From the NCBI GenBank assembly GCA_030425705.1, contig JAUHZU010000003.1, forward strand, positions 248,001-312,000: a DNA stretch of 64,000 nt, given 5' to 3'. The DNA comes from Phycisphaerae bacterium. GTDB taxonomy: Bacteria > Planctomycetota > Phycisphaerae > Phycisphaerales > Phycisphaeraceae. This document shows, one piece after another, positions 1 to 64,000 of this stretch. Numbering within the stretch: the stretch's first letter is position 1; every line of letters starts with the position of its first letter. Position numbers and translations under genes: made by a program. Under the pieces are notes generated by a model that was given only the letters and a program-made list of their open reading frames with translations, made no database searches and had not been told where the DNA came from.

Positions 1-95
1 GTGGCGGTATCGATGGGGTTGTCTTGTGGCGGCGCGGCGATCGACATCGGCGGCATTCTATCGCCCGTCGCGCAGCCAGCTTCGCAGGCGCGGGG

Positions 96-476
96 TTACC
101 GCCGGGTCTCAATGACGCGTTCGCGGTAGGTCGACTGGTTGTAGCGGTCGATGATCTCGCCGCGGTAGCTGTCCTGGCCGTCGCGTGTGCGCGAGAAGGA
201 GATCTCGGAGACCTGGACCCGCTCGCCGTAGATCACGCTCGGCGTCAAGTCGTTGCGGCCGACGTACCACGGGTCGAACCCCTCGGCTCCGCCGGCCATC
301 GCCAACGCGGCCTGGCGGTCCGCGTCCATCACCAACGACCGCGCCTGGCCGGCCGGCCGGTGTAGCAGCCCGTGGTACGGCTCGTCCCAGGCGTAGCCGG
401 GCGTCGACTGGCAGCCGACCGACAGCAGGGACAGGACGAGCAGCACGGTCAGCGGGATGTAGCGTGAGATCAGCAT
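96..476 (-). CDS. Small predicted lipoprotein, unknown function
   Basis: 126 residues. The N-terminus is a short hydrophobic stretch ending in the lipobox LSVGC with the lipidated Cys at residue 22, so export and membrane anchoring are expected. The mature part is polar, with no domain I recognise; it carries several Tyr/Arg-rich stretches and ends in ETRR. It stands alone: the stop lies within 100 bp of the window edge, and the upstream 200 bp hold no gene. Function is not inferred. Confidence 0.75.
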   Translation of the reverse strand: MLISRYIPLTVLLVLSLLSVGCQSTPGYAWDEPYHGLLHRPAGQARSLVMDADRQAALAMAGGAEGFDPWYVGRNDLTPSVIYGERVQVSEISFSRTRDGQDSYRGEIIDRYNQSTYRERVIETRR

Positions 477-693
477 GGCAGACCCGGTGCGAGCCGCGTG
501 CCGCCCGGTTGGCGGACCGGTGCGGAAACGGCTTCAACCCAAGTCTACGCCGGTTTTCGCCGATCACGAACCTTTTTTGCCGGATATCTGCAAGGCCGGG
601 CACGGCAAGACCGCCACCGGATCGCCCGGGATGTTGCACGCACGCAACACCCCTGAATGATGCCGGCATCACCTAAACCGCCGGGCACCGATG

Positions 694-1224
694 CTACGCG
701 TCGACGCCCATCGCCACGAACAGCCCGTTGACCACGGCCCCGATGCGGATGCTGTCGTGGATGGCCTCGGGCGTGACCCCTTCCTTGAGCAGGGCCTTGA
801 GGTGGGCATCGACACACATCTCGCAGGCCGCGAGCCCGGCACAAGACATCGACATCAGTTCGAAGGTCGCCTTGTCGCTGGTGGGCTTGCTCGCCCGCAT
901 CATCCGCAGCCGGGCGGGCATCTTCGCGAAGGGCGAGTCGGCGGGGATGACATGACGGAACCGGTAGTAGCGGGTGTTCATGCCCATGATGACGGCCGCG
1001 GCCCGGGCGTCGTCGATGAGGCCCGCCCCGACGCCGGCCTCCTCGCAGTCCTTCAGCAGGGCCTGCGCCAGGGCGGCCGCCCGCAGGAACCAGGCCGACG
1101 CGAGGGCCGTCCCCATCGCCTGGGCCGGGGTCATGTGCTCGGAGGCGAGGACGGTCTTGATGTTGGTGGCGATGTCGGCGGCGGCTTCAGGCAGGGCCTG
1201 GCACAGGGTGTCGAGGTGCTGCAT
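694..1224 (-). CDS. AhpD-like / carboxymuconolactone decarboxylase-fold peroxidase
   Basis: 176 residues, all-helical AhpD fold. The signature E-x11-C-x2-C-x3-H is complete: FEL, then CEMC at about residues 134-137, then the His of VDAH. In AhpD these residues form the proton-relay and redox dithiol site, so alkyl-hydroperoxidase or disulfide-reductase activity is likely. The ATG at 1224 is preceded by CGGAG at a good distance. A much longer upstream extension of this frame (to 2331) is antisense to rpsD and was discarded. No AhpC or lipoyl partner is adjacent, so the physiological reductant is unknown. Confidence 0.85.
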   Translation of the reverse strand: MQHLDTLCQALPEAAADIATNIKTVLASEHMTPAQAMGTALASAWFLRAAALAQALLKDCEEAGVGAGLIDDARAAAVIMGMNTRYYRFRHVIPADSPFAKMPARLRMMRASKPTSDKATFELMSMSCAGLAACEMCVDAHLKALLKEGVTPEAIHDSIRIGAVVNGLFVAMGVDA

Positions 1225-1349
1225 CGTGGGGCTCCGGGAGGGGTGGCGGGCATCCGTGGGGGGATCAGCGTACCCGAATCGGACGGGTGGTTGGGCGTGG
1301 GGCGTCGACCTTGCCGCAGGTGTCTGCGGGGCGGTTGGGCCGGCCCGCC

Positions 1350-1378
1350 TTGACGCGGGGGGCCGGGGCGGCGACAAT
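1350..1378 (+). promoter_or_regulatory. Predicted sigma70-type promoter for rpsD
   Basis: TTGACG at 1350-1355, 17 bp spacer, GACAAT at 1373-1378. This leaves a leader of about 105 nt before the rpsD ATG, long enough for S4 autoregulatory structure, which I did not model. Confidence 0.55.
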
Positions 1379-1488
1379 GCTTGGCTCGACGCAGGGCCGG
1401 CGTGGCCCTGAACTTCTGGAACCCGCAGAGCCGCAGCCGCGGCCGAGCACACCACGAGGGCCCCGCCCAACCGCGGGGTACACACGAT

Positions 1489-2091
1489 ATGGCCAACTAC
1501 ACCGGCCCGAAGGTCAAGCTCTCCCGCCGCGTCGGCGTCCCCATCGCCGACATCCCCAAGCACACCGGCAAACGCCAGCTCAACCCCCCGGGCATGCACG
1601 GCTTCCGCGGCCGACGCCTCCGCGACTACGGCGTCCGCCTCAACGAGAAGCAGAAGCTCCGCTTCCACTACAACGTTATGGAACGCCAGTTCCGCCGTTA
1701 CGTCGCCGAGGCCGGCCGCAAGCCCGGCAACACCGGCACCGTTATCCTCCGCCTCCTCGAGCAGCGCCTGGACAACGTCATCCGCCGGCTCGGCTGGGCA
1801 CGCACGATCTGGCAGGCACGCCAGATGGTCGCCCACGGCCACATCAAGATCAACGGCAAGAAGGTCGACCGGCCGTCCTATCAGGTCAACATCGGCGACG
1901 AGGTCACCCTCAAGAAGACCAACGGCGAGAAGCTCGTCCGTGAGAACATGGAGTCGCTCCCCGGCCACGAGGTCCCCGGCTGGCTCGAGTACAACCCCTC
2001 GACCCTCGCCGCCAAGGTCGTCGCCACCCCCACCCCTGACCAGGTCCCCTTCGACGTCAACATGAACCTCATCGTTGAGTTCTACCGCTAG
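1489..2091 (+). CDS. rpsD: 30S ribosomal protein S4
   Basis: 200 residues, normal length for S4, and full-length across the N-terminal S4 region and the C-terminal RNA-binding S4 domain (around residues 90-155: RLDNVIRRLG, then ARQMVAHGHIKING). S4 is a primary 16S rRNA binder that nucleates small-subunit assembly. The zinc-binding Cys cluster of some S4 paralogs is absent, so this is the C-minus form. The ATG at 1489 gives the family N-terminus MANYTGPK. The gene stands alone rather than in an alpha operon, with its own promoter upstream and a strong terminator downstream. Confidence 0.97.
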   Translation: MANYTGPKVKLSRRVGVPIADIPKHTGKRQLNPPGMHGFRGRRLRDYGVRLNEKQKLRFHYNVMERQFRRYVAEAGRKPGNTGTVILRLLEQRLDNVIRRLGWARTIWQARQMVAHGHIKINGKKVDRPSYQVNIGDEVTLKKTNGEKLVRENMESLPGHEVPGWLEYNPSTLAAKVVATPTPDQVPFDVNMNLIVEFYR

Positions 2092-2145
2092 TTCGGGCCT
2101 CCGGTTCCGGGGCTCGCGTTTCGGAAAAGACAGTACCCTATGAAG

Positions 2146-2171
2146 CCCACGGACAGTGTCCGTGGGTTTTT
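2146..2171 (+). terminator. Rho-independent terminator after rpsD
   Basis: Perfect 9 bp stem CCCACGGAC / GTCCGTGGG with a 3 nt loop, followed by TTTTT. It lies only 27 nt before the hisI ATG, so hisI is probably transcribed separately or only by read-through. Confidence 0.85.
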
Positions 2172-2197
2172 CCTTGCCATCGCAGCCGAGCCCCGAC

Positions 2198-2674
2198 ATG
2201 CCCGACCTGTTCCCCCCGCGCCCGACCGACAAGAAGCGCCTCGAAGAGGGCGACACCTTCGCGCCCAAGTTCGACGAGCACGGCCTGATCCCCTGCATCA
2301 CCACCCACGCCGAGACGGGCGAGGTCCTCATGTTCGCCTACATGAACGCGCTGTCGCTGCAGAAGACCATCGAGACCGGCCTGGTCCACTACTGGTCCCG
2401 CAGCCGCGGCAAGCTCTGGCTCAAGGGCGAGTCCTCCGGCATGTCCCAGCACGTCGTCCAGCTCCTTACCGACTGCGACCAGGACGCCCTCGTCGCCCGC
2501 GTCACCATCGGCAAGGCGACCAAGGGCGGTGTCCAGGCGAGCTGCCATGTGGGCTACCCCAACTGCTTCTACCGCGCGATCCCCACCGGCACCGGCGAAG
2601 AGGCGGACCTGCCCAAGCTCGAAACCGTCGCACAGAAGGTGTACGACCCGGATGAGGTGTATGGTGATAGCTAA
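2198..2674 (+). CDS. hisI: Phosphoribosyl-AMP cyclohydrolase
   Basis: 158 residues; third step of histidine biosynthesis, opening the adenine ring of PR-AMP. Family motifs are clear: MFAYMN, YWSRSR, LWLKGE, DCDQDAL (metal-binding acids and a zinc Cys) and CHVGYPNCF (remaining zinc ligands). No HisE pyrophosphohydrolase domain is fused. The protein is longer than the usual 110-130 residues, with an N-terminal lead-in and an acidic tail. The His normally following SG in the GExSGH motif is Met here (SGMSQH), with a His three residues on. The ATG at 2198 was chosen because the longer frame begins inside the terminator hairpin. No other his gene is nearby. Confidence 0.93.
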   Translation: MPDLFPPRPTDKKRLEEGDTFAPKFDEHGLIPCITTHAETGEVLMFAYMNALSLQKTIETGLVHYWSRSRGKLWLKGESSGMSQHVVQLLTDCDQDALVARVTIGKATKGGVQASCHVGYPNCFYRAIPTGTGEEADLPKLETVAQKVYDPDEVYGDS

Positions 2675-2700
2675 TCGCTAGGTGTCTTTAGAGAGCAAAC

Positions 2701-3113
2701 ATGGCGAATAAGTTGTCAATCAGTCGAACCTGTCCGTATTGTGGCGGTTCCGGGGGAAGGAAGTGCGTTCTCAACGATTGCTCACCTTGTCCTCGGACCG
2801 CCGTTGTGGGAGTTGCGGCCGTGTATACACGCTAGCCACCTCGGGCGGTAAAGCGATCACATTGATTGTGATTGGTAGCTTGTTGGTGGTCCCGTGCCTG
2901 ATCCTGTTTGTCTCTGCGGCGTGGCGGCTTTCCGATGGCCCGGATTCAGCGATGACAGCTAGTCAAATGTTCGTGCTGGCTTGTATCTTCGTGACCGGCT
3001 GCTTCGGGGGATGGCGCTGTTTCATGGCATCAAGTCCTTGGCATCTGGATCAACAGATTCGCTTGAAGAGAATAGTCCGCCGAAACAGTAAGTCCGGTGG
3101 GGGTGCCACATAG
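2701..3113 (+). pseudogene. Zinc-ribbon membrane protein, apparently frameshifted
   Basis: Two overlapping frames look like one gene. The ATG at 2701, with a weak purine-rich site upstream, reads MANKLSISRTCPYCGG and hits TAG at 2833-2835. A second frame, open from about 2739 to 3113, supplies RRCGSCGRVYTL followed by two hydrophobic segments (around AITLIVIGSLLVVPC and FVLACIFVTGC). CPYC from the first frame and CGSC from the second sit about 22 codons apart, as in a two-knuckle zinc ribbon. The switch would fall near the GGGGG run at about 2750-2756. Sequencing error, true decay and programmed shifting cannot be separated here. Function unknown. Confidence 0.55.
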
Positions 3114-3181
3114 CGAAGCTATGTGTGAGGCTAAGATAATGGTGATCTCCCAGAAGCACATTGCTACGCTATGTGGCACCC
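3101..3181. repeat. 15 bp perfect inverted repeat flanking 51 bp
   Basis: GGGTGCCACATAGCG at 3101-3115 and its exact reverse complement at 3167-3181. The left arm overlaps the 3' end of the broken zinc-ribbon gene. There is no T-tract, so it is not a standard terminator. Confidence 0.7.
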
Positions 3182-3185
3182 GTGA

Positions 3186-3222
3186 CTCTGTATCTCTCTG
3201 CGTCTTTGCGCCTCTGCGTGAG
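3186..3222. repeat. Candidate dispersed intergenic repeat (CTCTGCGTCTTTGCGCC type)
   Basis: A pyrimidine/GCG-periodic stretch with CTCTGCG, TCTTTGCGCC and TCTGCGTGAGA. From memory, closely similar strings recur between genes in many environmental genomes, often mis-called as short ORFs. It sits between the broken zinc-ribbon gene and the convergent TatD-like gene. Only one copy is visible in this window. Confidence 0.4.
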
Positions 3223-3226
3223 ACTA

Positions 3227-4030
3227 CTACTCGATCGAAAACCGCCCCGACTGCGACAGGAACGTCAGCGGGTTGTCGTAGCTGATGCGCTCGATTGTCT
3301 CGGGGGTGTGGCCGCGCAGCTTCATCTCCTGCTGGCACTTGGGCACGGCCAGCGGGTCGGAGCAGCCCCAGTCGCCGGCGGAGTTGATCCACAAACGTTC
3401 CTGGCCGTAGCACTCGATCACGTCCGCGGCGCGTTGCGGGGTCATCTTCGTCTCGGGGTAGAGCGTCATGCCCGCCCAGTAGCCCCGGCTCAGCACGTGG
3501 CCGACGGTGTGTTCCTCGACGTGGTCGATCAGCACGCGGTCGGGGGCGATCCGGCCGTCGTTGGCGATGGCGTCCATGATGAGCATCGTGCCCTTGAGTT
3601 TGTCCTCGAGGTGGGGTGTGTGGACGAGGACGAGCTGGTTGTGCTTGGCCGCGAGGTCGATCTGGGCCTCGAGGATTTCCAGCTCGTTCTTCGAGTTCTT
3701 GTTGAGCCCGATCTCGCCGACGCCCAGGACGCCGGGCTTTTCTAAAAACTGCGGGATGAGGGCGATGACTTCGCGCGCGAAGCCGACGTCCTCGGCCTCT
3801 TTGGGGTTGATGCAGATCCAGCAGTGGTGCTTGATGCCGAACTGCGCGGCGCGTTTGGGCTCGACCTCGGTGAGCTGGACGTAGTAGTCGTAGAAGCCCT
3901 GGGGGGAGGAGCGGTCGAACCCGGCCCAGAAGGCCGGCTCGGTGACCGCGACGCAGCCGGCCTGGGCCATGCGCTGGTAGTCGTCGGTCACGCGGCTGAC
4001 CATGTGGATGTGCGGGTCGATGTAGCGCAT
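3227..4030 (-). CDS. TatD-family metal-dependent hydrolase, EboB-like
   Basis: 267 residues, amidohydrolase TIM-barrel. Metal-site motifs are visible in order: DPHIHM near the N-terminus, GEIGLN, HTPH, IDHVEEH, and a C-terminal NSAGDWG carrying the late Asp. It differs clearly from the canonical TatD at 25.1 kb. It is the third gene of a minus-strand set whose first member is an EboD-like cyclase. Ebo clusters include a TatD-like hydrolase (EboB), so this is the likely counterpart. The substrate is unknown; a role in transport or maturation of a cyclitol-derived metabolite is inference from ebo literature. Confidence 0.8.
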   Translation of the reverse strand: MRYIDPHIHMVSRVTDDYQRMAQAGCVAVTEPAFWAGFDRSSPQGFYDYYVQLTEVEPKRAAQFGIKHHCWICINPKEAEDVGFAREVIALIPQFLEKPGVLGVGEIGLNKNSKNELEILEAQIDLAAKHNQLVLVHTPHLEDKLKGTMLIMDAIANDGRIAPDRVLIDHVEEHTVGHVLSRGYWAGMTLYPETKMTPQRAADVIECYGQERLWINSAGDWGCSDPLAVPKCQQEMKLRGHTPETIERISYDNPLTFLSQSGRFSIE

Positions 4031-4052
4031 AGGGCTCGCAGGAAGGTCTGTC

Positions 4053-4364
4053 CTACGGGGTAGGTTCTTTATACGCCCCGGTCGCGCCCTTCATCGGGGC
4101 GGCGGGGATGGGGTCGGTGGTGGGGTCGCTGAAGAGCTCGAGGATGCGTTTCGCACGCTCGCCTTTCTCATCGACCAGCAACTGGATCGCGCGCCGCATC
4201 GCCTCGACGCGGAAGTCGGCTTCCGTGCTCTCGGGTGCTTCGCTGCGGTCGAGGCGGTCGAGGAACGCGGCGATGTCCAGGAGCTTGGCGCGGTGCTCCA
4301 TGAAGTAGCGGTTGATCACGCCGTCGCTCGGGAGGGGGCAGGAGTGGTCGGGGGGGTCGGCCAT
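4053..4364 (-). CDS. Small acidic helical protein between ebo-like genes, unknown
   Basis: About 103 residues from the ATG at 4364; a GTG 18 bp further upstream is also possible, and neither has a clear ribosome site. The middle is helical and charged (RAKLLDIAAFLDRLDR, then EAMRRAIQLLVDEKGERAKRILELF); both ends are Pro-rich. No catalytic motif or signal peptide. It lies 22 bp before the TatD-like gene and 30 bp after the cyclase, so it is probably cotranscribed. It is much shorter than EboA. Possibly an accessory or scaffold subunit; that is a guess. Confidence 0.65.
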   Translation of the reverse strand: MADPPDHSCPLPSDGVINRYFMEHRAKLLDIAAFLDRLDRSEAPESTEADFRVEAMRRAIQLLVDEKGERAKRILELFSDPTTDPIPAAPMKGATGAYKEPTP

Positions 4365-4394
4365 AGGATCAGGATACACCAACTCACCGAGGGG

Positions 4395-5582
4395 CTATTG
4401 CACCACGCCCGCGTATGCCCCGCGCAGCCGGCCCAGCGCGGCGGCCATGGTGCCGCGGTCGATCGTGTGCACGTCGACAGGCCGGCCGACGCCCTCGATG
4501 AGCGTGATGGTGAGCCGGCCTCCGAGGTGCTCGCGGAACTCTTCGAGGCCGGCGAGCAGGGTGTCGGCGTCGCCCATCGCCGGGTGCCAGAGCTCGAAGC
4601 CGATGGCGGTGAGCGTGTCGCGGATGCCCCGGGCGGTCTCCGGGGCGAGCATCCCCTTGAGCTCGCAGTAGGTGATGTCCAGGCCAAGGCCCATGGCGAC
4701 GGCCTCGCCGTGCTTGACCGCGAAGCCGGTGATCTGTTCGAGCTTGTGTGCGGACCAGTGGCCGAAGTCCAGCGGCCGCGCGGTGGTCTGCTCGAACGGG
4801 TCGCCGCCGTGGGCGATGTGGTTGAGGTGCAGCCAGGCCGAGCGGCGGAGGATGCCGTCGGCAAACGGCACGTCGCGCCTGGCGAGCTGGTCGGCGTGGC
4901 TGGCGATGAGCCGGTAGAGCCCGGCGTCCTTGAGCAGCGCGACCTTGACGGCCTCGCTGAACCCGCTGCGCCACTCGCGGTCGTCGAGGGATTCGAGCAG
5001 CGACAGGTCGTTGATGACGGCCCAGGGCACGGCGAACGTGCCGAGGAAGTTCTTCTTGCCGAACATGTTGACGCTGTTCTTCACGCCGACGCCCGAGTCC
5101 CCCTGCGCGAGGGTGGTGGTGGGCATGCGGACGAGCCGGACGCCGCGGTGGGCGATCGCGGCGGCGAATCCGACCATGTCGAGCACGGCCCCGCCGCCGA
5201 TGACGAGGATGACCGAGTGCCGGCAGAGCCGGGCTTGATCGATCGCGCCGAGGAAGGCCTCGAGGTTCGACAGGTCGTTCTTGCACGGCTCGCCGGGCGG
5301 CACGGCACGGAAGCCCGCGGTTTGGGGGAGGGCCCGGCCGGCGGTCCGGTGGTGATCGAGGTAGCGCTCGATGTCGCGTTGCAGGTCTGGCCGGGCTTCG
5401 ACCACGCCCTGGTCGACCGCGACGAGCAGCCGGCCCGGCGCGGCGGGGTCGGCGGTCAGCACCTCCGCGAGGGCGGGGTTCGCGGGCGCGAAGGCGTCGC
5501 GCGTAAAACGCACGCGGTGGGGCCAGTCGAGCGAGATGGTGGGCTGCTGATGCATCGCGTCTTGCGTGGTCGGGTCACTCAT
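4395..5582 (-). CDS. 3-dehydroquinate synthase-like sugar-phosphate cyclase, EboD-like
   Basis: 395 residues of the DHQS/sedulose-phosphate-cyclase superfamily (NAD- and metal-dependent). The NAD-binding GGGAVLDMVGF and the core MPTTTLAQGDSGVGVKNSVN, followed by GKKNFLGTF and AVINDLS, match the EboD type rather than shikimate AroB, which has SVGGKTGIN. Metal ligands likely include the Glu of SGFSEAVKVAL and His residues in DFGHWSAH and VKHGEAVAMG. EboD enzymes are thought to cyclise a heptulose phosphate to a valiolone-type cyclitol, so this probably does not serve the shikimate pathway despite lying next to aroA. The start at 5582 gives MSDPTT; a later ATG (MHQQPT) is possible. Confidence 0.8.
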   Translation of the reverse strand: MSDPTTQDAMHQQPTISLDWPHRVRFTRDAFAPANPALAEVLTADPAAPGRLLVAVDQGVVEARPDLQRDIERYLDHHRTAGRALPQTAGFRAVPPGEPCKNDLSNLEAFLGAIDQARLCRHSVILVIGGGAVLDMVGFAAAIAHRGVRLVRMPTTTLAQGDSGVGVKNSVNMFGKKNFLGTFAVPWAVINDLSLLESLDDREWRSGFSEAVKVALLKDAGLYRLIASHADQLARRDVPFADGILRRSAWLHLNHIAHGGDPFEQTTARPLDFGHWSAHKLEQITGFAVKHGEAVAMGLGLDITYCELKGMLAPETARGIRDTLTAIGFELWHPAMGDADTLLAGLEEFREHLGGRLTITLIEGVGRPVDVHTIDRGTMAAALGRLRGAYAGVVQ

Positions 5583-5657
5583 GCGTCGCATCATCGTAGG
5601 GGGCAAAGAGGGGCCGGGCGGGCGGGTTGCTGACGTGCCCTGGCCGTACAAGGTGCG

Positions 5658-6986
5658 CTACTTGGCGGGTGTCAGGGCCGCGGCGTGCAGCTTTTGCAGG
5701 TCGTCCCAGAACGCCGGGTAGGTCTTATTCACACAGCCGGGGTCGTTGATCGTCACCGTGCCTTCCGGCGCGGCGAGGCCGGCGATCGCGAACGACATCG
5801 CCATGCGGTGGTCGTCGTAGGTATCGACGGCCGCGGGGGTCAGGTTGTTACCCTCGGGCGGGTGGATGCGGATGCGGTCGCCCTTGACGTCGACCGCGGC
5901 CCCGAGTTTGGTCAGCTCGGTCTCCAGCGCGGCGAGCCGGTCGGTCTCCTTGACGCGGAGGTTGCCGACCTTGCGGATGGTCGTCGGTCCGTCGGCGAAG
6001 AGGGCGACGACGGCGAGCGTCTGGGCCATGTCGGGCATGCGGTGGAGGCGGACGTCGATGCCGGTAAGCCGGCCGGGCTTCGGTGCCCCGACGGTCGTCG
6101 AGGTCAGCCGCTGGGTGACCTCGCAGCCCATGAGCCCGAGGATGTCGCAGAACTCGGCGTCGCCCTGGACGGACTCGCTGCCGAGGTTGCTGATGGTGCA
6201 CGAGCTGCCGGGCACGAGCGCCGCGGCGGCGAGGAAATACGAGGCGTTACTCGCGTCGGGCTCGATGGTGTACGGCCGGGCGCGGTAGACACCTTTGGTC
6301 ACACGGACGGCGTTGTTCTTGGGCCCGCCCCAGGCGCTCTCGGCCCCGAAGTGCTCCATGAGCTTGAGCGACATCTTGATGTACGGCAGGGAAGTGATCT
6401 CGCCGTCGAACGAGATCGTGACGCCGCGCTCGCTGAGCGGGCCGGTCATGAGCAGGGCAGAGATGAACTGCGAGCTGAGGGTGGGGGTGAGGGTGACGAA
6501 CCCGCCGTCGAATGCGCCGGTGCCGGTGATCTTCAGCGGCGGGTAGCCGGGCTCGCCCAGGTAGTCGATCTCCGCGCCGAGTTCGCGGAGCGGCTGGACC
6601 AGCTCGCCGATCGGGCGTTGCCGCATCCGCTCGATGCCGTCGAGGGTGTAGGTCCCCTCGCCCAGGCACAACGCGGCGGTGAGGAAGCGCATCGCCGTAC
6701 CGGCGTTGCCGAGGTTAAGTTCGGCCTGCTTCGCGGGGATGACGCCGCCCTGGCCGTGGACATCGACCGTGTGGTTGTTCTCGTCGATGTCGAGGGAGAA
6801 GCCGAGTTGCTGAAGCGCCTCGAGCATCCGCCGGGTGTCGTCGGCCAGCAGCACGCCCGTCAGCCGGGTGGTGCCTTCGGCCAGGGCAGCGAGCAGCAGG
6901 GCCCGGTTGGTCAGGCTCTTGGAGCCGGGCGGCGCGAGCGTCAGATCGAAGGGCTTGGCGGGTGTGATGGGCTGGGGGTCGGTCAC
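5658..6986 (-). CDS. aroA: 3-phosphoshikimate 1-carboxyvinyltransferase (EPSP synthase)
   Basis: 442 residues, standard length. It transfers enolpyruvyl from PEP to shikimate-3-phosphate in aromatic amino-acid synthesis. Recognisable signatures: PPGSKSLTNRALLLAALAEG, LNLGNAGTAMRFLTA, RPIGELVQPL, RVKETDRLAALETEL and DTYDDHRMAMSFAIA. The GTG start at 6986 has AGGAC five bases upstream; the longer frame upstream is a GC artefact. The GNAGTAMR motif is intact. It sits 75 bp downstream of the EboD-like start and 49 bp after groES on the same strand, so read-through from groES is possible. Confidence 0.96.
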   Translation of the reverse strand: MTDPQPITPAKPFDLTLAPPGSKSLTNRALLLAALAEGTTRLTGVLLADDTRRMLEALQQLGFSLDIDENNHTVDVHGQGGVIPAKQAELNLGNAGTAMRFLTAALCLGEGTYTLDGIERMRQRPIGELVQPLRELGAEIDYLGEPGYPPLKITGTGAFDGGFVTLTPTLSSQFISALLMTGPLSERGVTISFDGEITSLPYIKMSLKLMEHFGAESAWGGPKNNAVRVTKGVYRARPYTIEPDASNASYFLAAAALVPGSSCTISNLGSESVQGDAEFCDILGLMGCEVTQRLTSTTVGAPKPGRLTGIDVRLHRMPDMAQTLAVVALFADGPTTIRKVGNLRVKETDRLAALETELTKLGAAVDVKGDRIRIHPPEGNNLTPAAVDTYDDHRMAMSFAIAGLAAPEGTVTINDPGCVNKTYPAFWDDLQKLHAAALTPAK

Positions 6987-7035
6987 GGGGGTCCTGGGTG
7001 AGTCGCGGGGTTGTGGTCGGCGGGTCGGGCGCGGG

Positions 7036-7362
7036 CTACTTGGCCTTGCGGAAGACCGCGACGATGTTCTCGATGGGCACGACAAACAGCCGGTTGTCGC
7101 CCTCGAAGTCCACGGGGATCGCTTCCTTGGGCGAAAACAGTACCCGGTCGTACTGCTGGATCGGGTAGTCCTCGTCGTGCTCGATCTCGGCGGAGACGGC
7201 GACGACTCGCCCGGTCAGCGTCGGGATCTCGATCTTGTCAGGCAGGTGGATGCCGGACTTGGTCGTCTTCTTGTCCTCGTCCTTGCGGATGAGCACGCGT
7301 CCGCCGATGGGCTCGACGGTTTCAAGCTCGGGCTTGCGGGTTTTCGGGACCGGATCGCTCAT
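7036..7362 (-). CDS. GroES-family co-chaperonin (Cpn10)
   Basis: 108 residues with the Cpn10 layout: VEPIGGRVLIRKDE at the first strands, a mobile-loop-like KSGIHLPD, GRVVAVS, and a C-terminal VLFSPKEAIPVDFEGDNRLFVVPIENIVAVF. Cpn10 caps the GroEL ring. No groEL lies within the window, so it is a solitary copy, and the sequence is somewhat divergent (roof loop rewritten, acidic central part). It may serve a particular GroEL paralog. ATG at 7362; no strong ribosome site. Confidence 0.85.
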   Translation of the reverse strand: MSDPVPKTRKPELETVEPIGGRVLIRKDEDKKTTKSGIHLPDKIEIPTLTGRVVAVSAEIEHDEDYPIQQYDRVLFSPKEAIPVDFEGDNRLFVVPIENIVAVFRKAK

Positions 7363-7592
7363 AGACCTCGATTCTAGCGGATCGGGTACCCGCGGGCGTG
7401 CAGGTGCCAATGCAATGTCCTGCCGGCTGGTGCGTTGAATCCACAGGGCACGTCCCCACGAACGGATGCGCGGCGGGTGTCGTAACATGGGTAATCACAG
7501 CGGGTTTCCGCAGTCACTGTTTCAGACCCATGAGAAGATGCCCCGGCCGGCCTGATTCGGGCGGCTCTTCCTACCGAGCCGATACCTCCCCC

Positions 7593-9395
7593 ATGCGACG
7601 CAAGACCCTACGATGCCTGCTTACGGCCGCCCTGTGCCTGACCTCGGCGGCCGCGCTGCCGGGCTGCTACGGCTCGATGGCCGATCTGGACCGTGAGGCC
7701 GCGACCCTCATCGCCCGTCGGCAGGCGCTGGTCCTCGGGGAGCACGGTGTGCGTGACGCCTCGGTCACGCCGGCCGATCCGGACTGGACCGACCGGGAAG
7801 GGCAGTATGACTACAACCCCGCCACCGCCAACCCCGATGCGCCCGGGCTGCCTGCCCGGCAGATGGAGGTCGGCCGGGACATCGCCATCGACCACAGCCA
7901 GCAGACCGCCAACCCCGACGCGGTGCCGCTGGAGCTGGACCTGCCCGGCCTGCTGGCATATGCCATCGAGCACGCCCCCGACTACCGAGCCCAGAAGGAA
8001 GACCTCTTCCTCTCGACACTCGCGCTGATCATCGAACGCCACGAGTGGGGGCCCCGGTTCTTCAACACCGTTTCCGCGAACCTCTCTGGCACGCCCGAGT
8101 CCGGGGACTACGACACCGCACTGGACCTGGTCAACTCCTTCCGCGTGACCCAGCGCCTGCCCTACGGCGGGTCGGCCTCGGTGCAGGCGCTGGTCAACTA
8201 CACCACGCTGCTCCAGCAAGCCAGCACGAACACCGGCCCGGACGAGACACAGGACGCTTCGATCAACGCCTCCATCGATCTGCCGCTGCTGCGTGGGGCC
8301 GGCCGGGTCGCACGGGAAGACCTGATCCAGACCGAGCGTGAACTGGTCTATGCAGCCCGGGACTTCGAGCGGTTCCGCCGGTCGTTCTTTGTAGACATCG
8401 CCAACGCCTACTTCGACCTGCTGCGTCAGCAGAACGGGATCGGCAACCAGGAGATGCAGCTCGAAGGGCTCAAGGCCCTGGCCGACCGGCTGTCCGCCGA
8501 GGTCGATCGCGGCCGGACCCCGCAGTTCGAGGCCGATGATGCCGAGGCGCAGGTGCTGTTTGGCGAGTCGAACCTGATCCGGGCACAGGACAACTACCAG
8601 ACGGCGTTGGACCGGCTGAAGATCCAGATCGGGATGCCGACGACCCGTCCGCTGACGATCGTCCGCTCGGAGATCGAGATCCCCGTGCCCGCGTTAGACG
8701 AGGCCGAGGCCGTGCCCACCGCGTTGGCCAACCGTCTGGACCTGCAGACCACGCGGGACCGGGTCGACGACTCGCGTCGGTCGGCACGTGTCGCCCAGAA
8801 CCAACTCATGGGCGACCTGGACCTTACCGCCGACCTGAACCTGCGGACCGACAGCGACGCCGACCGGGCCGGGCTGGACTTCGAGCTGGAAGACAGCAGC
8901 TATTCGCTGGGGCTGTCGTACGACGCGCCGCTGGACCGGAAGGTCGAATTGGCCCAGTACCGCCGTTCGCTGGTGCTGCTGGAGCGGGCCGAGCGGAACT
9001 ACCGCGTCGACCGTGACCGTGTCGCGCTGGATGTCCGCGGCGCGATCCGCGAGATCGACCGCTCGCGCCTGACCGTGATCCTGCAGGAGCGCAACATCGA
9101 GTTCGCCCAGCGCCGCCTCGAGGGCATCCGCATCCGGGTGCAACGCGAGCCGATCGAGCCGCGCCGGCTCATCGAGGCGGAGGAAGACCTGCTGGACGCA
9201 CGGAACCGCCGGGACGAGGCGGTGGCCGACCTGCAGGCGGCCGTCCTACAATATCTATTGGTGACGGGGCAGATGCGCGTTGCCCCTGACGGCTCCTGGG
9301 AAGCCCCGGGTACGCTGCTGACGGCCGGTCCCGGGGTAGACGATCCCCCGGTCCAACCTCAGCCGGGGGAAGATACCGAGCCCGGCGACGGCTGA
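7593..9395 (+). CDS. TolC-family outer-membrane efflux lipoprotein
   Basis: 600 residues. A signal peptide ends at a lipobox (LPGCYGS), and an extended region of about 120 residues precedes two OEP repeats rich in long helices and coiled coil, typical of TolC/CusC channels (for example FRRSFFVDIANAYFDLLRQQ in the first and YRVDRDRVALDVRGAIREID in the second). Such proteins form the outer-membrane conduit of tripartite pumps. The next gene, 68 bp downstream, is a membrane-fusion adaptor, so the two work together. No inner-membrane pump (RND, MFS or ABC) follows, which is unusual. The ATG at 7593 was selected because it begins the signal peptide. Confidence 0.9.
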   Translation: MRRKTLRCLLTAALCLTSAAALPGCYGSMADLDREAATLIARRQALVLGEHGVRDASVTPADPDWTDREGQYDYNPATANPDAPGLPARQMEVGRDIAIDHSQQTANPDAVPLELDLPGLLAYAIEHAPDYRAQKEDLFLSTLALIIERHEWGPRFFNTVSANLSGTPESGDYDTALDLVNSFRVTQRLPYGGSASVQALVNYTTLLQQASTNTGPDETQDASINASIDLPLLRGAGRVAREDLIQTERELVYAARDFERFRRSFFVDIANAYFDLLRQQNGIGNQEMQLEGLKALADRLSAEVDRGRTPQFEADDAEAQVLFGESNLIRAQDNYQTALDRLKIQIGMPTTRPLTIVRSEIEIPVPALDEAEAVPTALANRLDLQTTRDRVDDSRRSARVAQNQLMGDLDLTADLNLRTDSDADRAGLDFELEDSSYSLGLSYDAPLDRKVELAQYRRSLVLLERAERNYRVDRDRVALDVRGAIREIDRSRLTVILQERNIEFAQRRLEGIRIRVQREPIEPRRLIEAEEDLLDARNRRDEAVADLQAAVLQYLLVTGQMRVAPDGSWEAPGTLLTAGPGVDDPPVQPQPGEDTEPGDG

Positions 9396-9463
9396 ACCAC
9401 CCACTCACACGCCGGTCGAACATCACCACACGACTTGCAAACGCGATCGAAACGAGCCACACC

Positions 9464-11047
9464 ATGACACGCTCAACGCTCATTCAACGGAACCGAACCG
9501 GCGCCGCCGGCACGCCGATCCTCGTCGGCCTGGTCCTCCTCCTCTTGGTCGGTGGCCTGGCGGTCTGGGGTTTCCTGCGCTTCGGCAGCGGCGAAGCGAT
9601 GGGCGCGAGCGCCGTGTCCAGCCCAGAGTGGGAAGAAGTCAAACGCCAGGACATCCACGTCAATGTCGTCTCCGAGGGCGAACTGGTCGCTAAGCACCAG
9701 GTCGACGTGGTCAGCATCATCGAGAACCGCGACGACCCCACGATCGAGTCGGTGATCGAAGAGGGCGTGATGGTCAAAGCCGGCGATTGGCTTTACACCC
9801 TTAGCGCCCCCGCGATCGAGGCCGACTACGAAGAGCTTCAGTCCCAGGTCCAGCAGCAAGAGTCGGACGTCGTTGAGGCGCAGCGGAACCTGGAGATCGA
9901 AAAAGACAGCGCCGCGAGTGCCGAGGCCCAGGCCCGCCTGACCCTGGAACTCGCCGAGCTCGAGCACCGGCGGTGGGAAGAGGGCACGGTCCCGCAGCGT
10001 GAGCGTGAGCTGCAGCTCGCGCTCGAGAAGGCCGAGCGCGAACTGGAGCAGGCCCAGCGTGAGGTCGTCTTCAGCCAGGAACTCTACGACCAGGGCCACC
10101 TCAGCCAGTCCGAGCTGGAGACCGACCAGATCCGCCTGATCGAGGCAGAGAACGGTCTGCAGACCGCGCAGCTCGACCTGCAGGTCTACAACGAGTTCGA
10201 GAAGGTCAAGGAAGAGAAGGAGCGGCTCAGCGATATCGAGCAGGCCGAGGCCGAACTGAACCGGACGATCCGCAAGAACGAGAACCAGATGGAGCTGCTG
10301 CTGGCCCGGGTCTCCAACGAGGAGAACCAACTCACCCAGCTCCGCGCCCGGCTGCAGCGCGCCCAACGCTACATCGACGCCATCGAGATGGAGGCCCCGG
10401 CCGACGGGCTGGTGATCTACGGCTCGACCGTCGCGTCCAACGGCTGGGAGCGCCGCAACCCGATCCGCCAGGGCGCACGCATCTGGGGTGGTCGGCGTGT
10501 CATCCTCCTGACCGACACCAGCCAGATGATCGCCAACCTCCGTGTCCACGAGGCCTATATCAGCCAAGTCAAGGTCGGCCAACAAGTCAATATCGAGATC
10601 ACGGCCCGTCCCGGCGTCGTGATGCCCGCCGTCGTCGTCGAGAAGAAGAACAGCGCCAATCAGGACGGCGGGGGCAACCCTAATGTCAGTGAGTACCTGG
10701 TCCTCGCCGAACTGCCCGAAGGCATCGACAACGACCTGCGGCCGGGGATGAAGTGCAAGGGCAGCATCCAGATCCGCGTGATCCCCGACGTCGTCGCCGT
10801 GTCCATCCAGGCGGTGCACACCCTTGGCGATACGCACTTCGTCTACGTCCCCGCCGGCCCAGGCAAGGTCCGCCGGCAGGTCGTGCAGCTCGGCGGGGCG
10901 AGCGACACCCACGTGGAGATCATCTCCGGGCTGAATCCCGGCGACCGGGTGCTCCTCCGCAACCCCCGCCCCGGCGAGGTGCAGGACGCGCCCAGCGGCA
11001 CAGGCCCCGAGGACGCCGAGGAGCCGGCCGAGCCCGCCGCTGCGTAG
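9464..11047 (+). CDS. HlyD-family periplasmic adaptor (membrane-fusion protein)
   Basis: 527 residues. One N-terminal transmembrane helix (about residues 18-38, ILVGLVLLLLVGGLAVWGF) is followed by a split lipoyl/biotinyl-type domain, a long alpha-hairpin coiled coil (about residues 115-310, very rich in Glu/Gln/Leu), and a beta-barrel and membrane-proximal domain up to VLLRNPRPGE. The acidic Ala/Pro tail is disordered. It bridges an inner-membrane transporter to the TolC-like channel encoded just upstream. With no transporter here, the partner must be elsewhere. A lookalike adaptor with a cleavable signal lies at 32.2 kb. Confidence 0.88.
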   Translation: MTRSTLIQRNRTGAAGTPILVGLVLLLLVGGLAVWGFLRFGSGEAMGASAVSSPEWEEVKRQDIHVNVVSEGELVAKHQVDVVSIIENRDDPTIESVIEEGVMVKAGDWLYTLSAPAIEADYEELQSQVQQQESDVVEAQRNLEIEKDSAASAEAQARLTLELAELEHRRWEEGTVPQRERELQLALEKAERELEQAQREVVFSQELYDQGHLSQSELETDQIRLIEAENGLQTAQLDLQVYNEFEKVKEEKERLSDIEQAEAELNRTIRKNENQMELLLARVSNEENQLTQLRARLQRAQRYIDAIEMEAPADGLVIYGSTVASNGWERRNPIRQGARIWGGRRVILLTDTSQMIANLRVHEAYISQVKVGQQVNIEITARPGVVMPAVVVEKKNSANQDGGGNPNVSEYLVLAELPEGIDNDLRPGMKCKGSIQIRVIPDVVAVSIQAVHTLGDTHFVYVPAGPGKVRRQVVQLGGASDTHVEIISGLNPGDRVLLRNPRPGEVQDAPSGTGPEDAEEPAEPAAA

Positions 11048-11148
11048 GGAAACCTCCAAAGCCGTCCGGGTATCCCGCCGCGGACTCGTCACCGCCCCTT
11101 GATTCCGGTAAACTGCGAGATTCCCCGTTTTCCACCGGGAGCGGACCC

Positions 11149-12021
11149 TTGCAGGACGCCATCAACAAAGCCGCCGCGCTCGTCGAAGCGCATGCCTACA
11201 TCCGTTCGTTCGCCGGGCGGGTCGTTGTCGTCAAGGTCGGCGGGTCGATCATGGACGACCCCGCGGCGCTCGAGGCGCTGCTGCAGGACGCGTGCTTCAT
11301 GCACTCGGTCGGGATGCGGCCGGTCCTCGTGCACGGCGGGGGCAAGAGCATCACCGCCGCGATGGAGCAGGCCGGCCTCGAAGCGCAGTTCGTGCAGGGG
11401 CGGCGCTACACCGACGACCGCACCCTGGCGATCGCCGAGCACGTGCTGGTCAACGAGATCAATGCGGGCATGGTCCGTGCGATCCGTGAGGCCGGGCACC
11501 AGGCGATGGGCCTGCACTCGCTGTCGAGCTGTGCGGTCTTTGGCAGGCGGCTGTTCCTCGCGGGGGAAGGCGGGCGGAAGATCGATGTCGGCTTTGTCGG
11601 CGAGGTGACATCGGTCAACGGCGACCTGCTCAGGGCCGTGACCCAGGCGGGCATCATCCCCGTGATCGCGCCGATCGCGCGCGACCCGGCGGGTGGCAAG
11701 CTCAATATCAACGCCGACTCCGTAGCGGGCTACGTCGCCGCCGCCGTCCAGGCCGAGAAAATCGTGCTCGTCTCCGATACCCACGGCATCCGCAAGTCCG
11801 CCGACCCCGACGACCTCGCCCGCCACCTGGACCGCGACGAGATCGCGGCGCTGGTCGACTCCGGCGTGATCTCCGAGGGCATGCTCCCCAAGGTGGAGGC
11901 GTCCCTCACCGCGCTCGAGGGCGGCGTGAACAAGGCCCACATCATCGACGGGCGCATCCCGCATGCGCTGCTGCTTGAGGTGTATACCGACGCCGGCGTC
12001 GGCACCGAAATCGTCCTGTAA
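11149..12021 (+). CDS. argB: Acetylglutamate kinase
   Basis: 290 residues, the usual length. It phosphorylates N-acetylglutamate in arginine synthesis. Family motifs: VVKVGGSIMDD, VLVHGGGKSI, RYTDDRTL, NINADSVAGYVA with VLVSDTHGI, and a C-terminal MLPKVEASLTAL...GVGTEI. The start is TTG at 11149, supported by GGGAG seven bases upstream; the frame further upstream is antisense-like artefact overlapping the adaptor gene. argF follows 72 bp downstream, so the two are probably cotranscribed. Confidence 0.96.
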   Translation: MQDAINKAAALVEAHAYIRSFAGRVVVVKVGGSIMDDPAALEALLQDACFMHSVGMRPVLVHGGGKSITAAMEQAGLEAQFVQGRRYTDDRTLAIAEHVLVNEINAGMVRAIREAGHQAMGLHSLSSCAVFGRRLFLAGEGGRKIDVGFVGEVTSVNGDLLRAVTQAGIIPVIAPIARDPAGGKLNINADSVAGYVAAAVQAEKIVLVSDTHGIRKSADPDDLARHLDRDEIAALVDSGVISEGMLPKVEASLTALEGGVNKAHIIDGRIPHALLLEVYTDAGVGTEIVL

Positions 12022-12093
12022 CCCATGCTTAGGCCGCGTCCGGACGGGCGTGGCGTTATCCCATTCCCGAACCACCCGCCGCGGGCACCCGCC

Positions 12094-13050
12094 ATGACCC
12101 ACACCACGACCACCAGCAAGGCCACCATCGGCACCCGGCACTTCCTCTCGGTCCGTGAGGCGAGCGACACCGACCTCGGCCGGGTCTTCGACACCGCGTT
12201 TTCGCTGCGCGACGAGCGGAACGCGGGCAAGCCCAACGCGCCGATCCTCGCGGGCAAGACGCTCGGGATGTTCTTCGAGAAGCCGTCGCTGCGCACACGC
12301 GTCAGCTTCGAGCAGGGCATGATCGAGTTGGGGGGCCACGCCATCGTCCTCGGCCAGGACGAGGTCGGCCTGGGCAAGCGCGAGTCCGTCGCGGACTTCA
12401 CCCGCGTCATGAACGGCATGGTGCACGGCATCGCCGCGCGGGTCTACAAGCACGCCCACCTGGTCGAGATGGCCGAGCACGCCACCGTCCCGGTGATCAA
12501 TATGCTCAGCGACCTCGCCCACCCGGCGCAGGCGCTCGCCGACGCGATGACACTGATGGACGAGTTCGGCCGGGACCTGTCGGGCAAGCACGTCGTGTTC
12601 GTGGGCGACGGGAACAACGTCGCGCGCTCGCTGGCGATGGTCTGTGGCCGGCTCGGCGCGGCGTTTACGCTCGCCAGCCCGCCGGACTACGCGCTGGAGC
12701 AGGCGTTCGCCGACCGTGTGATGGCCCAGTGCCCGGGGATGGACCTGACGATGACACACGACCCCAAGCAGGCCGTGCGCTACGCCGACGCGGTCTACGC
12801 CGACACGTTCGTGTCGATGGGCGACGAGCACGAGCACGACGACCGCCACGCCGCGTTCCAGGGCTTCCAGGTCAACGACGAGCTGATGTCCTGTGCCCCG
12901 GACCACGCGATCGTAATGCACTGTCTCCCCGCGCACCGCCGCGAAGAGATCACCGATGAGATCATGGACGGCCCCCGCAGCCGCGTCTTCCCCCAATCGC
13001 ACAACCGCCTGCACGCGCAGAAGGGTCTGCTGGCGGTGTTGATGGGGTAA
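12094..13050 (+). CDS. argF: Ornithine carbamoyltransferase
   Basis: 318 residues. It makes citrulline from ornithine and carbamoyl phosphate. The carbamoyl-phosphate loop reads FEKPSLRTRVSFE (Leu where the textbook motif has Thr), followed by HPAQALAD, DTFVSMGDE and the HCLPAHR loop that binds substrate with Cys. The DxFxSMG loop favours ornithine over acetylornithine transcarbamylase. The ATG at 12094 starts the homologous part; the 23 residues upstream in frame are GC read-through. It is paired with argB just upstream. Confidence 0.94.
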   Translation: MTHTTTTSKATIGTRHFLSVREASDTDLGRVFDTAFSLRDERNAGKPNAPILAGKTLGMFFEKPSLRTRVSFEQGMIELGGHAIVLGQDEVGLGKRESVADFTRVMNGMVHGIAARVYKHAHLVEMAEHATVPVINMLSDLAHPAQALADAMTLMDEFGRDLSGKHVVFVGDGNNVARSLAMVCGRLGAAFTLASPPDYALEQAFADRVMAQCPGMDLTMTHDPKQAVRYADAVYADTFVSMGDEHEHDDRHAAFQGFQVNDELMSCAPDHAIVMHCLPAHRREEITDEIMDGPRSRVFPQSHNRLHAQKGLLAVLMG

Positions 13051-13202
13051 CGCGGTCTGCTCGGACTTTTCCCGTTGTCCGCGCGGGGCTGCGTCCGAGA
13101 TTGGTCGAAGTATGTTGGTACCCGTTGTGTTTTCCGGCTACGTCCACTGTTGCAATTCGGGCCGTGGACGTTCCCGGCGGATCAACCCGATACCATAGAC
13201 CT

Positions 13203-13721
13203 ATGGGCCCGGATGTTGCCGAATCCAACGCGGTGTTGATCGTCGTCGGCTCGCACCTGCGGGCGGAGGAGGGGGACCGGCCGCTGGCGTATGCCCTCAA
13301 GCGGCGGATCCTGCACTGGCGCCGCCGGCACGCGGACCAGCTCAGCGTCCCGCTCACGCCGATCGTGTGCACGGACCTGTGGTACCTCAACCACGAGCAC
13401 CTGCAGCGTCGGCCGACCGTCTGCATCGGGGGGCCTGGCGTCAACGCCTACGCCGCGCTGTCGATCCAGCAGGTCGAGGGGGCCGGTGAGCCGGACCCAC
13501 CCGGCGACCCCGACCTGCCCGGCGCCGCGCCGACGCCGGCGGTCCCGGCCGGTGAGCCGAAGGTCACGATCATGATCGACCCGGACTTCACGCACCTGCG
13601 CGTCGGCATCTGGGGCACGAACCACGAGCTCACCGCCAAGGGCGTCGAGCTGTTCTGCGAGCGTTACCTCGACAGCTACCTGCGTGCGTGCGTCACCCAG
13701 GTCGAGCCCGAGACGGGGTGA
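13203..13721 (+). CDS. Conserved-looking hypothetical protein
   Basis: 172 residues. The N-terminal half looks folded (VLIVVGSHLRAEEGDRPLA, then PIVCTDLWYLNHEHLQRRPTVCIGGPGVNAYAAL), followed by a Pro/Gly linker around residues 95-120 and a C-terminal segment with IMIDPDFTHLRVGIWGTNH. The alternation of buried strands and helices suggests an alpha/beta fold, but I recognise no family. It lacks a signal peptide or membrane segment. A TACCAT hexamer at 13190-13195, 7 bp before the ATG, suggests a possible leaderless transcript. It converges on metH with an 8 bp gap. Confidence 0.7.
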   Translation: MGPDVAESNAVLIVVGSHLRAEEGDRPLAYALKRRILHWRRRHADQLSVPLTPIVCTDLWYLNHEHLQRRPTVCIGGPGVNAYAALSIQQVEGAGEPDPPGDPDLPGAAPTPAVPAGEPKVTIMIDPDFTHLRVGIWGTNHELTAKGVELFCERYLDSYLRACVTQVEPETG

Positions 13722-13728
13722 GCGGGCG

Positions 13729-16700
13729 TCACACGTTGAAGTACTTCGCCTGCGGGTGGTGGCAGATGATCGCGCTGGTGGACTGCTCGGGGTCGATCTG
13801 CCAGTTCTCCGTGAGCACGCAGCCGATGCGCTCGGGCTTCATCAGCCGCCAGAGGATGTCCTGGTCGGACATGTCCGGGCAGGCGGGGTAGCCGAAGCTG
13901 TACCGGCTGCCGCGGTACTTCTGCGTGAAGAGCTGGGTGATCTTGCCCGCGTCCTCGGTGGCGATGCCCAATTCCTGGCGGATCCGCTTGTGCCACAGCT
14001 CGGCGAGCGCCTCGGCGCACTCCACCCCCATGCCGTGCACGTACAGGTACTCGCGGTAGTTGTTCTGCCTGAACAGCTCGCCCGCGACCTCGCTGACCTT
14101 CCGGCCCATCGTTACGCACTGCACGGGCAGCACGTCCTTCCGCCCCGAATCGGCGGGGGCGAAGAAGTCGCTGATGCACAGCCGCTTGCGCTCACCCTGG
14201 CGCGGGAAGGAGAACCGCTCGATCTCGCGGTCGTGATCGACCGGGTCGTAGACGATCAGGTCGTTGGGGCTGGCCGGGTCGCTGTTGCAGGGGAAGTAGC
14301 CGTAGGTCACCTTCGCCTGCAGGGCGCCCTCGTCGCGGAGCTGCTGCTTGAGCCGGTCAAAGATCGGTTCGACCTCGAACCGGAGCTGGTCGTTGTAGGT
14401 CTTGGTGTCGCGGTCGCCGCGGACGAATTGCCACTGCGTCTTGAACAGCGCGTTGGTGTTGATGTAGGCGTAGACCGCGTCGAGGTCGATGTCTTCGACG
14501 ACCCGGTCGCCCCAGAACGGCGGGGCGGGGATGTCGACGTCGAGCGTGACCACGCTGGTGCGCTCGACGCGCGTCGGCGTGATCACCGCGGTGGCCGTGC
14601 CCGGGGCCGAAGCCCCCTCCGCCTGTTTGCCGGACTTGGCCTTCAGGGCGTCGATCTTGGCCTGCTTGCCCTCGCGTTCGATGTTGCGGGCATCGACCTC
14701 GGCGTTGAGCTCGTCGGCCCGGCCGGTGGCGATGTAGTCCATCAGCCGCAGGCCCTCGAAGGCGTCTTTGCCGTGGAACACGCTTCCGTCGTACACGCCG
14801 CGGAGGTGGCCCTCGCAGTAGTTCTTCGCGAGCGCCGCGCCGCCGAGCAGGACCGGCGGCAGCGTGCCCTGCGTGTTCATCTCGTTGAGGTTCTCCTCCA
14901 TCACGTTGACGGACTTCACCAGCAGCCCCGACATGCCGATCGCGTCGGCCTTCGTCTCCTTCCACTTGTCGAGGATCGCGTTGATCGGCTGCTTGATGCC
15001 GAGGTTGTAGACCGTGTAGCCGTTGTTGGTCAGGATGATGTCGACCAGGTTCTTGCCGATGTCGTGGACATCCCCGCGCACCGTCGCGAGGACGATCGAG
15101 CCTTTGGTCTGGCCCTCGACCTTCTCCATGTGCGGCTCGAGGTGGGCGACCGCCATCTTCATCACCTCGGCCGATTGCAGCACGAACGGCAGCTGCATCT
15201 GCCCGCTTCCGAACAGCTCGCCGACGACCTTCATGCCCGCGAGCAGGTGATCGTTGACGATCTCCAGCGGCTTGTACTTCCGCAGGGCCTCGTCAAGCGT
15301 GGTGTCCAGGTGCTTCTTCTCGCCGTCGATGATGTGCTTCTGCAGGCGCTCTTCCAGCGGCAGCTCGGCGAGGTCGACCTTGGTCGACTGCACCGCCGCG
15401 TCGTCGGGGAACAGGTCGATAAAGACCTGTAGCGGGTCGGTCGTCTGCGTGCCGTCGGTCAGCGTGACCAGCTCGGCGGCGGGGCGGTCGTAGATCAGGT
15501 CCAGCGCGGCGTCCCACTGCTCCTCGGGGATGCGCGCCTTGGGCAGGATCTTGCTGACATGCACGATGGCGCTGGTCAGCCCGGCCTGTTGTAGCTCGAA
15601 CAGGAACACCGAGTTGAGCACCTGACGCGCCGCGGGCTTGAGCCCGAAGCTGATGTTGCTCAGCCCGACCGTGGTCTGGCAGTCGGGCAACTCGGCCGCG
15701 ATCCGCCGCACGCCCTCGATCGTCTCCAGACCCGACCGTCGGTCTTTGTCCATCCCCGTCGAGATCGGCAGCACCAGCGGATCGAACATTAGGTCCTGTG
15801 GGTTCAGCCCGTAGGTCTCGACCGCCAGCGTGTACATCCGCTTGGCGATGGCGATCTTGCGGTCGGCGGTCCGCGCCATCGCTTCCTCGGGGTCTTCGTC
15901 GATCGTGCCCAGCACGAGCCCCGACTGGTACCGGCGGGCCAGGGCGCACATCTGTGCGAACTTCTCCTCGCCGTCCTCCAGGTTCGCCGAGTTGATCAGG
16001 CACTTGCCGCCCGCGGCGCGCAGGCCCGCCTCGATCGTCGCGGGCTGGGTCGAGTCGAGCATCAGCGGCGCGTTGACCTGTCGCACCAGCCGCGACACAA
16101 CCTCGACCATGTCGCGCGGGTTGTCACGCCCGGCGTAGTCGACGTTCACGTCCAGGACGTGTGAGCCCTCGCGCATCTGTTCCCGGCCGAGCGAGACGAT
16201 CTCGTCCCAGTCCTCGGCCTCGAGCAGCCGCTTGAACTTCCGCGAGCCGGACGAGTTGCACCGCTCGCCGATGTTCAGGAGCGACAGGTCCTGCCGGTAC
16301 TCGACCAGGCCGTACAGGGAGGTCACCGACGGGACCAGCGGTTTCTTCGGTTGTTTCTCGGCCAGGCGTTCGCCGGTTTGATTCCGTACCGCGGCGATGT
16401 GCTGGGGTGTAGTTCCGCAGCAGCCACCGACGATCGACAGGCCGAAGCGGTCGACAAACTTGACCATGGTCTGCGCGAACGGCTCGGGCTGGAGCGGGTA
16501 GACCGTCTCCCCGGCGACGAGCGTCGGCAGCCCGGCGTTGGGCAGCACTGAGATGTGCTTAGGCCAGTGGCGAGCGAGGAACTTGATGTGCTCGGCCATG
16601 TCCTCGGGCCCGGTCGCGCAGTTCATCCCGATCGACATGATGGGGTATCCCGCCAGCGCGTGTGCCGCCGCCGCGATCTCCGTGCCCGTCAGCATCGTGC

Positions 16701-17340
16701 CGGTGTTCTCAATCGTCACCTGCACCATGATGGGCAGCCCGCCCGCCGCGTTCTCCTCCGCGGTCACGGCTGGCTTGACGCCCATGGCCTCCATCGCGTC
16801 GAGCACCGCGCTCAGCGCGCACTTGATCATCAGCAGGTCCTGGCACGTCTCCATCAGGATCACGTCCGCGCCGCCCTCGATCAGCCCCTTGGCTTGCTCG
16901 TGGTAGGAGGCATACAGCGTGTCCCAATCGACCTGCCCCAGTGAGATCAGTTTCGTGCCCGGGCCCATCGACCCGACGACGTAGCGCGGGTTCTCCGGCG
17001 TGGCGTACTGGTCGCACGCCTCCCGCGCGAGCCGGCAGGCCTTCACGTTGATCTCACGGCAGCGGTCCTGCAGATCAAACTCGCAGAGCACGTGCGGCAT
17101 TGCGCCGAACGTGTCGGTCTCGACCGCGTCGGCCCCGGCGGCGAGGTAGTCGGCGTGGATCTGCCGGATCGCCTCGGGCCGGGTCAGCACGAGCACCTCG
17201 GTGCAGTTCTCCTTGCCGAGGTAATCCTTTTCCAGGTCGAGGTCGAGTTTGTGGATGGACGTGCCCATCGCGCCGTCGAGGAAGACGACACGCTGTTCAA
17301 GCAGTTCGAGGAAGGTCGGGCCGGGGCGTGGGTCGGGCAT
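13729..17340 (-). CDS. metH: Cobalamin-dependent methionine synthase
   Basis: 1203 residues, full-length MetH. Homocysteine-binding domain: DGAMGTSIH near the N-terminus and the zinc motif GGCCGTTPQHI near residue 306. Pterin-binding domain from about residue 345 (NIGERCNSSGSRKFK, DVNVDYAGRD). Cobalamin module: GDVHDIGKN near residue 758, with the His that ligates cobalt. C-terminal SAM-binding reactivation domain from about residue 930 to the end (VHGMGVECAEALAELWHKRIR; YRGSRYSFGYPACPD). The enzyme transfers methyl from methyl-THF to homocysteine. The ATG at 17340 fits the family; the open frame continues upstream without homology. B12 dependence means the cell must make or import cobalamin. 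Confidence 0.97.
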   Translation of the reverse strand: MPDPRPGPTFLELLEQRVVFLDGAMGTSIHKLDLDLEKDYLGKENCTEVLVLTRPEAIRQIHADYLAAGADAVETDTFGAMPHVLCEFDLQDRCREINVKACRLAREACDQYATPENPRYVVGSMGPGTKLISLGQVDWDTLYASYHEQAKGLIEGGADVILMETCQDLLMIKCALSAVLDAMEAMGVKPAVTAEENAAGGLPIMVQVTIENTGTMLTGTEIAAAAHALAGYPIMSIGMNCATGPEDMAEHIKFLARHWPKHISVLPNAGLPTLVAGETVYPLQPEPFAQTMVKFVDRFGLSIVGGCCGTTPQHIAAVRNQTGERLAEKQPKKPLVPSVTSLYGLVEYRQDLSLLNIGERCNSSGSRKFKRLLEAEDWDEIVSLGREQMREGSHVLDVNVDYAGRDNPRDMVEVVSRLVRQVNAPLMLDSTQPATIEAGLRAAGGKCLINSANLEDGEEKFAQMCALARRYQSGLVLGTIDEDPEEAMARTADRKIAIAKRMYTLAVETYGLNPQDLMFDPLVLPISTGMDKDRRSGLETIEGVRRIAAELPDCQTTVGLSNISFGLKPAARQVLNSVFLFELQQAGLTSAIVHVSKILPKARIPEEQWDAALDLIYDRPAAELVTLTDGTQTTDPLQVFIDLFPDDAAVQSTKVDLAELPLEERLQKHIIDGEKKHLDTTLDEALRKYKPLEIVNDHLLAGMKVVGELFGSGQMQLPFVLQSAEVMKMAVAHLEPHMEKVEGQTKGSIVLATVRGDVHDIGKNLVDIILTNNGYTVYNLGIKQPINAILDKWKETKADAIGMSGLLVKSVNVMEENLNEMNTQGTLPPVLLGGAALAKNYCEGHLRGVYDGSVFHGKDAFEGLRLMDYIATGRADELNAEVDARNIEREGKQAKIDALKAKSGKQAEGASAPGTATAVITPTRVERTSVVTLDVDIPAPPFWGDRVVEDIDLDAVYAYINTNALFKTQWQFVRGDRDTKTYNDQLRFEVEPIFDRLKQQLRDEGALQAKVTYGYFPCNSDPASPNDLIVYDPVDHDREIERFSFPRQGERKRLCISDFFAPADSGRKDVLPVQCVTMGRKVSEVAGELFRQNNYREYLYVHGMGVECAEALAELWHKRIRQELGIATEDAGKITQLFTQKYRGSRYSFGYPACPDMSDQDILWRLMKPERIGCVLTENWQIDPEQSTSAIICHHPQAKYFNV

Positions 17341-17366
17341 GGCGGGGTCCGTCGGGCGGCTCAGAT

Positions 17367-17387
17367 ATATCCGTTTATCCGGATGAT
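17367..17387. promoter_or_regulatory. Possible operator upstream of metH (imperfect palindrome)
   Basis: ATATCCG-TTTATC-CGGATGA: a 5 bp core inverted repeat (ATCCG/CGGAT) inside an AT-rich patch 27 bp before the metH start. It is conspicuous in this GC-rich leader. It could bind a dimeric repressor of methionine metabolism; no regulator is identified. Confidence 0.3.
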
Positions 17388-17576
17388 AGGATGTTATCGG
17401 GTCGGCCGCTTTCCGGCAAGTGGTGGTGTTTTCATCCGGCGTTGTTGTTCTTGCCGGCCGCGGGTGTGTTTCTGCGAATAGTTGTTGGCCCGGGCCCCGG
17501 TTTGCTCTAGCATGGCGGCCCGCCGCTCGTGTTGGGTGGAGGGGTGTTGCGTCACATCTTGTTCGAGGAGAAACGT

Positions 17577-18713
17577 ATGGCTCGATTCCGTGTCTTGTCG
17601 GCCGTGGTCTGCCTGGGCGTGTTCTGGGGCTCGGGCCCCGCCGGGGCGGGTACGCCGGCCCCGCAGTACAACATCTTTGACCTCGGCGTGATCGATCCGG
17701 GTGATGCTGGCTCGCAGGGGTTTGGCATCTCTTCGGGCGGTGTCGCGGTCGGGCGGACGCTGGGGGTCTCGAACCAGGGCTTCTCCTGGACCCTCGGCGG
17801 CGGGCTGAACCCGCTACCCAACCTCGGGTCCCACCCCTTCGGTGCCGCCAATGACGCGAACGACACGGGCATGGTCGTCGGGACGGGCGCGACGACATTC
17901 TTCGGCTCGGGCGCTGTCCCGTTAGTCTGGAACAACGGTGTGGTGTCACAACTGCCCCTGGTCGCCGGCCAGACGGTCGGCCGGGCCAACGCGGTGAACG
18001 CCAGCGGTGTCGCGGTCGGGTCCAACGGCGGCGGGGTCGGCGAGTTCGCGGTGATCTACGACGGCGGGACCGCCACAGCCATCACCACCACGACCGCCAA
18101 CGGCGAGTTCATGACTACCGCCTACGGGATCAACGACAGCGGACTGGTGGTCGGGTCCGGCGTCGATCCGAACAATGCCGCGGTCACGGTCGGCCTGGTC
18201 TACGACAGCGTGAACGACACGATGGTGTCGGTCGGGGCCCTCACGGGGTTGGGTCACAACAGCGCGATAGCCTTTGATGTGAGCAACGCGGGGCATGTGG
18301 TCGGCCCGAGTTCACTCAACGGCGGCGTGGGCTCGACCCCCTTCATCTGGACGGAAGCCGGAGGGATCCAGGCGATCCCGCTCGTGGCGGGCGCGAGCAG
18401 CGCGTCGGCCCGCGGGGTCAACTCGGACGGCTGGGTCGTCGGCATCGGCTCGAGCGCCTTCGCGTTGCCGTTCCTTTATGACGGCGCGAACACCTACCTG
18501 CTCCAGGACCTGATCGATCCGGGTTCGGGCTGGGACCTGTCGATGAACACCTCGTCCGGGGCGTTGGGCATCAGCGAAGACGGGTCGATCGTCGGGACGG
18601 GGGTCATCAACGGCGAGACGCACGCTTTTGTGATGATCCTGGTCCCCGAGCCGGGGTCGGCGGTGTTTGCAGGTCTTGGGCTCGCGGCCCTGGTGCGTCG
18701 GCGTCGCGGCTGA
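17577..18713 (+). CDS. PEP-CTERM surface protein with HAF-type repeats
   Basis: 378 residues. GAGGAG lies six bases before the ATG. A signal peptide runs to about residue 25. The body is built of repeated blocks of the type G(I/V)NxSGxVVG...FxW/YDG (for example ANDTGMVVG, VNASGVAVG, INDSGLVVG, VNSDGWVVG, ISEDGSIVG), the HAF extracellular repeat that probably forms a beta-propeller. The C-terminus has the sorting signal VPEPGS, a hydrophobic segment and a RRRR tail, which exosortase recognises for export to the surface. No exosortase is in the window. Confidence 0.88.
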   Translation: MARFRVLSAVVCLGVFWGSGPAGAGTPAPQYNIFDLGVIDPGDAGSQGFGISSGGVAVGRTLGVSNQGFSWTLGGGLNPLPNLGSHPFGAANDANDTGMVVGTGATTFFGSGAVPLVWNNGVVSQLPLVAGQTVGRANAVNASGVAVGSNGGGVGEFAVIYDGGTATAITTTTANGEFMTTAYGINDSGLVVGSGVDPNNAAVTVGLVYDSVNDTMVSVGALTGLGHNSAIAFDVSNAGHVVGPSSLNGGVGSTPFIWTEAGGIQAIPLVAGASSASARGVNSDGWVVGIGSSAFALPFLYDGANTYLLQDLIDPGSGWDLSMNTSSGALGISEDGSIVGTGVINGETHAFVMILVPEPGSAVFAGLGLAALVRRRRG

Positions 18714-18722
18714 GTCCTGCCG

Positions 18723-19523
18723 TCAGTCGGGCTGCAGGGTGTTGATCCGCTCACGCGCGGTCCAGAGTTCGTCCAGCCCCGCGCGGTGCGCGGAGATGGA
18801 TGACATGGCTTGCCGCCCGCTTGTGGCCGGTCGGACGAGCACGCACGTCGCGATGTGGTCCCGCATGAAGTCGGCGGACTCGTGGTACGGCGAATCGAAC
18901 AGCGGGTCGTAGACCTCGATCACGCCATCGGGCTGGGCCGGGTCGTTGATGCGGCGGGTCGCGGTCACCCAATGCAGGTGTCCGTTTTCCCGGCGGACGA
19001 TCAGCAGGATCGCGGGGTGGCCCGTGTCGAGGTGCGCGAGCAGTTGCTGCCAGGCGTCGTCCACTGCGCAGTCGATCGCGTCGGCCTCGAAGAAGTCCTG
19101 GGCCAATACCATCCACAGGTCCGGGTGCAGCGCGCCGGTCGAGTCGCCCATCCAGAAGACGGCCTTGGTGTCGACGCCGAGCCGCCAGCGGACGCGCTCG
19201 GCCTCCGCGTCCAGACCGTAGGCGCGGTAGACCGTGCTGACCGCGTGGACCCCGCAGGTGAAGCCCTCGGTCTGCTCTTCGAGGACATAGCCGGCGGGTG
19301 CCGCGGTGGGGCGCTGATCGGTGTGGACGATGAACCAGGTCCGGGTGATGATCACGATCGGGGTGATGGAGAAACCGATCAGTAACGCGAGGATAAGCGT
19401 CCAGGCCTTGTGACGCCACATCCAGTGGAGCACGGCCAAAGGGCAGCGTATCCCCCAGTGTCGGCGGGGCCGATCCGTGCCCTCGGGTTTTGCCGACGTT
19501 GCGGAGGTTGCGTGGGCGGGCAT
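18723..19523 (-). CDS. Membrane-anchored C39-like cysteine peptidase
   Basis: 266 residues. One N-terminal transmembrane helix (about residues 40-62, LILALLIGFSITPIVIITRTW) follows a basic cytoplasmic lead. The outer domain has EGFTCGVHAVSTVYRAYGL near residue 90 with the nucleophile Cys, HLHWVTATR with the catalytic His, and EVYDPLFDSPYH with a candidate Asp, the C39/papain-like order. C39 domains cut leader peptides at double-Gly sites, but this one lacks any ABC module, so the substrate is unknown. It converges on the PEP-CTERM gene with a 9 bp gap. Confidence 0.75.
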   Translation of the reverse strand: MPAHATSATSAKPEGTDRPRRHWGIRCPLAVLHWMWRHKAWTLILALLIGFSITPIVIITRTWFIVHTDQRPTAAPAGYVLEEQTEGFTCGVHAVSTVYRAYGLDAEAERVRWRLGVDTKAVFWMGDSTGALHPDLWMVLAQDFFEADAIDCAVDDAWQQLLAHLDTGHPAILLIVRRENGHLHWVTATRRINDPAQPDGVIEVYDPLFDSPYHESADFMRDHIATCVLVRPATSGRQAMSSISAHRAGLDELWTARERINTLQPD

Positions 19524-19640
19524 CTCGGTCAGAGGATAACGGCCCGGCCGGCGGACCTACACTCACCCCGCTTGCCCGGCCGATAGGGTAGGGGCCGGGT
19601 GTTGCCCGGCGGGTTGTTATTCGGACAGGACCGGCTCGCA

Positions 19641-20477
19641 ATGGAATGGTGGCAGGCACTCATCCTGGGGATCGTCGAGGGGCTGACCGAGTACCTGCCG
19701 GTGAGCTCGACCGGGCACCTGGTGCTGGCGTCCTGGCTGTTGGGGCTGGGCGAGACGGCGAGCAAGAAAGAGGCGGTCGACAGCTTCAACATCGTGATCC
19801 AGGCCGGGGCGATCGCCGCGGTGCTCGGGCTGTATCGGGCGCGTGTGATGCAGATGTGCCGGGGGCTGATGGGCAAAGACACGGAAGGGCGTCGGTTAGC
19901 GATGAACCTGGTCGTGGCGTTCCTGCCCGCCGCGCTGCTGGGGCCGCTGCTGGCCGACCGGATCGAGGCGGAACTGTTCGCGCCCTGGCCGGTGATCGGT
20001 GCGCTGTTTGTCGGGGCCTGGCTGATGCTGGCGGTGGCGTGGAACCAGACGTTGCTGGAGGGTCGGTCGACCAAAGAGATTGAGGATGTGGATTGGCGGA
20101 TCGCGCTGCTGATCGGGTTCGGGCAGTGCGTGGCGATGTGGCCGGGCACGAGCCGGAGCATGATGACGATCGTCGCGGCGCTGCTGCTGGGCTTGCGGGC
20201 GAAGGCGGCGGCGGAGTTCAGCTTCCTGCTCGGGCTCATCACGCTCGGCGCCGCGACCTGCTACTCGGCCACGAAGAGCGGCGGGACGATCATCACCGAG
20301 TTCGGCTGGATGCCGCTGATCGTCGGCTTTGTCGCCGCGACGGTCTCGGCGGCGTTGGCGGTGAAGTGGTTTGTCGGGTTCCTCACCCGGCACGGGCTCG
20401 CGCCGTTCGGCTGGTACCGGCTGGCCCTCGCGGTCGGGCTGGCGGTGCTCATCCTGATGGGCTGGATGGAGATGTAA
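19641..20477 (+). CDS. uppP: Undecaprenyl-diphosphatase
   Basis: 278 residues, polytopic. It recycles undecaprenyl pyrophosphate for peptidoglycan and other wall glycans. Both family motifs are present: EGLTEYLPVSSTGHLVLA near the N-terminus with the catalytic Glu, and PGTSRSMMTIVAALLLG near the centre with the essential Arg. About eight hydrophobic segments. Start at 19641 (MEWWQALILG). Its product also underlies bacitracin tolerance in other bacteria. Stand-alone gene. Confidence 0.95.
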   Translation: MEWWQALILGIVEGLTEYLPVSSTGHLVLASWLLGLGETASKKEAVDSFNIVIQAGAIAAVLGLYRARVMQMCRGLMGKDTEGRRLAMNLVVAFLPAALLGPLLADRIEAELFAPWPVIGALFVGAWLMLAVAWNQTLLEGRSTKEIEDVDWRIALLIGFGQCVAMWPGTSRSMMTIVAALLLGLRAKAAAEFSFLLGLITLGAATCYSATKSGGTIITEFGWMPLIVGFVAATVSAALAVKWFVGFLTRHGLAPFGWYRLALAVGLAVLILMGWMEM

Positions 20478-20543
20478 CCCGACCGGCATGGCCCGACGGG
20501 GGACTGCCCCGCTGCGTGTTTACCCTAGGGTTTGCTGGCTGCT

Positions 20544-20572
20544 TTGACGCTTTCACGGCGTCGGGCTACCCT
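20544..20572 (+). promoter_or_regulatory. Predicted promoter for ilvC
   Basis: TTGACG at 20544-20549, 17 bp spacer, TACCCT at 20567-20572, ending 44 bp before the ilvC ATG. Confidence 0.5.
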
Positions 20573-20616
20573 GTCGGGCTTTGCTCCACAGCCCACAGAC
20601 GAAAGCGAACTCTACG

Positions 20617-21621
20617 ATGGCGATCGAAACGCTCTACGACAAGGACGGTTCCCTCCAGCCCCTGGCCGGGAAGACCGTCGCGGTCCTCGGCTACGGCAGC
20701 CAGGGCCACGCCCACGCCCAGAACCTCCGCGACTCGGGCGTCACCGTGATCGTCGCCAACCGCGCTGATTCGGCCAACGGCAAGCTCGCGGCCGAGCACG
20801 GCTTCACGCCGATGCCCGTCGCCGACGCCGTGAAACAGGCCGACGCCGTGGTCATCACGCTCCCCGACGAGGTGCAGCCCTCCGTCTACGCGGAGTCGAT
20901 CGCGCCCAACCTCAGCGACGGCATGTCGCTGATCTTTACCCACGGCTTCAACATCCATTTCAAGACGATCGAGCCCCCGGCCGGCGTCAACGTCATCATG
21001 GTCGCGCCCAAGGGCCCGGGCCACACCGTCCGCAGCGAGTTTGAGCGCGGCGGCGGCGTGCCTTGCCTCATGGCCATCGAGCAGGACGCGACCGGCGACG
21101 CAGCGGACCTCGCGCTGGCCTACGCCATCGGCGTCGGCGGCGGCAAGGGCGGCACGCTTAAGACCACCTTCGCCGAGGAGTGCGTCACCGACCTCTTCGG
21201 TGAGCAGGTCGTGCTCTGCGGCGGGCTCAGCGAGCTCATCAAGCACGGCTTCGACACCCTCGTCGAGGCGGGCTACCCGGCTGAGCTGGCCTACTTCGAG
21301 ACCTGCCACGAGGTGAAGCTCATCGTCGACCTCATCGTCAAGGGCGGGCTCAAGTATATGCGCTACTCGATCTCCAACACCGCGGAGTTCGGTGACTACT
21401 ACACCGGCCCGAAGATCATCGACGGCGACACGAAGAAGCGGATGCAGGCCGCCCTCAAGCACATCCAGGACGGCGGCTTCGCCAAGGCCTTCCGCGACGA
21501 CTACGAGGACGGCTTCAAGTGGTTCAAGCAGCAGCGGGCCGCCAACGCCGAGCACGGCGTCGAGTCGGTCGGCAAGGAACTGCGGGCGATGATGCCCTGG
21601 CTGAGCCCGGTCGAGATGTAA
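20617..21621 (+). CDS. ilvC: Ketol-acid reductoisomerase (class I)
   Basis: 334 residues, class I length. It converts acetolactate or acetohydroxybutyrate in branched-chain amino-acid synthesis. GYGSQGHAHAQNLRDSG is the NADPH-binding Rossmann motif; VAPKGPGHTVRSEFERGGGVP, TTFAEECVTDLFGEQ and ETCHEVKLIVDLI carry the Mg-binding acids of the knotted domain. The specificity loop (ANRADS) has Arg and Ser, favouring NADPH. Start at 20617 (MAIETLYDKDG). No ilvB or ilvN is adjacent. Confidence 0.97.
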   Translation: MAIETLYDKDGSLQPLAGKTVAVLGYGSQGHAHAQNLRDSGVTVIVANRADSANGKLAAEHGFTPMPVADAVKQADAVVITLPDEVQPSVYAESIAPNLSDGMSLIFTHGFNIHFKTIEPPAGVNVIMVAPKGPGHTVRSEFERGGGVPCLMAIEQDATGDAADLALAYAIGVGGGKGGTLKTTFAEECVTDLFGEQVVLCGGLSELIKHGFDTLVEAGYPAELAYFETCHEVKLIVDLIVKGGLKYMRYSISNTAEFGDYYTGPKIIDGDTKKRMQAALKHIQDGGFAKAFRDDYEDGFKWFKQQRAANAEHGVESVGKELRAMMPWLSPVEM

Positions 21622-21774
21622 TCCCGTCGGGCCCGAGGCGTCTTTGCCGCGGGCATGTCGGGTATGATGCCCGTTAGAAGGACCCAAAGGAAGGCCGGCC
21701 CGGCAAGATGCCGGGCTGTGCGCGGACGGCAACTCGGCCGCCGCGCGATCCCCTTTTCCCGAATGGAGAAGTTT

Positions 21775-22464
21775 ATGCGTTGGATGCTCCCCTCCCTGGC
21801 CGCGGCGGCGATGCTTGTCGGCGGCGCGACCCTGTCCCTGCAGGCCGAAACGCCGGTCAGCGAAGACCCCGCCCCCAACACCCTCACCGACGCCGAGCGT
21901 GAGGCCGGCTGGGTGCTCATGTTCAACGGCGAAGACCTCGATGGCTGGAAGATGAGCGAGGAAAACGCCGACTCGGTCTCCGTCGCCGACGGCAACATCG
22001 TCACCAACGGCCCCTGCGGCCACCTGTTCTATGGCGAAGACGGCAACGCCCAGATCGGTGACTTCGAGTTCCAGGCCGATGTCTATTGCGACGGCCCCAG
22101 CAACTCGGGCATCTACATCCGCACCCGATACCAGCGCGCAAGCTGGCCGGACTACGGCTTCGAGTGCCAGGTCGCTAACGGCTACGGCGACCCGCGCAAG
22201 ACCGCGTCGCTCTACGCCATCGCCGACATCGCCGAGTCGCCCGCCGAGGACGATGCCTGGTTCCACTACCACATCAAGGTCGAGGGCGACCGCGTCCGCA
22301 TCTGGATCGACGGTGAACTCGCCCAGGACTGGACCCAGCCCGACGACTGGAACAACGCCAACCGCAACCTTGACAACCCCGGTACGTTCGCCCTCCAGGC
22401 CCACGACCCCGGCAGCACCGTGCTCTACCGCAACCTCAAGTACCGCCCGCTCGACGACGAGTAA
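21775..22464 (+). CDS. Secreted DUF1080 (3-keto-disaccharide hydrolase) protein
   Basis: 229 residues. The signal peptide ends near LSLQAE, followed by one DUF1080 concanavalin-type beta-sandwich: GWVLMFNGEDLDGWK, FEFQADVYCDGPSNSGIYIR, GFECQVANG, WFHYHIKVEGDRVRIWIDGEL, and a C-terminal IxLQxHDPGSTVLYRNLKYRPL pattern. The family is linked to hydrolysis of 3-keto-glycosides. GGAG upstream places the start at 21775; an in-frame ATG 12 bp earlier contains the ribosome site. It is followed by a strong terminator, so it forms a single-gene unit. Confidence 0.85.
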   Translation: MRWMLPSLAAAAMLVGGATLSLQAETPVSEDPAPNTLTDAEREAGWVLMFNGEDLDGWKMSEENADSVSVADGNIVTNGPCGHLFYGEDGNAQIGDFEFQADVYCDGPSNSGIYIRTRYQRASWPDYGFECQVANGYGDPRKTASLYAIADIAESPAEDDAWFHYHIKVEGDRVRIWIDGELAQDWTQPDDWNNANRNLDNPGTFALQAHDPGSTVLYRNLKYRPLDDE

Positions 22465-22489
22465 TCACGGCACAATCCATCGCTGAACC

Positions 22490-22521
22490 AAGCCCCGCTG
22501 CGACCGAGCCGCGGGGCTTTT
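22490..22521 (+). terminator. Rho-independent terminator after the DUF1080 gene
   Basis: 9 bp stem AAGCCCCGC / GCGGGGCTT, 12 nt loop, then TTTT. Confidence 0.85.
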
Positions 22522-22534
22522 ACATCGGACGCGC

Positions 22535-22540
22535 TACAAT
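22535..22540 (+). promoter_or_regulatory. TACAAT -10 box, suggesting a leaderless transcript
   Basis: TACAAT ends 6 bp before the ATG at 22547, where transcription would start at or next to the initiation codon. There is no ribosome site in the gap. Confidence 0.45.
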
Positions 22541-22546
22541 ACGCGG

Positions 22547-24952
22547 ATGACCGAGAATCACGCCCACCACCCGCATTATGCCGAACTCGTCGATGCTGAC
22601 GGTGCATGGCGGTACACCAACCGCCTGATCGACGAGACCAGCCCGTACCTCCGTCAGCACGCACATAACCCGGTGGACTGGTACCCGTGGGGTGATGAAG
22701 CGTTCGAGCAGGCCCGGCAGCGCGGGGTGCCGATCTTCCTGAGCATCGGCTACTCGACGTGCTACTGGTGCCATGTGATGGAGCGGCAGGTCTTCGAGAG
22801 CCCCACGATCGCACAGCAGATGAACGAGCAGTTCGTGTGCGTCAAGGTCGACCGCGAGGAACGGCCGGACATCGACGACCTCTATATGACGGCGACGCAG
22901 CTCATGACGCGCCGCGGCGGCTGGCCGATGAGCGTGTTCCTGACGCCGCCCGGCGGCGCGGGTGCGGACGACCCCGGGCTCCGGCCGTTCTGGTGCGCGA
23001 CGTACCTGCCGCCGGCGCCGATGCAGGGGATGCCGGGGTTCCCGCAGGTGCTTGAAGCGCTCAGCGGGGCGTGGCATGCGCAGCGGACCGAGGTGCTGGA
23101 GCAGGCGGAGCGTCTGGCGGACGGTGTGGGGGAGTCGCTGTCCGAGTCGGCCGCGCCAGGCCCGATCGACCCGGTGCTGATCCCGCGGATCGCGAACGCG
23201 GTCGTGCAGACCTACGACCCCGAGCACGGCGGATTCGGCGGTGGCCCAGGCGCGGCACCCAAGTTCCCCCAGCCCGCGACCCCCGCGTTCCTGCTGGCGT
23301 TGCAGCGCGACAGCGACAGCGACAGCGGCAGCGGCGGCGAGGCACTCTGGCGGAAGATCGAGCACACTCTTGACCGCATGGCCCGCGGCGGGATGTACGA
23401 CCAGGTCGGCGGCGGGTTCCACCGCTACAGCGTCGATGCACAGTGGCTTGTCCCGCACTTCGAGAAGATGCTCTACGACAACGGCCAGCTCGCCGAGCTC
23501 TACGCCACTGCATACGCGAGCCACCCCGACAGCGAACACCACGATTGGTTCGGCTGGATCGCGCTGGGCATCGGCGATTACGTGCTGCGAGAGATGACCG
23601 ACCCGACAGGCATGTTCTGGTCGGCGCAGGATGCGGAGGTTGATGCGCAGGAGGGGCTGAACTACCTCTGGACGCCTGAGCAGGTGCGTGCTGCGCTTCC
23701 CGACGAACCGGATGCCGCGTTTGCGGTCGCGCTTTATGGCATCCAGGCGGGGCCGAACTTTCAGGACCCGCATGCGCCCGATGCGCCTCCCATGAATGTG
23801 CTCTACCTCCCGCAGACGCTGGACCGTTTCATAGCGGAGCAGGGGGCCACGCTCGAGCAGGTGCGGGAGACCCGCGACCGGATCAATGCCGGCCTGTACC
23901 AGGCCCGCTCGCGACGCAAGCAGCCGGGCACGGACGACAAGGTGCTGACCGGATGGAACGGGATGATGATCGCCGGGCTCGCGGCGGCGGGGGGGACGCT
24001 CGGTGAGCCCCGATTTCTTGACGCCGCGTCGCGCGCGGCCGACGCGATCGCTGAGCACATGGCCGTGCCGGACAGGCAGGGCGGCGGGCTGTATCGGACG
24101 TATCGCGCCGGTAACGCCAAGATCCCCGGCTTCCTCGAAGACTACGCTCATTACGTCCACGGCCTGATCCAGCTCCACCGCTATCGCAGCAGCAGCACGG
24201 TTTATCTCGACCTGGCCGAGCGCTACACGGAGATGGCCATCGAGCGGTTCGCCCATGAGCAGGGCGGCTACTACGACTCGCTCGCCGACCAGCAGGACCT
24301 GTTTGTGCGGACACGCGGGACCTACGACGGCGCGGTGCCCTCGGGCAACAGCCAGATGGTGCACAACCTGGTGGACCTTTACGAGCTGACCGGCAAACGC
24401 GAGCACGCTCAACGCGCGGCCCGCGACTTGATGAGCTTTGCCACACCGATGCGTGAGCGCGGCGGGGCGATGATCCACATGGTCCACGCGCTGCATCGGT
24501 TGATGCAGGCCGCGCCGGGTGTCATGCCGATCACGGCAGCGCCTGGCCAGGGTAGCGGTCTGGTACGGCTTGCGGCCGAGCCGGCAACGCTCGAACTGCG
24601 GGATGGCACGGGCAGACTGACCCTGAGGCTCACCATCGCCGAGGGCTACCACATCGGTACCGCGACACCGGCCGGCGGCGCGGTACGCGCGACGACGGTC
24701 TCGGTTTTTGGTGCAGACAACATCACGCTGCGCGTCCGCTGGCCCGACGGCGAACATCGGGAGTACTCTTCTGCCGAGGGCAAGCTGGAGGTCTACGAGG
24801 GCGAGGTATCGGTCGCTGTCGATCTAGTGGTGGCCGGTGAGGTGCCCGACAGCGTCACGCTCCAACTCGGCTACCAGCCCTGCACCGACCGGCAATGCGA
24901 ACCGCCTACAACAGTCTCGGTAGAGGTCGGTTTGCTAAAGCGTGAGGGTTGA
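22547..24952 (+). CDS. DUF255 thioredoxin-domain protein with C-terminal DsbD-like domain
   Basis: 801 residues. N-terminal thioredoxin-like DUF255 domain with [12 protein letters not shown] and a CYWC redox motif near residue 71, then the (alpha/alpha)6 glycosidase-type domain of the YyaL/SPATA20 family ([46 protein letters not shown]). The last ~130 residues form an extra beta-rich domain ending in [12 protein letters not shown], which resembles the N-terminal domain of DsbD, whose paired Cys exchange disulfides. No signal peptide is seen, so how the DsbD-like part would meet a redox partner is unclear. The enzymatic role of this family is not established. Confidence 0.88.
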
Positions 24953-24973
24953 TCCCATGTGTTGGGGTGTATC

Positions 24974-25050
24974 CCGCCGCGTGTGACGAGGCGGCTAACC
25001 AAAACGTCAAGACAAGCGTATTGATTTAGCCGCCGCATCACACGCGGCGG
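24974..25050. repeat. Large hairpin-forming inverted repeat
   Basis: Arms CCGCCGCGTGTGA + CGA + GGCGGCTAA (24974-24998) and TTAGCCGCC + GCA + TCACACGCGGCGG (25026-25050): 22 of 25 positions pair around a 27 nt loop. No T-tract. It lies between two plus-strand genes. Candidate REP/MITE-like element. Confidence 0.7.
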
Positions 25051-25071
25051 AAGGCCCGCGATAAACCTACG

Positions 25072-25884
25072 ATGCCTCCCATGATCGACACCCACTGCCA
25101 CCTGACCTTTGACAAGCTGCATGCGTGCGTCGACCAGGTCCTCGCGGATGCGGACGCCGTGGGTGTCGACCGGATGATCTCGGTCGGCACGACCCCGGCC
25201 GACGCGGCACGCGCGCTAGCGCTGGCACGTCGTTACCCGCGCGTGTTCGCCACCGCCGGGGTCCACCCGCACTATGCCGAGCCATTCGTGGACCGGGCCG
25301 GCCTGCAAGACGCGCTCAACGAGAAGCTCGCCGACCCCCGCTGTGTGGCGCTGGGCGAGATGGGGCTGGACCGCCACTACCCCGAACCGCCGATGGAGGC
25401 GCAGCGCCGTGTGTTCGCCTGGCAGCTGGAACTGATGATGGACCCGCAGTCGCCGGCGGCACACCTCCCGGGCATCATCCACAACCGCGAAGCCACGGAC
25501 GAGACCCTCGCGATGATCCGCGAGGTGGGTGTCCCGGGCGAGCGCTTTGTCTTCCACTGCTTCACCGGCAGCGCGGACGAACTCGACGCGATCCTCGACC
25601 TCGGAGCCAGGGTCAGCTTCACCGGCATCGTGACCTTCGGCAGCGCCCGCGCCCTGGCCGAGGCGTCCGACCGCGTGCCGATCGATCGGTTGATGATCGA
25701 GACCGATTCGCCATACCTCACGCCCGAGCCGCACCGGAAGGTCCGCCCCAACGAGCCAAAGTACGTGGCGGATGTCGCCCGGTTCCTCGCCGAACGCCGG
25801 GGCCTGGACCTCGACCTGTTCGTCAAGCAGGTCGACGCGAACGCTAATGCGTTCTTCAACCTGCCGACTTCGGGTAACCCGTAA
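25072..25884 (+). CDS. TatD-family deoxyribonuclease-like hydrolase
   Basis: 270 residues with canonical TatD motifs: DTHCHL (metal HxH) at the N-terminus, AGVHPHYAE, ALGEMGLDRHY (bridging Glu), a HNREA-type His, VFHCFTGS and the C-terminal IETDSPYLTPEPHR (late Asp). TatD enzymes are metal-dependent 3'-5' exo- or endonucleases tied to DNA repair or turnover. The start may be 25072 (MPPMID) or the ATG at 25081; neither has a ribosome site. It is clearly distinct from the EboB-like paralog at 3.2 kb. Confidence 0.88.
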   Translation: MPPMIDTHCHLTFDKLHACVDQVLADADAVGVDRMISVGTTPADAARALALARRYPRVFATAGVHPHYAEPFVDRAGLQDALNEKLADPRCVALGEMGLDRHYPEPPMEAQRRVFAWQLELMMDPQSPAAHLPGIIHNREATDETLAMIREVGVPGERFVFHCFTGSADELDAILDLGARVSFTGIVTFGSARALAEASDRVPIDRLMIETDSPYLTPEPHRKVRPNEPKYVADVARFLAERRGLDLDLFVKQVDANANAFFNLPTSGNP

Positions 25885-25949
25885 CCCGCTCTGGGCTGGC
25901 GGCTTCAGCAACCAGCCGTCAGCGTCAATGCATCGCGCATCTGTATGCC

Positions 25950-26303
25950 TTACGGGATGTCGATCAGCCGGGGCCCGCGGTGCTGCTCTTCCTGATAGAC
26001 ATGCGAAAACACCTTGCGGTTGGGGACGATGACGGTCCCGTCGCGGTGGATAACGTTGATCTTGCCCTCCTCATCGATGAGTACGGCGAAGCCGTTTGGG
26101 TTTTCGACGCCGACCATCTGCTGGGCGTCACCGACCTTGTTGATGTCGATGACGACGTGGTTGTCGTTCGGGTCGTTGGGCTGCGGCTCGTCGCCCGCGC
26201 CCTGCGCGATCGCAAAGCCGGTGAGGGCGAGTACGGCGAGCCCGGCGTAGCCGAGCTTGAGCATGCGGTTCTGCTGACGTAGGTTGGTTTCGAGGTTCGA
26301 CAT
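25950..26303 (-). CDS. Small single-pass membrane protein, paralog of next gene
   Basis: 117 residues. The N-terminus is polar and Gln/Asn-rich for about 14 residues, followed by one hydrophobic helix (LGYAGLAVLALTGFAIA) and an outer domain containing NPNGFAVLIDEEGKINVIHRD and GTVIVPNR. The gene upstream on the same strand has the same plan and a matching NGFAV...DG...GTII segment, so the two arose by tandem duplication. The GFAV(x)nDG.V(x)4DGTI pattern looks like two short beta-hairpins. Function unknown. Confidence 0.7.
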   Translation of the reverse strand: MSNLETNLRQQNRMLKLGYAGLAVLALTGFAIAQGAGDEPQPNDPNDNHVVIDINKVGDAQQMVGVENPNGFAVLIDEEGKINVIHRDGTVIVPNRKVFSHVYQEEQHRGPRLIDIP

Positions 26304-26344
26304 GGTGTGCCTTTCGTTATGCGGAATATGTGGCGGGCATAGAA

Positions 26345-26635
26345 CTAGAAGCCGATCAGCATCGGCTGGTTGTTGGTGCGGATAATGGTGCCGTCCTCCT
26401 TGACGATGACGACATTCCCATCGCGGCGGACGAAGACGGCAAACCCGTCGGGATCGGAAACGGCCTGTGAATCCTCGATCAAGTCGATGTTTCGGGTGTC
26501 GCCGTCACGATCGAGCCCGGCTTGCATCGCCATGCCGGCCCCGAGGATGACGGCACCCGCAAGGACCACACAGCATCGGCGGAGCCAGCGGTTAGCGCGT
26601 TGGAGTTGACCGATTGAGTCGTTCGTTGGGTTCAT
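26345..26635 (-). CDS. Small single-pass membrane protein, paralog of preceding gene
   Basis: 96 residues: polar N-terminus, hydrophobic helix (CCVVLAGAVILGAGMAMQAG), short linker and a domain DPDGFAVFVRRDGNVVIVKED followed by GTIIRTNNQ. It shares order and core motif with the 117-residue neighbour 41 bp downstream, and both are probably on one transcript. No known family recognised. Confidence 0.7.
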   Translation of the reverse strand: MNPTNDSIGQLQRANRWLRRCCVVLAGAVILGAGMAMQAGLDRDGDTRNIDLIEDSQAVSDPDGFAVFVRRDGNVVIVKEDGTIIRTNNQPMLIGF

Positions 26636-26729
26636 ACAGGTAGCTCCGGGGTTAAATTCGAATGCGACAATCCATCATACGCCTACGGAGAATGACGCCA
26701 AGGCAAAACCGTCTATACAGGACTAAAGG

Positions 26730-26757
26730 AAAACCCGCCCCGATATGACGGGGCGGG
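26730..26757 (-). terminator. Rho-independent terminator after the PilZ gene
   Basis: Read on the minus strand: 8 bp stem CCCGCCCC / GGGGCGGG with an 8 nt loop, followed by TTTT, 30 bp past the PilZ stop. Confidence 0.8.
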
Positions 26758-26786
26758 CCACTGGATCAAGTTTGTTGAGGTACGAC

Positions 26787-27197
26787 TTACGCGGCGCGGC
26801 GCTCATCCGTCTGGGCCTGATCGTACACCCCGCGGGCCTGGATATAGGCGAGCAGCCGCTGGTGGTCCATCGGCGAGCGGAACGTGTCGAAGACCATGCC
26901 CATGACGGCGGGGCCGAGGTCTTCCTCATCCGAGTGCAGGCGGACGACCCTTCCGGTGGCGCGGAACGAGGTGTGGTCCTTGCCGGGGAGCATGCCGCGG
27001 ACCTCGATCTGCGTGCCGGTCTCGATGGGCATGTCCAGCTCGAAGCGCATGCCGGTGACGCTGATGTCGTAGAGGTGGCCGGTCCAGGTGTACTTGGTCG
27101 ACCCGACGACCTTAGCCCGCACGAGGGTGTACATCGCCGGCAGCTTGAGCCGGGGCTCGGTGCGTTGGTTGGACTCGGGCATCGGGTAGCTGGGCAT
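26787..27197 (-). CDS. PilZ-domain c-di-GMP-binding protein
   Basis: 136 residues, almost entirely one PilZ domain. Both c-di-GMP signatures are present: the RxxxR switch (QRTEPR near residue 14) and D-x-S-x-x-G (YDISVTGMRF). The barrel strands follow (IEVRGMLPG, GRVVRLHSDE), then a C-terminal helix. It would act as a cytoplasmic receptor for the second messenger; a GGDEF-EAL enzyme is encoded 1.7 kb away. It has no output domain, so it probably works by protein contact. It is divergent from the epimerase gene that follows. Confidence 0.88.
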   Translation of the reverse strand: MPSYPMPESNQRTEPRLKLPAMYTLVRAKVVGSTKYTWTGHLYDISVTGMRFELDMPIETGTQIEVRGMLPGKDHTSFRATGRVVRLHSDEEDLGPAVMGMVFDTFRSPMDHQRLLAYIQARGVYDQAQTDERRAA

Positions 27198-27332
27198 GGC
27201 GTCCTCCTGTGTGTGATGCGTCTCTGCTATGGGTATCGGCCCGTGAGGGAGGGCTGCTTAATCGGACCGACCGTTAGAATCGCGCGGATCGCTGCCTGCA
27301 GCACGGGCCCGCCGGATGCCGATAACGGCGGT

Positions 27333-28895
27333 ATGGCCAACCGCTTCCAGATCGCCCCGGATGCCCCCGCCGCGACGCCGAACGCCGGTCACCGGCCGCG
27401 GACGCTGCTGGTGGGCACCGCCCGGTCGCTGGCCCAGCTTGCCCACCTGCTGGCGGTCGCCGACCCGTTACCGGACCTGGTGGGGTGCGTGCTGCCCGAC
27501 TCGGCCCTCGCGGAGGCGGAGCAGGCCCCGGGTCTGCCCGGCGGGGTGGTGGGCCGGCTGAGCGAGCTTGAGGCCCTCGTCGACGAGTGTCGCCCTGATC
27601 AGGTGCTGGTGAGTCTGCCGCTGGCCATGGCCGACGCGATCGGCTGCGCCGCGGCGACCCTGGAGCGGGCCGGGCTGACGTGGCGCTTCCTCCCAACGCT
27701 CGGCGACCAGCTCGCGGGGCGGACCACCAGCCGGATCACCGGCGGCCTGCCGACCAAGGTCGGGCTCAGCACCGGCGGGTTCGTCTGTTCACCCATCGAC
27801 CCGACCCGCCTGATCGACCGGCAGCCGCGGCCGCTGGACGAGCGTGCCCTGCGCGGCTGCCTCACCGGCAAGACCGTCATGATCACCGGGGCCGGCGGGT
27901 CGATCGGCTCGGAGCTCGCCCGCATCGTCGCGCGGTTCGAGCCGGGCAAGCTCGTCCTCGTCGAGCGTGGGGAGAACGCGCTGTTTGAGATCGACCGCGA
28001 GCTCGCGCGGGTCTACCCCCGGCTCGACTGCGCCGCGGTGCTGCACGACGTGACGCAGCGCGACCGCACGTTCGACATCGTCGCCCGGCATGCGCCCCAC
28101 GCGATCTTCCACGCCGCGGCGCACAAGCACGTGCCCATGATGGAGACGCACCCCGCCCAGGCGGTGGAGAACAACTTCTACGGGACGCGCGCGATCGCGG
28201 ATGCCGCCCACGCCGCCGGGGCCGAGCGGTTCGTGATGATCTCCACCGACAAGGCCGTGAACCCCTCGTCGGTGATGGGCGCGACCAAGCGGCTGGCCGA
28301 GCGCTACATCCAGCACCTGAGCACCAAGAGCGACACCGTATACGCGATGGTCCGCTTCGGGAACGTGCTCGGCTCGGCGTGCAGCGTCGTGCCGATCTGG
28401 ACCCGGCAGCTCGAGCACGGCGGGCCGATCACCGTCACCCACCCGGACATGACCCGCTACTTCATGACGATCCCCGAGGCCGCGGGGCTGGTGCTCCAGG
28501 CCGGGGCGCAGTCGTCCGGCGGCGAGGTGTTCCTGCTCGACATGGGCGAGCCGATCCGCATCCTCGACCTGGCCAAGCGGTTCGTGCGCCTGCAGGGCTT
28601 CGAGCCCAACGTCGACGTAGAGATCAAGCTGACGGGCAAGCGGCCCGGCGAGAAGCTGTTCGAGGAACTCGCCTACCACAGCGAGGACATGTCGCCCACC
28701 CCGCACGCGTCGATCCGGGTCTGGAAGACCGACCCGCCGACCGCGTCCGAGGTCGAGCAGACACTCGCCACGTTCGACCGGCTGCGCAACAAGTCCGGCG
28801 ACCCGCGTCGGACCTGGCGCGACGCGACACCGGACGCGATCGTCCACGCCCTCCGCGCCGCGGTGCCCGAGATGGTGCACGCGGCCGCGTGCTGA
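27333..28895 (+). CDS. CapD/FlaA1-type nucleoside-diphosphate-sugar epimerase/dehydratase
   Basis: 520 residues. An N-terminal part (to about residue 165) resembles the CoA-binding-like domain of polysaccharide-synthesis epimerases. A Rossmann SDR domain follows with ITGAGGSIGSELA near residue 185, FHAAAHKHVPMME, the STDKAVNP(S)SVMGATKR segment near residue 302 carrying the catalytic Thr/Met/Lys positions, and MTRYFMTIPEA. It would act on UDP-HexNAc for surface glycan. Unlike full-length CapD/PglF (about 600-650 residues), the four transmembrane helices are missing, so this is a soluble form. Start at 27333; upstream frame has no homology. Confidence 0.85.
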   Translation: MANRFQIAPDAPAATPNAGHRPRTLLVGTARSLAQLAHLLAVADPLPDLVGCVLPDSALAEAEQAPGLPGGVVGRLSELEALVDECRPDQVLVSLPLAMADAIGCAAATLERAGLTWRFLPTLGDQLAGRTTSRITGGLPTKVGLSTGGFVCSPIDPTRLIDRQPRPLDERALRGCLTGKTVMITGAGGSIGSELARIVARFEPGKLVLVERGENALFEIDRELARVYPRLDCAAVLHDVTQRDRTFDIVARHAPHAIFHAAAHKHVPMMETHPAQAVENNFYGTRAIADAAHAAGAERFVMISTDKAVNPSSVMGATKRLAERYIQHLSTKSDTVYAMVRFGNVLGSACSVVPIWTRQLEHGGPITVTHPDMTRYFMTIPEAAGLVLQAGAQSSGGEVFLLDMGEPIRILDLAKRFVRLQGFEPNVDVEIKLTGKRPGEKLFEELAYHSEDMSPTPHASIRVWKTDPPTASEVEQTLATFDRLRNKSGDPRRTWRDATPDAIVHALRAAVPEMVHAAAC

Positions 28896-28928
28896 GCGCT
28901 CGCGACGTCGCCTCACACAGAGTCGGAT

Positions 28929-31310
28929 CTACGCCGCCCGGGTCCAGGCAGGTTTGCTTCCCAGAAGCTTCGTTGCGTCGTTGGGGCGCAGCGGCGGGGC
29001 GAAGTAGTACCCCTGCGCGTGTTCGCACTCGAGGGCCTGGAGCTGCGCGAGCTGCTCGGGCGACTCGATCCCTTCGCCGACGATCCGCATATTGAGGTTG
29101 TGGCCCAGCGAGATGATGGAGCTGAGCACGGCGCTGAACGCCACGCTCTCGCCGAGGTTGCGGACGAAGCTGCGGTCGATCTTCAGCACGTCGATCGGGA
29201 AGCGGTGCAGGCAGCTCAGCGAGGACTGGCCCGTGCCGAAGTCGTCCAGCGCGAGCTTGACCCCGAGCTGTTTGAGCTTCCGGATGACCTGTTCCGCATC
29301 GTCGCGTTCGTCCATGATGGCCGACTCGGTGATCTCCAGGCAGACACGCTCGGGCGGGACGCCGGTCTCGTGGAGGACGCGGCGGAAGTTCTCGATCATT
29401 TGGGGGTGGATCAGCTGCCGCCGGGAGACATTGATAGCGACCGACATCTCCCGGCTGGAAGGGAGTGCCGCGAGCCAGCCCCGAAGCTGGTTGCAGGCCT
29501 GCTTGAAGACCCACTCCCCGAGCTCCACGATCAGGCCGGTCTCTTCGGCCAGGGGGATGAACTGGTCGGGGTTGATGACGCCGCGTTCGGGGTGGACCCA
29601 GCGCGCGAGGGCCTCGAACCCGACGATCTCTCCCTCGGCGGTGGTCACGATCGGCTGGTAGTGCACCTCGATCTGTTGGAGCTCGATCGCGCGTCGGAAC
29701 TCGTGTTCCATGTTCAGTCGGGCCATGGCCTCATCGTGCATCACCGTGTCGAACATCTTGTAGCTGTCCCGGCCGTTGGACTTGGCGCGGTACATCGCCG
29801 CGTCGGCGTCGCGGATCATCTCGTCGGGGTCCTGGTAGCGGCTGTCATTCACGACGACGCCGATGCTCGCGGTGGAGACGATCTCGTGCCCGTCGATCTG
29901 GTGCGGCTCGGCAAAGAGCTGGATGAGACGGGCGCAGATCTCGCGCACCTGCGCCTCGCCGGTGACGTCGCGCAGCAGCACAACGAACTCGTCGCCCCCG
30001 AACCGCGCGACCGTGTCGCGGGGACGCAGGTGCGTCCGGAAGCGTTCGGCGATGCTCTTGAGCAGCGCGTCGCCCGCGTTGTGCCCGAGGCTGTCGTTGA
30101 TGACCTTGAAGCGGTCGAAGTCAAAGAACGCCACCGCCGAGGTCATGCCCTCGGTCGGCTCGGCCAGCGCCGACCTCAGCCGCTGGTGCAGGTAGTCGCG
30201 GTTGGGCAGGTCGGTCAGCTGGTCGAACTCGGCCATGCGGCGGAGCTTGTTCTGTGCGTTCTTCAGCTCACTGATGTCCGTCAGCGAGCCGGTCAGGCGG
30301 ACCGCCCGGCCCTGCCCGTCCCGGCTGGCGGCGGCGCGGCAGAGCATCCACCGTGTCTCCCCGTCTTCGTGCAGCATCTCCACCTCGATATCGAACTCGG
30401 TCGTTTCCCCCTTGAGATACCGGTCGAGCTTGCCCTGGAAGGACTGCAGGTTGCTGCTGGTGATGCGGCCGAACCACGCCGCGGGCGTGTTGCCCATCTC
30501 CGTGTCGGGTGCGAGCCCGAGCAGCGGCCGCCAGTTCGGCGCGTAGTAGACCTTGTTGGTCGTCAGGTCCCAGTCCCAGACCGCTTCGCGCGTGCCCTCC
30601 ACCACCAGCCGGTAGCGTTCGTCGCTTGCGCGCAGCGCATCGTTGGAGGCGTGGAGCTCTTCGGTGCGTTGCTGGACCTTGACTTCGATCGCCTGGTTGG
30701 TTTCTTCGAGGTTGACCTGGGTCTGGGCGATCAGACGCATCTCTTTGCAGGACTGGACGCAGCTCCAGACCAGGAAGAAGTCCTCGAACAGGACCCACCC
30801 CGCGTGTTCCGCCGCGCGCCAGGGGCTGGCCGCGAGGACGCCGAAGACCGACTCGGGCCAGAAGATGCCACGCACCAGGTGGTCGACCGCGATGACCGCC
30901 GTCGCCGGGATAAACACGCGCCAGTCCCGGTAGAACGCCAGGAACGCCAACGACCCGAAGATGTGGAAGTGTGCCTCGATGCGCCCGCCGGAGATATGGA
31001 TCAGGAGGATCGAGAACAGCATCTGCGCGACGGCGATGGTGTAGCGGGTCGCGGGCTGGCCGGGCCGGGCCCAGATCATGAACAGCGGGCCCGCCGCGAT
31101 CGCCATCCCGATCCCGACACTCGCCCAGACGTGCAGGTGGACCCAGCTCTCGCCCCCGGCCCAGGTCCGGGGGGTCAGCGCTATCGCGCCGATGACCCCG
31201 GCGATCAACTGCAGCACCATCAGCACCGCGAACAGCTTGTCTGCGCGGCAGGCGTTTTCGTAGAAGTCTTGCTTGAAGCGGGCTTCAACCGCGGCGTTCG
31301 TGTCTGGCAT
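28929..31310 (-). CDS. Membrane sensor diguanylate cyclase/phosphodiesterase (PAS-GGDEF-EAL)
   Basis: About 793 residues. A multi-helix membrane domain (residues ~15-190) contains the HFHIFGSLAFLAFYRDWR signature; then a coiled coil, one PAS domain (~240-360), GGDEF (~365-530) and EAL (~540-790). GGDEF is intact (RFGGDEF near residue 437) with an I-site RPRD five residues before it, so cyclase activity with product inhibition is expected. EAL is intact (FEALARW, EITES, DDFGTG, KIDRSFV), so both synthesis and hydrolysis of c-di-GMP are possible. The start at 31310 lies 7 bp past the RedB-like stop; ATGs at 31343 and 31361 are alternatives that would overlap it. Confidence 0.9.
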   Translation of the reverse strand: MPDTNAAVEARFKQDFYENACRADKLFAVLMVLQLIAGVIGAIALTPRTWAGGESWVHLHVWASVGIGMAIAAGPLFMIWARPGQPATRYTIAVAQMLFSILLIHISGGRIEAHFHIFGSLAFLAFYRDWRVFIPATAVIAVDHLVRGIFWPESVFGVLAASPWRAAEHAGWVLFEDFFLVWSCVQSCKEMRLIAQTQVNLEETNQAIEVKVQQRTEELHASNDALRASDERYRLVVEGTREAVWDWDLTTNKVYYAPNWRPLLGLAPDTEMGNTPAAWFGRITSSNLQSFQGKLDRYLKGETTEFDIEVEMLHEDGETRWMLCRAAASRDGQGRAVRLTGSLTDISELKNAQNKLRRMAEFDQLTDLPNRDYLHQRLRSALAEPTEGMTSAVAFFDFDRFKVINDSLGHNAGDALLKSIAERFRTHLRPRDTVARFGGDEFVVLLRDVTGEAQVREICARLIQLFAEPHQIDGHEIVSTASIGVVVNDSRYQDPDEMIRDADAAMYRAKSNGRDSYKMFDTVMHDEAMARLNMEHEFRRAIELQQIEVHYQPIVTTAEGEIVGFEALARWVHPERGVINPDQFIPLAEETGLIVELGEWVFKQACNQLRGWLAALPSSREMSVAINVSRRQLIHPQMIENFRRVLHETGVPPERVCLEITESAIMDERDDAEQVIRKLKQLGVKLALDDFGTGQSSLSCLHRFPIDVLKIDRSFVRNLGESVAFSAVLSSIISLGHNLNMRIVGEGIESPEQLAQLQALECEHAQGYYFAPPLRPNDATKLLGSKPAWTRAA

Positions 31311-31317
31311 GGAGGGG

Positions 31318-31959
31318 CTACCGGTGGTGGGGGTCGGGTGCATGGCACGTCTCGTCGGCACAGCCCATTAGTGGGCAGCCGTACACATCGGAACGTTCGT
31401 CGTAGGGTTGTTGGCTCAGATAGCGCGCGATCGCGTCAGCGCCCGGGCTGTCGCCGGCATGTCCCCGGCTGGGCGTGATGCCGCCCCAGAAACGCAGCCG
31501 GCCGTTGGGGTCGTACACCCCGACCGTGCCGGAAGTCGCGGCGCCCGCCGACCGGCATAGCCCGCCACCCGTGTCCACGATCCGTTGACAACTCGGCAGC
31601 CGGCCCGCGTGGTGCCAGAGCTTGGCCTCGTGCCAGTCGGCCTCCATCCCCGTGGGGACACAGAACACGACCCGGAGCGCGAGCCGGTCTGGAAACCGGC
31701 GTTGCAGCCGAGCGAGCGACTCCAGCGAGGCGGCGGTGCAGGGGCAGTGGGGGTGGACGAACATCACGACCGTCGGCCGGGTCTCGTCCAGCGCGAGTTG
31801 CTCAAGCGTAGACAGATCGGGCTGCGCCGCACCGGCCTCGCCGGGTGTGTTCCCGTAATGCGCCAGCACGCCGAAGCCCGTGAGGCAGCACACCGCCCAC
31901 GCGGCGATCAGCCACATCGCGCGGACCCCCGACAACTTCTGCGGTTGGGCCTCCGTCAT
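31318..31959 (-). CDS. RedB-like membrane-anchored thioredoxin-fold protein
   Basis: 213 residues. An N-terminal membrane helix (MWLIAAWAVCCLTGFGVLAHYG) leads into a thioredoxin-like domain: TVVMFVHPHCPCTAASLESLARL with a CPC motif, then RVVFCVP and GVYDPNGRLRFWGGIT. Additional Cys pairs occur near the C-terminus (CPLMGCADETC), possibly metal-binding. RedB-type proteins have unknown function. It directly precedes the PAS-GGDEF-EAL gene (7 bp), suggesting that it feeds redox or metal information to the sensor; that is inference. Confidence 0.75.
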   Translation of the reverse strand: MTEAQPQKLSGVRAMWLIAAWAVCCLTGFGVLAHYGNTPGEAGAAQPDLSTLEQLALDETRPTVVMFVHPHCPCTAASLESLARLQRRFPDRLALRVVFCVPTGMEADWHEAKLWHHAGRLPSCQRIVDTGGGLCRSAGAATSGTVGVYDPNGRLRFWGGITPSRGHAGDSPGADAIARYLSQQPYDERSDVYGCPLMGCADETCHAPDPHHR

Positions 31960-32196
31960 ACCCCGAACATCGGGCCGTCACGCCGTATGGATCAGTCGCA
32001 GGTCGCGATGAATGGCGGCTTTCGACAGGCGTGAACCGAGACGATGGTCTGAGCCCGATAGATGCCCGCCGGCCGCTGCTGCCGGCTTGGCACGCCCGGT
32101 AAACCGCTCCGGGACCACGAACCGCACCCGCCGCCCCGGCGTTGTACTCTGATAGGGTGCAATACCCCTGACCACGCCCCCACCTGGAGCACCGCG

Positions 32197-33594
32197 ATGA
32201 AGACACTGATGCCCCGTTTGCTGGCCCTGACCATCCTCGCGGCCACGACCCCTGCGCTCGCCCAGGACGATGCGCCGGCCGAGGAAGCATTCGAACTGGT
32301 CCAGGCCGAGCAGACCGGCTTCACCGCCGAGGTCCGCGGGACCGCCCGCTACACCGCCGATCCACTGGGCGAGGTGCGGTTCGAGCCCGACGCCTACTCG
32401 GGCCGCCTGGTCGTCGCGGAGGTCTTCAAGGACCACGGGCGGGTTTCGCCGGGCGAAGCCATCCTCCGCCTCGAGGCCGAGGACATGGCCGAACAACTCG
32501 AAGAGGCGCAGCGTGCCGCCGACCGTGCTCAGCAGCGCCTCGCGTGGGCGCAGGACGAGCTGCGCATGGCCCGCGTCGAGCACGAGATCAACGAAGAGAA
32601 GCGCGCGCTCTCCATGGCCGACGCGCTGGAAGACTTCGAGCGCTGGAACGCGTTCGAAAAAGATGATTCGTACCTGTCCACCGAGATGGGCATGGCCCGG
32701 TTCGAGGCGCGCGTCGCGGACGAGCAGGAAGAGCTGCGCCAGCTCGAGCAGCTCTACGAAGGGGCCCGCCTCGCGTCGCGGACACAGGACGTCGTGCTCG
32801 AACGCGCTCGGCGCAGCCTCGAGCAGTCGCTGCTGCAACTGGAGATCAACCGCCGGGCCCACCGCACGGCGATGGAGACGACCCTGCCCCGGCGGGAGCG
32901 TGACATCGAGAACCGTATGCGCTGGCTGGACGTGCAGAACGCCCACGCCGTCGCCCGCGCCGCCGTCGCGATGATCCGGCAGGAGCAGGAGGTCGAGTCG
33001 GCCGAACGCGCCGCGGAGCAGGCCGCCGAGCACCTCGCCGAGCTGCAGGCCGACGCCGAATCGCTGGAGATCAAGGCCGGGCACGCCGGCGTCATGACGG
33101 CCCTGAGCGTCCGCGCAGGCGACAGCGTCTCCGCCCGCCAGGTCCTTGCGCAGCTCCAGTCGCAGGACGCCGGCACGATGCAGATGTCCATCAATGCCGA
33201 CGACCTCCGCGTCGTCCGCGAGGGCGGCACCGTCGCCATCCGCTGGCGACCGTTCGGCGAGATCGAGACGACCGGCACCGTCCGCACGATCGCCTGGGTC
33301 GGCCAGGGCTCGGGCGACAACACGTCCTACAGCGTCCTGCTCGACGTCGACGAGGTTGCCAGCGTCATCCGCCCCGGCATGCTCGCCGACATCACCGTCA
33401 CCCGCGAGGTCCCCAACGCCGTGACCGTGCCCGCCGACGCCGTCGCGCGCGACGCCGATGGCAGCTTCGTCATGGTCCGTGACGGCGAGGCCTTTACCCG
33501 CCGCGCGGTCGTCACCGGCGCGACCAACGCCGACCGCGTCCAGATCATCCAGGGGCTCGACGCCGGCGACACCGTCCGCGTCCCGGCCGAGTGA
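32197..33594 (+). CDS. Secreted HlyD-type efflux adaptor
   Basis: 465 residues. GGAG before the ATG; cleavable signal peptide ending ALAQD. Domain order: split lipoyl-type region (VRFEPDAYSGRLVVAEVFKDHGRVSPGEAIL), a long charged coiled-coil hairpin (~90-280), the second lipoyl half (ESLEIKAGHAGVMTALSVRAGDSV) and beta-barrel/MP domain (GTVAIRWRPFGEIE; IRPGMLADITV; VPADAVARDADGSFVMVRDG). It is a periplasmic adaptor for an RND or ABC exporter, but no transporter or TolC partner is adjacent. It has the plan of the 9.5 kb adaptor but a cleaved signal rather than a membrane anchor. Confidence 0.85.
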   Translation: MKTLMPRLLALTILAATTPALAQDDAPAEEAFELVQAEQTGFTAEVRGTARYTADPLGEVRFEPDAYSGRLVVAEVFKDHGRVSPGEAILRLEAEDMAEQLEEAQRAADRAQQRLAWAQDELRMARVEHEINEEKRALSMADALEDFERWNAFEKDDSYLSTEMGMARFEARVADEQEELRQLEQLYEGARLASRTQDVVLERARRSLEQSLLQLEINRRAHRTAMETTLPRRERDIENRMRWLDVQNAHAVARAAVAMIRQEQEVESAERAAEQAAEHLAELQADAESLEIKAGHAGVMTALSVRAGDSVSARQVLAQLQSQDAGTMQMSINADDLRVVREGGTVAIRWRPFGEIETTGTVRTIAWVGQGSGDNTSYSVLLDVDEVASVIRPGMLADITVTREVPNAVTVPADAVARDADGSFVMVRDGEAFTRRAVVTGATNADRVQIIQGLDAGDTVRVPAE

Positions 33595-33627
33595 TCGCGA
33601 CCCCAACGGCCAGCATACCCCGTCCAT

Positions 33628-33718
33628 TTGACAGGATGACGGGATCCGCAGGATCAACGAGATTCAATGCAACGGCTTGATCCTGGCCATCCTGCAAATC
33701 CTGTCATCCTGCCAAAAC
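33628..33718. repeat. Imperfect inverted repeat of the ACAGGATGACAGGAT type
   Basis: The left arm carries ACAGGATGACGGGATC and GCAGGATC; the right arm is its near reverse complement (ATCCTGGCCATCCTGC, AATCCTGTCATCCTG). Similar CAGGAT-periodic palindromes are, from memory, dispersed between genes in many environmental genomes. It abuts the next gene's start. Confidence 0.5.
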
Positions 33719-33724
33719 ACCATA

Positions 33725-34852
33725 ATGAACCATCGCCCGCGCAACATCCTTCCGCTCCTCCTCGCCGCCCTCGCGCTCTGCCTCACCGCCTGCGGCACCT
33801 CGCCCAAGCAGGCCCACCGCGCCGGCGTCGACTGGCTCATCGAGAACCAGAACCCCGACGGATCGTGGGGCACGTTCGAGTCGTCCCGGCCCATGGAGGT
33901 CATGCTCGGCAGCCAGGCGTCGCACGACGGCTTTGGCCTCGCCTGCGCGGCGCTGGGCACCATGGCGCTCATCGAGCCCTCCCGCACCGACCCCGCCGCG
34001 TGGGACGCGCTCAACAAAGGCCTCGACCTGCTCCTCACCGCCCAGCCCGTCGGTCGGGCCACCGGCTCGGTCTTCTACGACACCTGGGCCCACACCTACA
34101 TGGTCCAGGCCCTCGCGCTGCTCTACCCCGACGAACGCCTCGCCGACCGGCGCGACGACATCGCCCCCGTCCTCGAACGCGAGATCCAGATGCTCCTGGA
34201 CCGGCAGGCCGCCGAGGGCGGCTGGTCCTACTACGACTTCGGCCACTCCCAGCTCCGACCCACCGGCGCGCAGTCCACCAGCTTCAACACCGCCGCCTGC
34301 CTCGTCGCCTTCTACGACGCGGAGCAGGCCGGCTTCGACGTTGACGACGACGCCATCCACGATGCGCTCAACGCCCTTGCCGACCTCCGCTTCCCCCAGG
34401 GCGCCTACGCCTACGGACTGGCCCACCGGCTCTACCCCCACGGCAGCCCCAACAAGATCCAGGGCTCCATCGGCCGGTCCCAGGTCTGCAACCTCGCCCT
34501 CTACCTCTGGGGCCGCGACCTCACCCTCGACGACCTCAACCAGGGCGTCGCCGACCTCCGCACCTGGCACCACTACATCCTCATCGGCAAGGGCCGGCCC
34601 ATGCCCCACGAGGGCTGGTACGCCACCGCCGGCTACTACTTTATGTTCGGCCACTACTACGCCGCCCGCGTCATCAACGAGCTGCCCGAGCCCCTACGCA
34701 CCGACCACGCCGACTGGCTCGCCACGACCATCGCCGAACTCGCCGAGGATGACGGCTCCTGGTTCGACTTCCCCCTCTACGGCTACTACAAGGCCTACGG
34801 CACCGCGTTCGGCGTGATGACGCTGGAACACGCGAAGCCCGCCATCCCGTAG
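33725..34852 (+). CDS. Lipoprotein with prenyltransferase/terpene-cyclase-like alpha-toroid fold
   Basis: 375 residues. Signal peptide ending in LTACG, a lipobox. The rest is made of helical repeats with the QW-like/GxW motifs seen in terpene cyclases and related toroids: NPDGSWGTFES, AEGGWSYYDFG, QSTSFNTAACLVAF, GSIGRSQVCNLALYLW, DDGSWFDFPLYGYYKAYG. The DXDD or catalytic metal ligands of true cyclases were not found, so it may bind polysaccharide or protein instead. It follows the HlyD-type adaptor on the same strand, with the repeat between them. Confidence 0.75.
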   Translation: MNHRPRNILPLLLAALALCLTACGTSPKQAHRAGVDWLIENQNPDGSWGTFESSRPMEVMLGSQASHDGFGLACAALGTMALIEPSRTDPAAWDALNKGLDLLLTAQPVGRATGSVFYDTWAHTYMVQALALLYPDERLADRRDDIAPVLEREIQMLLDRQAAEGGWSYYDFGHSQLRPTGAQSTSFNTAACLVAFYDAEQAGFDVDDDAIHDALNALADLRFPQGAYAYGLAHRLYPHGSPNKIQGSIGRSQVCNLALYLWGRDLTLDDLNQGVADLRTWHHYILIGKGRPMPHEGWYATAGYYFMFGHYYAARVINELPEPLRTDHADWLATTIAELAEDDGSWFDFPLYGYYKAYGTAFGVMTLEHAKPAIP

Positions 34853-34968
34853 GGTGGGTGGAGCGAGTCCGCGAGCGATACCCACCGCGATTGTTCAACA
34901 CACTCGGCACCGCCGACGACGCTAGGATGCGGCGGTTGCTTTTGTACCCCCGCAACCGACGCTTCCCC

Positions 34969-35805
34969 ATGCCCGACCCCAAGCCCAAACGCGTCCCGCG
35001 CACCGTCACCGTCCGCCGCGTTGCCGACCTCGGGCCGCACTTCCGCCGGATCACCCTCGGCGGGCCGGAACTCGCCGGGTTCCCAGCCGACAGCCACGGC
35101 AGCTACATCAAACTCCTCATCCCCAAACCCCCGCACCCGCCCCCGGAAGCGGATGGGGCGGCGAACGGATCAGCCCCCGACGCCGGCACGGCCTCCGGCG
35201 GCGAACACTTCGTCCGCACCTACACCGTCCGCTACCACCGGCCGGATGACAACGAACTCGACCTCGACATCGTCCTCCACACCGCAGGTGAAAACGCCCA
35301 CGCCGACGGCCCCGGCGCGGCCTGGGCCCGCGCCGCCGCGCCCGGCGACACCATCGCCCTCACCGGCCCGGGCAACGCCACCTTCGCCGACCCCGCCGCC
35401 GAATGGTTCCTCTTCCTGGGCGACCTCGCCGCCTACCCCGCCATCTGCGCCAACCTCGAACGCCTCCCCCCGCCCGCCCGCGGCACCGTCCTCATCGAGT
35501 CCCCCGACCCCCTCCCGGGCCTGCCCGACCGCGAACACTTAGACGCCCGGTGGATCACCCCCTCGCCCGACGCTAGCGGGGAACCCGCGCTATTGAAGGC
35601 CGCCCGCGACGTGCCCTGGCCCGACGGCCGAACGTACGTCTGGGCCGCCGCCGAGTTCGACCTGATGAAACAACTCCGCCACCACTTCAAGCGCGAGTGC
35701 CGGCTGACGAGCCAAGACCTCTACATCTCCAGCTACTGGAAACAAGGCCTCCCCGAAGAAGCCCACAAACAGGTCAAACGCGCGGACGCGGAGAGGGAGG
35801 TCTAG
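34969..35805 (+). CDS. Siderophore-interacting FAD/NADPH ferric reductase (SIP family)
   Basis: 278 residues. RTYTVRYHR is the FAD-binding strand of the ferredoxin-reductase-like barrel; GPGNATF and FLGDLAAYPAI match the NADPH and SIP motif (usually GDETALPAI); the family C-terminus SSYWKQGLPEEAHKQ (YWxxG) is intact. SIPs release iron by reducing ferric siderophores. A Pro/Ala-rich insert lies around residues 60-80. Cytoplasmic; start at 34969. No TonB receptor or siderophore genes are adjacent. It is the last ordinary gene before the integron array. Confidence 0.88.
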   Translation: MPDPKPKRVPRTVTVRRVADLGPHFRRITLGGPELAGFPADSHGSYIKLLIPKPPHPPPEADGAANGSAPDAGTASGGEHFVRTYTVRYHRPDDNELDLDIVLHTAGENAHADGPGAAWARAAAPGDTIALTGPGNATFADPAAEWFLFLGDLAAYPAICANLERLPPPARGTVLIESPDPLPGLPDREHLDARWITPSPDASGEPALLKAARDVPWPDGRTYVWAAAEFDLMKQLRHHFKRECRLTSQDLYISSYWKQGLPEEAHKQVKRADAEREV

Positions 35806-35817
35806 TGACGTCCTCCG

Positions 35818-35891
35818 CATGAACAGCCGTTCAACCGGCCATAACATCCTACTGACGGGTTGTACCGGCCAACTGCCGCTAGGGGTCAGGC
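35818..35891 (-). repeat. Degenerate attC-like site at the left end of the cassette array
   Basis: Reading the minus strand: R''-like GCCTGAC (expected GCCTAAC), then GCGGCAGTTGGCCGG resembling the L'' arm of the six intact sites (GCTGCAGTTGACCGG), a variable middle, CCGGTTGAACGGC, and an R'-like GTTCATG. Arms match only partly, so the site is probably decayed. Confidence 0.4.
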
Positions 35892-36404
35892 GACTTCATG
35901 CAGGACTTGATATCTCAGGCGGATCGCGTCGCCATTCAGCGGGCGGGTGTCCAAGAGCTTGAGCTGAGTGGGGTCCAGTACCTCTCCGAAGACAGGGACG
36001 CCGCCGCCGAACACGACGGGCTGAAGGTCAATCGTGATCGTGTCAACCAGCCGAGCGCGCATGAAGGAGTGGTAGACCGCGCGGCCTCCTCCGATGATGG
36101 CTTCGGGAACACCCGCCCGCCTGAGCATCTCCAAAGCGTCGGCGGGCGATCCGGCGATCTGCCACCCCGATTCGGACAAACCGTTGTCCTGCGAAGAAAG
36201 CACGATCTTATGCTCGGGGGCTAGGAGCGATGACATCTCATCGTCCTTCAACTGCTCGACGGTGCTACGGCCCGCGATGACATTGCCGACCTTATTCACC
36301 AGGGCGCACCAGTCTTCCCACGCGTGTTGCGGGAAAAGGGGGATCCCGTCGGTGTTCGCGATGAACCCATCGGCTGACATGGAGAGAAACAGTGTCTTCT
36401 TCAC
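35886..36404 (-). CDS. Dihydrofolate reductase-like (RibD C-terminal domain) protein
   Basis: 172 residues. GTG start at 36404 with AGGAG six bases before it; an upstream ATG frame lacks support. The fold signatures are SMSADGFIANTDG near the start, IAGRSTVEQL, IVLSSQ, AGVPEAIIGGGRAVYHSFM (cofactor loop) and ITIDLQPVVFGGGVPVFGE. It would be an NADPH-dependent reductase of the YyaP/YwjB group; folate specificity is not implied. The TGA stop is part of a GCCTGAC core-like heptamer, so the gene seems to be the second ORF of the last cassette. Confidence 0.85.
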   Translation of the reverse strand: MKKTLFLSMSADGFIANTDGIPLFPQHAWEDWCALVNKVGNVIAGRSTVEQLKDDEMSSLLAPEHKIVLSSQDNGLSESGWQIAGSPADALEMLRRAGVPEAIIGGGRAVYHSFMRARLVDTITIDLQPVVFGGGVPVFGEVLDPTQLKLLDTRPLNGDAIRLRYQVLHEVA

Positions 36405-36531
36405 AAGGCGCTCCTGGCAATGCAACGAGTGCGATGATCGGGCCGCCGCGAACGATCATCCTTCTAGGTCACGCGGTGGCGGCGGTCCCGCGTCCATCAC
36501 TTGGTCGTGCGTCCTCACCTTACCTGTGTGT

Positions 36532-37002
36532 TCAGGGGTGTACGCTCGCCAAGCCGGCAGCCAGCAGAACGATGGACGCGACCCCGACGCAGGTTCGCAC
36601 GTGGTTCCACCGCTGCCACCGGACCTGGTAGTCCGGCCAGACCCGATCGGCCTCACCGATATCCGCGGCCGCCAGCCGGTTGTTCAGGGGCACGTTACAC
36701 AGCATAGTGACCCCAAACGGCCCGGCTAGATACGAGAGCGACCCCACGAGCAGAAGAACACTGCCGGGTGATCCCAGCACGAGGGAAGCGTTGACCGCGA
36801 CAAGGACGCAGAGGATCGGTGTGCCGAGAAACAACAAGAGGAAAACCGGATTGATGATCTTCTCATTGATCTGCCGCATCGCCAGCATGCCTTGTTCTCT
36901 GGGAAGGGTCGCCAGAGCCTGCATCACAAAGTTCGCGAACGCGAACAAGAGCCCTGTCACCACGCCTGCCCCGGTGATCGCTGCAATCGTGATGACAGTC
37001 AT
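36532..37002 (-). CDS. DUF1772 four-helix membrane protein, cassette-borne
   Basis: 156 residues, four hydrophobic helices with the DUF1772 pattern: a first helix with GLLFAFANFVMQALATLP, INEKIINPVFLLLFLGTPI, then SVLLLVGSLSYLAGPFGVTMLCNVPLNNRLA and a last helix after WQRWNHVRT. The N-x-x-x-P-x-N-x-x-L stretch is typical (anthrone-oxygenase-like superfamily). Cassette position: GTTAGGC at 37024-37030 (minus), then a 21 nt leader, then the ATG at 37002. No attC follows its stop, so it probably shares one cassette with the DHFR-like gene. Substrate unknown. Confidence 0.85.
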   Translation of the reverse strand: MTVITIAAITGAGVVTGLLFAFANFVMQALATLPREQGMLAMRQINEKIINPVFLLLFLGTPILCVLVAVNASLVLGSPGSVLLLVGSLSYLAGPFGVTMLCNVPLNNRLAAADIGEADRVWPDYQVRWQRWNHVRTCVGVASIVLLAAGLASVHP

Positions 37003-37023
37003 GATGTTCCAGATACGACTATC

Positions 37024-37131
37024 GCCTAACGTAAAAGGCTCAGTTGCCGGCCGCCCGCGGAGAGCGGGCTCCAAACCGACAACCACATCATATCGCGGGC
37101 GCAGCCGGTCAACTGCAGCCGATGGTTAGTC
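37024..37131 (-). repeat. attC site A (108 bp)
   Basis: Minus-strand order: R'' GACTAAC (37125-37131), L'' with GGCTGCAGTTGACCGG, variable loop with a CGCCCGCG/CGCGGGCG hairpin, L' CCGGCAACTGAGCC, R' GTTAGGC (37024-37030). L'' and L' pair with single unpaired G and A. Confidence 0.92.
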
Positions 37132-37362
37132 CTTCTTTAAGTCCCACCTGAGCAGCAATTCGCCGGGCGCATTTATTAGATCAGAGTGAGCAACGAGATC
37201 GCTTCCGCACTCTCGGCATCGCGTCTCATGAATGCCCCCGCCAGTCCTTTTCCCATCCTTGGTCACGCCATCCCACATACCCACACAGAAGCCGTCGTCT
37301 GAAACAATGTGTTGGCACACAGGGCAGAAGCCTGATCCATGATCTGAGTCTGGCTGATGCAT
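37126..37362 (-). CDS. Cassette ORF: small two-knuckle zinc-ribbon protein
   Basis: 78 residues from the ATG at 37362 (a longer frame begins inside attC B and was rejected). Two Cys pairs, CPVC near residue 13 and CREC near residue 49, suggest a zinc ribbon; between them is GMWDGVTKDG. The C-terminus ends RWDLKKD and the TAA stop lies inside the GACTAAC core. The cassette opens with GTTAGCC, one base off the complement of its R''. Function unknown. Confidence 0.75.
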   Translation of the reverse strand: MHQPDSDHGSGFCPVCQHIVSDDGFCVGMWDGVTKDGKRTGGGIHETRCRECGSDLVAHSDLINAPGELLLRWDLKKD

Positions 37363-37364
37363 TG

Positions 37365-37473
37365 GGCTAACGTAATAAGGCTCAGTTGCCGGCCGCCCGT
37401 GGAAGAGGGCTACCAACCGACAACATCATTCTACTCGCGGGCGTCGCCGGTCAATTGCAGCCGCTGGTTATCC
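37365..37473 (-). repeat. attC site B (109 bp)
   Basis: R'' GGATAAC at 37467-37473, L'' GGCTGCAATTGACCGG, a loop differing from site A (AGAATGATGTTGTCGG, then TAGCCCTCTTCCACGG), L' CCGGCAACTGAGCC, R' GTTAGCC at 37365-37371. Same subtype as site C. Confidence 0.92.
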
Positions 37474-37475
37474 GC

Positions 37476-37832
37476 CTAAACGATGATGTTTCCAGGCTCG
37501 ATTTGGAAGGATTCGTATTCGGGGCTATCGTCGTAGACACGCAATGAATAGCCATTGGAAAAGTGTAGACTGATCGAGTCGGGAGGATGCGGCTTGGCAG
37601 CGATCACGTCTGTTCCAAGAAGTAGGTGAAGCCGATAGCAATCACGATCCGCATGCTCGCATTGCCGATCAACCACGTGGCCGTGTGTATCTACAAGTGA
37701 CCAATGGCTCTCGACGGAAAGCGTCGCTGAAGGGTCAAAGTGGAATTGCAATTGATGTTGGCCGACGCCGATCTGGATAAGAGTAGCTCCAGGAAAGGCA
37801 GAGAGGTCAATATCTTTGGTGACACCGTACAT
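37476..37832 (-). CDS. Cassette ORF: hypothetical protein
   Basis: 118 residues, acidic, mostly beta (TLIQIGVGQHQLQFHFDPSA; SLVDTHGHVVD; SISLHFSNGYSLRVYDDS), with no signal peptide or membrane segment and no recognised family. TAG lies directly before the GGATAAC core; the start follows GTTATCC after 8 nt, and the two cores are exact complements. Base use is visibly more AT-rich than neighbouring chromosomal genes. Confidence 0.75.
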   Translation of the reverse strand: MYGVTKDIDLSAFPGATLIQIGVGQHQLQFHFDPSATLSVESHWSLVDTHGHVVDRQCEHADRDCYRLHLLLGTDVIAAKPHPPDSISLHFSNGYSLRVYDDSPEYESFQIEPGNIIV

Positions 37833-37839
37833 GCTTGGC

Positions 37840-37947
37840 GGATAACGTAAAAGGCTCAGTTGCCGGCCGCCCGTGGAAGAGGGCTACCAACCGACAACAT
37901 CATTCTACTCGCGGGCGTCGCCGGTCAATTGCAGCCGGTGGTTATGC
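37840..37947 (-). repeat. attC site C (108 bp)
   Basis: R'' GCATAAC at 37941-37947, L'' GGCTGCAATTGACCGG, B-type loop, L' CCGGCAACTGAGCC, R' GTTATCC at 37840-37846. Differs from site B by very few bases. Confidence 0.92.
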
Positions 37948-38235
37948 CTCGCTACTTCGTAAGACAAGTGTTGTCCCGTCTGCCGCCAGCTTTGCTACTT
38001 GCTCCCAAATGATAGACCCTTCCCCTTCGAGAATAGGCACTCCATTCTCTTCACCATCTCTGTACACACACAGCGTGTGGTTCCATTCAGGGCCTATCGC
38101 GCACCAGGACGTTGCGACGATACATGATTTGCAACTCGTGCATCTGAGTATGTAACTGCCGTACTGGACAGCAGCTTCATAATCAGCCGAATCGCACTCA
38201 GGGCACCGAAGCTCATGGGGCTGATCTGGAGGCAT
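37942..38235 (-). CDS. Cassette ORF: small zinc-ribbon protein
   Basis: 97 residues. CPEC near residue 11 and CTSC near residue 32 (with a further Cys at CKSC) suggest a zinc ribbon; the rest contains GPEWNHTLCVYRDGEE and a hydrophilic tail. The ATG is built into the recombination core: the cassette begins TT-ATG-C, so insertion itself supplies the start codon. TAA lies within GCATAAC, the exact complement of GTTATGC. Confidence 0.78.
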   Translation of the reverse strand: MPPDQPHELRCPECDSADYEAAVQYGSYILRCTSCKSCIVATSWCAIGPEWNHTLCVYRDGEENGVPILEGEGSIIWEQVAKLAADGTTLVLRSSEA

Positions 38236-38337
38236 AACGTAAAAGGCTCATTGCCGGCCGCCCGCGGGAGGGGGCGGCCAACCGACATCCACATCATATC
38301 GCGAGTGCAGCCGGTCAACTGCAGCCGCTGGTTAGGC
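38232..38337 (-). repeat. attC site D (106 bp)
   Basis: R'' GCCTAAC at 38331-38337, L'' GGCTGCAGTTGACCGG, a loop with CGCCCCCTCCCGCGGGCG, L' with one G deleted (CCGGCAATGAGCC), R' GTTATGC at 38232-38238. Confidence 0.9.
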
Positions 38338-38760
38338 CGCTCTGGATACGAGGCGCCGAAACTCCTCGGCACTGTCCGGCGGCGCTTCTTCAAACAGGAC
38401 GCATCCAACATTGGACCCCGCGAACGCTTGTAAATCCTTTAGCCATTGATCCTCATCGGTGACAACAGCCAAACCAAGAAGCAATGCGCCATCAGTGGTA
38501 AAAAACACCATCGCGTGCGCGGGATCGGAGTCGCGCAGACATCGCCAATAGATCGACTGCGGCTCGGTAACATGGGAAACGCAATATGCTATTACTTCGT
38601 TCGCGCGATCGAAAACGTGTGAGGGTGAATCACCAAACTGCGGGATAGTGTAATCGTCGGCCGATTCTTCGCGTTCTGGCGCGAAGTGAGCAAGAAACCG
38701 TTCGGCTACGTCCGTGGTTCGGGTGGTTGCGAGAGCGTACACATCGTAATATCCAGGCAT
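38332..38760 (-). CDS. Cassette ORF: hypothetical protein
   Basis: 142 residues from the ATG at 38760. A compact alpha/beta protein: MPGYYDVYALATTRTTDVAE, a central strand YWRCLRDSDPAHAMVFFTTDG, then LLLGLAVVTDEDQWLKDLQ and GCVLFEEAPPDSAEEF. There is no recognised domain. TAA is in GCCTAAC; the cassette opens with GTTAGGC at 38776-38782, exact complement. Single-domain cytoplasmic protein of unknown role. Confidence 0.75.
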   Translation of the reverse strand: MPGYYDVYALATTRTTDVAERFLAHFAPEREESADDYTIPQFGDSPSHVFDRANEVIAYCVSHVTEPQSIYWRCLRDSDPAHAMVFFTTDGALLLGLAVVTDEDQWLKDLQAFAGSNVGCVLFEEAPPDSAEEFRRLVSRAA

Positions 38761-38775
38761 GAGGCAATCCTCGCG

Positions 38776-38885
38776 GCCTAACGTAAAAGGCTCAGTTGCC
38801 GGCCGCCCGCGGAGAGCAGGCTCCAAACCAACAACAACATTATCGATCGCGGGCGCAGCCGGTCAACTGCAGCAATTGGTTAGGT
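38776..38885 (-). repeat. attC site E (110 bp)
   Basis: R'' ACCTAAC at 38879-38885, L'' near GCTGCAGTTGACCGG, A-type loop, L' CCGGCAACTGAGCC, R' GTTAGGC at 38776-38782. Confidence 0.92.
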
Positions 38886-39233
38886 CGCCTGCTGGTATTC
38901 AAATGCTCCGTGGTATTTCATCGAAGCAGAGTCGGGTACACGGATTACATTCGGGGAGAAGACACATATGGCTGAGTCCGCATCGTGATTTGTGACCAAC
39001 TGGGAAAGCCATTGCTCACCATAAGATGTCCCTTGCAAAAGCTCGACCAACGGTGCGGCATTGCCGTAAATCGCTTCAATTGCCATCGGCTCGTATTCTT
39101 CGAAGTCCACTTCACGCATGAAGTCTGACGCCACCTCATCGCCGTCCTCCGTGTAGGTCGGCTCGATGTACTGACGAAGCTCATGGTCGCTTCCAAAGCG
39201 TCCGCGACTTGAGAACACATGGACAGTTGCCAT
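38880..39233 (-). CDS. Cassette ORF: hypothetical acidic protein
   Basis: 117 residues, strongly acidic (YTEDGDEVASDFMREVDFEEYEP), with a first strand ATVHVFSSRGRFGS and a later ICVFSPNVIRVPDS. No signal peptide or membrane helix. The stop TAA lies in the ACCTAAC core; the unit opens with GTTAGGT at 39238-39244, exact complement, and the ATG follows within a few bases. Unknown function. Confidence 0.72.
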   Translation of the reverse strand: MATVHVFSSRGRFGSDHELRQYIEPTYTEDGDEVASDFMREVDFEEYEPMAIEAIYGNAAPLVELLQGTSYGEQWLSQLVTNHDADSAICVFSPNVIRVPDSASMKYHGAFEYQQAT

Positions 39234-39237
39234 TGCG

Positions 39238-39346
39238 ACCTAACGTAATTCGGCTCAGTTGCCGGCCGCCCGCGGAGAGCAGGCTCCAAACCGACAATCA
39301 CATCATATCGCGGGCGCAGCCGGTCAACTGCAGCCGGTGGTTAGGC
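39238..39346 (-). repeat. attC site F (109 bp)
   Basis: R'' GCCTAAC at 39340-39346, L'' GGCTGCAGTTGACCGG, A-type loop, L' CCGGCAACTGAGCC, then GAATTACG, R' GTTAGGT at 39238-39244. Confidence 0.92.
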
Positions 39347-39574
39347 GACTTCCGTGGGCGAACTAGGAAGCCTCCGAAACACAACGAAAAGCCCGACGGT
39401 TGTGAGAGCGTTGAGGGTAGCGAAGCCGCCTAGAGTAGCAACGGATACCGTGAGATTCGGAGCGATCAATCGCTGCGAAAGACCACCGGCAGATTCAAGC
39501 ATCGTTGCCCAGATGAGGCCAAAAGTGCTGGCGAGACTGCAGATGATCAAAATTGCGACAGTCCATCTGATCAT
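39341..39574 (-). CDS. Cassette ORF: small two-helix membrane protein
   Basis: 77 residues with two hydrophobic helices (TVAILIICSLASTFGLIWATM and LGGFATLNALTTVGLFVVF) joined by a polar loop; the tail is Ser/Pro. First cassette of the array on the side where attI is expected. It opens with GTTAGGC at 39581-39587 and the stop overlaps GCCTAAC. Unknown function. Confidence 0.72.
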   Translation of the reverse strand: MIRWTVAILIICSLASTFGLIWATMLESAGGLSQRLIAPNLTVSVATLGGFATLNALTTVGLFVVFRRLPSSPTEVA

Positions 39575-39587
39575 GTTGTCGCCTAAC

Positions 39588-40599
39588 AGTTGATTGGGCG
39601 GATCAGTCTATCCTCGGATTTGAGGGGTTAGACAGACCACGAGTCTGTCTATCCAACGCGTTGCGGCCGGAAGCCGGGGAATCGCTGGGATGCAGCATAA
39701 CCGCATCGTCGCGCCTAACCAAGAGGTGATAAGCGTGTTAGCACGGTTATTGAGTATCCGGCGGTTTGTTGCTTGGCTCGTGATAGAGCGGTGATCCGAC
39801 TGTCTATCATGAAACCAATCGCTGCCAAGGATTGCTGGGATGGCCTGCTATTGATGCAATCTTTTGCCATCGCTTGGGTTAGAGCCCTGCCGCGTTGCTC
39901 CACAGCTTGCGTGTTAGGGGGTCTGCGTGAGTGGGCGGGCTTGGGAGGCGCGTTAGAGGTTTCGCGGCGTCGGTTTCGCTCGGCGAACTCGGCGTGTTCG
40001 GCGGTGGATCGTTTGAGCGGCTCTCGCAGCGGGTTGGTACGGGGGCGGGGGCGTGTGTTTTGCGCCGGACACATCCGGGACGCGGGTTGTGTTCCCGAAG
40101 GTGCGCTCCGGGAGATTGGGGGCGGGCGCTCTGTTCCCGAAGAGGCAGCGCGGCGCATCGGGGACCGGGGATGGGTTCCCGATGTTTGGGGTCATCGCAT
40201 CGGGGACGGGCGGGCGGTTCCCGATGTTTGCCCCCGGCGCATGGGGGACGAGGGGTTGGTTCCCGATGTTTCGAGTTTCCGCTTTGGGGACCGGGGGCGG
40301 GTTCCTGGTGCGGCGCGGCGGGAACAGGTGTTTTTTCGGCGCGGTGGGATGTTTCCGCGGCGTTGCCGGGCGGTTGCGGGGTTGATACGCGGGGGTCGGG
40401 CGTTATCGGCTTGGGTTTTGGGGCGGGTTCGGGCGGCGGCGCGCTAAAAGTACGCGGTTCTTTGGCCGATGGGAGGAGGGGAGGGGTGGTGCGGGTCGAT
40501 CCGGTTGTGCGGGGGCCCGTCGGCCGACTACGGCCGCATCAAGGGAAGGCAGACCGGCGTGTCTGCCCCGGGCTTCTTTTTCTGGGAAGGACAACACAG
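39588..40599. other. About 1 kb without a recognisable gene, right of the integron array
   Basis: No ORF here has a family motif. Contents seen: a 9 bp inverted repeat TAGACAGAC/GTCTGTCTA at 39629-39651; core-like GTTATGC (39695-39701) and GTTAGGC (39713-39719) on the minus strand; a periodic stretch at about 39975-40010 (CGGCGAACTCGGCGTGTTCGGCGG); the 42 bp tandem array at 40050-40310; and a hairpin GGCAGAC/GTCTGCC at 40548-40567 followed by a T-rich run, just before the next gene. Confidence 0.6.
40050..40310. repeat. 42 bp tandem repeat, about six degenerate units
   Basis: TTCCCGA (or a variant) recurs at 40092, 40134, 40176, 40218, 40260 and 40302: exactly 42 bp apart. The clearest unit (40176-40217) contains CCCGATG and CATCGGG as inverted arms with a 13 nt loop. 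A more degenerate unit lies at 40050. On the minus strand one frame gives a 14-residue periodic peptide, N-(I/F)-G-N with PVPDA, but no start or family supports a gene. Confidence 0.8.
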
Positions 40600-41295
40600 A
40601 TGCCAGACTTCTTGCCCCGACGCGCTGCGGACATGGTGGACTGGACCCGGTCGTTCTCGCAGGCGATCGGTGACGACCCCACGGCCTACGGGCTCTCGGC
40701 CGAGGACGCCGACAATTACGCGGTGCTGCAGGAGGCCTACGCGCTGGCGTACCGCCGGTCGCAGGACCCGTCGACGCGATCGCCCGCGCAGGTGCAGGCG
40801 AAGGACTCGGCGCTCAAGGCGTTGAAGGAGCGGACGCGCCAGTTGGCGTGGCGGGTGCGCGGGACGCCGGGGATGGATGCCGGGCGTCTGGCGCGGCTGG
40901 GGCTGAAGCCGCCGTCGCGCAACCGCCGTGCGCTGCCGGCCCCGGTGTCGTCGCCGCGGCTGCGGCTGACGCCGACGATCGGGAGCGATGTCGTGCTGCG
41001 GCTGGAGGACCGCGACCGGCTGGGCAGGGCGAAGCCGCGCGGCGTGGCGGGGGCGATCGTGATGGTTCACGTGGGCGATGCGCCGCCGCGCGAGGTGAAG
41101 GACTGGACGTTCGGGTTCGGCACGACGAAGACCCGGCTGTCGGTCCCGCTGCCCGAGGGGTTGTCGCCGGGCACACAGGTATGGTACGTGGCGTGGTGGC
41201 AGAGCCCGACGGGCCAGCCCGGCCCGGCGAGCGCGCCGGTGAGCACGCGGGTGGGTTTTGACCTCGCGCCGCGCGTCGCGAAGCGGGCGGCGTAG
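40600..41295 (+). CDS. Conserved hypothetical protein, helical N-terminus and beta C-terminus
   Basis: 231 residues from the ATG at 40600, with GGAAGG upstream. The N-terminal half is helical (DMVDWTRSFSQAI; LSAEDADNYAVLQEAYALAY; DSALKALKERTRQLAWRVRG). The C-terminal half looks like a fibronectin-III/Ig-type sandwich (GAIVMVHVGDAPPREVKDWTFG; VPLPEGLSPGTQVWYVAWWQ; GPASAPVSTRV). I recall similar proteins in Planctomycetes and other phyla without assigned function. A GC-driven extension of the frame runs upstream to 39931 across the tandem repeat and is not believed. Confidence 0.75.
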   Translation: MPDFLPRRAADMVDWTRSFSQAIGDDPTAYGLSAEDADNYAVLQEAYALAYRRSQDPSTRSPAQVQAKDSALKALKERTRQLAWRVRGTPGMDAGRLARLGLKPPSRNRRALPAPVSSPRLRLTPTIGSDVVLRLEDRDRLGRAKPRGVAGAIVMVHVGDAPPREVKDWTFGFGTTKTRLSVPLPEGLSPGTQVWYVAWWQSPTGQPGPASAPVSTRVGFDLAPRVAKRAA

Positions 41296-41483
41296 GGCCG
41301 GCGGGATGGCGGGGTGTCGGACGGTTTGCCCAGCTTGCCAGGCCCGGGTGCCGGTTGCGTGGCGGGCGGTGCCCGACGCGCAAAATGGATTGACCGGGCC
41401 GGGAGGATCGGGCATGATTCCCCGGTGTGCAGGGCGCTGGCGCGGCCGGTGTGTCTGGCCGGTTCATCTCAGTGAGGGGATCC

Positions 41484-42494
41484 ATGATGCGGATGATGTG
41501 TGGTCTGGCGGCGGGGGTGGTGTGTGGTGTGGCGGGGCCGTGGGCGGTTGGGCAGACGCTGCCCGAGCCGGGGCTGTACACGCAGGTGAACTCGCGGGTC
41601 ACGGATTTTGATGACCTGACGGTCACGACGACGGGGCCGACGGACATGCGGCTGGCGACGCCGGGCAACCCGCTGGGGCTGGGGGAGATGCTGGACTCGT
41701 CGGACATGGTGAGCATCAGCGGCCTGGAGATGACCTACGGCAACGCGCACGCGGGCATCTCGACGGGCCTGGGCGTGGAGGCGCGGTCGTCATTGAACAT
41801 CGGGCTGCTGGACGAGTCGGACTGGGTCCGGCGGACGCGGGTGGACGCGGTGGCGTCGAACGTGCGGCAGTTCATGCTCACCGGGAGCCCGGGCAGCGGC
41901 ACCCTGGCGGCGGCGGAGATCCTGGTGTTTGCGGAAGGGTCGCTGGAGCTCGAGCGGATGGTGAGCGAGGCGCTGGTGCAGCCGGGCACGGGCGTGCTGT
42001 ACGCGGCGGTGACGCTGGAGATGGCGGTGTACCAGGAGATCGACGGGCAGGTGTTTTTCCCGGGGACGCTGTTTGAGTCGGCGGTGCTGGGGAGCCAGGC
42101 GCTGCCGGGCACGACCGAGCCTGTGGACGCGTCCGATGGCTGGGCGTCGTTTTGGACTACAGGGCTGACGCAGGACTTTGTGTACGGCGACCTGTCGTTC
42201 TTCACGAGCATCGAGGGCGACGCCCCCGGCGGCTGGGTCGCGATCGTCCCCGATGTCCCGTTTACGATCGAGTACACGCTGAGCGTCACGACCTTCACCA
42301 GCTACGACTTCGAGGAGTCCAACGCGATCGGCTGGGAGGCGCGGGCGGCGTTCGGGAATACGGCGACGATGGAGGTCAACTCGGCGATCGACGGGTTTAC
42401 GCTGGTCGAGTTGACACCGATGCAGGTGCCCGAGCCGGGGACGCTGGCGGTGCTGGGCATGGGCGGGCTGGTGCTGGTGCGCCGCCGGCGGTAG
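41484..42494 (+). CDS. PEP-CTERM surface protein
   Basis: 336 residues. GAGGGG precedes the ATG at 41484. The signal peptide ends near WAVGQ; the body is beta-rich and lacks a recognised enzymatic motif; the C-terminus has VPEPGT, a hydrophobic segment and RRRR, the exosortase sorting signal. Probably an extracellular structural or matrix protein. Confidence 0.85.
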   Translation: MMRMMCGLAAGVVCGVAGPWAVGQTLPEPGLYTQVNSRVTDFDDLTVTTTGPTDMRLATPGNPLGLGEMLDSSDMVSISGLEMTYGNAHAGISTGLGVEARSSLNIGLLDESDWVRRTRVDAVASNVRQFMLTGSPGSGTLAAAEILVFAEGSLELERMVSEALVQPGTGVLYAAVTLEMAVYQEIDGQVFFPGTLFESAVLGSQALPGTTEPVDASDGWASFWTTGLTQDFVYGDLSFFTSIEGDAPGGWVAIVPDVPFTIEYTLSVTTFTSYDFEESNAIGWEARAAFGNTATMEVNSAIDGFTLVELTPMQVPEPGTLAVLGMGGLVLVRRRR

Positions 42495-42593
42495 GGCGTT
42501 TGGTAGATGTGGCGGTTGTCTTGGGCTTCGTGAACGCGGGGCCGTACTGTAGCATGACCGGGCCCGATCACGGCTGACGCCGAGGAGACCGCC

Positions 42594-42944
42594 ATGCCCG
42601 CCAAGCCCAAGGACCCGACCCTGCCGATCCGCGAGAAGGCGAGCCGGTACCCCGGCGTGGACGCGGGCACGGCCTGCACGCAGGCATCCTTCAAGGCGAA
42701 CAAGAAGGCGTTCCTGTTCATCGGGGAGCAGGGCGGGCGGTACAAGGCGATGTTCAAACTCGCCGCGTCCATGCCCGCCGCGCAGAAGCTGGCGGAGAAG
42801 CACCCCGACGACTACCAGGCCGGCAAGACCGGCTGGGTGACCGCGCGGTTCTCGGCCGAGAAGCCGATGCCCAAGGCGCGGTGGAGCAAGTGGCTGGACG
42901 AGAGCTACGCGCTGGCGGTGGGGGGCAAGAAGGGCAAGCCATAA
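42594..42944 (+). CDS. YjbR/MmcQ-fold protein
   Basis: 116 residues. The YjbR signature is visible: KASRYPGVDAGTACTQASFKANKKAFLFIG (pattern F...KK.F), YKAMFKL, the HPDDYQAGKTGWVTARF strand and a C-terminal helix WSKWLDESYALA. The fold resembles a DNA-binding or ligand-binding cyclic-nucleotide-like cysteine-free module; the function is uncertain. GGAGACC lies before the ATG. Basic Lys-rich termini. Confidence 0.8.
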   Translation: MPAKPKDPTLPIREKASRYPGVDAGTACTQASFKANKKAFLFIGEQGGRYKAMFKLAASMPAAQKLAEKHPDDYQAGKTGWVTARFSAEKPMPKARWSKWLDESYALAVGGKKGKP

Positions 42945-43039
42945 AATTTGCAGCACCGGGTTAGGTTTCTGCGAATGGGCGGTATAGAGGGGTAGAGCCC
43001 CGGGTCCCGGTGCCCTGTCCGCCGTGCGAGGCCTGTCCG

Positions 43040-43567
43040 ATGCCTGTTGCCGAATCCGACCTGATGCGTGTGTTGCTGCGGGAGCAGTCGTTCCTGCTGG
43101 CGTACATCCGCTCGATCGTGACCAACCAGCACCTGGCGGAGGATGTGTTCCAGGACATCTCGGTCCTGGCGCTGGAGAACCGTCAGAACCTGGAGTCGGA
43201 GCTGCACCTGTCGCACTGGCTGCGGCGGACGGCCCGGCACAAGGCGCTCAACGCGGTCCAGAAGAAGGCGAACCAGACCGCCTCGCTCAGCAAGCGGTCG
43301 ATGGACCTGCTCGAAGACGAGTGGGACCAGGTCGACCTGTTAGACCATCAGGAGCAGGTGCGCCGGCTGGAGCGGTGTATCGACCTGCTGCCCGATTCGG
43401 GGCGGAAGCTGATTCGGCTGCGCTACCGGGACGGCTTGGCCGGCCAACAGATCGCCGACCGCGTGGGGCGCAGCATGGGCTCGGTGTACATGGCGTTGTC
43501 ACGCCTGCGCGTGCTGTTGGCGGACTGCATGAAATCCGGCGACACGGGGAGGCGCAGCCATGGCTGA
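43040..43567 (+). CDS. ECF-type RNA polymerase sigma factor
   Basis: 175 residues. Region 2 is recognisable from FLLAYIRSIVTNQHLAEDVFQDI with the -10-binding DVFQD motif; region 4 from LPDSGRKLIRLRYRDGLAGQQIADRVGRSMGSVYMALSRLR, a helix-turn-helix for the -35 element. It ends 8 bp inside the next gene, a FecR/LamG protein that would be its anti-sigma or signal partner. This is the Planctomycete-type ECF group. Start at 43040. Confidence 0.88.
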   Translation: MPVAESDLMRVLLREQSFLLAYIRSIVTNQHLAEDVFQDISVLALENRQNLESELHLSHWLRRTARHKALNAVQKKANQTASLSKRSMDLLEDEWDQVDLLDHQEQVRRLERCIDLLPDSGRKLIRLRYRDGLAGQQIADRVGRSMGSVYMALSRLRVLLADCMKSGDTGRRSHG

Positions 43568-45449
43568 CCGCACGCCAACGGGTCAAAGCGATGCCGAACG
43601 CGCGTTCCGGCTGCTGGTCGAGCAGTACTTGGATGGTGCGCTGTCGGCGGAGGGGATGGCGGAGCTGGACGCGTTGCTGATCGCCAAGCCGGCGTTGCGG
43701 CGGGTGTTTGTCGACATCTGTCGGCAGGACCAGGCGATCTACTGGATGACATCGCCCAACGCGGGCAAGCTGATGCCGGCGGCGCGTGCGGCCGAGCCGC
43801 TGCCGGGCCTGGGGGAGGAAGACCCGTCCGATGATTCCGATGCCGATGTGATGGCGTCGCTGGTCGAGGAGGCCCTGCGTGCGCGGCGGCTGCGCGAGGT
43901 GGAGTCGGCGGCGTCGGCGGCGCTGGCGCAGTCGAACGCCGACGGGGACCGGCTCAGCCAACGCCGCGCGGCGGCGCTGCGGTCCAACCACAAGTCGGAG
44001 GGGCGGTCGCTGCCGATCTGGGCGGTGTGGGGATCGCTGGCGGCGGCGCTGCTGCTGGCCGCGTGGCTGGGGTCGATGTGGACCGGCGGCGATGGGGCCG
44101 AGCAGCCGGGCGATCCAGTGGTGGTGGAACAAGACGAAACGCCGCGTTTCGCGGGCAACCCGGCGTACATCCGGCGGGGGCTCGGGGCGCGCTGGAGCGG
44201 CCCGGACGCGTCGCGTCGGCTGCTCAAGGCCGGCACACGCATGACGCTCGAGGCCGGGGTGGCCGAGGTGTTGTTTGCGGACGGGGCACGCGTGATCGTG
44301 CAGGGGCCGGCGACGTTCGAGCCGACCGGCTCAGCGGGGATGCGGCTGATCTCCGGCCGGATTGTCGCGTCTTCGGGGGCGGGTGGGTCGGGCTTCCGTG
44401 TGATGACCGAGGCGTCCGAGGTGACGGACCTGGGCGGAGCGTTCGGCGTGTCGGTCAACCGGGCGGGCGTGACGCGGACGGATGTGATCCGCGGCGAGGT
44501 CGCGGTCGTGGGGCTCGGGCAGGACCCGCGGGAGCGTGGCCGGGCGCACACAGTAGCGGCCGGCTCGGGCGCGGTCGCGTCGTCGTCGGGTGTATCGGTG
44601 GTGGCATCGGACCTCAGCGAACTCGTTGGTGAGGCCGAGTTTGATGCGCGGGTGGCGTCGGCGTCCGGCGGCGCGTACGAGCGGTGGCTCGCGGAGAGCT
44701 ACCGGCTGCGGCGGGACCGGGATGTGGTCGCGTACTACGTCTTTGATGCGTCCGATGAGTCCGCCGGGTACCTCCAGAATCAATCCCTGGCCGCGGAGGG
44801 CGCGTCGCCCGGGCGGCTGGGCAACGGCGCGGAAATCGCCACGCCTCGGTGGACCGCGGGCCGGTTTGCGCAGGGCCGGGCGCTGCGATTCGGGACGGCG
44901 CCTGGTGGGCGGACCTACGGCGTTGTCGTTCCGGACAGCAACATCCTTGACCTCGACAGTGAGATGACGATCGCGGTCTGGGTCCGCGGCGATCAGGCGG
45001 CCGCGCTTCAGGGCACGCTGCTGAGCAAACGCGAGGTCCCGCCGAACCGGATGAACTACCAGGTCGCGATCATGCCGAGTTGGTTGTCGGGTGGGGCCGA
45101 GCTTCAGTTCGGAGCCGGGCGAGACGATGCCTCTGTCCGCGGGTTTGTCTATAGCCCGAGGTCCGGAAGGCTCTCCGCTGGCAGTTGGCACCACGTTGTC
45201 TTTGCTAGCGACGGCAACACCGTGAGCTACTACATCGACGGCGAGCGGGTCCACACCGAGCGCCAGAACCGCGCACCCCTGACGAACCAGGCACCCTTGC
45301 TGATCGGGACATCCGCCACCGGCGGCGGTCAGAGCTTCTTCGACATTGCGATCCCCTTCTTGGGCGAGATCGGCGAGGTGCTGATCGCCAAACGCGCGAT
45401 CAGCGCTTCGGAGGTCCGCAGGCTGTATCAGAACAGCAGGGGCGACTAA
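43560..45449 (+). CDS. FecR-domain and LamG-domain transmembrane regulator
   Basis: 629 residues. A cytoplasmic N-terminal anti-sigma-like helical part (LVEQYLDGALSAEGMAELDALL; RRVFVDICRQDQAI) is followed by one membrane helix (IWAVWGSLAAALLLAAWLG). The outer part has a FecR domain (RRGLGARWSGPDASR; LEAGVAEVLFADGARVIVQGPA; SGFRVMTEASEVTDLGGAFGVSV) and a C-terminal LamG/concanavalin domain (MTIAVWVRGDQ; GSWHHVVFASDGNTVSYYIDGERV). It overlaps the sigma-factor gene by 8 bp, so they are translationally coupled. It may sense a surface glycan and regulate the ECF factor; that is inference. Confidence 0.88.
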   Translation: MADRTPTGQSDAERAFRLLVEQYLDGALSAEGMAELDALLIAKPALRRVFVDICRQDQAIYWMTSPNAGKLMPAARAAEPLPGLGEEDPSDDSDADVMASLVEEALRARRLREVESAASAALAQSNADGDRLSQRRAAALRSNHKSEGRSLPIWAVWGSLAAALLLAAWLGSMWTGGDGAEQPGDPVVVEQDETPRFAGNPAYIRRGLGARWSGPDASRRLLKAGTRMTLEAGVAEVLFADGARVIVQGPATFEPTGSAGMRLISGRIVASSGAGGSGFRVMTEASEVTDLGGAFGVSVNRAGVTRTDVIRGEVAVVGLGQDPRERGRAHTVAAGSGAVASSSGVSVVASDLSELVGEAEFDARVASASGGAYERWLAESYRLRRDRDVVAYYVFDASDESAGYLQNQSLAAEGASPGRLGNGAEIATPRWTAGRFAQGRALRFGTAPGGRTYGVVVPDSNILDLDSEMTIAVWVRGDQAAALQGTLLSKREVPPNRMNYQVAIMPSWLSGGAELQFGAGRDDASVRGFVYSPRSGRLSAGSWHHVVFASDGNTVSYYIDGERVHTERQNRAPLTNQAPLLIGTSATGGGQSFFDIAIPFLGEIGEVLIAKRAISASEVRRLYQNSRGD

Positions 45450-45509
45450 CCGGCTTTTTCATGCCCGCGTGTGTGGGCGGTTTCTATCCACTCTTTTGGA
45501 GGACAAATC

Positions 45510-46172
45510 ATGCAGGTTCACAAACTACTTCTTGCCCTGGGTGCCGGTGCCATCGTCTCTACCGGCGCGTCGGCCGCGATCGTCAGCGCGACCGTGGCGG
45601 ATGTCTCGTCGGAATTCGGTCCGCTCGATGACCTGCAGGACGCCATCCGGACGGTCGACGGGTCGGGCCTGGATGACTCGGACCCGAACCCGCTCAACTG
45701 GACCCACGGCAACGGGTTCCCGGACGGCGGCGGTGCCGGGCTGGCCTGGCACAGCGACGGGGTCGAGTCGCCCGCGGATGTTTTCATCACCTACGACCTG
45801 GGCGGCGTGTTCGACCTGAACGCGGTCCTCGTGTGGAACTTCAACAACGCGTTTTCCGGGGGCCCCGAGACCGGCCGTGGGTTCAACCAGTACGACCTGC
45901 TGGTGTCGTCGGACAACGTCAACTTCACACAGATCGTGACCGACGGCAACCTGCTTGAAGCCTCAGGCACGGACGCTGAGACGGCCCAGGTGATCAATGT
46001 GGCCGGCAACGCCAACGGCGTCCGCTATGTCCGCATCGAGGCCGACTCGAACTTCGGTACTGCCGGGCCGTGGACCGGCCTGTCCGAGGTCCGTTTCGAT
46101 GTCGTCCCCGAGCCCGGCTCCCTCGCGCTGCTGGCCCTCGGCGGCCTGACGCTCCTTCGGCGGCGCCGCTAA
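45510..46172 (+). CDS. PEP-CTERM protein with discoidin-like domain
   Basis: 220 residues. GGAGG before the ATG; signal peptide ending STGASAA; a beta-sandwich with WHSDG, DVFITYDLGGVFDLNAVLVWNFN and GVRYVRIEADSNFGTAG...LSEVRFDV, the layout of F5/8-type-C carbohydrate-binding modules; C-terminal VPEPGS plus a hydrophobic segment and RRRR. It sits 61 bp after the FecR/LamG gene and could be a target of the sigma factor. Confidence 0.85.
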   Translation: MQVHKLLLALGAGAIVSTGASAAIVSATVADVSSEFGPLDDLQDAIRTVDGSGLDDSDPNPLNWTHGNGFPDGGGAGLAWHSDGVESPADVFITYDLGGVFDLNAVLVWNFNNAFSGGPETGRGFNQYDLLVSSDNVNFTQIVTDGNLLEASGTDAETAQVINVAGNANGVRYVRIEADSNFGTAGPWTGLSEVRFDVVPEPGSLALLALGGLTLLRRRR

Positions 46173-46240
46173 TGCAACTGGACTTGCTGCTCACAGATTC
46201 AGACTGAGCCTAATCACACATTAGTTACGGAGGATCGACG

Positions 46241-46852
46241 ATGTATCGACAATTGCTAACGACCTCATGTATGGGGTGCATGTTGCTGTTCGCGGCCCCA
46301 TCACAGTCCGCAACCCTCGTGGATGCGGACGGGCCGGACTCGGTCACCGGGCCTACTTTTGGGGCCCCCTTTACGGTTGATCAGCTCTTCAATGCGACGG
46401 TAACGGGCGCGGACATCGATAGCGCGGTGTTCGGCGGCGAAGGGCAGTGGGCCGGGCCGGGTGCCGGACCCCACGAGATCTTTATGGACTATGGCACCAG
46501 TGTGACGGCCAGCGGGGTTGCCTACTCGCAACGCCTGGGCGATGACCCTGCTGCAGACAAGGTCGGCACGATCGAGTTCTGGTTCAGCGATACGGATTTC
46601 AGCGGTGTTTTCCCGGTCTCCCCCGCCGATGTCGTCGTGACGATCACAAATACGAGCGACTCGGTGTTTACCAACTACGAGTTTGGCGGCACTTTCTCAG
46701 GCCGGTATGTGGCGGCCCGGTTCTTCTCCGCGCCGAGTGCGCCGCCAACGCATAACCCCGGCGGCTCTGAGATGCGTTTGACCATCCCCGAGCCCGGCTC
46801 CATGGCGCTGCTGGCGATCGGTGGGCTGACCCTCCTGCGTCGTCGGCGATAA
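46241..46852 (+). CDS. PEP-CTERM surface protein
   Basis: 203 residues. GGAGGATC before the ATG. The signal peptide ends near PSQSA; the body is a beta-rich F5/8-like or unclassified sandwich (GTIEFWFSDTDF; FSGRYVAARFF); the tail IPEPGS, a hydrophobic segment and RRRR forms the exosortase signal. Its C-terminus is close to the preceding PEP-CTERM protein. Function unknown; extracellular. Confidence 0.83.
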   Translation: MYRQLLTTSCMGCMLLFAAPSQSATLVDADGPDSVTGPTFGAPFTVDQLFNATVTGADIDSAVFGGEGQWAGPGAGPHEIFMDYGTSVTASGVAYSQRLGDDPAADKVGTIEFWFSDTDFSGVFPVSPADVVVTITNTSDSVFTNYEFGGTFSGRYVAARFFSAPSAPPTHNPGGSEMRLTIPEPGSMALLAIGGLTLLRRRR

Positions 46853-46870
46853 CCCGTCCTTCCTCCTTCG

Positions 46871-46902
46871 GGGTACCCGGCTAAGTTGCCGGGGACCCTT
46901 TT
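46871..46902 (+). terminator. Rho-independent terminator after the PEP-CTERM pair
   Basis: GGGTACCCGGC / GCCGGGGACCC (one A-G mismatch), 6 nt loop, then TTTT. Confidence 0.75.
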
Positions 46903-46962
46903 CATCGTGCTTGGCCCCGTCGCCCTGTCGCTTGCCCGGTCCTATCCGCAAGGAGCTATCTC

Positions 46963-47757
46963 ATGCCTGTCCCCAGAAGACGCCTGCCTACCGGCTTTAC
47001 ACTCATCGAACTGCTCGTGGTGATCTCCATCATCGCGCTGCTGATCGCGATCCTCCTGCCCGCGTTGGGCAAGGCGCGTTACTCCGCCACGCTGAACCAG
47101 TGCCGAAGCAACCTGCACCAGGCCGGCGTCGGGGGGATCGCCTTCGCGGTGGACAACAAGAACGTGCTGCCCCCCAGCTCACCGGGAGGCAAGCCGACGG
47201 ACATCCGTGCCTGGGACGGTGTGGCCGGCGAATGGTGGGACATGCGCGATACCCTCCGCGACTATGTCAATATGAACCTGCTGCAGTGCCCGCTTGCCCC
47301 GCAGGAACTGGACTACACCCAGTACAACACCAGCTACATCGAAACGACCTACGGCTTCTACTGGAACTGGAAGTGGAACGACCTGCCCGGTTACACCCAC
47401 CAGCAGCTGGAACACCAGGAGGACTACCTGTCTTACGGTGAGGACGAGTTCGACATCCTCGCGATGGACTACGACACCCTGAACCCCGGGTCGCAGTACT
47501 CCGAGGGGCCGCACCCCTTTGAGGGCGGTAGTTCGTTGACCCTGCCCAACGGCTCGTGGCCGGACCACACCCTGACCCGCTGGAACAACTGGGACGGGAA
47601 CGGCCGCGGCAACATCGACAAGAACTACCTGCGGACGGACGGCTCGGTGGAGACCTGGGGCAATATCACGTACAGCCACGACGCGTACGACGAGATGGTC
47701 ATGCTGCCGTCGTTCCGCAGCGGGCTGACGTGGGTGGTGTACATGCCCCGGCGGTGA
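46963..47757 (+). CDS. Type II secretion/pilin-like major pseudopilin (prepilin N-terminus)
   Basis: 264 residues. AAGGAG before the ATG. The prepilin peptidase signature is at the N-terminus: a short basic leader, [25 protein letters not shown] with Glu at mature position 5. The C-terminal domain is Trp/Tyr-rich and ends WVVYMPRR. It resembles the secreted pseudopilin-like proteins that are abundant in Planctomycetes. It may follow the PEP-CTERM/sigma set or the T2S-like operon at 60-64 kb; the target is unknown. Confidence 0.85.
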
Positions 47758-47783
47758 TACTGCAAGACCGATCACCTACAAAC

Positions 47784-47816
47784 AAAGCCGTCCACGGATG
47801 ACCGTGGACGGCTTTT
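47784..47816. terminator. Bidirectional terminator between convergent genes
   Basis: 14 bp stem AAAGCCGTCCACGG / CCGTGGACGGCTTT with a 4 nt loop and T/A runs on both sides. Confidence 0.85.
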
Positions 47817-47845
47817 CTATTGGAGCAAGTGTGTACGCCCCGCGG

Positions 47846-49156
47846 CTACTCGATCTCGCGGATCCGGATGTTGCGGAACTCGACGGGGTCGTTGTGGCCG
47901 CAGAACCCGAAGTGGCCCTCCGTGATCTGATTGAAGGGGTGGTCGGGGTTGGCCTGTTTGGTGTGCGTGTCGAGGATGACAAAGCCGTTGAGGGTGACGG
48001 TGACGTGGTCGCCTTCGACGGTGACTTCCTGATAGTTCCATTCCCCGACGGGGCGGAGGAAGCCGCGGTGGGCGGGGGCGATGGTGTAGGCGCTGCCGTG
48101 GTACTGGTAGGGGGCGAGTTGTGCGTACTGCGGCGCGGTGTTGTCGAGGACCTGGAGCTCCATGGCCTGGTGCGCGGGGTCGACGTTGGCGTTGGGCGTG
48201 CGGATCGCCAGCCCGTTGTTGCCGCCGGGGGGCAGCTTGAACTCCAGCCGGACGGTGAAGTCGGTGTAGCGGTCCTCGGTGATGAGGTTGCCGCCGTGGC
48301 CGGCCTTGCAGCGGATCGCCCCGTCGACGACCTCGTAGTTCGCGGTCGCGCCGGTCCAGCCGGCGAGGTCCTCGCCGTTGAACAGCGGGGTGAAGGTGTC
48401 TTCGTCCCGGGTCATGCCGGCGAGGTAGGCGTTGGCCTCCTCGGCCCCGATTTCACGGACAAAGACGTTGCGGAAGCGGGTCTCGCTGCCGTGGGTCTGC
48501 AGGTGGATGGGCCCGGTCATAAACACGGGGATGCCGCGGTTGTAGTAGTTCTCGAGCGGGACGTTGTCGACAATCTTTGTGCCGTTGAGGACGACGGTGA
48601 CGTACTGCCCGACCATGCGGATGAACATGCGGTTCCATTCGCCGGCGGGGTTGTCGGCGACCTCGCTGGGCCACTTGTTGGCGTCGATGGCGTTGTTCCA
48701 CAGCCCGCCGGAGCCGCGGTCGCTGCCGTGGCGGTGGGCGGGGACGTGGGCGGGGTCCCAGATCTGGACCTGCGGGACGCCGCGGAGGTAGATGCCGCTG
48801 TCGCCGCCGGGCTGGATCTTGTAGTCAACCCACATCTCGAAGTCGCCGTAGTCCTTGGTGGTGACCAGGTGGGGTTCGTGCCCGTCGGAGACGAGCTCGC
48901 CGTTATCGACGGACCAGTGGGCCGCGACGCCTCGGTTCTGCTGCTCGTACCACTGGGCGCGCTCGGCATCGGGCAGCGCATCGATCTCTTTGGGGCTGCG
49001 TGTGGTGCCGCCGGTCCAGCCGTCGTCGATGGTCTCGCCATCAAACAGCGCGGTGAACCCTTCGGGCGGGTTGTTGTTGTTCTGCGCGGCGGCGGTCCCG
49101 ACAAAGACGACCGCGGCGACCAGCAAGGCGGAAAAGGGTTGGATCAGGTTTCGCAT
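47846..49156 (-). CDS. Secreted protein with two DUF1080 domains
   Basis: 436 residues. The signal peptide ends near GTAAAQ. First DUF1080 domain to about residue 240 (PEGFTALFDGETIDDGW; YGDFEMWVDYKIQPGGDSGIYLRG; GEWNRMFIRMVGQYVTVVLNG) and a second from about 250 to the end (FTPLFNGEDLAGW; FTVRLEFKLPPGGNNGLAIR; GHFGFCGHNDPVEFRNIRIREIE). It is likely to act on 3-keto-disaccharides in the periplasm. The adjacent Gfo/Idh/MocA gene upstream on the same strand could supply or consume 3-keto sugars. Start at 49156. Confidence 0.87.
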   Translation of the reverse strand: MRNLIQPFSALLVAAVVFVGTAAAQNNNNPPEGFTALFDGETIDDGWTGGTTRSPKEIDALPDAERAQWYEQQNRGVAAHWSVDNGELVSDGHEPHLVTTKDYGDFEMWVDYKIQPGGDSGIYLRGVPQVQIWDPAHVPAHRHGSDRGSGGLWNNAIDANKWPSEVADNPAGEWNRMFIRMVGQYVTVVLNGTKIVDNVPLENYYNRGIPVFMTGPIHLQTHGSETRFRNVFVREIGAEEANAYLAGMTRDEDTFTPLFNGEDLAGWTGATANYEVVDGAIRCKAGHGGNLITEDRYTDFTVRLEFKLPPGGNNGLAIRTPNANVDPAHQAMELQVLDNTAPQYAQLAPYQYHGSAYTIAPAHRGFLRPVGEWNYQEVTVEGDHVTVTLNGFVILDTHTKQANPDHPFNQITEGHFGFCGHNDPVEFRNIRIREIE

Positions 49157-49234
49157 GGTGTGTGGGCTAATCCGTAGAAGTAAGAAACATCTGTGAATCA
49201 CGGTACAAAGACCCGGTTGCCGGGTCGGTGTCGA

Positions 49235-50611
49235 TCAGTTCTGCGCGTTGCGTCCGGCAAGCCCGTGGGGCTCACGGCCGGGCGCGTACTCGCGGTGGAC
49301 GGCCGCGGTGGCGGGGGCGTGGTCGAAGGCCATGTTCTCCGAGTCCCAGGCGAGTTGGCGGTCCTTGAACCGGCCGGCGACCGTGCCGACGAGCACGGCC
49401 TCGGTGACCCGCCCGGAGTAGGAGAACGGGGTCGAGGTCTCGCCCACGCCGCGGCAGGCGTCGGTGAACTCGGTGTAGTGGTTGTTGCTGCCACGCGATT
49501 CGACGGGGATGTCCAGCTGCTCGCCGTCCTTGTAGAACGTCGGCATCGCCCAGTGGGGCAGGACCATGACGCCTTCTTCGCCGACGAGGAACATGCCCGC
49601 GCCCGGCAGGTTAACCCCTTCGGGCAACTGGGCCTTGGTGTGGTCCGGCCGGCTGCCACGGTTGCCGTCGGTCCAGCGGAAGAAGAGGTTTTCGGTGGTA
49701 TAGCGTGTGCCGGCGAACTGGTAGCTGATGTCGCTGTCCAGCGCGAAGGTCTCTTCGTGGTGCTGGGGCCCGCGCGAGATGACGCTCGTGGGCGTGCCCA
49801 GGTCGATCGACGAGAAGACCGGGTCAAAGATGTGGCAGCCCATGTCGCCGAGCGTGCCCGAGCCGAAGTCCTTCCAGCCGCGCCAGTTGCCGGGGTGGTA
49901 GAGCCCGTTGACAAAGGGGCGTGCCGGCGCGACGCCGAGCCAGTTCGCCCAGTCCAGGTGGTCGGGGACCGGGTCGGTGCGGTCGGGCCGGCCCTCGGGC
50001 GGACCGCCCCAGGACTTGCTGACCCACAGGTGGGCCTCGCTGATCTTGCCGATGACCCCCTCGCGGATCATCGCCGACCCGGTGCGGTAGGCGGCGTCGC
50101 TGTGGATCTGCGTGCCCATCTGGGTGACGAGGTTGTTAGATTCGGCCAGCTGCATCATGGTGCGCAGCTCGGCGATGTTGTGGGCCAGGGGCTTCTGCAC
50201 ATGGACGTGGATGCCCAACTGCATCGCGGCGATGGCGATCGGTCCGTGCATGTGGTCGGGGGTGGAGACGAGCAGGGCGTCGATGTCGCTGCCGATCTCG
50301 TCGAGCATGACGCGGTAGTCGGCGTAGGTCGCGGCGTTGGCGAACTGCTGCGCCGCCCGCCCGAGGTTGTTGCTGTCCACATCGCAGAGCCCGATGACGC
50401 GGACGTTGTCGCCCTCGGAGGAGGGCATCAGGTCTGACCAGCCCTTCCCACCGACGCCGACGGCCGCGAGGTTGAGCGTTTCGTTGGCCTGCATGCCGAA
50501 GCTCAGGCGTGGGCCGAGCATGGGCACGGTGACCGCGGTGGCGAGGCCGGCCTTGAGGATCTGGCGGCGCGAAAGACCGGCCGGCATCCGTGGGGTGCGA
50601 GAGTCGGGCAT
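49235..50611 (-). CDS. Tat-exported Gfo/Idh/MocA-family oxidoreductase
   Basis: 458 residues. Twin-arginine signal SRRQILKAG followed by a hydrophobic stretch, so it should be exported folded. Rossmann domain: LNLAAVGVGGKGWSDL, VIGLCDVDSNN, TPDHMHGPIAIAAMQLGIHVHVQKPLAHNIAE (EKP-equivalent HVQKPLA); the C-terminal domain has the GCHIFDPVF motif with the catalytic His. NAD(P)-dependent oxidation of a sugar is expected. It is the upstream partner of the double DUF1080 gene (78 bp gap) and divergent from the TIM-barrel gene. ATG at 50611. Confidence 0.9.
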   Translation of the reverse strand: MPDSRTPRMPAGLSRRQILKAGLATAVTVPMLGPRLSFGMQANETLNLAAVGVGGKGWSDLMPSSEGDNVRVIGLCDVDSNNLGRAAQQFANAATYADYRVMLDEIGSDIDALLVSTPDHMHGPIAIAAMQLGIHVHVQKPLAHNIAELRTMMQLAESNNLVTQMGTQIHSDAAYRTGSAMIREGVIGKISEAHLWVSKSWGGPPEGRPDRTDPVPDHLDWANWLGVAPARPFVNGLYHPGNWRGWKDFGSGTLGDMGCHIFDPVFSSIDLGTPTSVISRGPQHHEETFALDSDISYQFAGTRYTTENLFFRWTDGNRGSRPDHTKAQLPEGVNLPGAGMFLVGEEGVMVLPHWAMPTFYKDGEQLDIPVESRGSNNHYTEFTDACRGVGETSTPFSYSGRVTEAVLVGTVAGRFKDRQLAWDSENMAFDHAPATAAVHREYAPGREPHGLAGRNAQN

Positions 50612-50870
50612 GACGATTCCTATACGATAAGGGTTGGCTAGCTCCACCCAGCCAAGGGCAGGACGCGTCGGAGAGGATTCCGTTACGAGGCCTGACCTGT
50701 GACCATACTATAACCGGTCGGGGCGAGCCCCCGCCAGCCCCGCGGGCTTTCCCGCATGCGCAGGACCGGCACACCCGACCCGATCTCCTGGTCTCAGCCG
50801 CGGTGGCGTGCATCCCGCTGGCGGACCCCCTACACTTGCCGCTTCGCAAGGCAGGAAGGCGAGGCACCCC

Positions 50871-51713
50871 TTGATCAAAGGTATCAGCTACTGGTCGGTC
50901 CGCGGCGGTCAAGACGGCTCGGCAGACATCGTCCGCGCCCTGGCCGACGCGAAGCACGCGGGGTTCGACGCGCTCGAGCTGGCGATCGGCAACGAGGGCC
51001 ACCTGACGATCGATGCGACCGAGGAGCGGTGCAGCGACATCCGCGCGGCCTGTGACGAGTCGGGGCTGGTCGTCGAGACGCTGGCCAGCGCGATGAGCTG
51101 GCGGGTCAACCCGGTCAGCGATGACCCCGCCGAGCGTGCCCTGGCGATCGCGCAGAACCACCAGGCGATCGAGCGGGCGTCGTGGCTGGGCTGTTCGTCC
51201 TACCTGCTCGTGCCGGGCGTGGTCTGCACCCCGTTCCGCAAGGGCGAGGCGGTGCGCTACGACCTGGCGCTGGAGCGTGCCACCCGCCTGGTCGCGGAGC
51301 TGCTCGAGTCCGCGGAGCGCTGGCAGGTCGAGGTCTGTATCGAGAACGTCTGGAACGGACTGTTCTACTCCCCGATCGAATTCGCCGAGTTCATCGACCA
51401 GTTCGACAGCCCGTACTGCGGCGCGTACCTGGATGTCGGCAACCTTGTGGGCATCCACCAGCACCCGCCGCACTGGGTCTCGCTCTTGGGCGACCGCATC
51501 CTGCGTGTCCACGTCAAGGGCTTCAGCACCGACACCAAGGCCGGCTCGTGGTCGTTCTGCCGGCTGGGCGAGGGCGATGTACCCTGGCGGCGTGTGATGG
51601 AAGCGCTCCGCGCGATCGGCTACGACCGCACGGTGATCGCCGAGGTCATGCCTTATGCAGACGACCTGTTGGCTCAGACCTCGGCCGCGATGGATGAGAT
51701 CCTGCAGAGCTAA
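50871..51713 (+). CDS. Sugar-phosphate isomerase/epimerase-like TIM-barrel protein
   Basis: 280 residues, AP-endonuclease-2-type TIM barrel. The metal-binding acids can be seen in GFDALELAIG, VEVCIENVW (Glu), GAYLDVGNL (Asp), RVHVKGF (His) and VIAEVMP (Glu). It would isomerise or epimerise a ketose. Start TTG at 50871 with GAGG upstream; the ATG-based frame extends into non-homologous sequence. It is 74 bp from the next oxidoreductase gene. Confidence 0.85.
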   Translation: MIKGISYWSVRGGQDGSADIVRALADAKHAGFDALELAIGNEGHLTIDATEERCSDIRAACDESGLVVETLASAMSWRVNPVSDDPAERALAIAQNHQAIERASWLGCSSYLLVPGVVCTPFRKGEAVRYDLALERATRLVAELLESAERWQVEVCIENVWNGLFYSPIEFAEFIDQFDSPYCGAYLDVGNLVGIHQHPPHWVSLLGDRILRVHVKGFSTDTKAGSWSFCRLGEGDVPWRRVMEALRAIGYDRTVIAEVMPYADDLLAQTSAAMDEILQS

Positions 51714-51718
51714 ACATA

Positions 51719-51746
51719 CGGCCGGTGTACTTGACAGCACCGGCCG
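51719..51746. repeat. Perfect 9 bp hairpin in the isomerase-oxidoreductase gap
   Basis: CGGCCGGTG / CACCGGCCG with a 10 nt loop, no T-tract. Might attenuate or protect mRNA between cotranscribed genes. Confidence 0.5.
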
Positions 51747-51787
51747 AGACCGAATCAAAGTTGTACCCCGGATAAGGAACGGAAGGC

Positions 51788-52804
51788 ATGGCGGTTAGAG
51801 TTGGTGTCGTGGGGCTGGGCATGATGGGCTGGACCCACCTGGATGTGTACGCGAAGCTGGACGGCGTCGAGGTGGTCGCGGTGGCCGACCGAGACCCGGA
51901 CCGCTTGTCGGGCAAGGTGCGGGCCGGTGGGAACATCGAAGGGCAGGCCCAGGGCGGGTTTGATGTGAGCAAGGCCAAGGGCTACACCGACGCGGCCGAG
52001 CTGATCGCCGCCGCCGATGTCGACGTGGTGGATGTGTGCCTGCCGACACCGGCCCACGTGCCGTTCGGGCTGATGGCGCTGGAGCACGGCAAGCACCTCC
52101 TGATGGAAAAACCCCTCGCGCGGACCAGCGACGACGCGAGGAAACTCGTCGACGCCGCGGCGAAGAGCGACAGGATCGCCATGCCCGCGATGTGCATGCG
52201 GTTCTGGCCCGGCTGGACCTGGCTCAAGCAGGCGGTTGATCAGCAGACCTATGGTCGTGTGCTGTCCGCGAACTTCCGCCGCGTGACCTCGCACCCCCAG
52301 GGCCGGTTCTACGCGGACGGCGCGGCCTGTGGCGGCGCGGCGCTGGACCTGCACATCCACGACTCGGACTTTATCCAGCACCTGTTCGGCATGCCCGACG
52401 CGGTGACCTCGACCGGCTACAGCAAGCCGACCGACGAGATCGACCACATCCTAACCCGCTACCACTACCCGGACGTGCCGATGGTCGTGGCCGAGGGGTC
52501 CTGGGCACTGGCCGAGGGCTTCGGCTTCTCGATGCGTTACACCGTCAACTTCGAGAACGCCACCGCGGTGTTTGGCGAAGAGGGCGACACCCCGCTGCGC
52601 CTGATCGAGACCGGCAAGGAACCTCGGTATGTCCAGCTCGAAGACGGGATGGGGTACGAGCACGAGATCCGCTACTTCATCGATTGTGTGAAGCAGGGCC
52701 GTGCGCCGCAGCGCGTGACACTCGCCGACGCGGCGAACGCGGTCCGCCTGATCGAGGCCGAGGTCCAAAGTGTCCGTGACGGCGCAACGGTTTCGCTTGG
52801 CTGA
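51788..52804 (+). CDS. Gfo/Idh/MocA-family dehydrogenase (cytoplasmic)
   Basis: 338 residues. VGVVGLGMMGWTHLDVY is the NAD(P) motif; VCLPTPAHVPFGLMALEHGKHLLMEKPLA contains the MEKPLA loop (Lys for catalysis); the second domain shows GGAALDLHIHDSDFIQHLFG with the DxHxxD His. It lacks a signal peptide, unlike the Tat-exported paralog. GGAACGGAAGG before the ATG. It belongs to the same run as the TIM-barrel gene and the ROK kinase, suggesting a sugar or cyclitol catabolic route. Confidence 0.9.
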   Translation: MAVRVGVVGLGMMGWTHLDVYAKLDGVEVVAVADRDPDRLSGKVRAGGNIEGQAQGGFDVSKAKGYTDAAELIAAADVDVVDVCLPTPAHVPFGLMALEHGKHLLMEKPLARTSDDARKLVDAAAKSDRIAMPAMCMRFWPGWTWLKQAVDQQTYGRVLSANFRRVTSHPQGRFYADGAACGGAALDLHIHDSDFIQHLFGMPDAVTSTGYSKPTDEIDHILTRYHYPDVPMVVAEGSWALAEGFGFSMRYTVNFENATAVFGEEGDTPLRLIETGKEPRYVQLEDGMGYEHEIRYFIDCVKQGRAPQRVTLADAANAVRLIEAEVQSVRDGATVSLG

Positions 52805-52848
52805 CACACTGAAGTCTCCTGTGTTTTCATCCCGCTGTGGAGCACGCC

Positions 52849-53883
52849 TTGACCGCCGGTACCACGACACACCACGACGGGCCCGCAGGCATATCGGCTA
52901 CGTCCGGCCGGCTGTGCGTCGGGATCGACCTCGGCGGGACTCACATGAAGGCGGGGCTGGTCGATCCCGCGGGGCGGATGCTCGAGTCGGCGGTATACGA
53001 CACGCCGGCCGACAGCACGCCGGGCACTGTGGTTACCCACATGACCGAGGTGATCGGCGAGGTCGCGCGTGCCGCGGGCATCGGTGTCGAGATGATCGAT
53101 GCGGTCGGTGTCGGCGTGCCGGGCCTGATCGACAGCCCGACCGGCGTGGTGCGGGCCTGCGTCAACCTCAAGGACTGGCACCACGTGCCGCTGCGCGACA
53201 TGCTCCGCGACGCGACGGGCAAACCGGTCATCGTGGACAACGACGCGAACGCCGCGGCCTTCGGCGAGTTCACCGTCGCGCTCCAGCAGTCCCCCGAGCT
53301 GGAGCACCTCGCGCTCATCACCCTGGGCACCGGCGTCGGGGCGGGGGTCGTCCTCAACCGGCTGGTGTTCCATGGCGGCGGCGGGCTCGCGGGCGAGGTC
53401 GGCCACATGGTCGTCGTGCCCGACGGCCACCTGTGCGCCTGTGGGCAGCGCGGGTGCCTCGAGCAGTACTGCTCCGCCACCGCGATTATCCGTGACGCCA
53501 CCGAGCTGATCGCGACGGGCAAGCGCTCGCTGCTCGCGCAGACACTCGGTACCGGCGAGGCGATCACCACCCGCCATGTCTTCGCCGCCGCCGCGAACGG
53601 CGACCGCATGGCCGACAAACTGATCCACGACGCCGCCCGCTACCTGTCGATCGCCTGCATCAACCTCTGCCGGGTGATCGATCTGCAGATGATCGTGCTG
53701 GGCGGTGGCGTCGCCAACGCCGGGGAAGCGCTGCTCGCGCCCGTCCGCCGCGCGTTCGAAGACCAGACCTGGGGCATCGAGGGCGCCTGTGAACCGACGA
53801 TCGGCCTGAGCCAGCTCGGCAACGACGCGGGCTACATCGGTGCCGCCGCGCTGGCACACGCCATGCTCAGCCACGGTGCCTGA
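52849..53883 (+). CDS. ROK-family sugar kinase
   Basis: About 344 residues. GIDLGGTHMKAGLVD is the ATP/phosphate motif; VPGLID; VDNDANAAAFGE carries the catalytic Asp; LGTGVGAGVV; zinc motif CACGQRGCLEQYCS. It phosphorylates a hexose, probably feeding glycolysis. The favoured start is TTG at 52849, which has GGAG six bases ahead; a GTG at 52837 would overlap that ribosome site. It follows the dehydrogenase by 44 bp. Confidence 0.88.
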   Translation: MTAGTTTHHDGPAGISATSGRLCVGIDLGGTHMKAGLVDPAGRMLESAVYDTPADSTPGTVVTHMTEVIGEVARAAGIGVEMIDAVGVGVPGLIDSPTGVVRACVNLKDWHHVPLRDMLRDATGKPVIVDNDANAAAFGEFTVALQQSPELEHLALITLGTGVGAGVVLNRLVFHGGGGLAGEVGHMVVVPDGHLCACGQRGCLEQYCSATAIIRDATELIATGKRSLLAQTLGTGEAITTRHVFAAAANGDRMADKLIHDAARYLSIACINLCRVIDLQMIVLGGGVANAGEALLAPVRRAFEDQTWGIEGACEPTIGLSQLGNDAGYIGAAALAHAMLSHGA

Positions 53884-53943
53884 TCTCGCCTGTCGATCCC
53901 GCTAAACTACCCCGCTCCCGTCCCCACCCGCCGGAACCCACCG

Positions 53944-54771
53944 ATGACCCTGTCTGCCGACAAGCTCGCCTTCTGCTCCTGGTCTACGCAGCCCAACTGC
54001 CCCAAGTGCGTGGTCAACAACGCCTCGGCGATCGGCCTCAGCCGCGTCCAGCTCCACCTCGACCCGGTCGCGCTCGACCCCAAGTGGGCCGATTGCAAGG
54101 CGGCCTTCGACGACGCCGGGCTCGAAGTCGTCTCCGGCATGTACACCCCGCTCGGCGAAGACTACACCACGCCGGCCACGATCAAGGCGACCGGCGGCAT
54201 CGTCCCCGACGAACACTGGGAGCAGAACCTTGAGAACTTCCGAAAGGTCGCGGAGGCCGCGAAGTCTTTCGGCCTCGAGCATGTCTCGTTCCACGCGGGA
54301 TTCATCCCCGAGGACGACCCCGCGGTGTTCGGCAAGATCGTAGACCGCCTCAAGCAACTCGCCGCGATACTCCGCGAGACCGCCGGGGCACGCCTGCTGC
54401 TCGAGACCGGCCAGGAGACCGGCGAATCGCTCGCCGCTTTCATCCCGCACGTCGCCGACGACGGCATCGGCATCAATTTCGACCCCGCCAACATGATCCT
54501 CTACGGCATGGGCGACCCGATCGAAGCCCTCGACCGGCTGATGCCCTTTGTCCGGCAGGTCCACCTCAAGGACGCGACCCCGCCCGCCGAACCCGGGGCG
54601 TGGGGCTCCGAGGTCGCCGTCGGCACCGGGGCGGTCAACTGGGACGCGTTCTTCAATGTGCTCAAGGGTGCGGGCTACGACGGCGACATGGTCATCGAAC
54701 GCGAAGCCGGCGACGACCGCATCGGCGATATCAAACAGGCCGCCGCCTACGCGCCGCAGTTCTTCGCGTAA
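53944..54771 (+). CDS. Sugar-phosphate isomerase/epimerase-like TIM-barrel protein
   Basis: 275 residues, xylose-isomerase-like barrel. Seen: KLAFCSWSTQPNCPKC, VSFHAGFIP (His), LLLETGQETG (Glu), NFDPANMILYGMG (Asp), RQVHLKDAT (His), and VIEREAGD (Glu). The N-terminal CxxC pair (NCPKC) is extra for the family. It belongs to the same plus-strand run as the ROK kinase. Substrate unknown. Confidence 0.86.
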   Translation: MTLSADKLAFCSWSTQPNCPKCVVNNASAIGLSRVQLHLDPVALDPKWADCKAAFDDAGLEVVSGMYTPLGEDYTTPATIKATGGIVPDEHWEQNLENFRKVAEAAKSFGLEHVSFHAGFIPEDDPAVFGKIVDRLKQLAAILRETAGARLLLETGQETGESLAAFIPHVADDGIGINFDPANMILYGMGDPIEALDRLMPFVRQVHLKDATPPAEPGAWGSEVAVGTGAVNWDAFFNVLKGAGYDGDMVIEREAGDDRIGDIKQAAAYAPQFFA

Positions 54772-54792
54772 CGTGTTAGCCAACAGGCAGCC

Positions 54793-55923
<1,131 letters not shown>

Positions 55924-55986
55924 CGGGCGGGGTCTCCTAAGCCGTGGTGAACACACTACTTTAGCACGCGTGCGCGTCGAGGGAAA

Positions 55987-56017
55987 CGAAAACGGCCCGC
56001 CTGGGGAGGCGGGCCGT
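55987..56017 (-). terminator. Rho-independent terminator after the OmpA-like gene
   Basis: Minus-strand stem ACGGCCCGCC / GGCGGGCCGT, 6 nt loop, then TTTTCGTTT. Confidence 0.85.
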
Positions 56018-56060
56018 CGGTGTCGCGCGTTACATGCGGTGTGGGCCGCTGTCATGCGGT

Positions 56061-56984
56061 TTACTTGAAGACGCTGTCGTCTTCGACGGCGGGCCGGCCT
56101 TCGATAACGCCGGGCCGGGCGACGGTTTCGTCACCGCCCTGCGCGGGGGCCTGGCCCGCGCGGGGGGCGCTGCCGCGTTCGCCGGCGCGGGTGATGAAGA
56201 TCTCGACACGGCGGTTGGCCTGGTTGCCGCGTTCGCCGTTCTGGGCGATGGGCTGGGTCGAGCCCCGGCCGCCGGAGGTGATGCGGGCCGCGGCGACGCC
56301 GCTGGTCTCAAGCACACGGGCGACGGCGTCGCCACGGTTGCTCGACAGCCCGCGGTTGTCGATGTGCAACTGCCGGCCGGTCGTCGAGGTGACCGGCACG
56401 TTGTCGGTGTGGCCGATGACCAGCACGTCGAAGCCCTGGGCCCGGCCGTCGTTGAGCACGCGGGCGAGGCGGGAGATCGCGGCGGTCGCGCTGTCGTTCA
56501 CGTCGGCCGAGCCGAGCGCGAAGGTCAGGTCGCTGCGCAGGCGGATCATGCCACGCTGCTCGTCAAAAGTCATCAGGTCCGGGTTCGCGGCGGCGAGTTC
56601 GGCCAGCGCGTCGCTCACCTCGGGCGGCAGGACCTGCGTGATGACAACGGGTGTGTTCGCTTCGTTGGCGAGCTGCTCGTACTCACGCTGGAGCTGGGCG
56701 AGTTGGGCCTGTAGGTCGCGGCGGATCGCTTCTTCTTCGCGGAGACGCTGCGCCATTGCGTCGTTGGCCGAGCTCTGCCCACGGAGCAGGCCGATGGTCT
56801 CGTCCTTCTGCGCGATGGTGGTGCGGAGGCGGTCGATCTGTGCCTCAAGGTCGACGACGCGCTCTTCAAGCCGGCGGTTGATCTCGGTCATGTCGTCAAG
56901 CGACGAGTTCGCGACGCAGCCGGTCGAGAGCAGGGCGGCGGCGGAGAGCAGGGCGGCGGTCGTGAGCGAGCGAGCGATCTTCAT
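56061..56984 (-). CDS. OmpA-family outer-membrane lipoprotein
   Basis: 307 residues. Lipobox LSTGCVAN near residue 23; then a coiled coil (~30-110, [20 protein letters not shown]...) and an OmpA C-terminal peptidoglycan-binding domain ([25 protein letters not shown] near residue 193; [29 protein letters not shown]). It would tether the outer membrane to peptidoglycan, a Pal-like role. An acidic unstructured tail follows. Single-gene unit ended by a terminator. Confidence 0.9.
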
Positions 56985-57245
56985 TCGGTTGTTCCTTCCG
57001 GTGGTGGCCGGGGGCGTCCCGGCCGTGCTGGGTGTCCGTTCCGTGAACCGGCGTCCGCCGACCGGGGTCGGCGGCGGGCCGTGCGTGGGGGTGGCTGGCC
57101 GTTACCGCGTCCGCCCGGGACGTGGTACGGTTTGCGGGTATGCCTCCGGTGAGGAGTTTACCGCCAGATGGCCCCGGTGGGAAACGGCCGACCCGGCCCC
57201 GTCGGCCGCCACCGGGCAGATTATCGGCCCCCGCGGATGGATGCC

Positions 57246-58505
57246 ATGAGCCCCGATTCCCCGACTGTTCTATTCGCCGCGGCGGTGCGCGACGCGGCCG
57301 GGGTCGACGCTGCGCCGGGCGTGGTGTGGGTCGAGCGTGGACAAGTTGTCGCCGCCGGGGACCCCGATTCGCTTCCGGCCGAAGTACTGATTCATGCCCG
57401 GCGGATCGACTTGCCCGACCGCCTGCTGCTGCCGGCGATGGTGAACGCGCACGCCCACCTGGACCTCACGGCGATCGGTCCCCGGCCCTACGACGCCGAC
57501 GGCGGGTTCGTCGGCTGGGTGAACATGCTGCGGTCCTGCTGGCCGACGGACCCGGCCCATGCGGCCGAGTGGTTTGCTCAGGCCGCGGCGCAGGGGGCGT
57601 GCGATGCGCTCGCGTCGGGCGTGCAGGCGGTGGGCGACATCAGCCGGTATCACGCCGTGGGCCAGGCGCGCAAGGCCGCGGGCCTGGCCGGGGTGACCTA
57701 CATCGAGGGGCTCGGGCTCGGCCCGCCGTTTGACGCCGAAGGGCTCCGCGAGGCGCGCGAGGGATGTGACGGCCTGCAGCCGCACGCGCCCTACTCCGCT
57801 GGCCCGGCGATGTTCGCCGCCGCCTCCGAGTCGGGCCGACCCGTGAGCACGCATCTGGCCGAGACGCTCGACGAGCACGCGTTTGTGGCGCGATTGGCCG
57901 GGCCCAAACTCGCGTTTGTGAAGTCTATCGGCCGTTGGTCGGACGGTTTCGCCGCGCACTACGGCCAAGGCCTGTCGCCGGTGCAGTGGATGCGGCCGCA
58001 CCTCGAACGCGCCGCCGAGCAGGGCGGCTGGCTGGCCGCGCACTGCAACTACGTTGATGATGCGGATATCGAGTTGTTGGCCGATACGCGCACCTCGGTC
58101 GCGTACTGCCCGGTTGCCAGCGACTACTTCGGCCACCCGCACGACGGCTACCCGCCGCACCGTTACCTGGACATGCTGCAGGCCGGCGTCATTGTCGCGC
58201 TCGGCACTGACTCGGTGGTGTGCCAGCCCGAACGCGAGCCCCAGCCGCTTGGGATCGTCCCGCAGATGCGGCACCTGTTTTGGCGTGACGGCACCGACCC
58301 CGCGCTCCTGCTACGCATGGCAACGGTCAACGGCGCGCAGGCGCTGCGCCTGCCGGCCGCGTTTGCTACGCTGCAACCAGCCGCACCGGCACGCTTTGTG
58401 ACGCTGCCGATCAACCCCGACGGGAACACCGATGCGCTCCGGAAGGCGCTCGACACCGATGCGCCGGCGGAGACGCTGGACCTGACAGAAAGGAACGGAG
58501 CTTGA
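57246..58505 (+). CDS. Amidohydrolase-family metal-dependent deaminase/hydrolase
   Basis: 419 residues. NAHAHLD near residue 65 (metal HxH), STHLAET (His), AHCNYVDD (His) and ALGTDSVV (Asp) are the four metal motifs of the MtaD/guanine-deaminase-like subgroup. The substrate could be a purine, S-adenosylhomocysteine-type thioether or a related amine; this cannot be decided here. The ATG at 57246 starts the likely domain. The stop overlaps the next gene (TTGA), so the two are translationally coupled. Confidence 0.87.
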   Translation: MSPDSPTVLFAAAVRDAAGVDAAPGVVWVERGQVVAAGDPDSLPAEVLIHARRIDLPDRLLLPAMVNAHAHLDLTAIGPRPYDADGGFVGWVNMLRSCWPTDPAHAAEWFAQAAAQGACDALASGVQAVGDISRYHAVGQARKAAGLAGVTYIEGLGLGPPFDAEGLREAREGCDGLQPHAPYSAGPAMFAAASESGRPVSTHLAETLDEHAFVARLAGPKLAFVKSIGRWSDGFAAHYGQGLSPVQWMRPHLERAAEQGGWLAAHCNYVDDADIELLADTRTSVAYCPVASDYFGHPHDGYPPHRYLDMLQAGVIVALGTDSVVCQPEREPQPLGIVPQMRHLFWRDGTDPALLLRMATVNGAQALRLPAAFATLQPAAPARFVTLPINPDGNTDALRKALDTDAPAETLDLTERNGA

Positions 58506-59446
58506 GCAGTAACCTGCCGACGATCGGCTACATCGGGCTGGGCATCATGGGCCTGCCGATGGCGCGCAACCTGATGAAGGCCGGCTACCCGATGGTGGTC
58601 TACAACCGCACGGCCGAGAAGGCCCGGCCGCTTACGGACGACGGCGCCACCTCGGCTGACTCACCGGCGGACGCCGCGCGGCGCGTTGGTAGTGAGGGCG
58701 TGTTGTTCCTGAACGTGACGGACACGCCCGACGTCGAGCAGGTGCTGTTCGCCGAAGGCACCGGCGTAGTGCACGGCGCGGCCCGGGGGCTGGTGGTGGT
58801 GGACCACTCGACGATCGCGCCGATTGCGACCCAGGGGTTTGCCCAGCGGTTGGCGGAGCAGGGTGTGACGCTGGTCGACGCACCCGTTTCGGGCGGCGAC
58901 GTCGGGGCGCAGCAGGGCACGCTGAGCATCATGTGCGGCGGGGAGGCGGCGGCCTTCGAGCGGGTGCGGCCGATGTTGGAGGTGGTGGGCAAAAGCGTGG
59001 TGCGTCTGGGCGGCCCGGGCATGGGCCAGGCGTGCAAGGCATGCAACCAGGTGGCCGTCGTCAACGCGCTGCTGGGGGTGTGCGAGGCCGCCGCGCTGGC
59101 AAAAAAGGTCGGGCTGGACGTCGGGAAGATGCTCGAGGTCGTGGCGGGCGGCGCGGGAGGGTCGTGGCAGATCAGCAACCTCGGCCCGAAGATCGCGACG
59201 GGTGACCACGCCCCCGGGTTCATGGTCGACTTGGTGCTGAAGGACCTCGCGATCGTGCAGGATACGGCCGAACGGGTCGGGCTGCCGATCGCCGGGACCG
59301 GGACGGCGCAGGGGTATTTCCGCAGTGTTGCGGCGCACGGCGGGGGTAAACTGGGAACACAGGCGATGGCCCAGGCGTTAGAACAACTGGGCGGCTTCCG
59401 GTTCACGGCCGCCGACCCGCCGACCAGTCCCGAGGATCACGCATGA
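58502..59446 (+). CDS. Beta-hydroxyacid dehydrogenase (3-hydroxyisobutyrate/tartronate-semialdehyde reductase-like)
   Basis: 314 residues. Start TTG overlapping the previous stop (TTGA), with GGAACGGAG ahead. GYIGLGIMGLPMARNLM (NAD-binding, followed by an Arg in VYNR that favours NADPH), DAPVSGG (substrate loop), GMGQACKACNQ with the catalytic Lys, and KDLAIVQDTA near the C-terminus define the family. It ends in an ATGA overlap with the next gene. In the glycerate/hydroxyisobutyrate pathways it reduces a semialdehyde; the exact substrate is open. Confidence 0.9.
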   Translation: MSSNLPTIGYIGLGIMGLPMARNLMKAGYPMVVYNRTAEKARPLTDDGATSADSPADAARRVGSEGVLFLNVTDTPDVEQVLFAEGTGVVHGAARGLVVVDHSTIAPIATQGFAQRLAEQGVTLVDAPVSGGDVGAQQGTLSIMCGGEAAAFERVRPMLEVVGKSVVRLGGPGMGQACKACNQVAVVNALLGVCEAAALAKKVGLDVGKMLEVVAGGAGGSWQISNLGPKIATGDHAPGFMVDLVLKDLAIVQDTAERVGLPIAGTGTAQGYFRSVAAHGGGKLGTQAMAQALEQLGGFRFTAADPPTSPEDHA

Positions 59447-59865
59447 CCCGCCCCCCACAACCGCCGCAGGACGAGCCCGGCGAGCCCACCGCGGCGCGCT
59501 ACGGCTCCGAGCCGGCGACCGCGGGCGAGGCGACTCGCGGGCTGTTCACCACGCGGCCGATGCTCTTCCCCAACGCCTACACCTGGCTGCTGCTGCTCTC
59601 GGCCATGGACATCATGCTCACCTGGGTGATCCTCAGCCACCCCCACGGGCAGGAGGTCAACGCGCTGGCAAACATGGTGATCCAGCGCTTCGGCCTCGAA
59701 GGCGCGATCATCTACAAGTTCGGGCTGGTCCTGTTCTTCATCGTGCTCTGCGAATTCATCGGCCGGCTTCGGCTCAGTTCCGGCCGAGGGCTGTCGCGCG
59801 TCGGCATCGCCATCGCGGCTTTCCCGGTCGTGTGGTCGCTGTGGCTACTGCTCATGAACCGGTAG
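59443..59865 (+). CDS. DUF5658-type small membrane protein
   Basis: 140 residues. A Pro/Glu-rich cytoplasmic lead (about 35 residues) and three hydrophobic helices (AYTWLLLLSAMDIMLTWVIL; KFGLVLFFIVLCEFIG; IAAFPVVWSLWLLLMN). The D-x-x-L-T and E-V-N pattern (AMDIMLTW; GQEVNALANMV) fits DUF5658. It overlaps the dehydrogenase by 4 bp (ATGA). Function unknown; the coupling to metabolic enzymes may be incidental. Confidence 0.82.
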   Translation: MTRPPQPPQDEPGEPTAARYGSEPATAGEATRGLFTTRPMLFPNAYTWLLLLSAMDIMLTWVILSHPHGQEVNALANMVIQRFGLEGAIIYKFGLVLFFIVLCEFIGRLRLSSGRGLSRVGIAIAAFPVVWSLWLLLMNR

Positions 59866-59914
59866 TCGGCGCACGTCGAGCATGCTCTATCGTCTGTGGG
59901 TTAAATGGCCCGGT

Positions 59915-60391
59915 CTAGCGTGAGCGCCGCGCCGCGGCCTGCAGGTCGGCCATGGGGACCAGCGAGACCATCAGCGCCGCCGTCCGCGGGTTGCCGGACG
60001 GCTCGGCCAGGATGCACCAGGCGTGCCCCTCCACCCGGATCGCGGTGTCCACCACGAAGATCGTCCGCCCATCCGACAGCCGGCCCAGGCCGTCGGATTG
60101 ATACGCGTAGCTGCCCAGCCCGTCGTAGCCCTCCGCAGGCAGGAAGCCCTCGTCGCGCAGCATCGCCAGCGTGTCCGGCAGCGATTGGTGCAGCACGCGG
60201 TAACGCAGCAGTGCACCCGAGATGTCGTGCAGGTCGGCTGGGGCCTCGACCGCGACCCGTGGGGTGATGCTCGTGCCCGGCTCCGGGGCGCCGGCCACGG
60301 TGCGCGTCGTTGTCGACTCGCACCCGAACAACGCAAGCGCGAGCAGGGCGGACGCGACGAGCCGGGCGGTCGGTAGGGCGGTTCGCTTCAT
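59915..60391 (-). CDS. Predicted lipoprotein, unknown function
   Basis: 158 residues from the ATG at 60391. Signal peptide with lipobox LALFGCES. The mature region is alpha/beta: ISGALLRYRVLHQSLPDTLAMLRDEGF, then YDGLGSYAYQSDGLGRLSDGRTIFVVDTAI. This resembles the short soluble tail domain found beside pseudopilins in Planctomycetes. It lies 25 bp after the secretin gene on the same strand and may belong to the same operon. Confidence 0.75.
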   Translation of the reverse strand: MKRTALPTARLVASALLALALFGCESTTTRTVAGAPEPGTSITPRVAVEAPADLHDISGALLRYRVLHQSLPDTLAMLRDEGFLPAEGYDGLGSYAYQSDGLGRLSDGRTIFVVDTAIRVEGHAWCILAEPSGNPRTAALMVSLVPMADLQAAARRSR

Positions 60392-60416
60392 GGGCTCAGG
60401 ATACCCCGGGGGCGGG

Positions 60417-62585
60417 TCAGTCGGCTTCGGGGCCGCGGTCCGGTGTGGTGTCGGCCCCGTTGTCACCCGACTCGGCGTTGCCCGACTCCACGCGGATCCG
60501 GTCCAGGTGCTGCTGCAGCAGGCCCGGCTCTTCGCCGCGCATGCCGGTGTCCTCGTTGAGGATCCGCTCGCGGGTGCGTGACAGCTCCGAGGGGTCTTCG
60601 ATCACCTCGGGCGACAGGAACAGCAGCAACTCGGTCTTCACCTTGCTCCGCTCGATCCGGCGGAAAAGCTGGCCCGCCCACGGGATATCGCCCAGCAGCG
60701 GGATCTGGCGGACCGTCTCGCGCGACTCGTCGGTCATCAGCCCGCCGATCACCACGGTCTGTCCGTCGGCGACGGCGACCTGCGTGGTCAGCGTCCGCTG
60801 GTCGAAGACCACCGCGTCCTGGTCCGGGGCGACGGGGATCGCCAGCTCGGAGATCGTCGACAGCTCCTGCACGACGTCGAGCACGACCAGGCCTTCGCTG
60901 TTGATCTGCGGGGTGACGGTGAGGATGATGCCGATGTCGCGGTACTCGATCGTGCTAATCACGTCGCCGTCTTCGTCCACGCGGGAGTTGGTGATGATGG
61001 GGACGGACGAGCCGACATTGATGTTGGCTTCCTGGTTGTCGGCGGTGAGCAGGTACGGGCGGGAGAGGATGTCGAACTTGCCGGTGGCCTGCAGCGCGCG
61101 GACCGCCATGCGGAAGTTGTCGCTGTCAAAGAGCAGGTAGTTCAGCCCGAGCGTGGACTCGAAGAGGTTGAAGTCGGTGAATACCGTGTCGTCGGTCGTG
61201 GTATTGATGTTGATCGCCTGGAACTCGGTGCCCAGGTCCAGCGAGTCGTCGTGGGTAACCTCAGAAACGAGCACACGGATCAGCACCTGCGGGACGGGCT
61301 TGTCCAACTCGTCGAGGATCTCCTGGAGCCGGGCGAAGTTCTTCTCGGGCGTGAGGACCAGCAGAGTATTGGTGGCCTCGTTGGCGACGGCGGTGACCTG
61401 GCCGACGAGGTCGGCCGCGCCCGAGTCGCCGGTCGCGGCGATCGCCGCGGTGGCCTGGACCTGTGCCCCGCGGCCGCCACCACCTCCCCCGCCTCCGCCG
61501 AAGTTCTGCAAGGCCTGTGCGGTCGCGTCCTCAAACAAGCTGTTGAAGATCTCTTCGAGGTCGGTCGCCTGCATGTTGCGGACGTGGTAGATCAGGACCG
61601 ATTCTTTCGCGGTGGTGTCCGCGTCGAGGTCCTCGATGACGCCGGCGATCGTCTCCATCATCTCCGGCGACGCGCTGACGACGACGCTGTTGGTCCGGTC
61701 GTCCGCCGAGGCCGTCACCGACCGCCCCTGCAGCCCGCCACCACCCTCCTCTTCGTCGCCCCCCCCGAACCCACCGCCCCGACCCCGCCCGCCGAAACGC
61801 TGGGAGATAGCCCGGCCTAACAATTCCTCTTCGGTCGCCTGGTTCTCGAACGTCTCTTCGATCAAGCGTGCCGTATCTTCTGCGTCGGCGAACTCGAGCT
61901 GGAACACACGCACCTCGGTCACCTGCGCGATCGATTTGTCCAATGCGCTGACGATCTCGACGATCCGGCGGACGTTGGCCTCCGTGTCTGTGAGGATCAG
62001 CGCGTTGCTGCTCTCGTTCGCGCTCAGGTTGGCGAAGTCGTCGTTGATCAGGTCGCCGATGTCCTCAGCGATGCCGCCGGCGTCGGCGTACTTGATCGGG
62101 ATGATCTGTGTGATCATCGTGTCCGACTCGCCGATCTGCTCGGGGTCGTTACCAAATCGTACCGGGATGCTCTGGCTCCGCGCGTCGCTCAGCTCCACGA
62201 TCTTCAGCAGCCGGCCGCGCCGGATCGCCGTGTACTCCTTCTCGAAGAGCACCGTGTTGAGCATGTTGATCGCCTCGTCCAGTGTGATCGGCTGACGGTT
62301 GAACACCGTGATCCGGTCGTCCAGGTCTGCCTCGTTGACGACGATCAGCCCGGCCTCCTCGGCGAGGTAGTTGAGGATCGTGTCCAGCGTCGCGTCTTGG
62401 AACTCCATGACGAGCTCGTTCTCGCCGATCGGCGCGAAGGCGGGCAGGGTCTCGGGCGCTTCTTCATCCTGGGCGTGGACGGGCAGGGCCGAGAGCCCCG
62501 CGACCACGCCGAGCAGGGCGATCGTGGCCGGGCGGGTGATCGGACGCCGCTGGGGCTTGCCGGAAAGGGAAGGGTGGGTTTGCAT
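60417..62585 (-). CDS. Type II/IV secretin (GspD/PilQ-like)
   Basis: About 722 residues. Signal peptide to ALPVHAQ. N0/N1-like domains with VMEFQDATLDTILNYLAEEAGLIV; secretin repeats (AINMLNTVLFEKEY; MITQIIPIKYADAGGIAEDIGDLI; SNALILTDTEANVRRIVEIVSALD); two Gly-rich linkers (around residues 255 and 370); and the C-terminal barrel (VPIITNSRVDEDGDVISTIEYRDIGIILTVTPQIN; GQTVVIGGLMTDESRETVRQIPLLGDIPWAGQLFR). It forms the outer-membrane gate of a T2S or T4P system. Alternative GTG at 62606. The gene follows PilN-, PilO- and PilP-like genes. Confidence 0.92.
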   Translation of the reverse strand: MQTHPSLSGKPQRRPITRPATIALLGVVAGLSALPVHAQDEEAPETLPAFAPIGENELVMEFQDATLDTILNYLAEEAGLIVVNEADLDDRITVFNRQPITLDEAINMLNTVLFEKEYTAIRRGRLLKIVELSDARSQSIPVRFGNDPEQIGESDTMITQIIPIKYADAGGIAEDIGDLINDDFANLSANESSNALILTDTEANVRRIVEIVSALDKSIAQVTEVRVFQLEFADAEDTARLIEETFENQATEEELLGRAISQRFGGRGRGGGFGGGDEEEGGGGLQGRSVTASADDRTNSVVVSASPEMMETIAGVIEDLDADTTAKESVLIYHVRNMQATDLEEIFNSLFEDATAQALQNFGGGGGGGGGRGAQVQATAAIAATGDSGAADLVGQVTAVANEATNTLLVLTPEKNFARLQEILDELDKPVPQVLIRVLVSEVTHDDSLDLGTEFQAININTTTDDTVFTDFNLFESTLGLNYLLFDSDNFRMAVRALQATGKFDILSRPYLLTADNQEANINVGSSVPIITNSRVDEDGDVISTIEYRDIGIILTVTPQINSEGLVVLDVVQELSTISELAIPVAPDQDAVVFDQRTLTTQVAVADGQTVVIGGLMTDESRETVRQIPLLGDIPWAGQLFRRIERSKVKTELLLFLSPEVIEDPSELSRTRERILNEDTGMRGEEPGLLQQHLDRIRVESGNAESGDNGADTTPDRGPEAD

Positions 62586-62598
62586 GGGGGTGGGGGTC

Positions 62599-63255
62599 CT
62601 ATTCACGGTTGCGTCGTTCGCGCATCCGGCGTTCGAGGTCGGTCATGCCGTCATCGCCCGGCGGGGTAGCCGAGCCGTCTCCGCGCGGGGTGTCCGCCGT
62701 CGAGCCCGATCCTGCACTTGAGGACGAGCTTCTGCTGGAGCTGTCTGCCTGGGGCGGGGCCTCGCCGGTCAGGGTCTGGCCGATGTTGATCCGGCGGGTA
62801 TCGCCATCGATCACGTAGGTAATGCTCGTGGGTGAGATCGCTTGGACCTCGCCGTCGGAGAACGGGCCGGGCGACGCCACGACGAGTACGACACCGTTGT
62901 CCGCGTCCTCGATGAACGCGGTCGGCGTGTCGCCCCGGAGCGAGATGCCGACCAGGACCAGCGAGGCGTCCGGGTCCGGCGGGGGCAGCTCGATGACCGG
63001 CTCGGGCGGGCCGGTGTCTTCCGGCTCATCGGGTTCGGGCACACGCTGGGCCTCGGCCGCGAGCGCGGCACGCTCGGGGGAGAAGATGTTGTACGCCGTG
63101 ATGTCGTCGTATGCCCCCGGCTCGATCGTCGGCGGGGCCCAGAAGACGCGGCCCCCGTCGGCGTCTTCGTTGCCGGCCTGCTGCGCGAGGCATAGCGCGC
63201 CGCCGAACGCGAGCGCGGGGACCACGGCCAGCCGCATCATCTGCTTGAACTTCAT
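62599..63255 (-). CDS. PilP/GspC-like periplasmic protein
   Basis: 218 residues. Its ATG overlaps the stop of the upstream gene (TAATG). Signal peptide near GGALCLAQQ; a Pro/Glu-rich linker follows, then a small beta domain (LVLVGISLRGDTPTAFIEDADNGVVLVVASPG; GEVQAISPTSITYVIDGDTRRINIGQTL) of the HR/PilP type, which contacts the secretin N0 domain; the tail is Ser-rich and charged. It bridges inner-membrane subunits and the secretin. Confidence 0.8.
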   Translation of the reverse strand: MKFKQMMRLAVVPALAFGGALCLAQQAGNEDADGGRVFWAPPTIEPGAYDDITAYNIFSPERAALAAEAQRVPEPDEPEDTGPPEPVIELPPPDPDASLVLVGISLRGDTPTAFIEDADNGVVLVVASPGPFSDGEVQAISPTSITYVIDGDTRRINIGQTLTGEAPPQADSSSRSSSSSAGSGSTADTPRGDGSATPPGDDGMTDLERRMRERRNRE

Positions 63256-63809
63256 TACGCACCTCCCGATGCATCGGTGGCGTTGGCCGCGTCGATAATC
63301 GTGGACAGGTTCAGCACCAGCGTCAGCCCCTCTTCCCCCGCGCGGGGGTTGGAGATCGTGCAGTCCAGGACCCGCAGCGGGAACGGCGCGGTGCTCACCA
63401 GCTCGAAGAACCGCTGCAGCGAACGGATGCCGCCGGACGCGGTCAGGCGGAAGGTGATCTCGGCGAATCGGTTGTCCTCGTCCGCGCGGGCGTCGCGGCC
63501 GGTCTCCAGCCGGTCGATCTTCAGCCGGCTGGCCTGACACCACTCGGTGATGCTTGCCTGCACCCGGGCGCGGGCGCTGAACTCGTCGTTCTCGAGGCCG
63601 GCCTTCTCGTACCCGGCCCAGGTCGTCTCGATGCGCTCGCGGTTGTCGACGAGCGCGCGGGCCTCCTTGACCTCGTTACGGAGCTGCGTGGTCTCGTCGG
63701 CGACGCGGTCGAATGCGCCGAGCACGGGCAGCACGACGAACTGGTAGCCGACGATCACGACGACCAGTATCGCGATGCCTAAGGCGAGGATGCGTTCACG
63801 TGATGACAT
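63255..63809 (-). CDS. PilO/GspM-like inner-membrane subunit
   Basis: 184 residues. One membrane helix near the N-terminus (ILALGIAILVVVIVGYQFVVLPVL), a coiled coil (ADETTQLRNEVKEARALVDNRERIE) and a ferredoxin-like domain (QASITEWCQASRLKIDRLETG; IRSLQRFFELVSTAPFPLRVLDCTIS). Overlaps: stop/start TGATG with the upstream gene and TAATG with the downstream one. A component of the pilus or T2S inner-membrane platform. Confidence 0.8.
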   Translation of the reverse strand: MSSRERILALGIAILVVVIVGYQFVVLPVLGAFDRVADETTQLRNEVKEARALVDNRERIETTWAGYEKAGLENDEFSARARVQASITEWCQASRLKIDRLETGRDARADEDNRFAEITFRLTASGGIRSLQRFFELVSTAPFPLRVLDCTISNPRAGEEGLTLVLNLSTIIDAANATDASGGA

Positions 63810-64000
63810 CAGAGCGCCTCTCCGTCGGGCTGGTAGGTGAAAGTGACATCGAAGGAGACCTCCGAGCCCTGCCGGCCGGTCTCGCTGTGCTGACGTAGGG
63901 CGACGTCGGTGAGCGCTTTGGAATCGATCATCGCGTTGACGTAGCGCCACATGGTCTGTTCGTCAGCGGCGCGGCAGATCACCGTGCCCGACGCGTCGGC
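63809..64000 (-). CDS. PilN/GspL-like protein, C-terminal fragment (runs off window)
   Basis: The last 63 codons only. The translated tail contains WRYVNAMIDSKALTDVALR and ends in SFDVTFTYQPDGEAL, which resembles the PilN or GspL C-terminal ferredoxin-like domain. Its TGA overlaps the ATG of the PilO-like gene. The remainder lies beyond the right edge. Confidence 0.65.
   Translation of the reverse strand, partial: ADASGTVICRAADEQTMWRYVNAMIDSKALTDVALRQHSETGRQGSEVSFDVTFTYQPDGEAL

Follow-up and report, generated by a model that had tools for sequence, protein, structure and literature searches.

The analysed window, 64,000 nt of a bacterial chromosome (C7:248001–312000 in a 4.1-Mb genome of 21 contigs, 98.7% complete), contains an array of seven gene cassettes that is headed by an attI site and bears only a stub of an integrase gene. 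We consider it likely, with a probability of about 0.75, that this array belongs to a chromosomal integron with several platforms, of which it would be a second one, lacking intI, and that the integrase (IntI) of the fmt locus acts on it in trans. Observations from sequence comparison argue for this reading at about that strength: the homology of the attI, the intI stub, a cassette (cassette 2) shared with the intI-bearing array, and the recurrence of intI-less platforms. Since the same genome holds an intact-looking integrase and an identical cassette elsewhere, a single enzyme probably acts on several docking sites scattered over the genome.

Short minus-strand ORFs alternate in the window with six attC-like sites, each of 109–113 nt and all in one shared orientation (Table 1). 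An attC model built from these six sites detects 13 sites in the 4.1-Mb genome, six of them in the window array; outside the window, six sites reach 81–120 bits (all with E of 1e-18 or better) and the seventh 42 bits. Rfam at gathering thresholds gives no match in the window. The plus strands of most sites form a single hairpin with paired R boxes, an unpaired spacer, L boxes, and a variable tip, so that the R''/R' and L''/L' arms belong to one structure. The L boxes show two one-sided bulges, T then six bases then C (T-N6-C); in the consensus fold of 33 pairs these extrahelical bases are all on the 3' arm of the plus (bottom) strand. The site at 38.2 kb prefers another fold when folded alone, yet is compatible with the consensus. 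Sites of the T-N6-G and T-N6-C kinds are those best excised by IntI1 (PMC3053210). An earlier note on this DNA had proposed an attC array, to be checked with a covariance model and by folding of the plus strand. Both analyses agree with it, and the array is a real one: six sites in one orientation, canonical bottom-strand folds, and minus-strand ORFs between them. The unpaired G and A of that note, given for the minus strand, correspond to the T and C, six nucleotides apart, on the plus strand.

When a cassette is excised as a circle, its R'' and its own start pair with each other. Such complementarity between R'' and R' extends over 10 nt in five of the six intact window cassettes and over 5 nt in the remaining one; it is longer than had been noted before. 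Among 32 cassettes of the source genome and its relatives, the median pairing with the own start is 10 nt, whereas pairing with the linear neighbour averages 5.3 nt, and none of 10,000 permutations reaches the observed pairing sum. The pairing follows the circular, not the linear, neighbour, which supports the suggested past circular intermediates. The distal cassette 7 is closed by a seventh site at 35818–35897, absent from the earlier note and missed by the attC model even with filters off. We read it as a decayed attC because it is homologous to an attC that is intact in the congener G004, where the homologue of cassette 7 is 76% identical over 1.27 kb.

Table 1. Features of the array in the window (window coordinates) and of three further platforms in the same genome (contig labels).
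Feature	Location	Strand	Content
Remnant of the upstream part of an A2-type attI	39826..39945	-	77.5% over 120 nt to G001 L069:6398-6517
attI (B type), intI-side intergenic region, and intI start codon	39583..39816	-	234-nt gapless match to C21
Cassette 1	39244..39586	-	ORF 39341-39574 (77 aa, no family); attC 39236-39347
Cassette 2 ('B')	38782..39243	-	ORF 38880-39233, Imm22/DUF4284 (Pfam PF14112, 8e-13); attC 38774-38886
Cassette 3	38238..38781	-	ORF 38332-38760 (no family); attC 38230-38338
Cassette 4	37846..38237	-	ORF 37942-38235 (zinc-ribbon-like, weak); attC 37838-37948
Cassette 5	37371..37845	-	ORF 37476-37832 (DUF6188, slightly below cut-off); attC 37363-37474
Cassette 6	37030..37370	-	ORF 37126-37362 (heavy-metal-binding domain, zinc-ribbon-like); attC 37022-37132
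Cassette 7 (two genes)	35818..37029	-	Anthrone oxygenase family 36532-37002; RibD_C/DHFR-like 35886-36425 (Pfam)
Solo platform	C1		attI-cassette-attC; attI core ...GATCCGTATACTTACTG|TTA
Solo platform	C7:392k		attI-cassette-attC; same core as C1 (GATCCGTATACTTACTG|TTA); upstream stretch matches the start region of the G010 intI at 64/81 positions
Solo platform	C13:103k		attI-cassette-attC; attI ...CATACTCACTG|TTT

The attI at the head of the array, which like the intI stub beside it is absent from the earlier note, is recognised by its homology to an intI-linked attI. Positions 39583–39816 match the intI–attI region of contig C21 with 79.5% identity over 234 nt without gaps, and the 74-nt core (39584–39657) is 96% identical to the C21 attI. 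The crossover G|TT lies between 39587 and 39586, with the junction CAACTG|TTAGG. The intI start codon ATG is found at 39809–39811 on the plus strand, and the match stops just within the gene: ATGAAACC is retained and the remainder is missing, leaving as the remnant the start codon and five more bases of the homologous stretch, with no body past 39816. Downstream of the stub, tblastn detects no relic of intI, and no IntI match is seen within the 64-kb window. The absence of intI, pointed out earlier, is therefore borne out; the adjacent integrase gene of a complete integron is lacking here. No clear sigma-70-like cassette promoter (Pc) stands out in the window attI; TTGACA-N17-GATACT is conserved across several A-type attI sites.

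The G001 stretch matched by the A2-type remnant directly precedes the attI (A2 type) of the syntenic array in that congener. As the array head in the window carries a B-type attI together with an A2 upstream remnant, the head was replaced or rearranged in one of the two lineages. The B-type attI contains, at 39632–39657, a conserved palindrome, TAGACAGAC-TCGTG-GTCTGTCTA, with a direct repeat, GGATAGAC, near it; both are candidate extra integrase binding sites. Next to the array on its attI side, positions 40070–40310 hold five tandem units of 42 nt that carry the motif GGTTCCCGAT, and comparable GC-rich tandem repeats are seen upstream of the C1 solo platform and of locus 1 in G001.

Only one protein of the genome exceeds the integron-integrase cut-off (TIGR02249; 382 vs 265 bits). 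Its gene, at C21:172072–173031, has no stops. The protein aligns nearly over its full length (E 7e-73) with Vibrio IntI4 (PDB 2A3V), the best solved relative, and the alignment covers the HxLRH and C-terminal tyrosine motifs; judging from these features, the integrase looks intact. The closest relative, 72% identical and with the same attI type, is the IntI of an Algisphaera MAG (G062); Algisphaera belongs to Phycisphaeraceae, Planctomycetota. A planctomycete host, as previously proposed, is supported. The C21 intI is divergent from its own array, a canonical-integron layout. Next to it come attI, cassette A, an attC, and, at the contig end, a cassette that an insertion sequence interrupts. 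The end of C13 holds the other part of the broken cassette, another attC, another cassette, attC, and then the fmt gene. Because the flanks on C21 and C13 both match a single locus of G001 (L068), we take them as two sides of what would be one array, split by the insertion sequence over two contig ends. The IS3-like insertion sequence (L010:13848–13972 and L011:14953–15078) appears to split this array's copy of cassette 2, which lacks about 30 nt, and it breaks the assembly.

We propose that the platform in the window, an attI followed by seven cassettes, has lost its own intI but for the start codon, and that the C21 IntI may act on it in trans. This enzyme would excise cassettes as folded bottom strands and insert them at the window attI as well as at its own attI. 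In the earlier note the array was called a CALIN; with at least two attC sites and no intI nearby, the term is formally right. The genome-wide search for intI and attI, also suggested there, finds the intact IntI on C21 and further attI sites; together with the attI head and the intI stub, these make the term incomplete.

A lone attC occurs at four further places in the genome, three of which (C1, C7:392k, and C13:103k) are complete attI–cassette–attC units without intI. At the fourth (G000:C14:251900–252006; L029), a diverged attC (42 bits) with no clear attI is followed by a larger gene. In the earlier note, a repeat scattered singly and without cassette structure would have refuted the array; single copies do occur, but three of the four have that structure. 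An attI of the solo-platform kind adjoins real intI genes in five relatives (G007, G010, G015, G030, and G045).

A model of 58 attI positions, based on 12 sites (alignment A4), was used to search 61 relatives. It recovered the training members and the held-out platform G015 C133, where the attI is directly upstream of a single cassette with attC; a second held-out attI platform was found in G064. In this family search, all 13 among the matches listed at E up to 0.02 have a correctly oriented downstream attC. Two weak matches (G010 C104 and G056 C39; E about 0.05), with no cassette seen, were taken as chance. The second array of G007, with more than 10 attC sites, is headed by attI and an intI 5' stub, this platform being 200/256 identical to the primary intI–attI region of the same genome. 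In G062, a B-type attI is present beside IntI and, once, without intI ahead of a cassette. Overall, the source genome and its relatives have 7 intI-linked and about 13 intI-less attI sites, as read from draft contigs, where some intI-less sites could link to an intI past the contig end; no contig end is near the sites of the window, G001, and G007. Both kinds are present in five genomes (G000, G007, G015, G030, and G062). Hence, the pattern recurs in relatives, where the earlier note had suggested seeking the same attC family.

The array locus is syntenic in the congener G001, as set by HlyD and cyclase genes; the siderophore-interacting gene next to the array has no orthologue in G001 and is missing at the locus there. 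The first ~30 nt of the query for this gene (window 34858–34890) match dozens of sites in the source genome and G001, and by these matches the sequence is a dispersed short repeat family. In G001, the syntenic array has a decayed attI-like site at its opposite end, inverted and followed by an ORF (L069:12538–12669). G001 has attI-headed arrays at the same two loci as the source genome. The description of the array as resident and sedentary holds for the locus, which is old, being in the same place in G001, and for the distal cassette with its homologue in G004; it does not hold for the contents, which have moved, since no cassette of the syntenic array in G001 matches those of the window, and cassette 2 recurs unchanged in the intI-bearing array.

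Cassette 2 and the broken cassette of the intI-bearing array are identical at 396/396 nt (L011:14557–14952), and another 44 identical nucleotides are found at the C21 end. To within about 5 nt, the two cassette junctions bound the identical stretch; the flanking attC sites of the two arrays are 79–92% alike, and the neighbouring cassettes are unrelated. No other sequence comparison points as strongly to recent movement between the two platforms by an integrase. Against the two-platform reading, cassette 2 could have been acquired from outside twice, or exchanged while the local intI still existed; that no promoter stands out in this attI also counts against it, as does the reliance on synteny for the continuity of the intI-bearing array.

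Alternatively, the platform could be a fossil, a degraded integron whose local intI was deleted, on which nothing acts now and whose attI and cassettes are decaying. CALINs are commonly viewed as degraded integrons (PMC9024848), and the bare intI stub, the decayed terminal attC, and G001, a single-contig genome with two attI-headed arrays and no matching IntI, are consistent with such an origin. We consider it unlikely: an intact IntI stands beside the same attI type in this genome, of the six attC sites, five retain the perfect 10-nt circular pairing, and cassette 2 shows 100% identity between arrays whose platforms differ by 4–20%. It is more improbable still that homologous recombination or segmental duplication between the arrays copied cassette 2 without an integrase. 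The similar attC sites could have served as homology for this, but the identical stretch breaks off at the cassette junctions instead of within the 108-nt attC homology, and the cassettes on either side are unrelated. Scatter of cassettes at non-classical attG sites, with the similarity to attI upstream being chance or a selected insertion consensus, is hardly credible, although attG insertion is known (Loot et al., 2024, as cited in PMC12444791) and single cassettes occur at four other places, given the 74–234 nt of homology upstream of the junction, the inclusion of intI 5' sequence in three cases (the window, C7:392k, and the second platform of G007), and the exact placement of a held-out platform upstream of attC by the attI model.

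Going beyond the two-platform reading, we suggest, tentatively and with less than even confidence, that Phycisphaeraceae integrons might be networks, in which one integrase would serve several dispersed attI sites. These sites would be copied round the chromosome, in many cases together with a 5' intI stub, and would persist as distinct stations for cassettes. Cassettes would then shuffle between and within loci, and attI types would be replaced together with the integrase type.

The origin of CALINs is debated, the options being decay, rearrangement, or insertion at random sites; one survey lists 2961 CALINs vs 2760 complete integrons (PMC9024848). In the present case the orphan arrays, as well as most of the single cassettes, are located at copies of a real attI, which makes both CALIN origin and mobilisation in trans testable. 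IntegronFinder does not search for attI outside class 1 (PMC9024848), and orphan attI heads are therefore a general blind spot; the two attI types matched to two IntI types can help to define what an attI is outside class 1.

The concept of CALINs and the idea that they may be mobilised in trans are already established (PMC12444791). The openly accessible papers searched gave no account of multiple attI platforms within a single planctomycete genome. Like known CALINs, the window array comprises two or more attC sites with their cassettes and has no intI close by, and single orphan cassettes are present elsewhere in the genome; unlike them, it has at its head an attI that can be recognised, accompanied by an intI stub. 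The sedentary integrons and fixed-position CALINs of Xanthomonas are similar in having an ancestral platform, progressive intI loss, and fixed chromosomal positions, whereas the passages of the paper concerned give no account of one genome in which several attI sites share cassettes (PMC12444791). One published precedent, a Shewanella prophage, has two attI-headed arrays, only one of them with intI. That case is a single cryptic prophage, whereas the platforms described here are chromosomal, occupy conserved loci, retain intI 5' stubs, number at least five per genome, and recur across genera.
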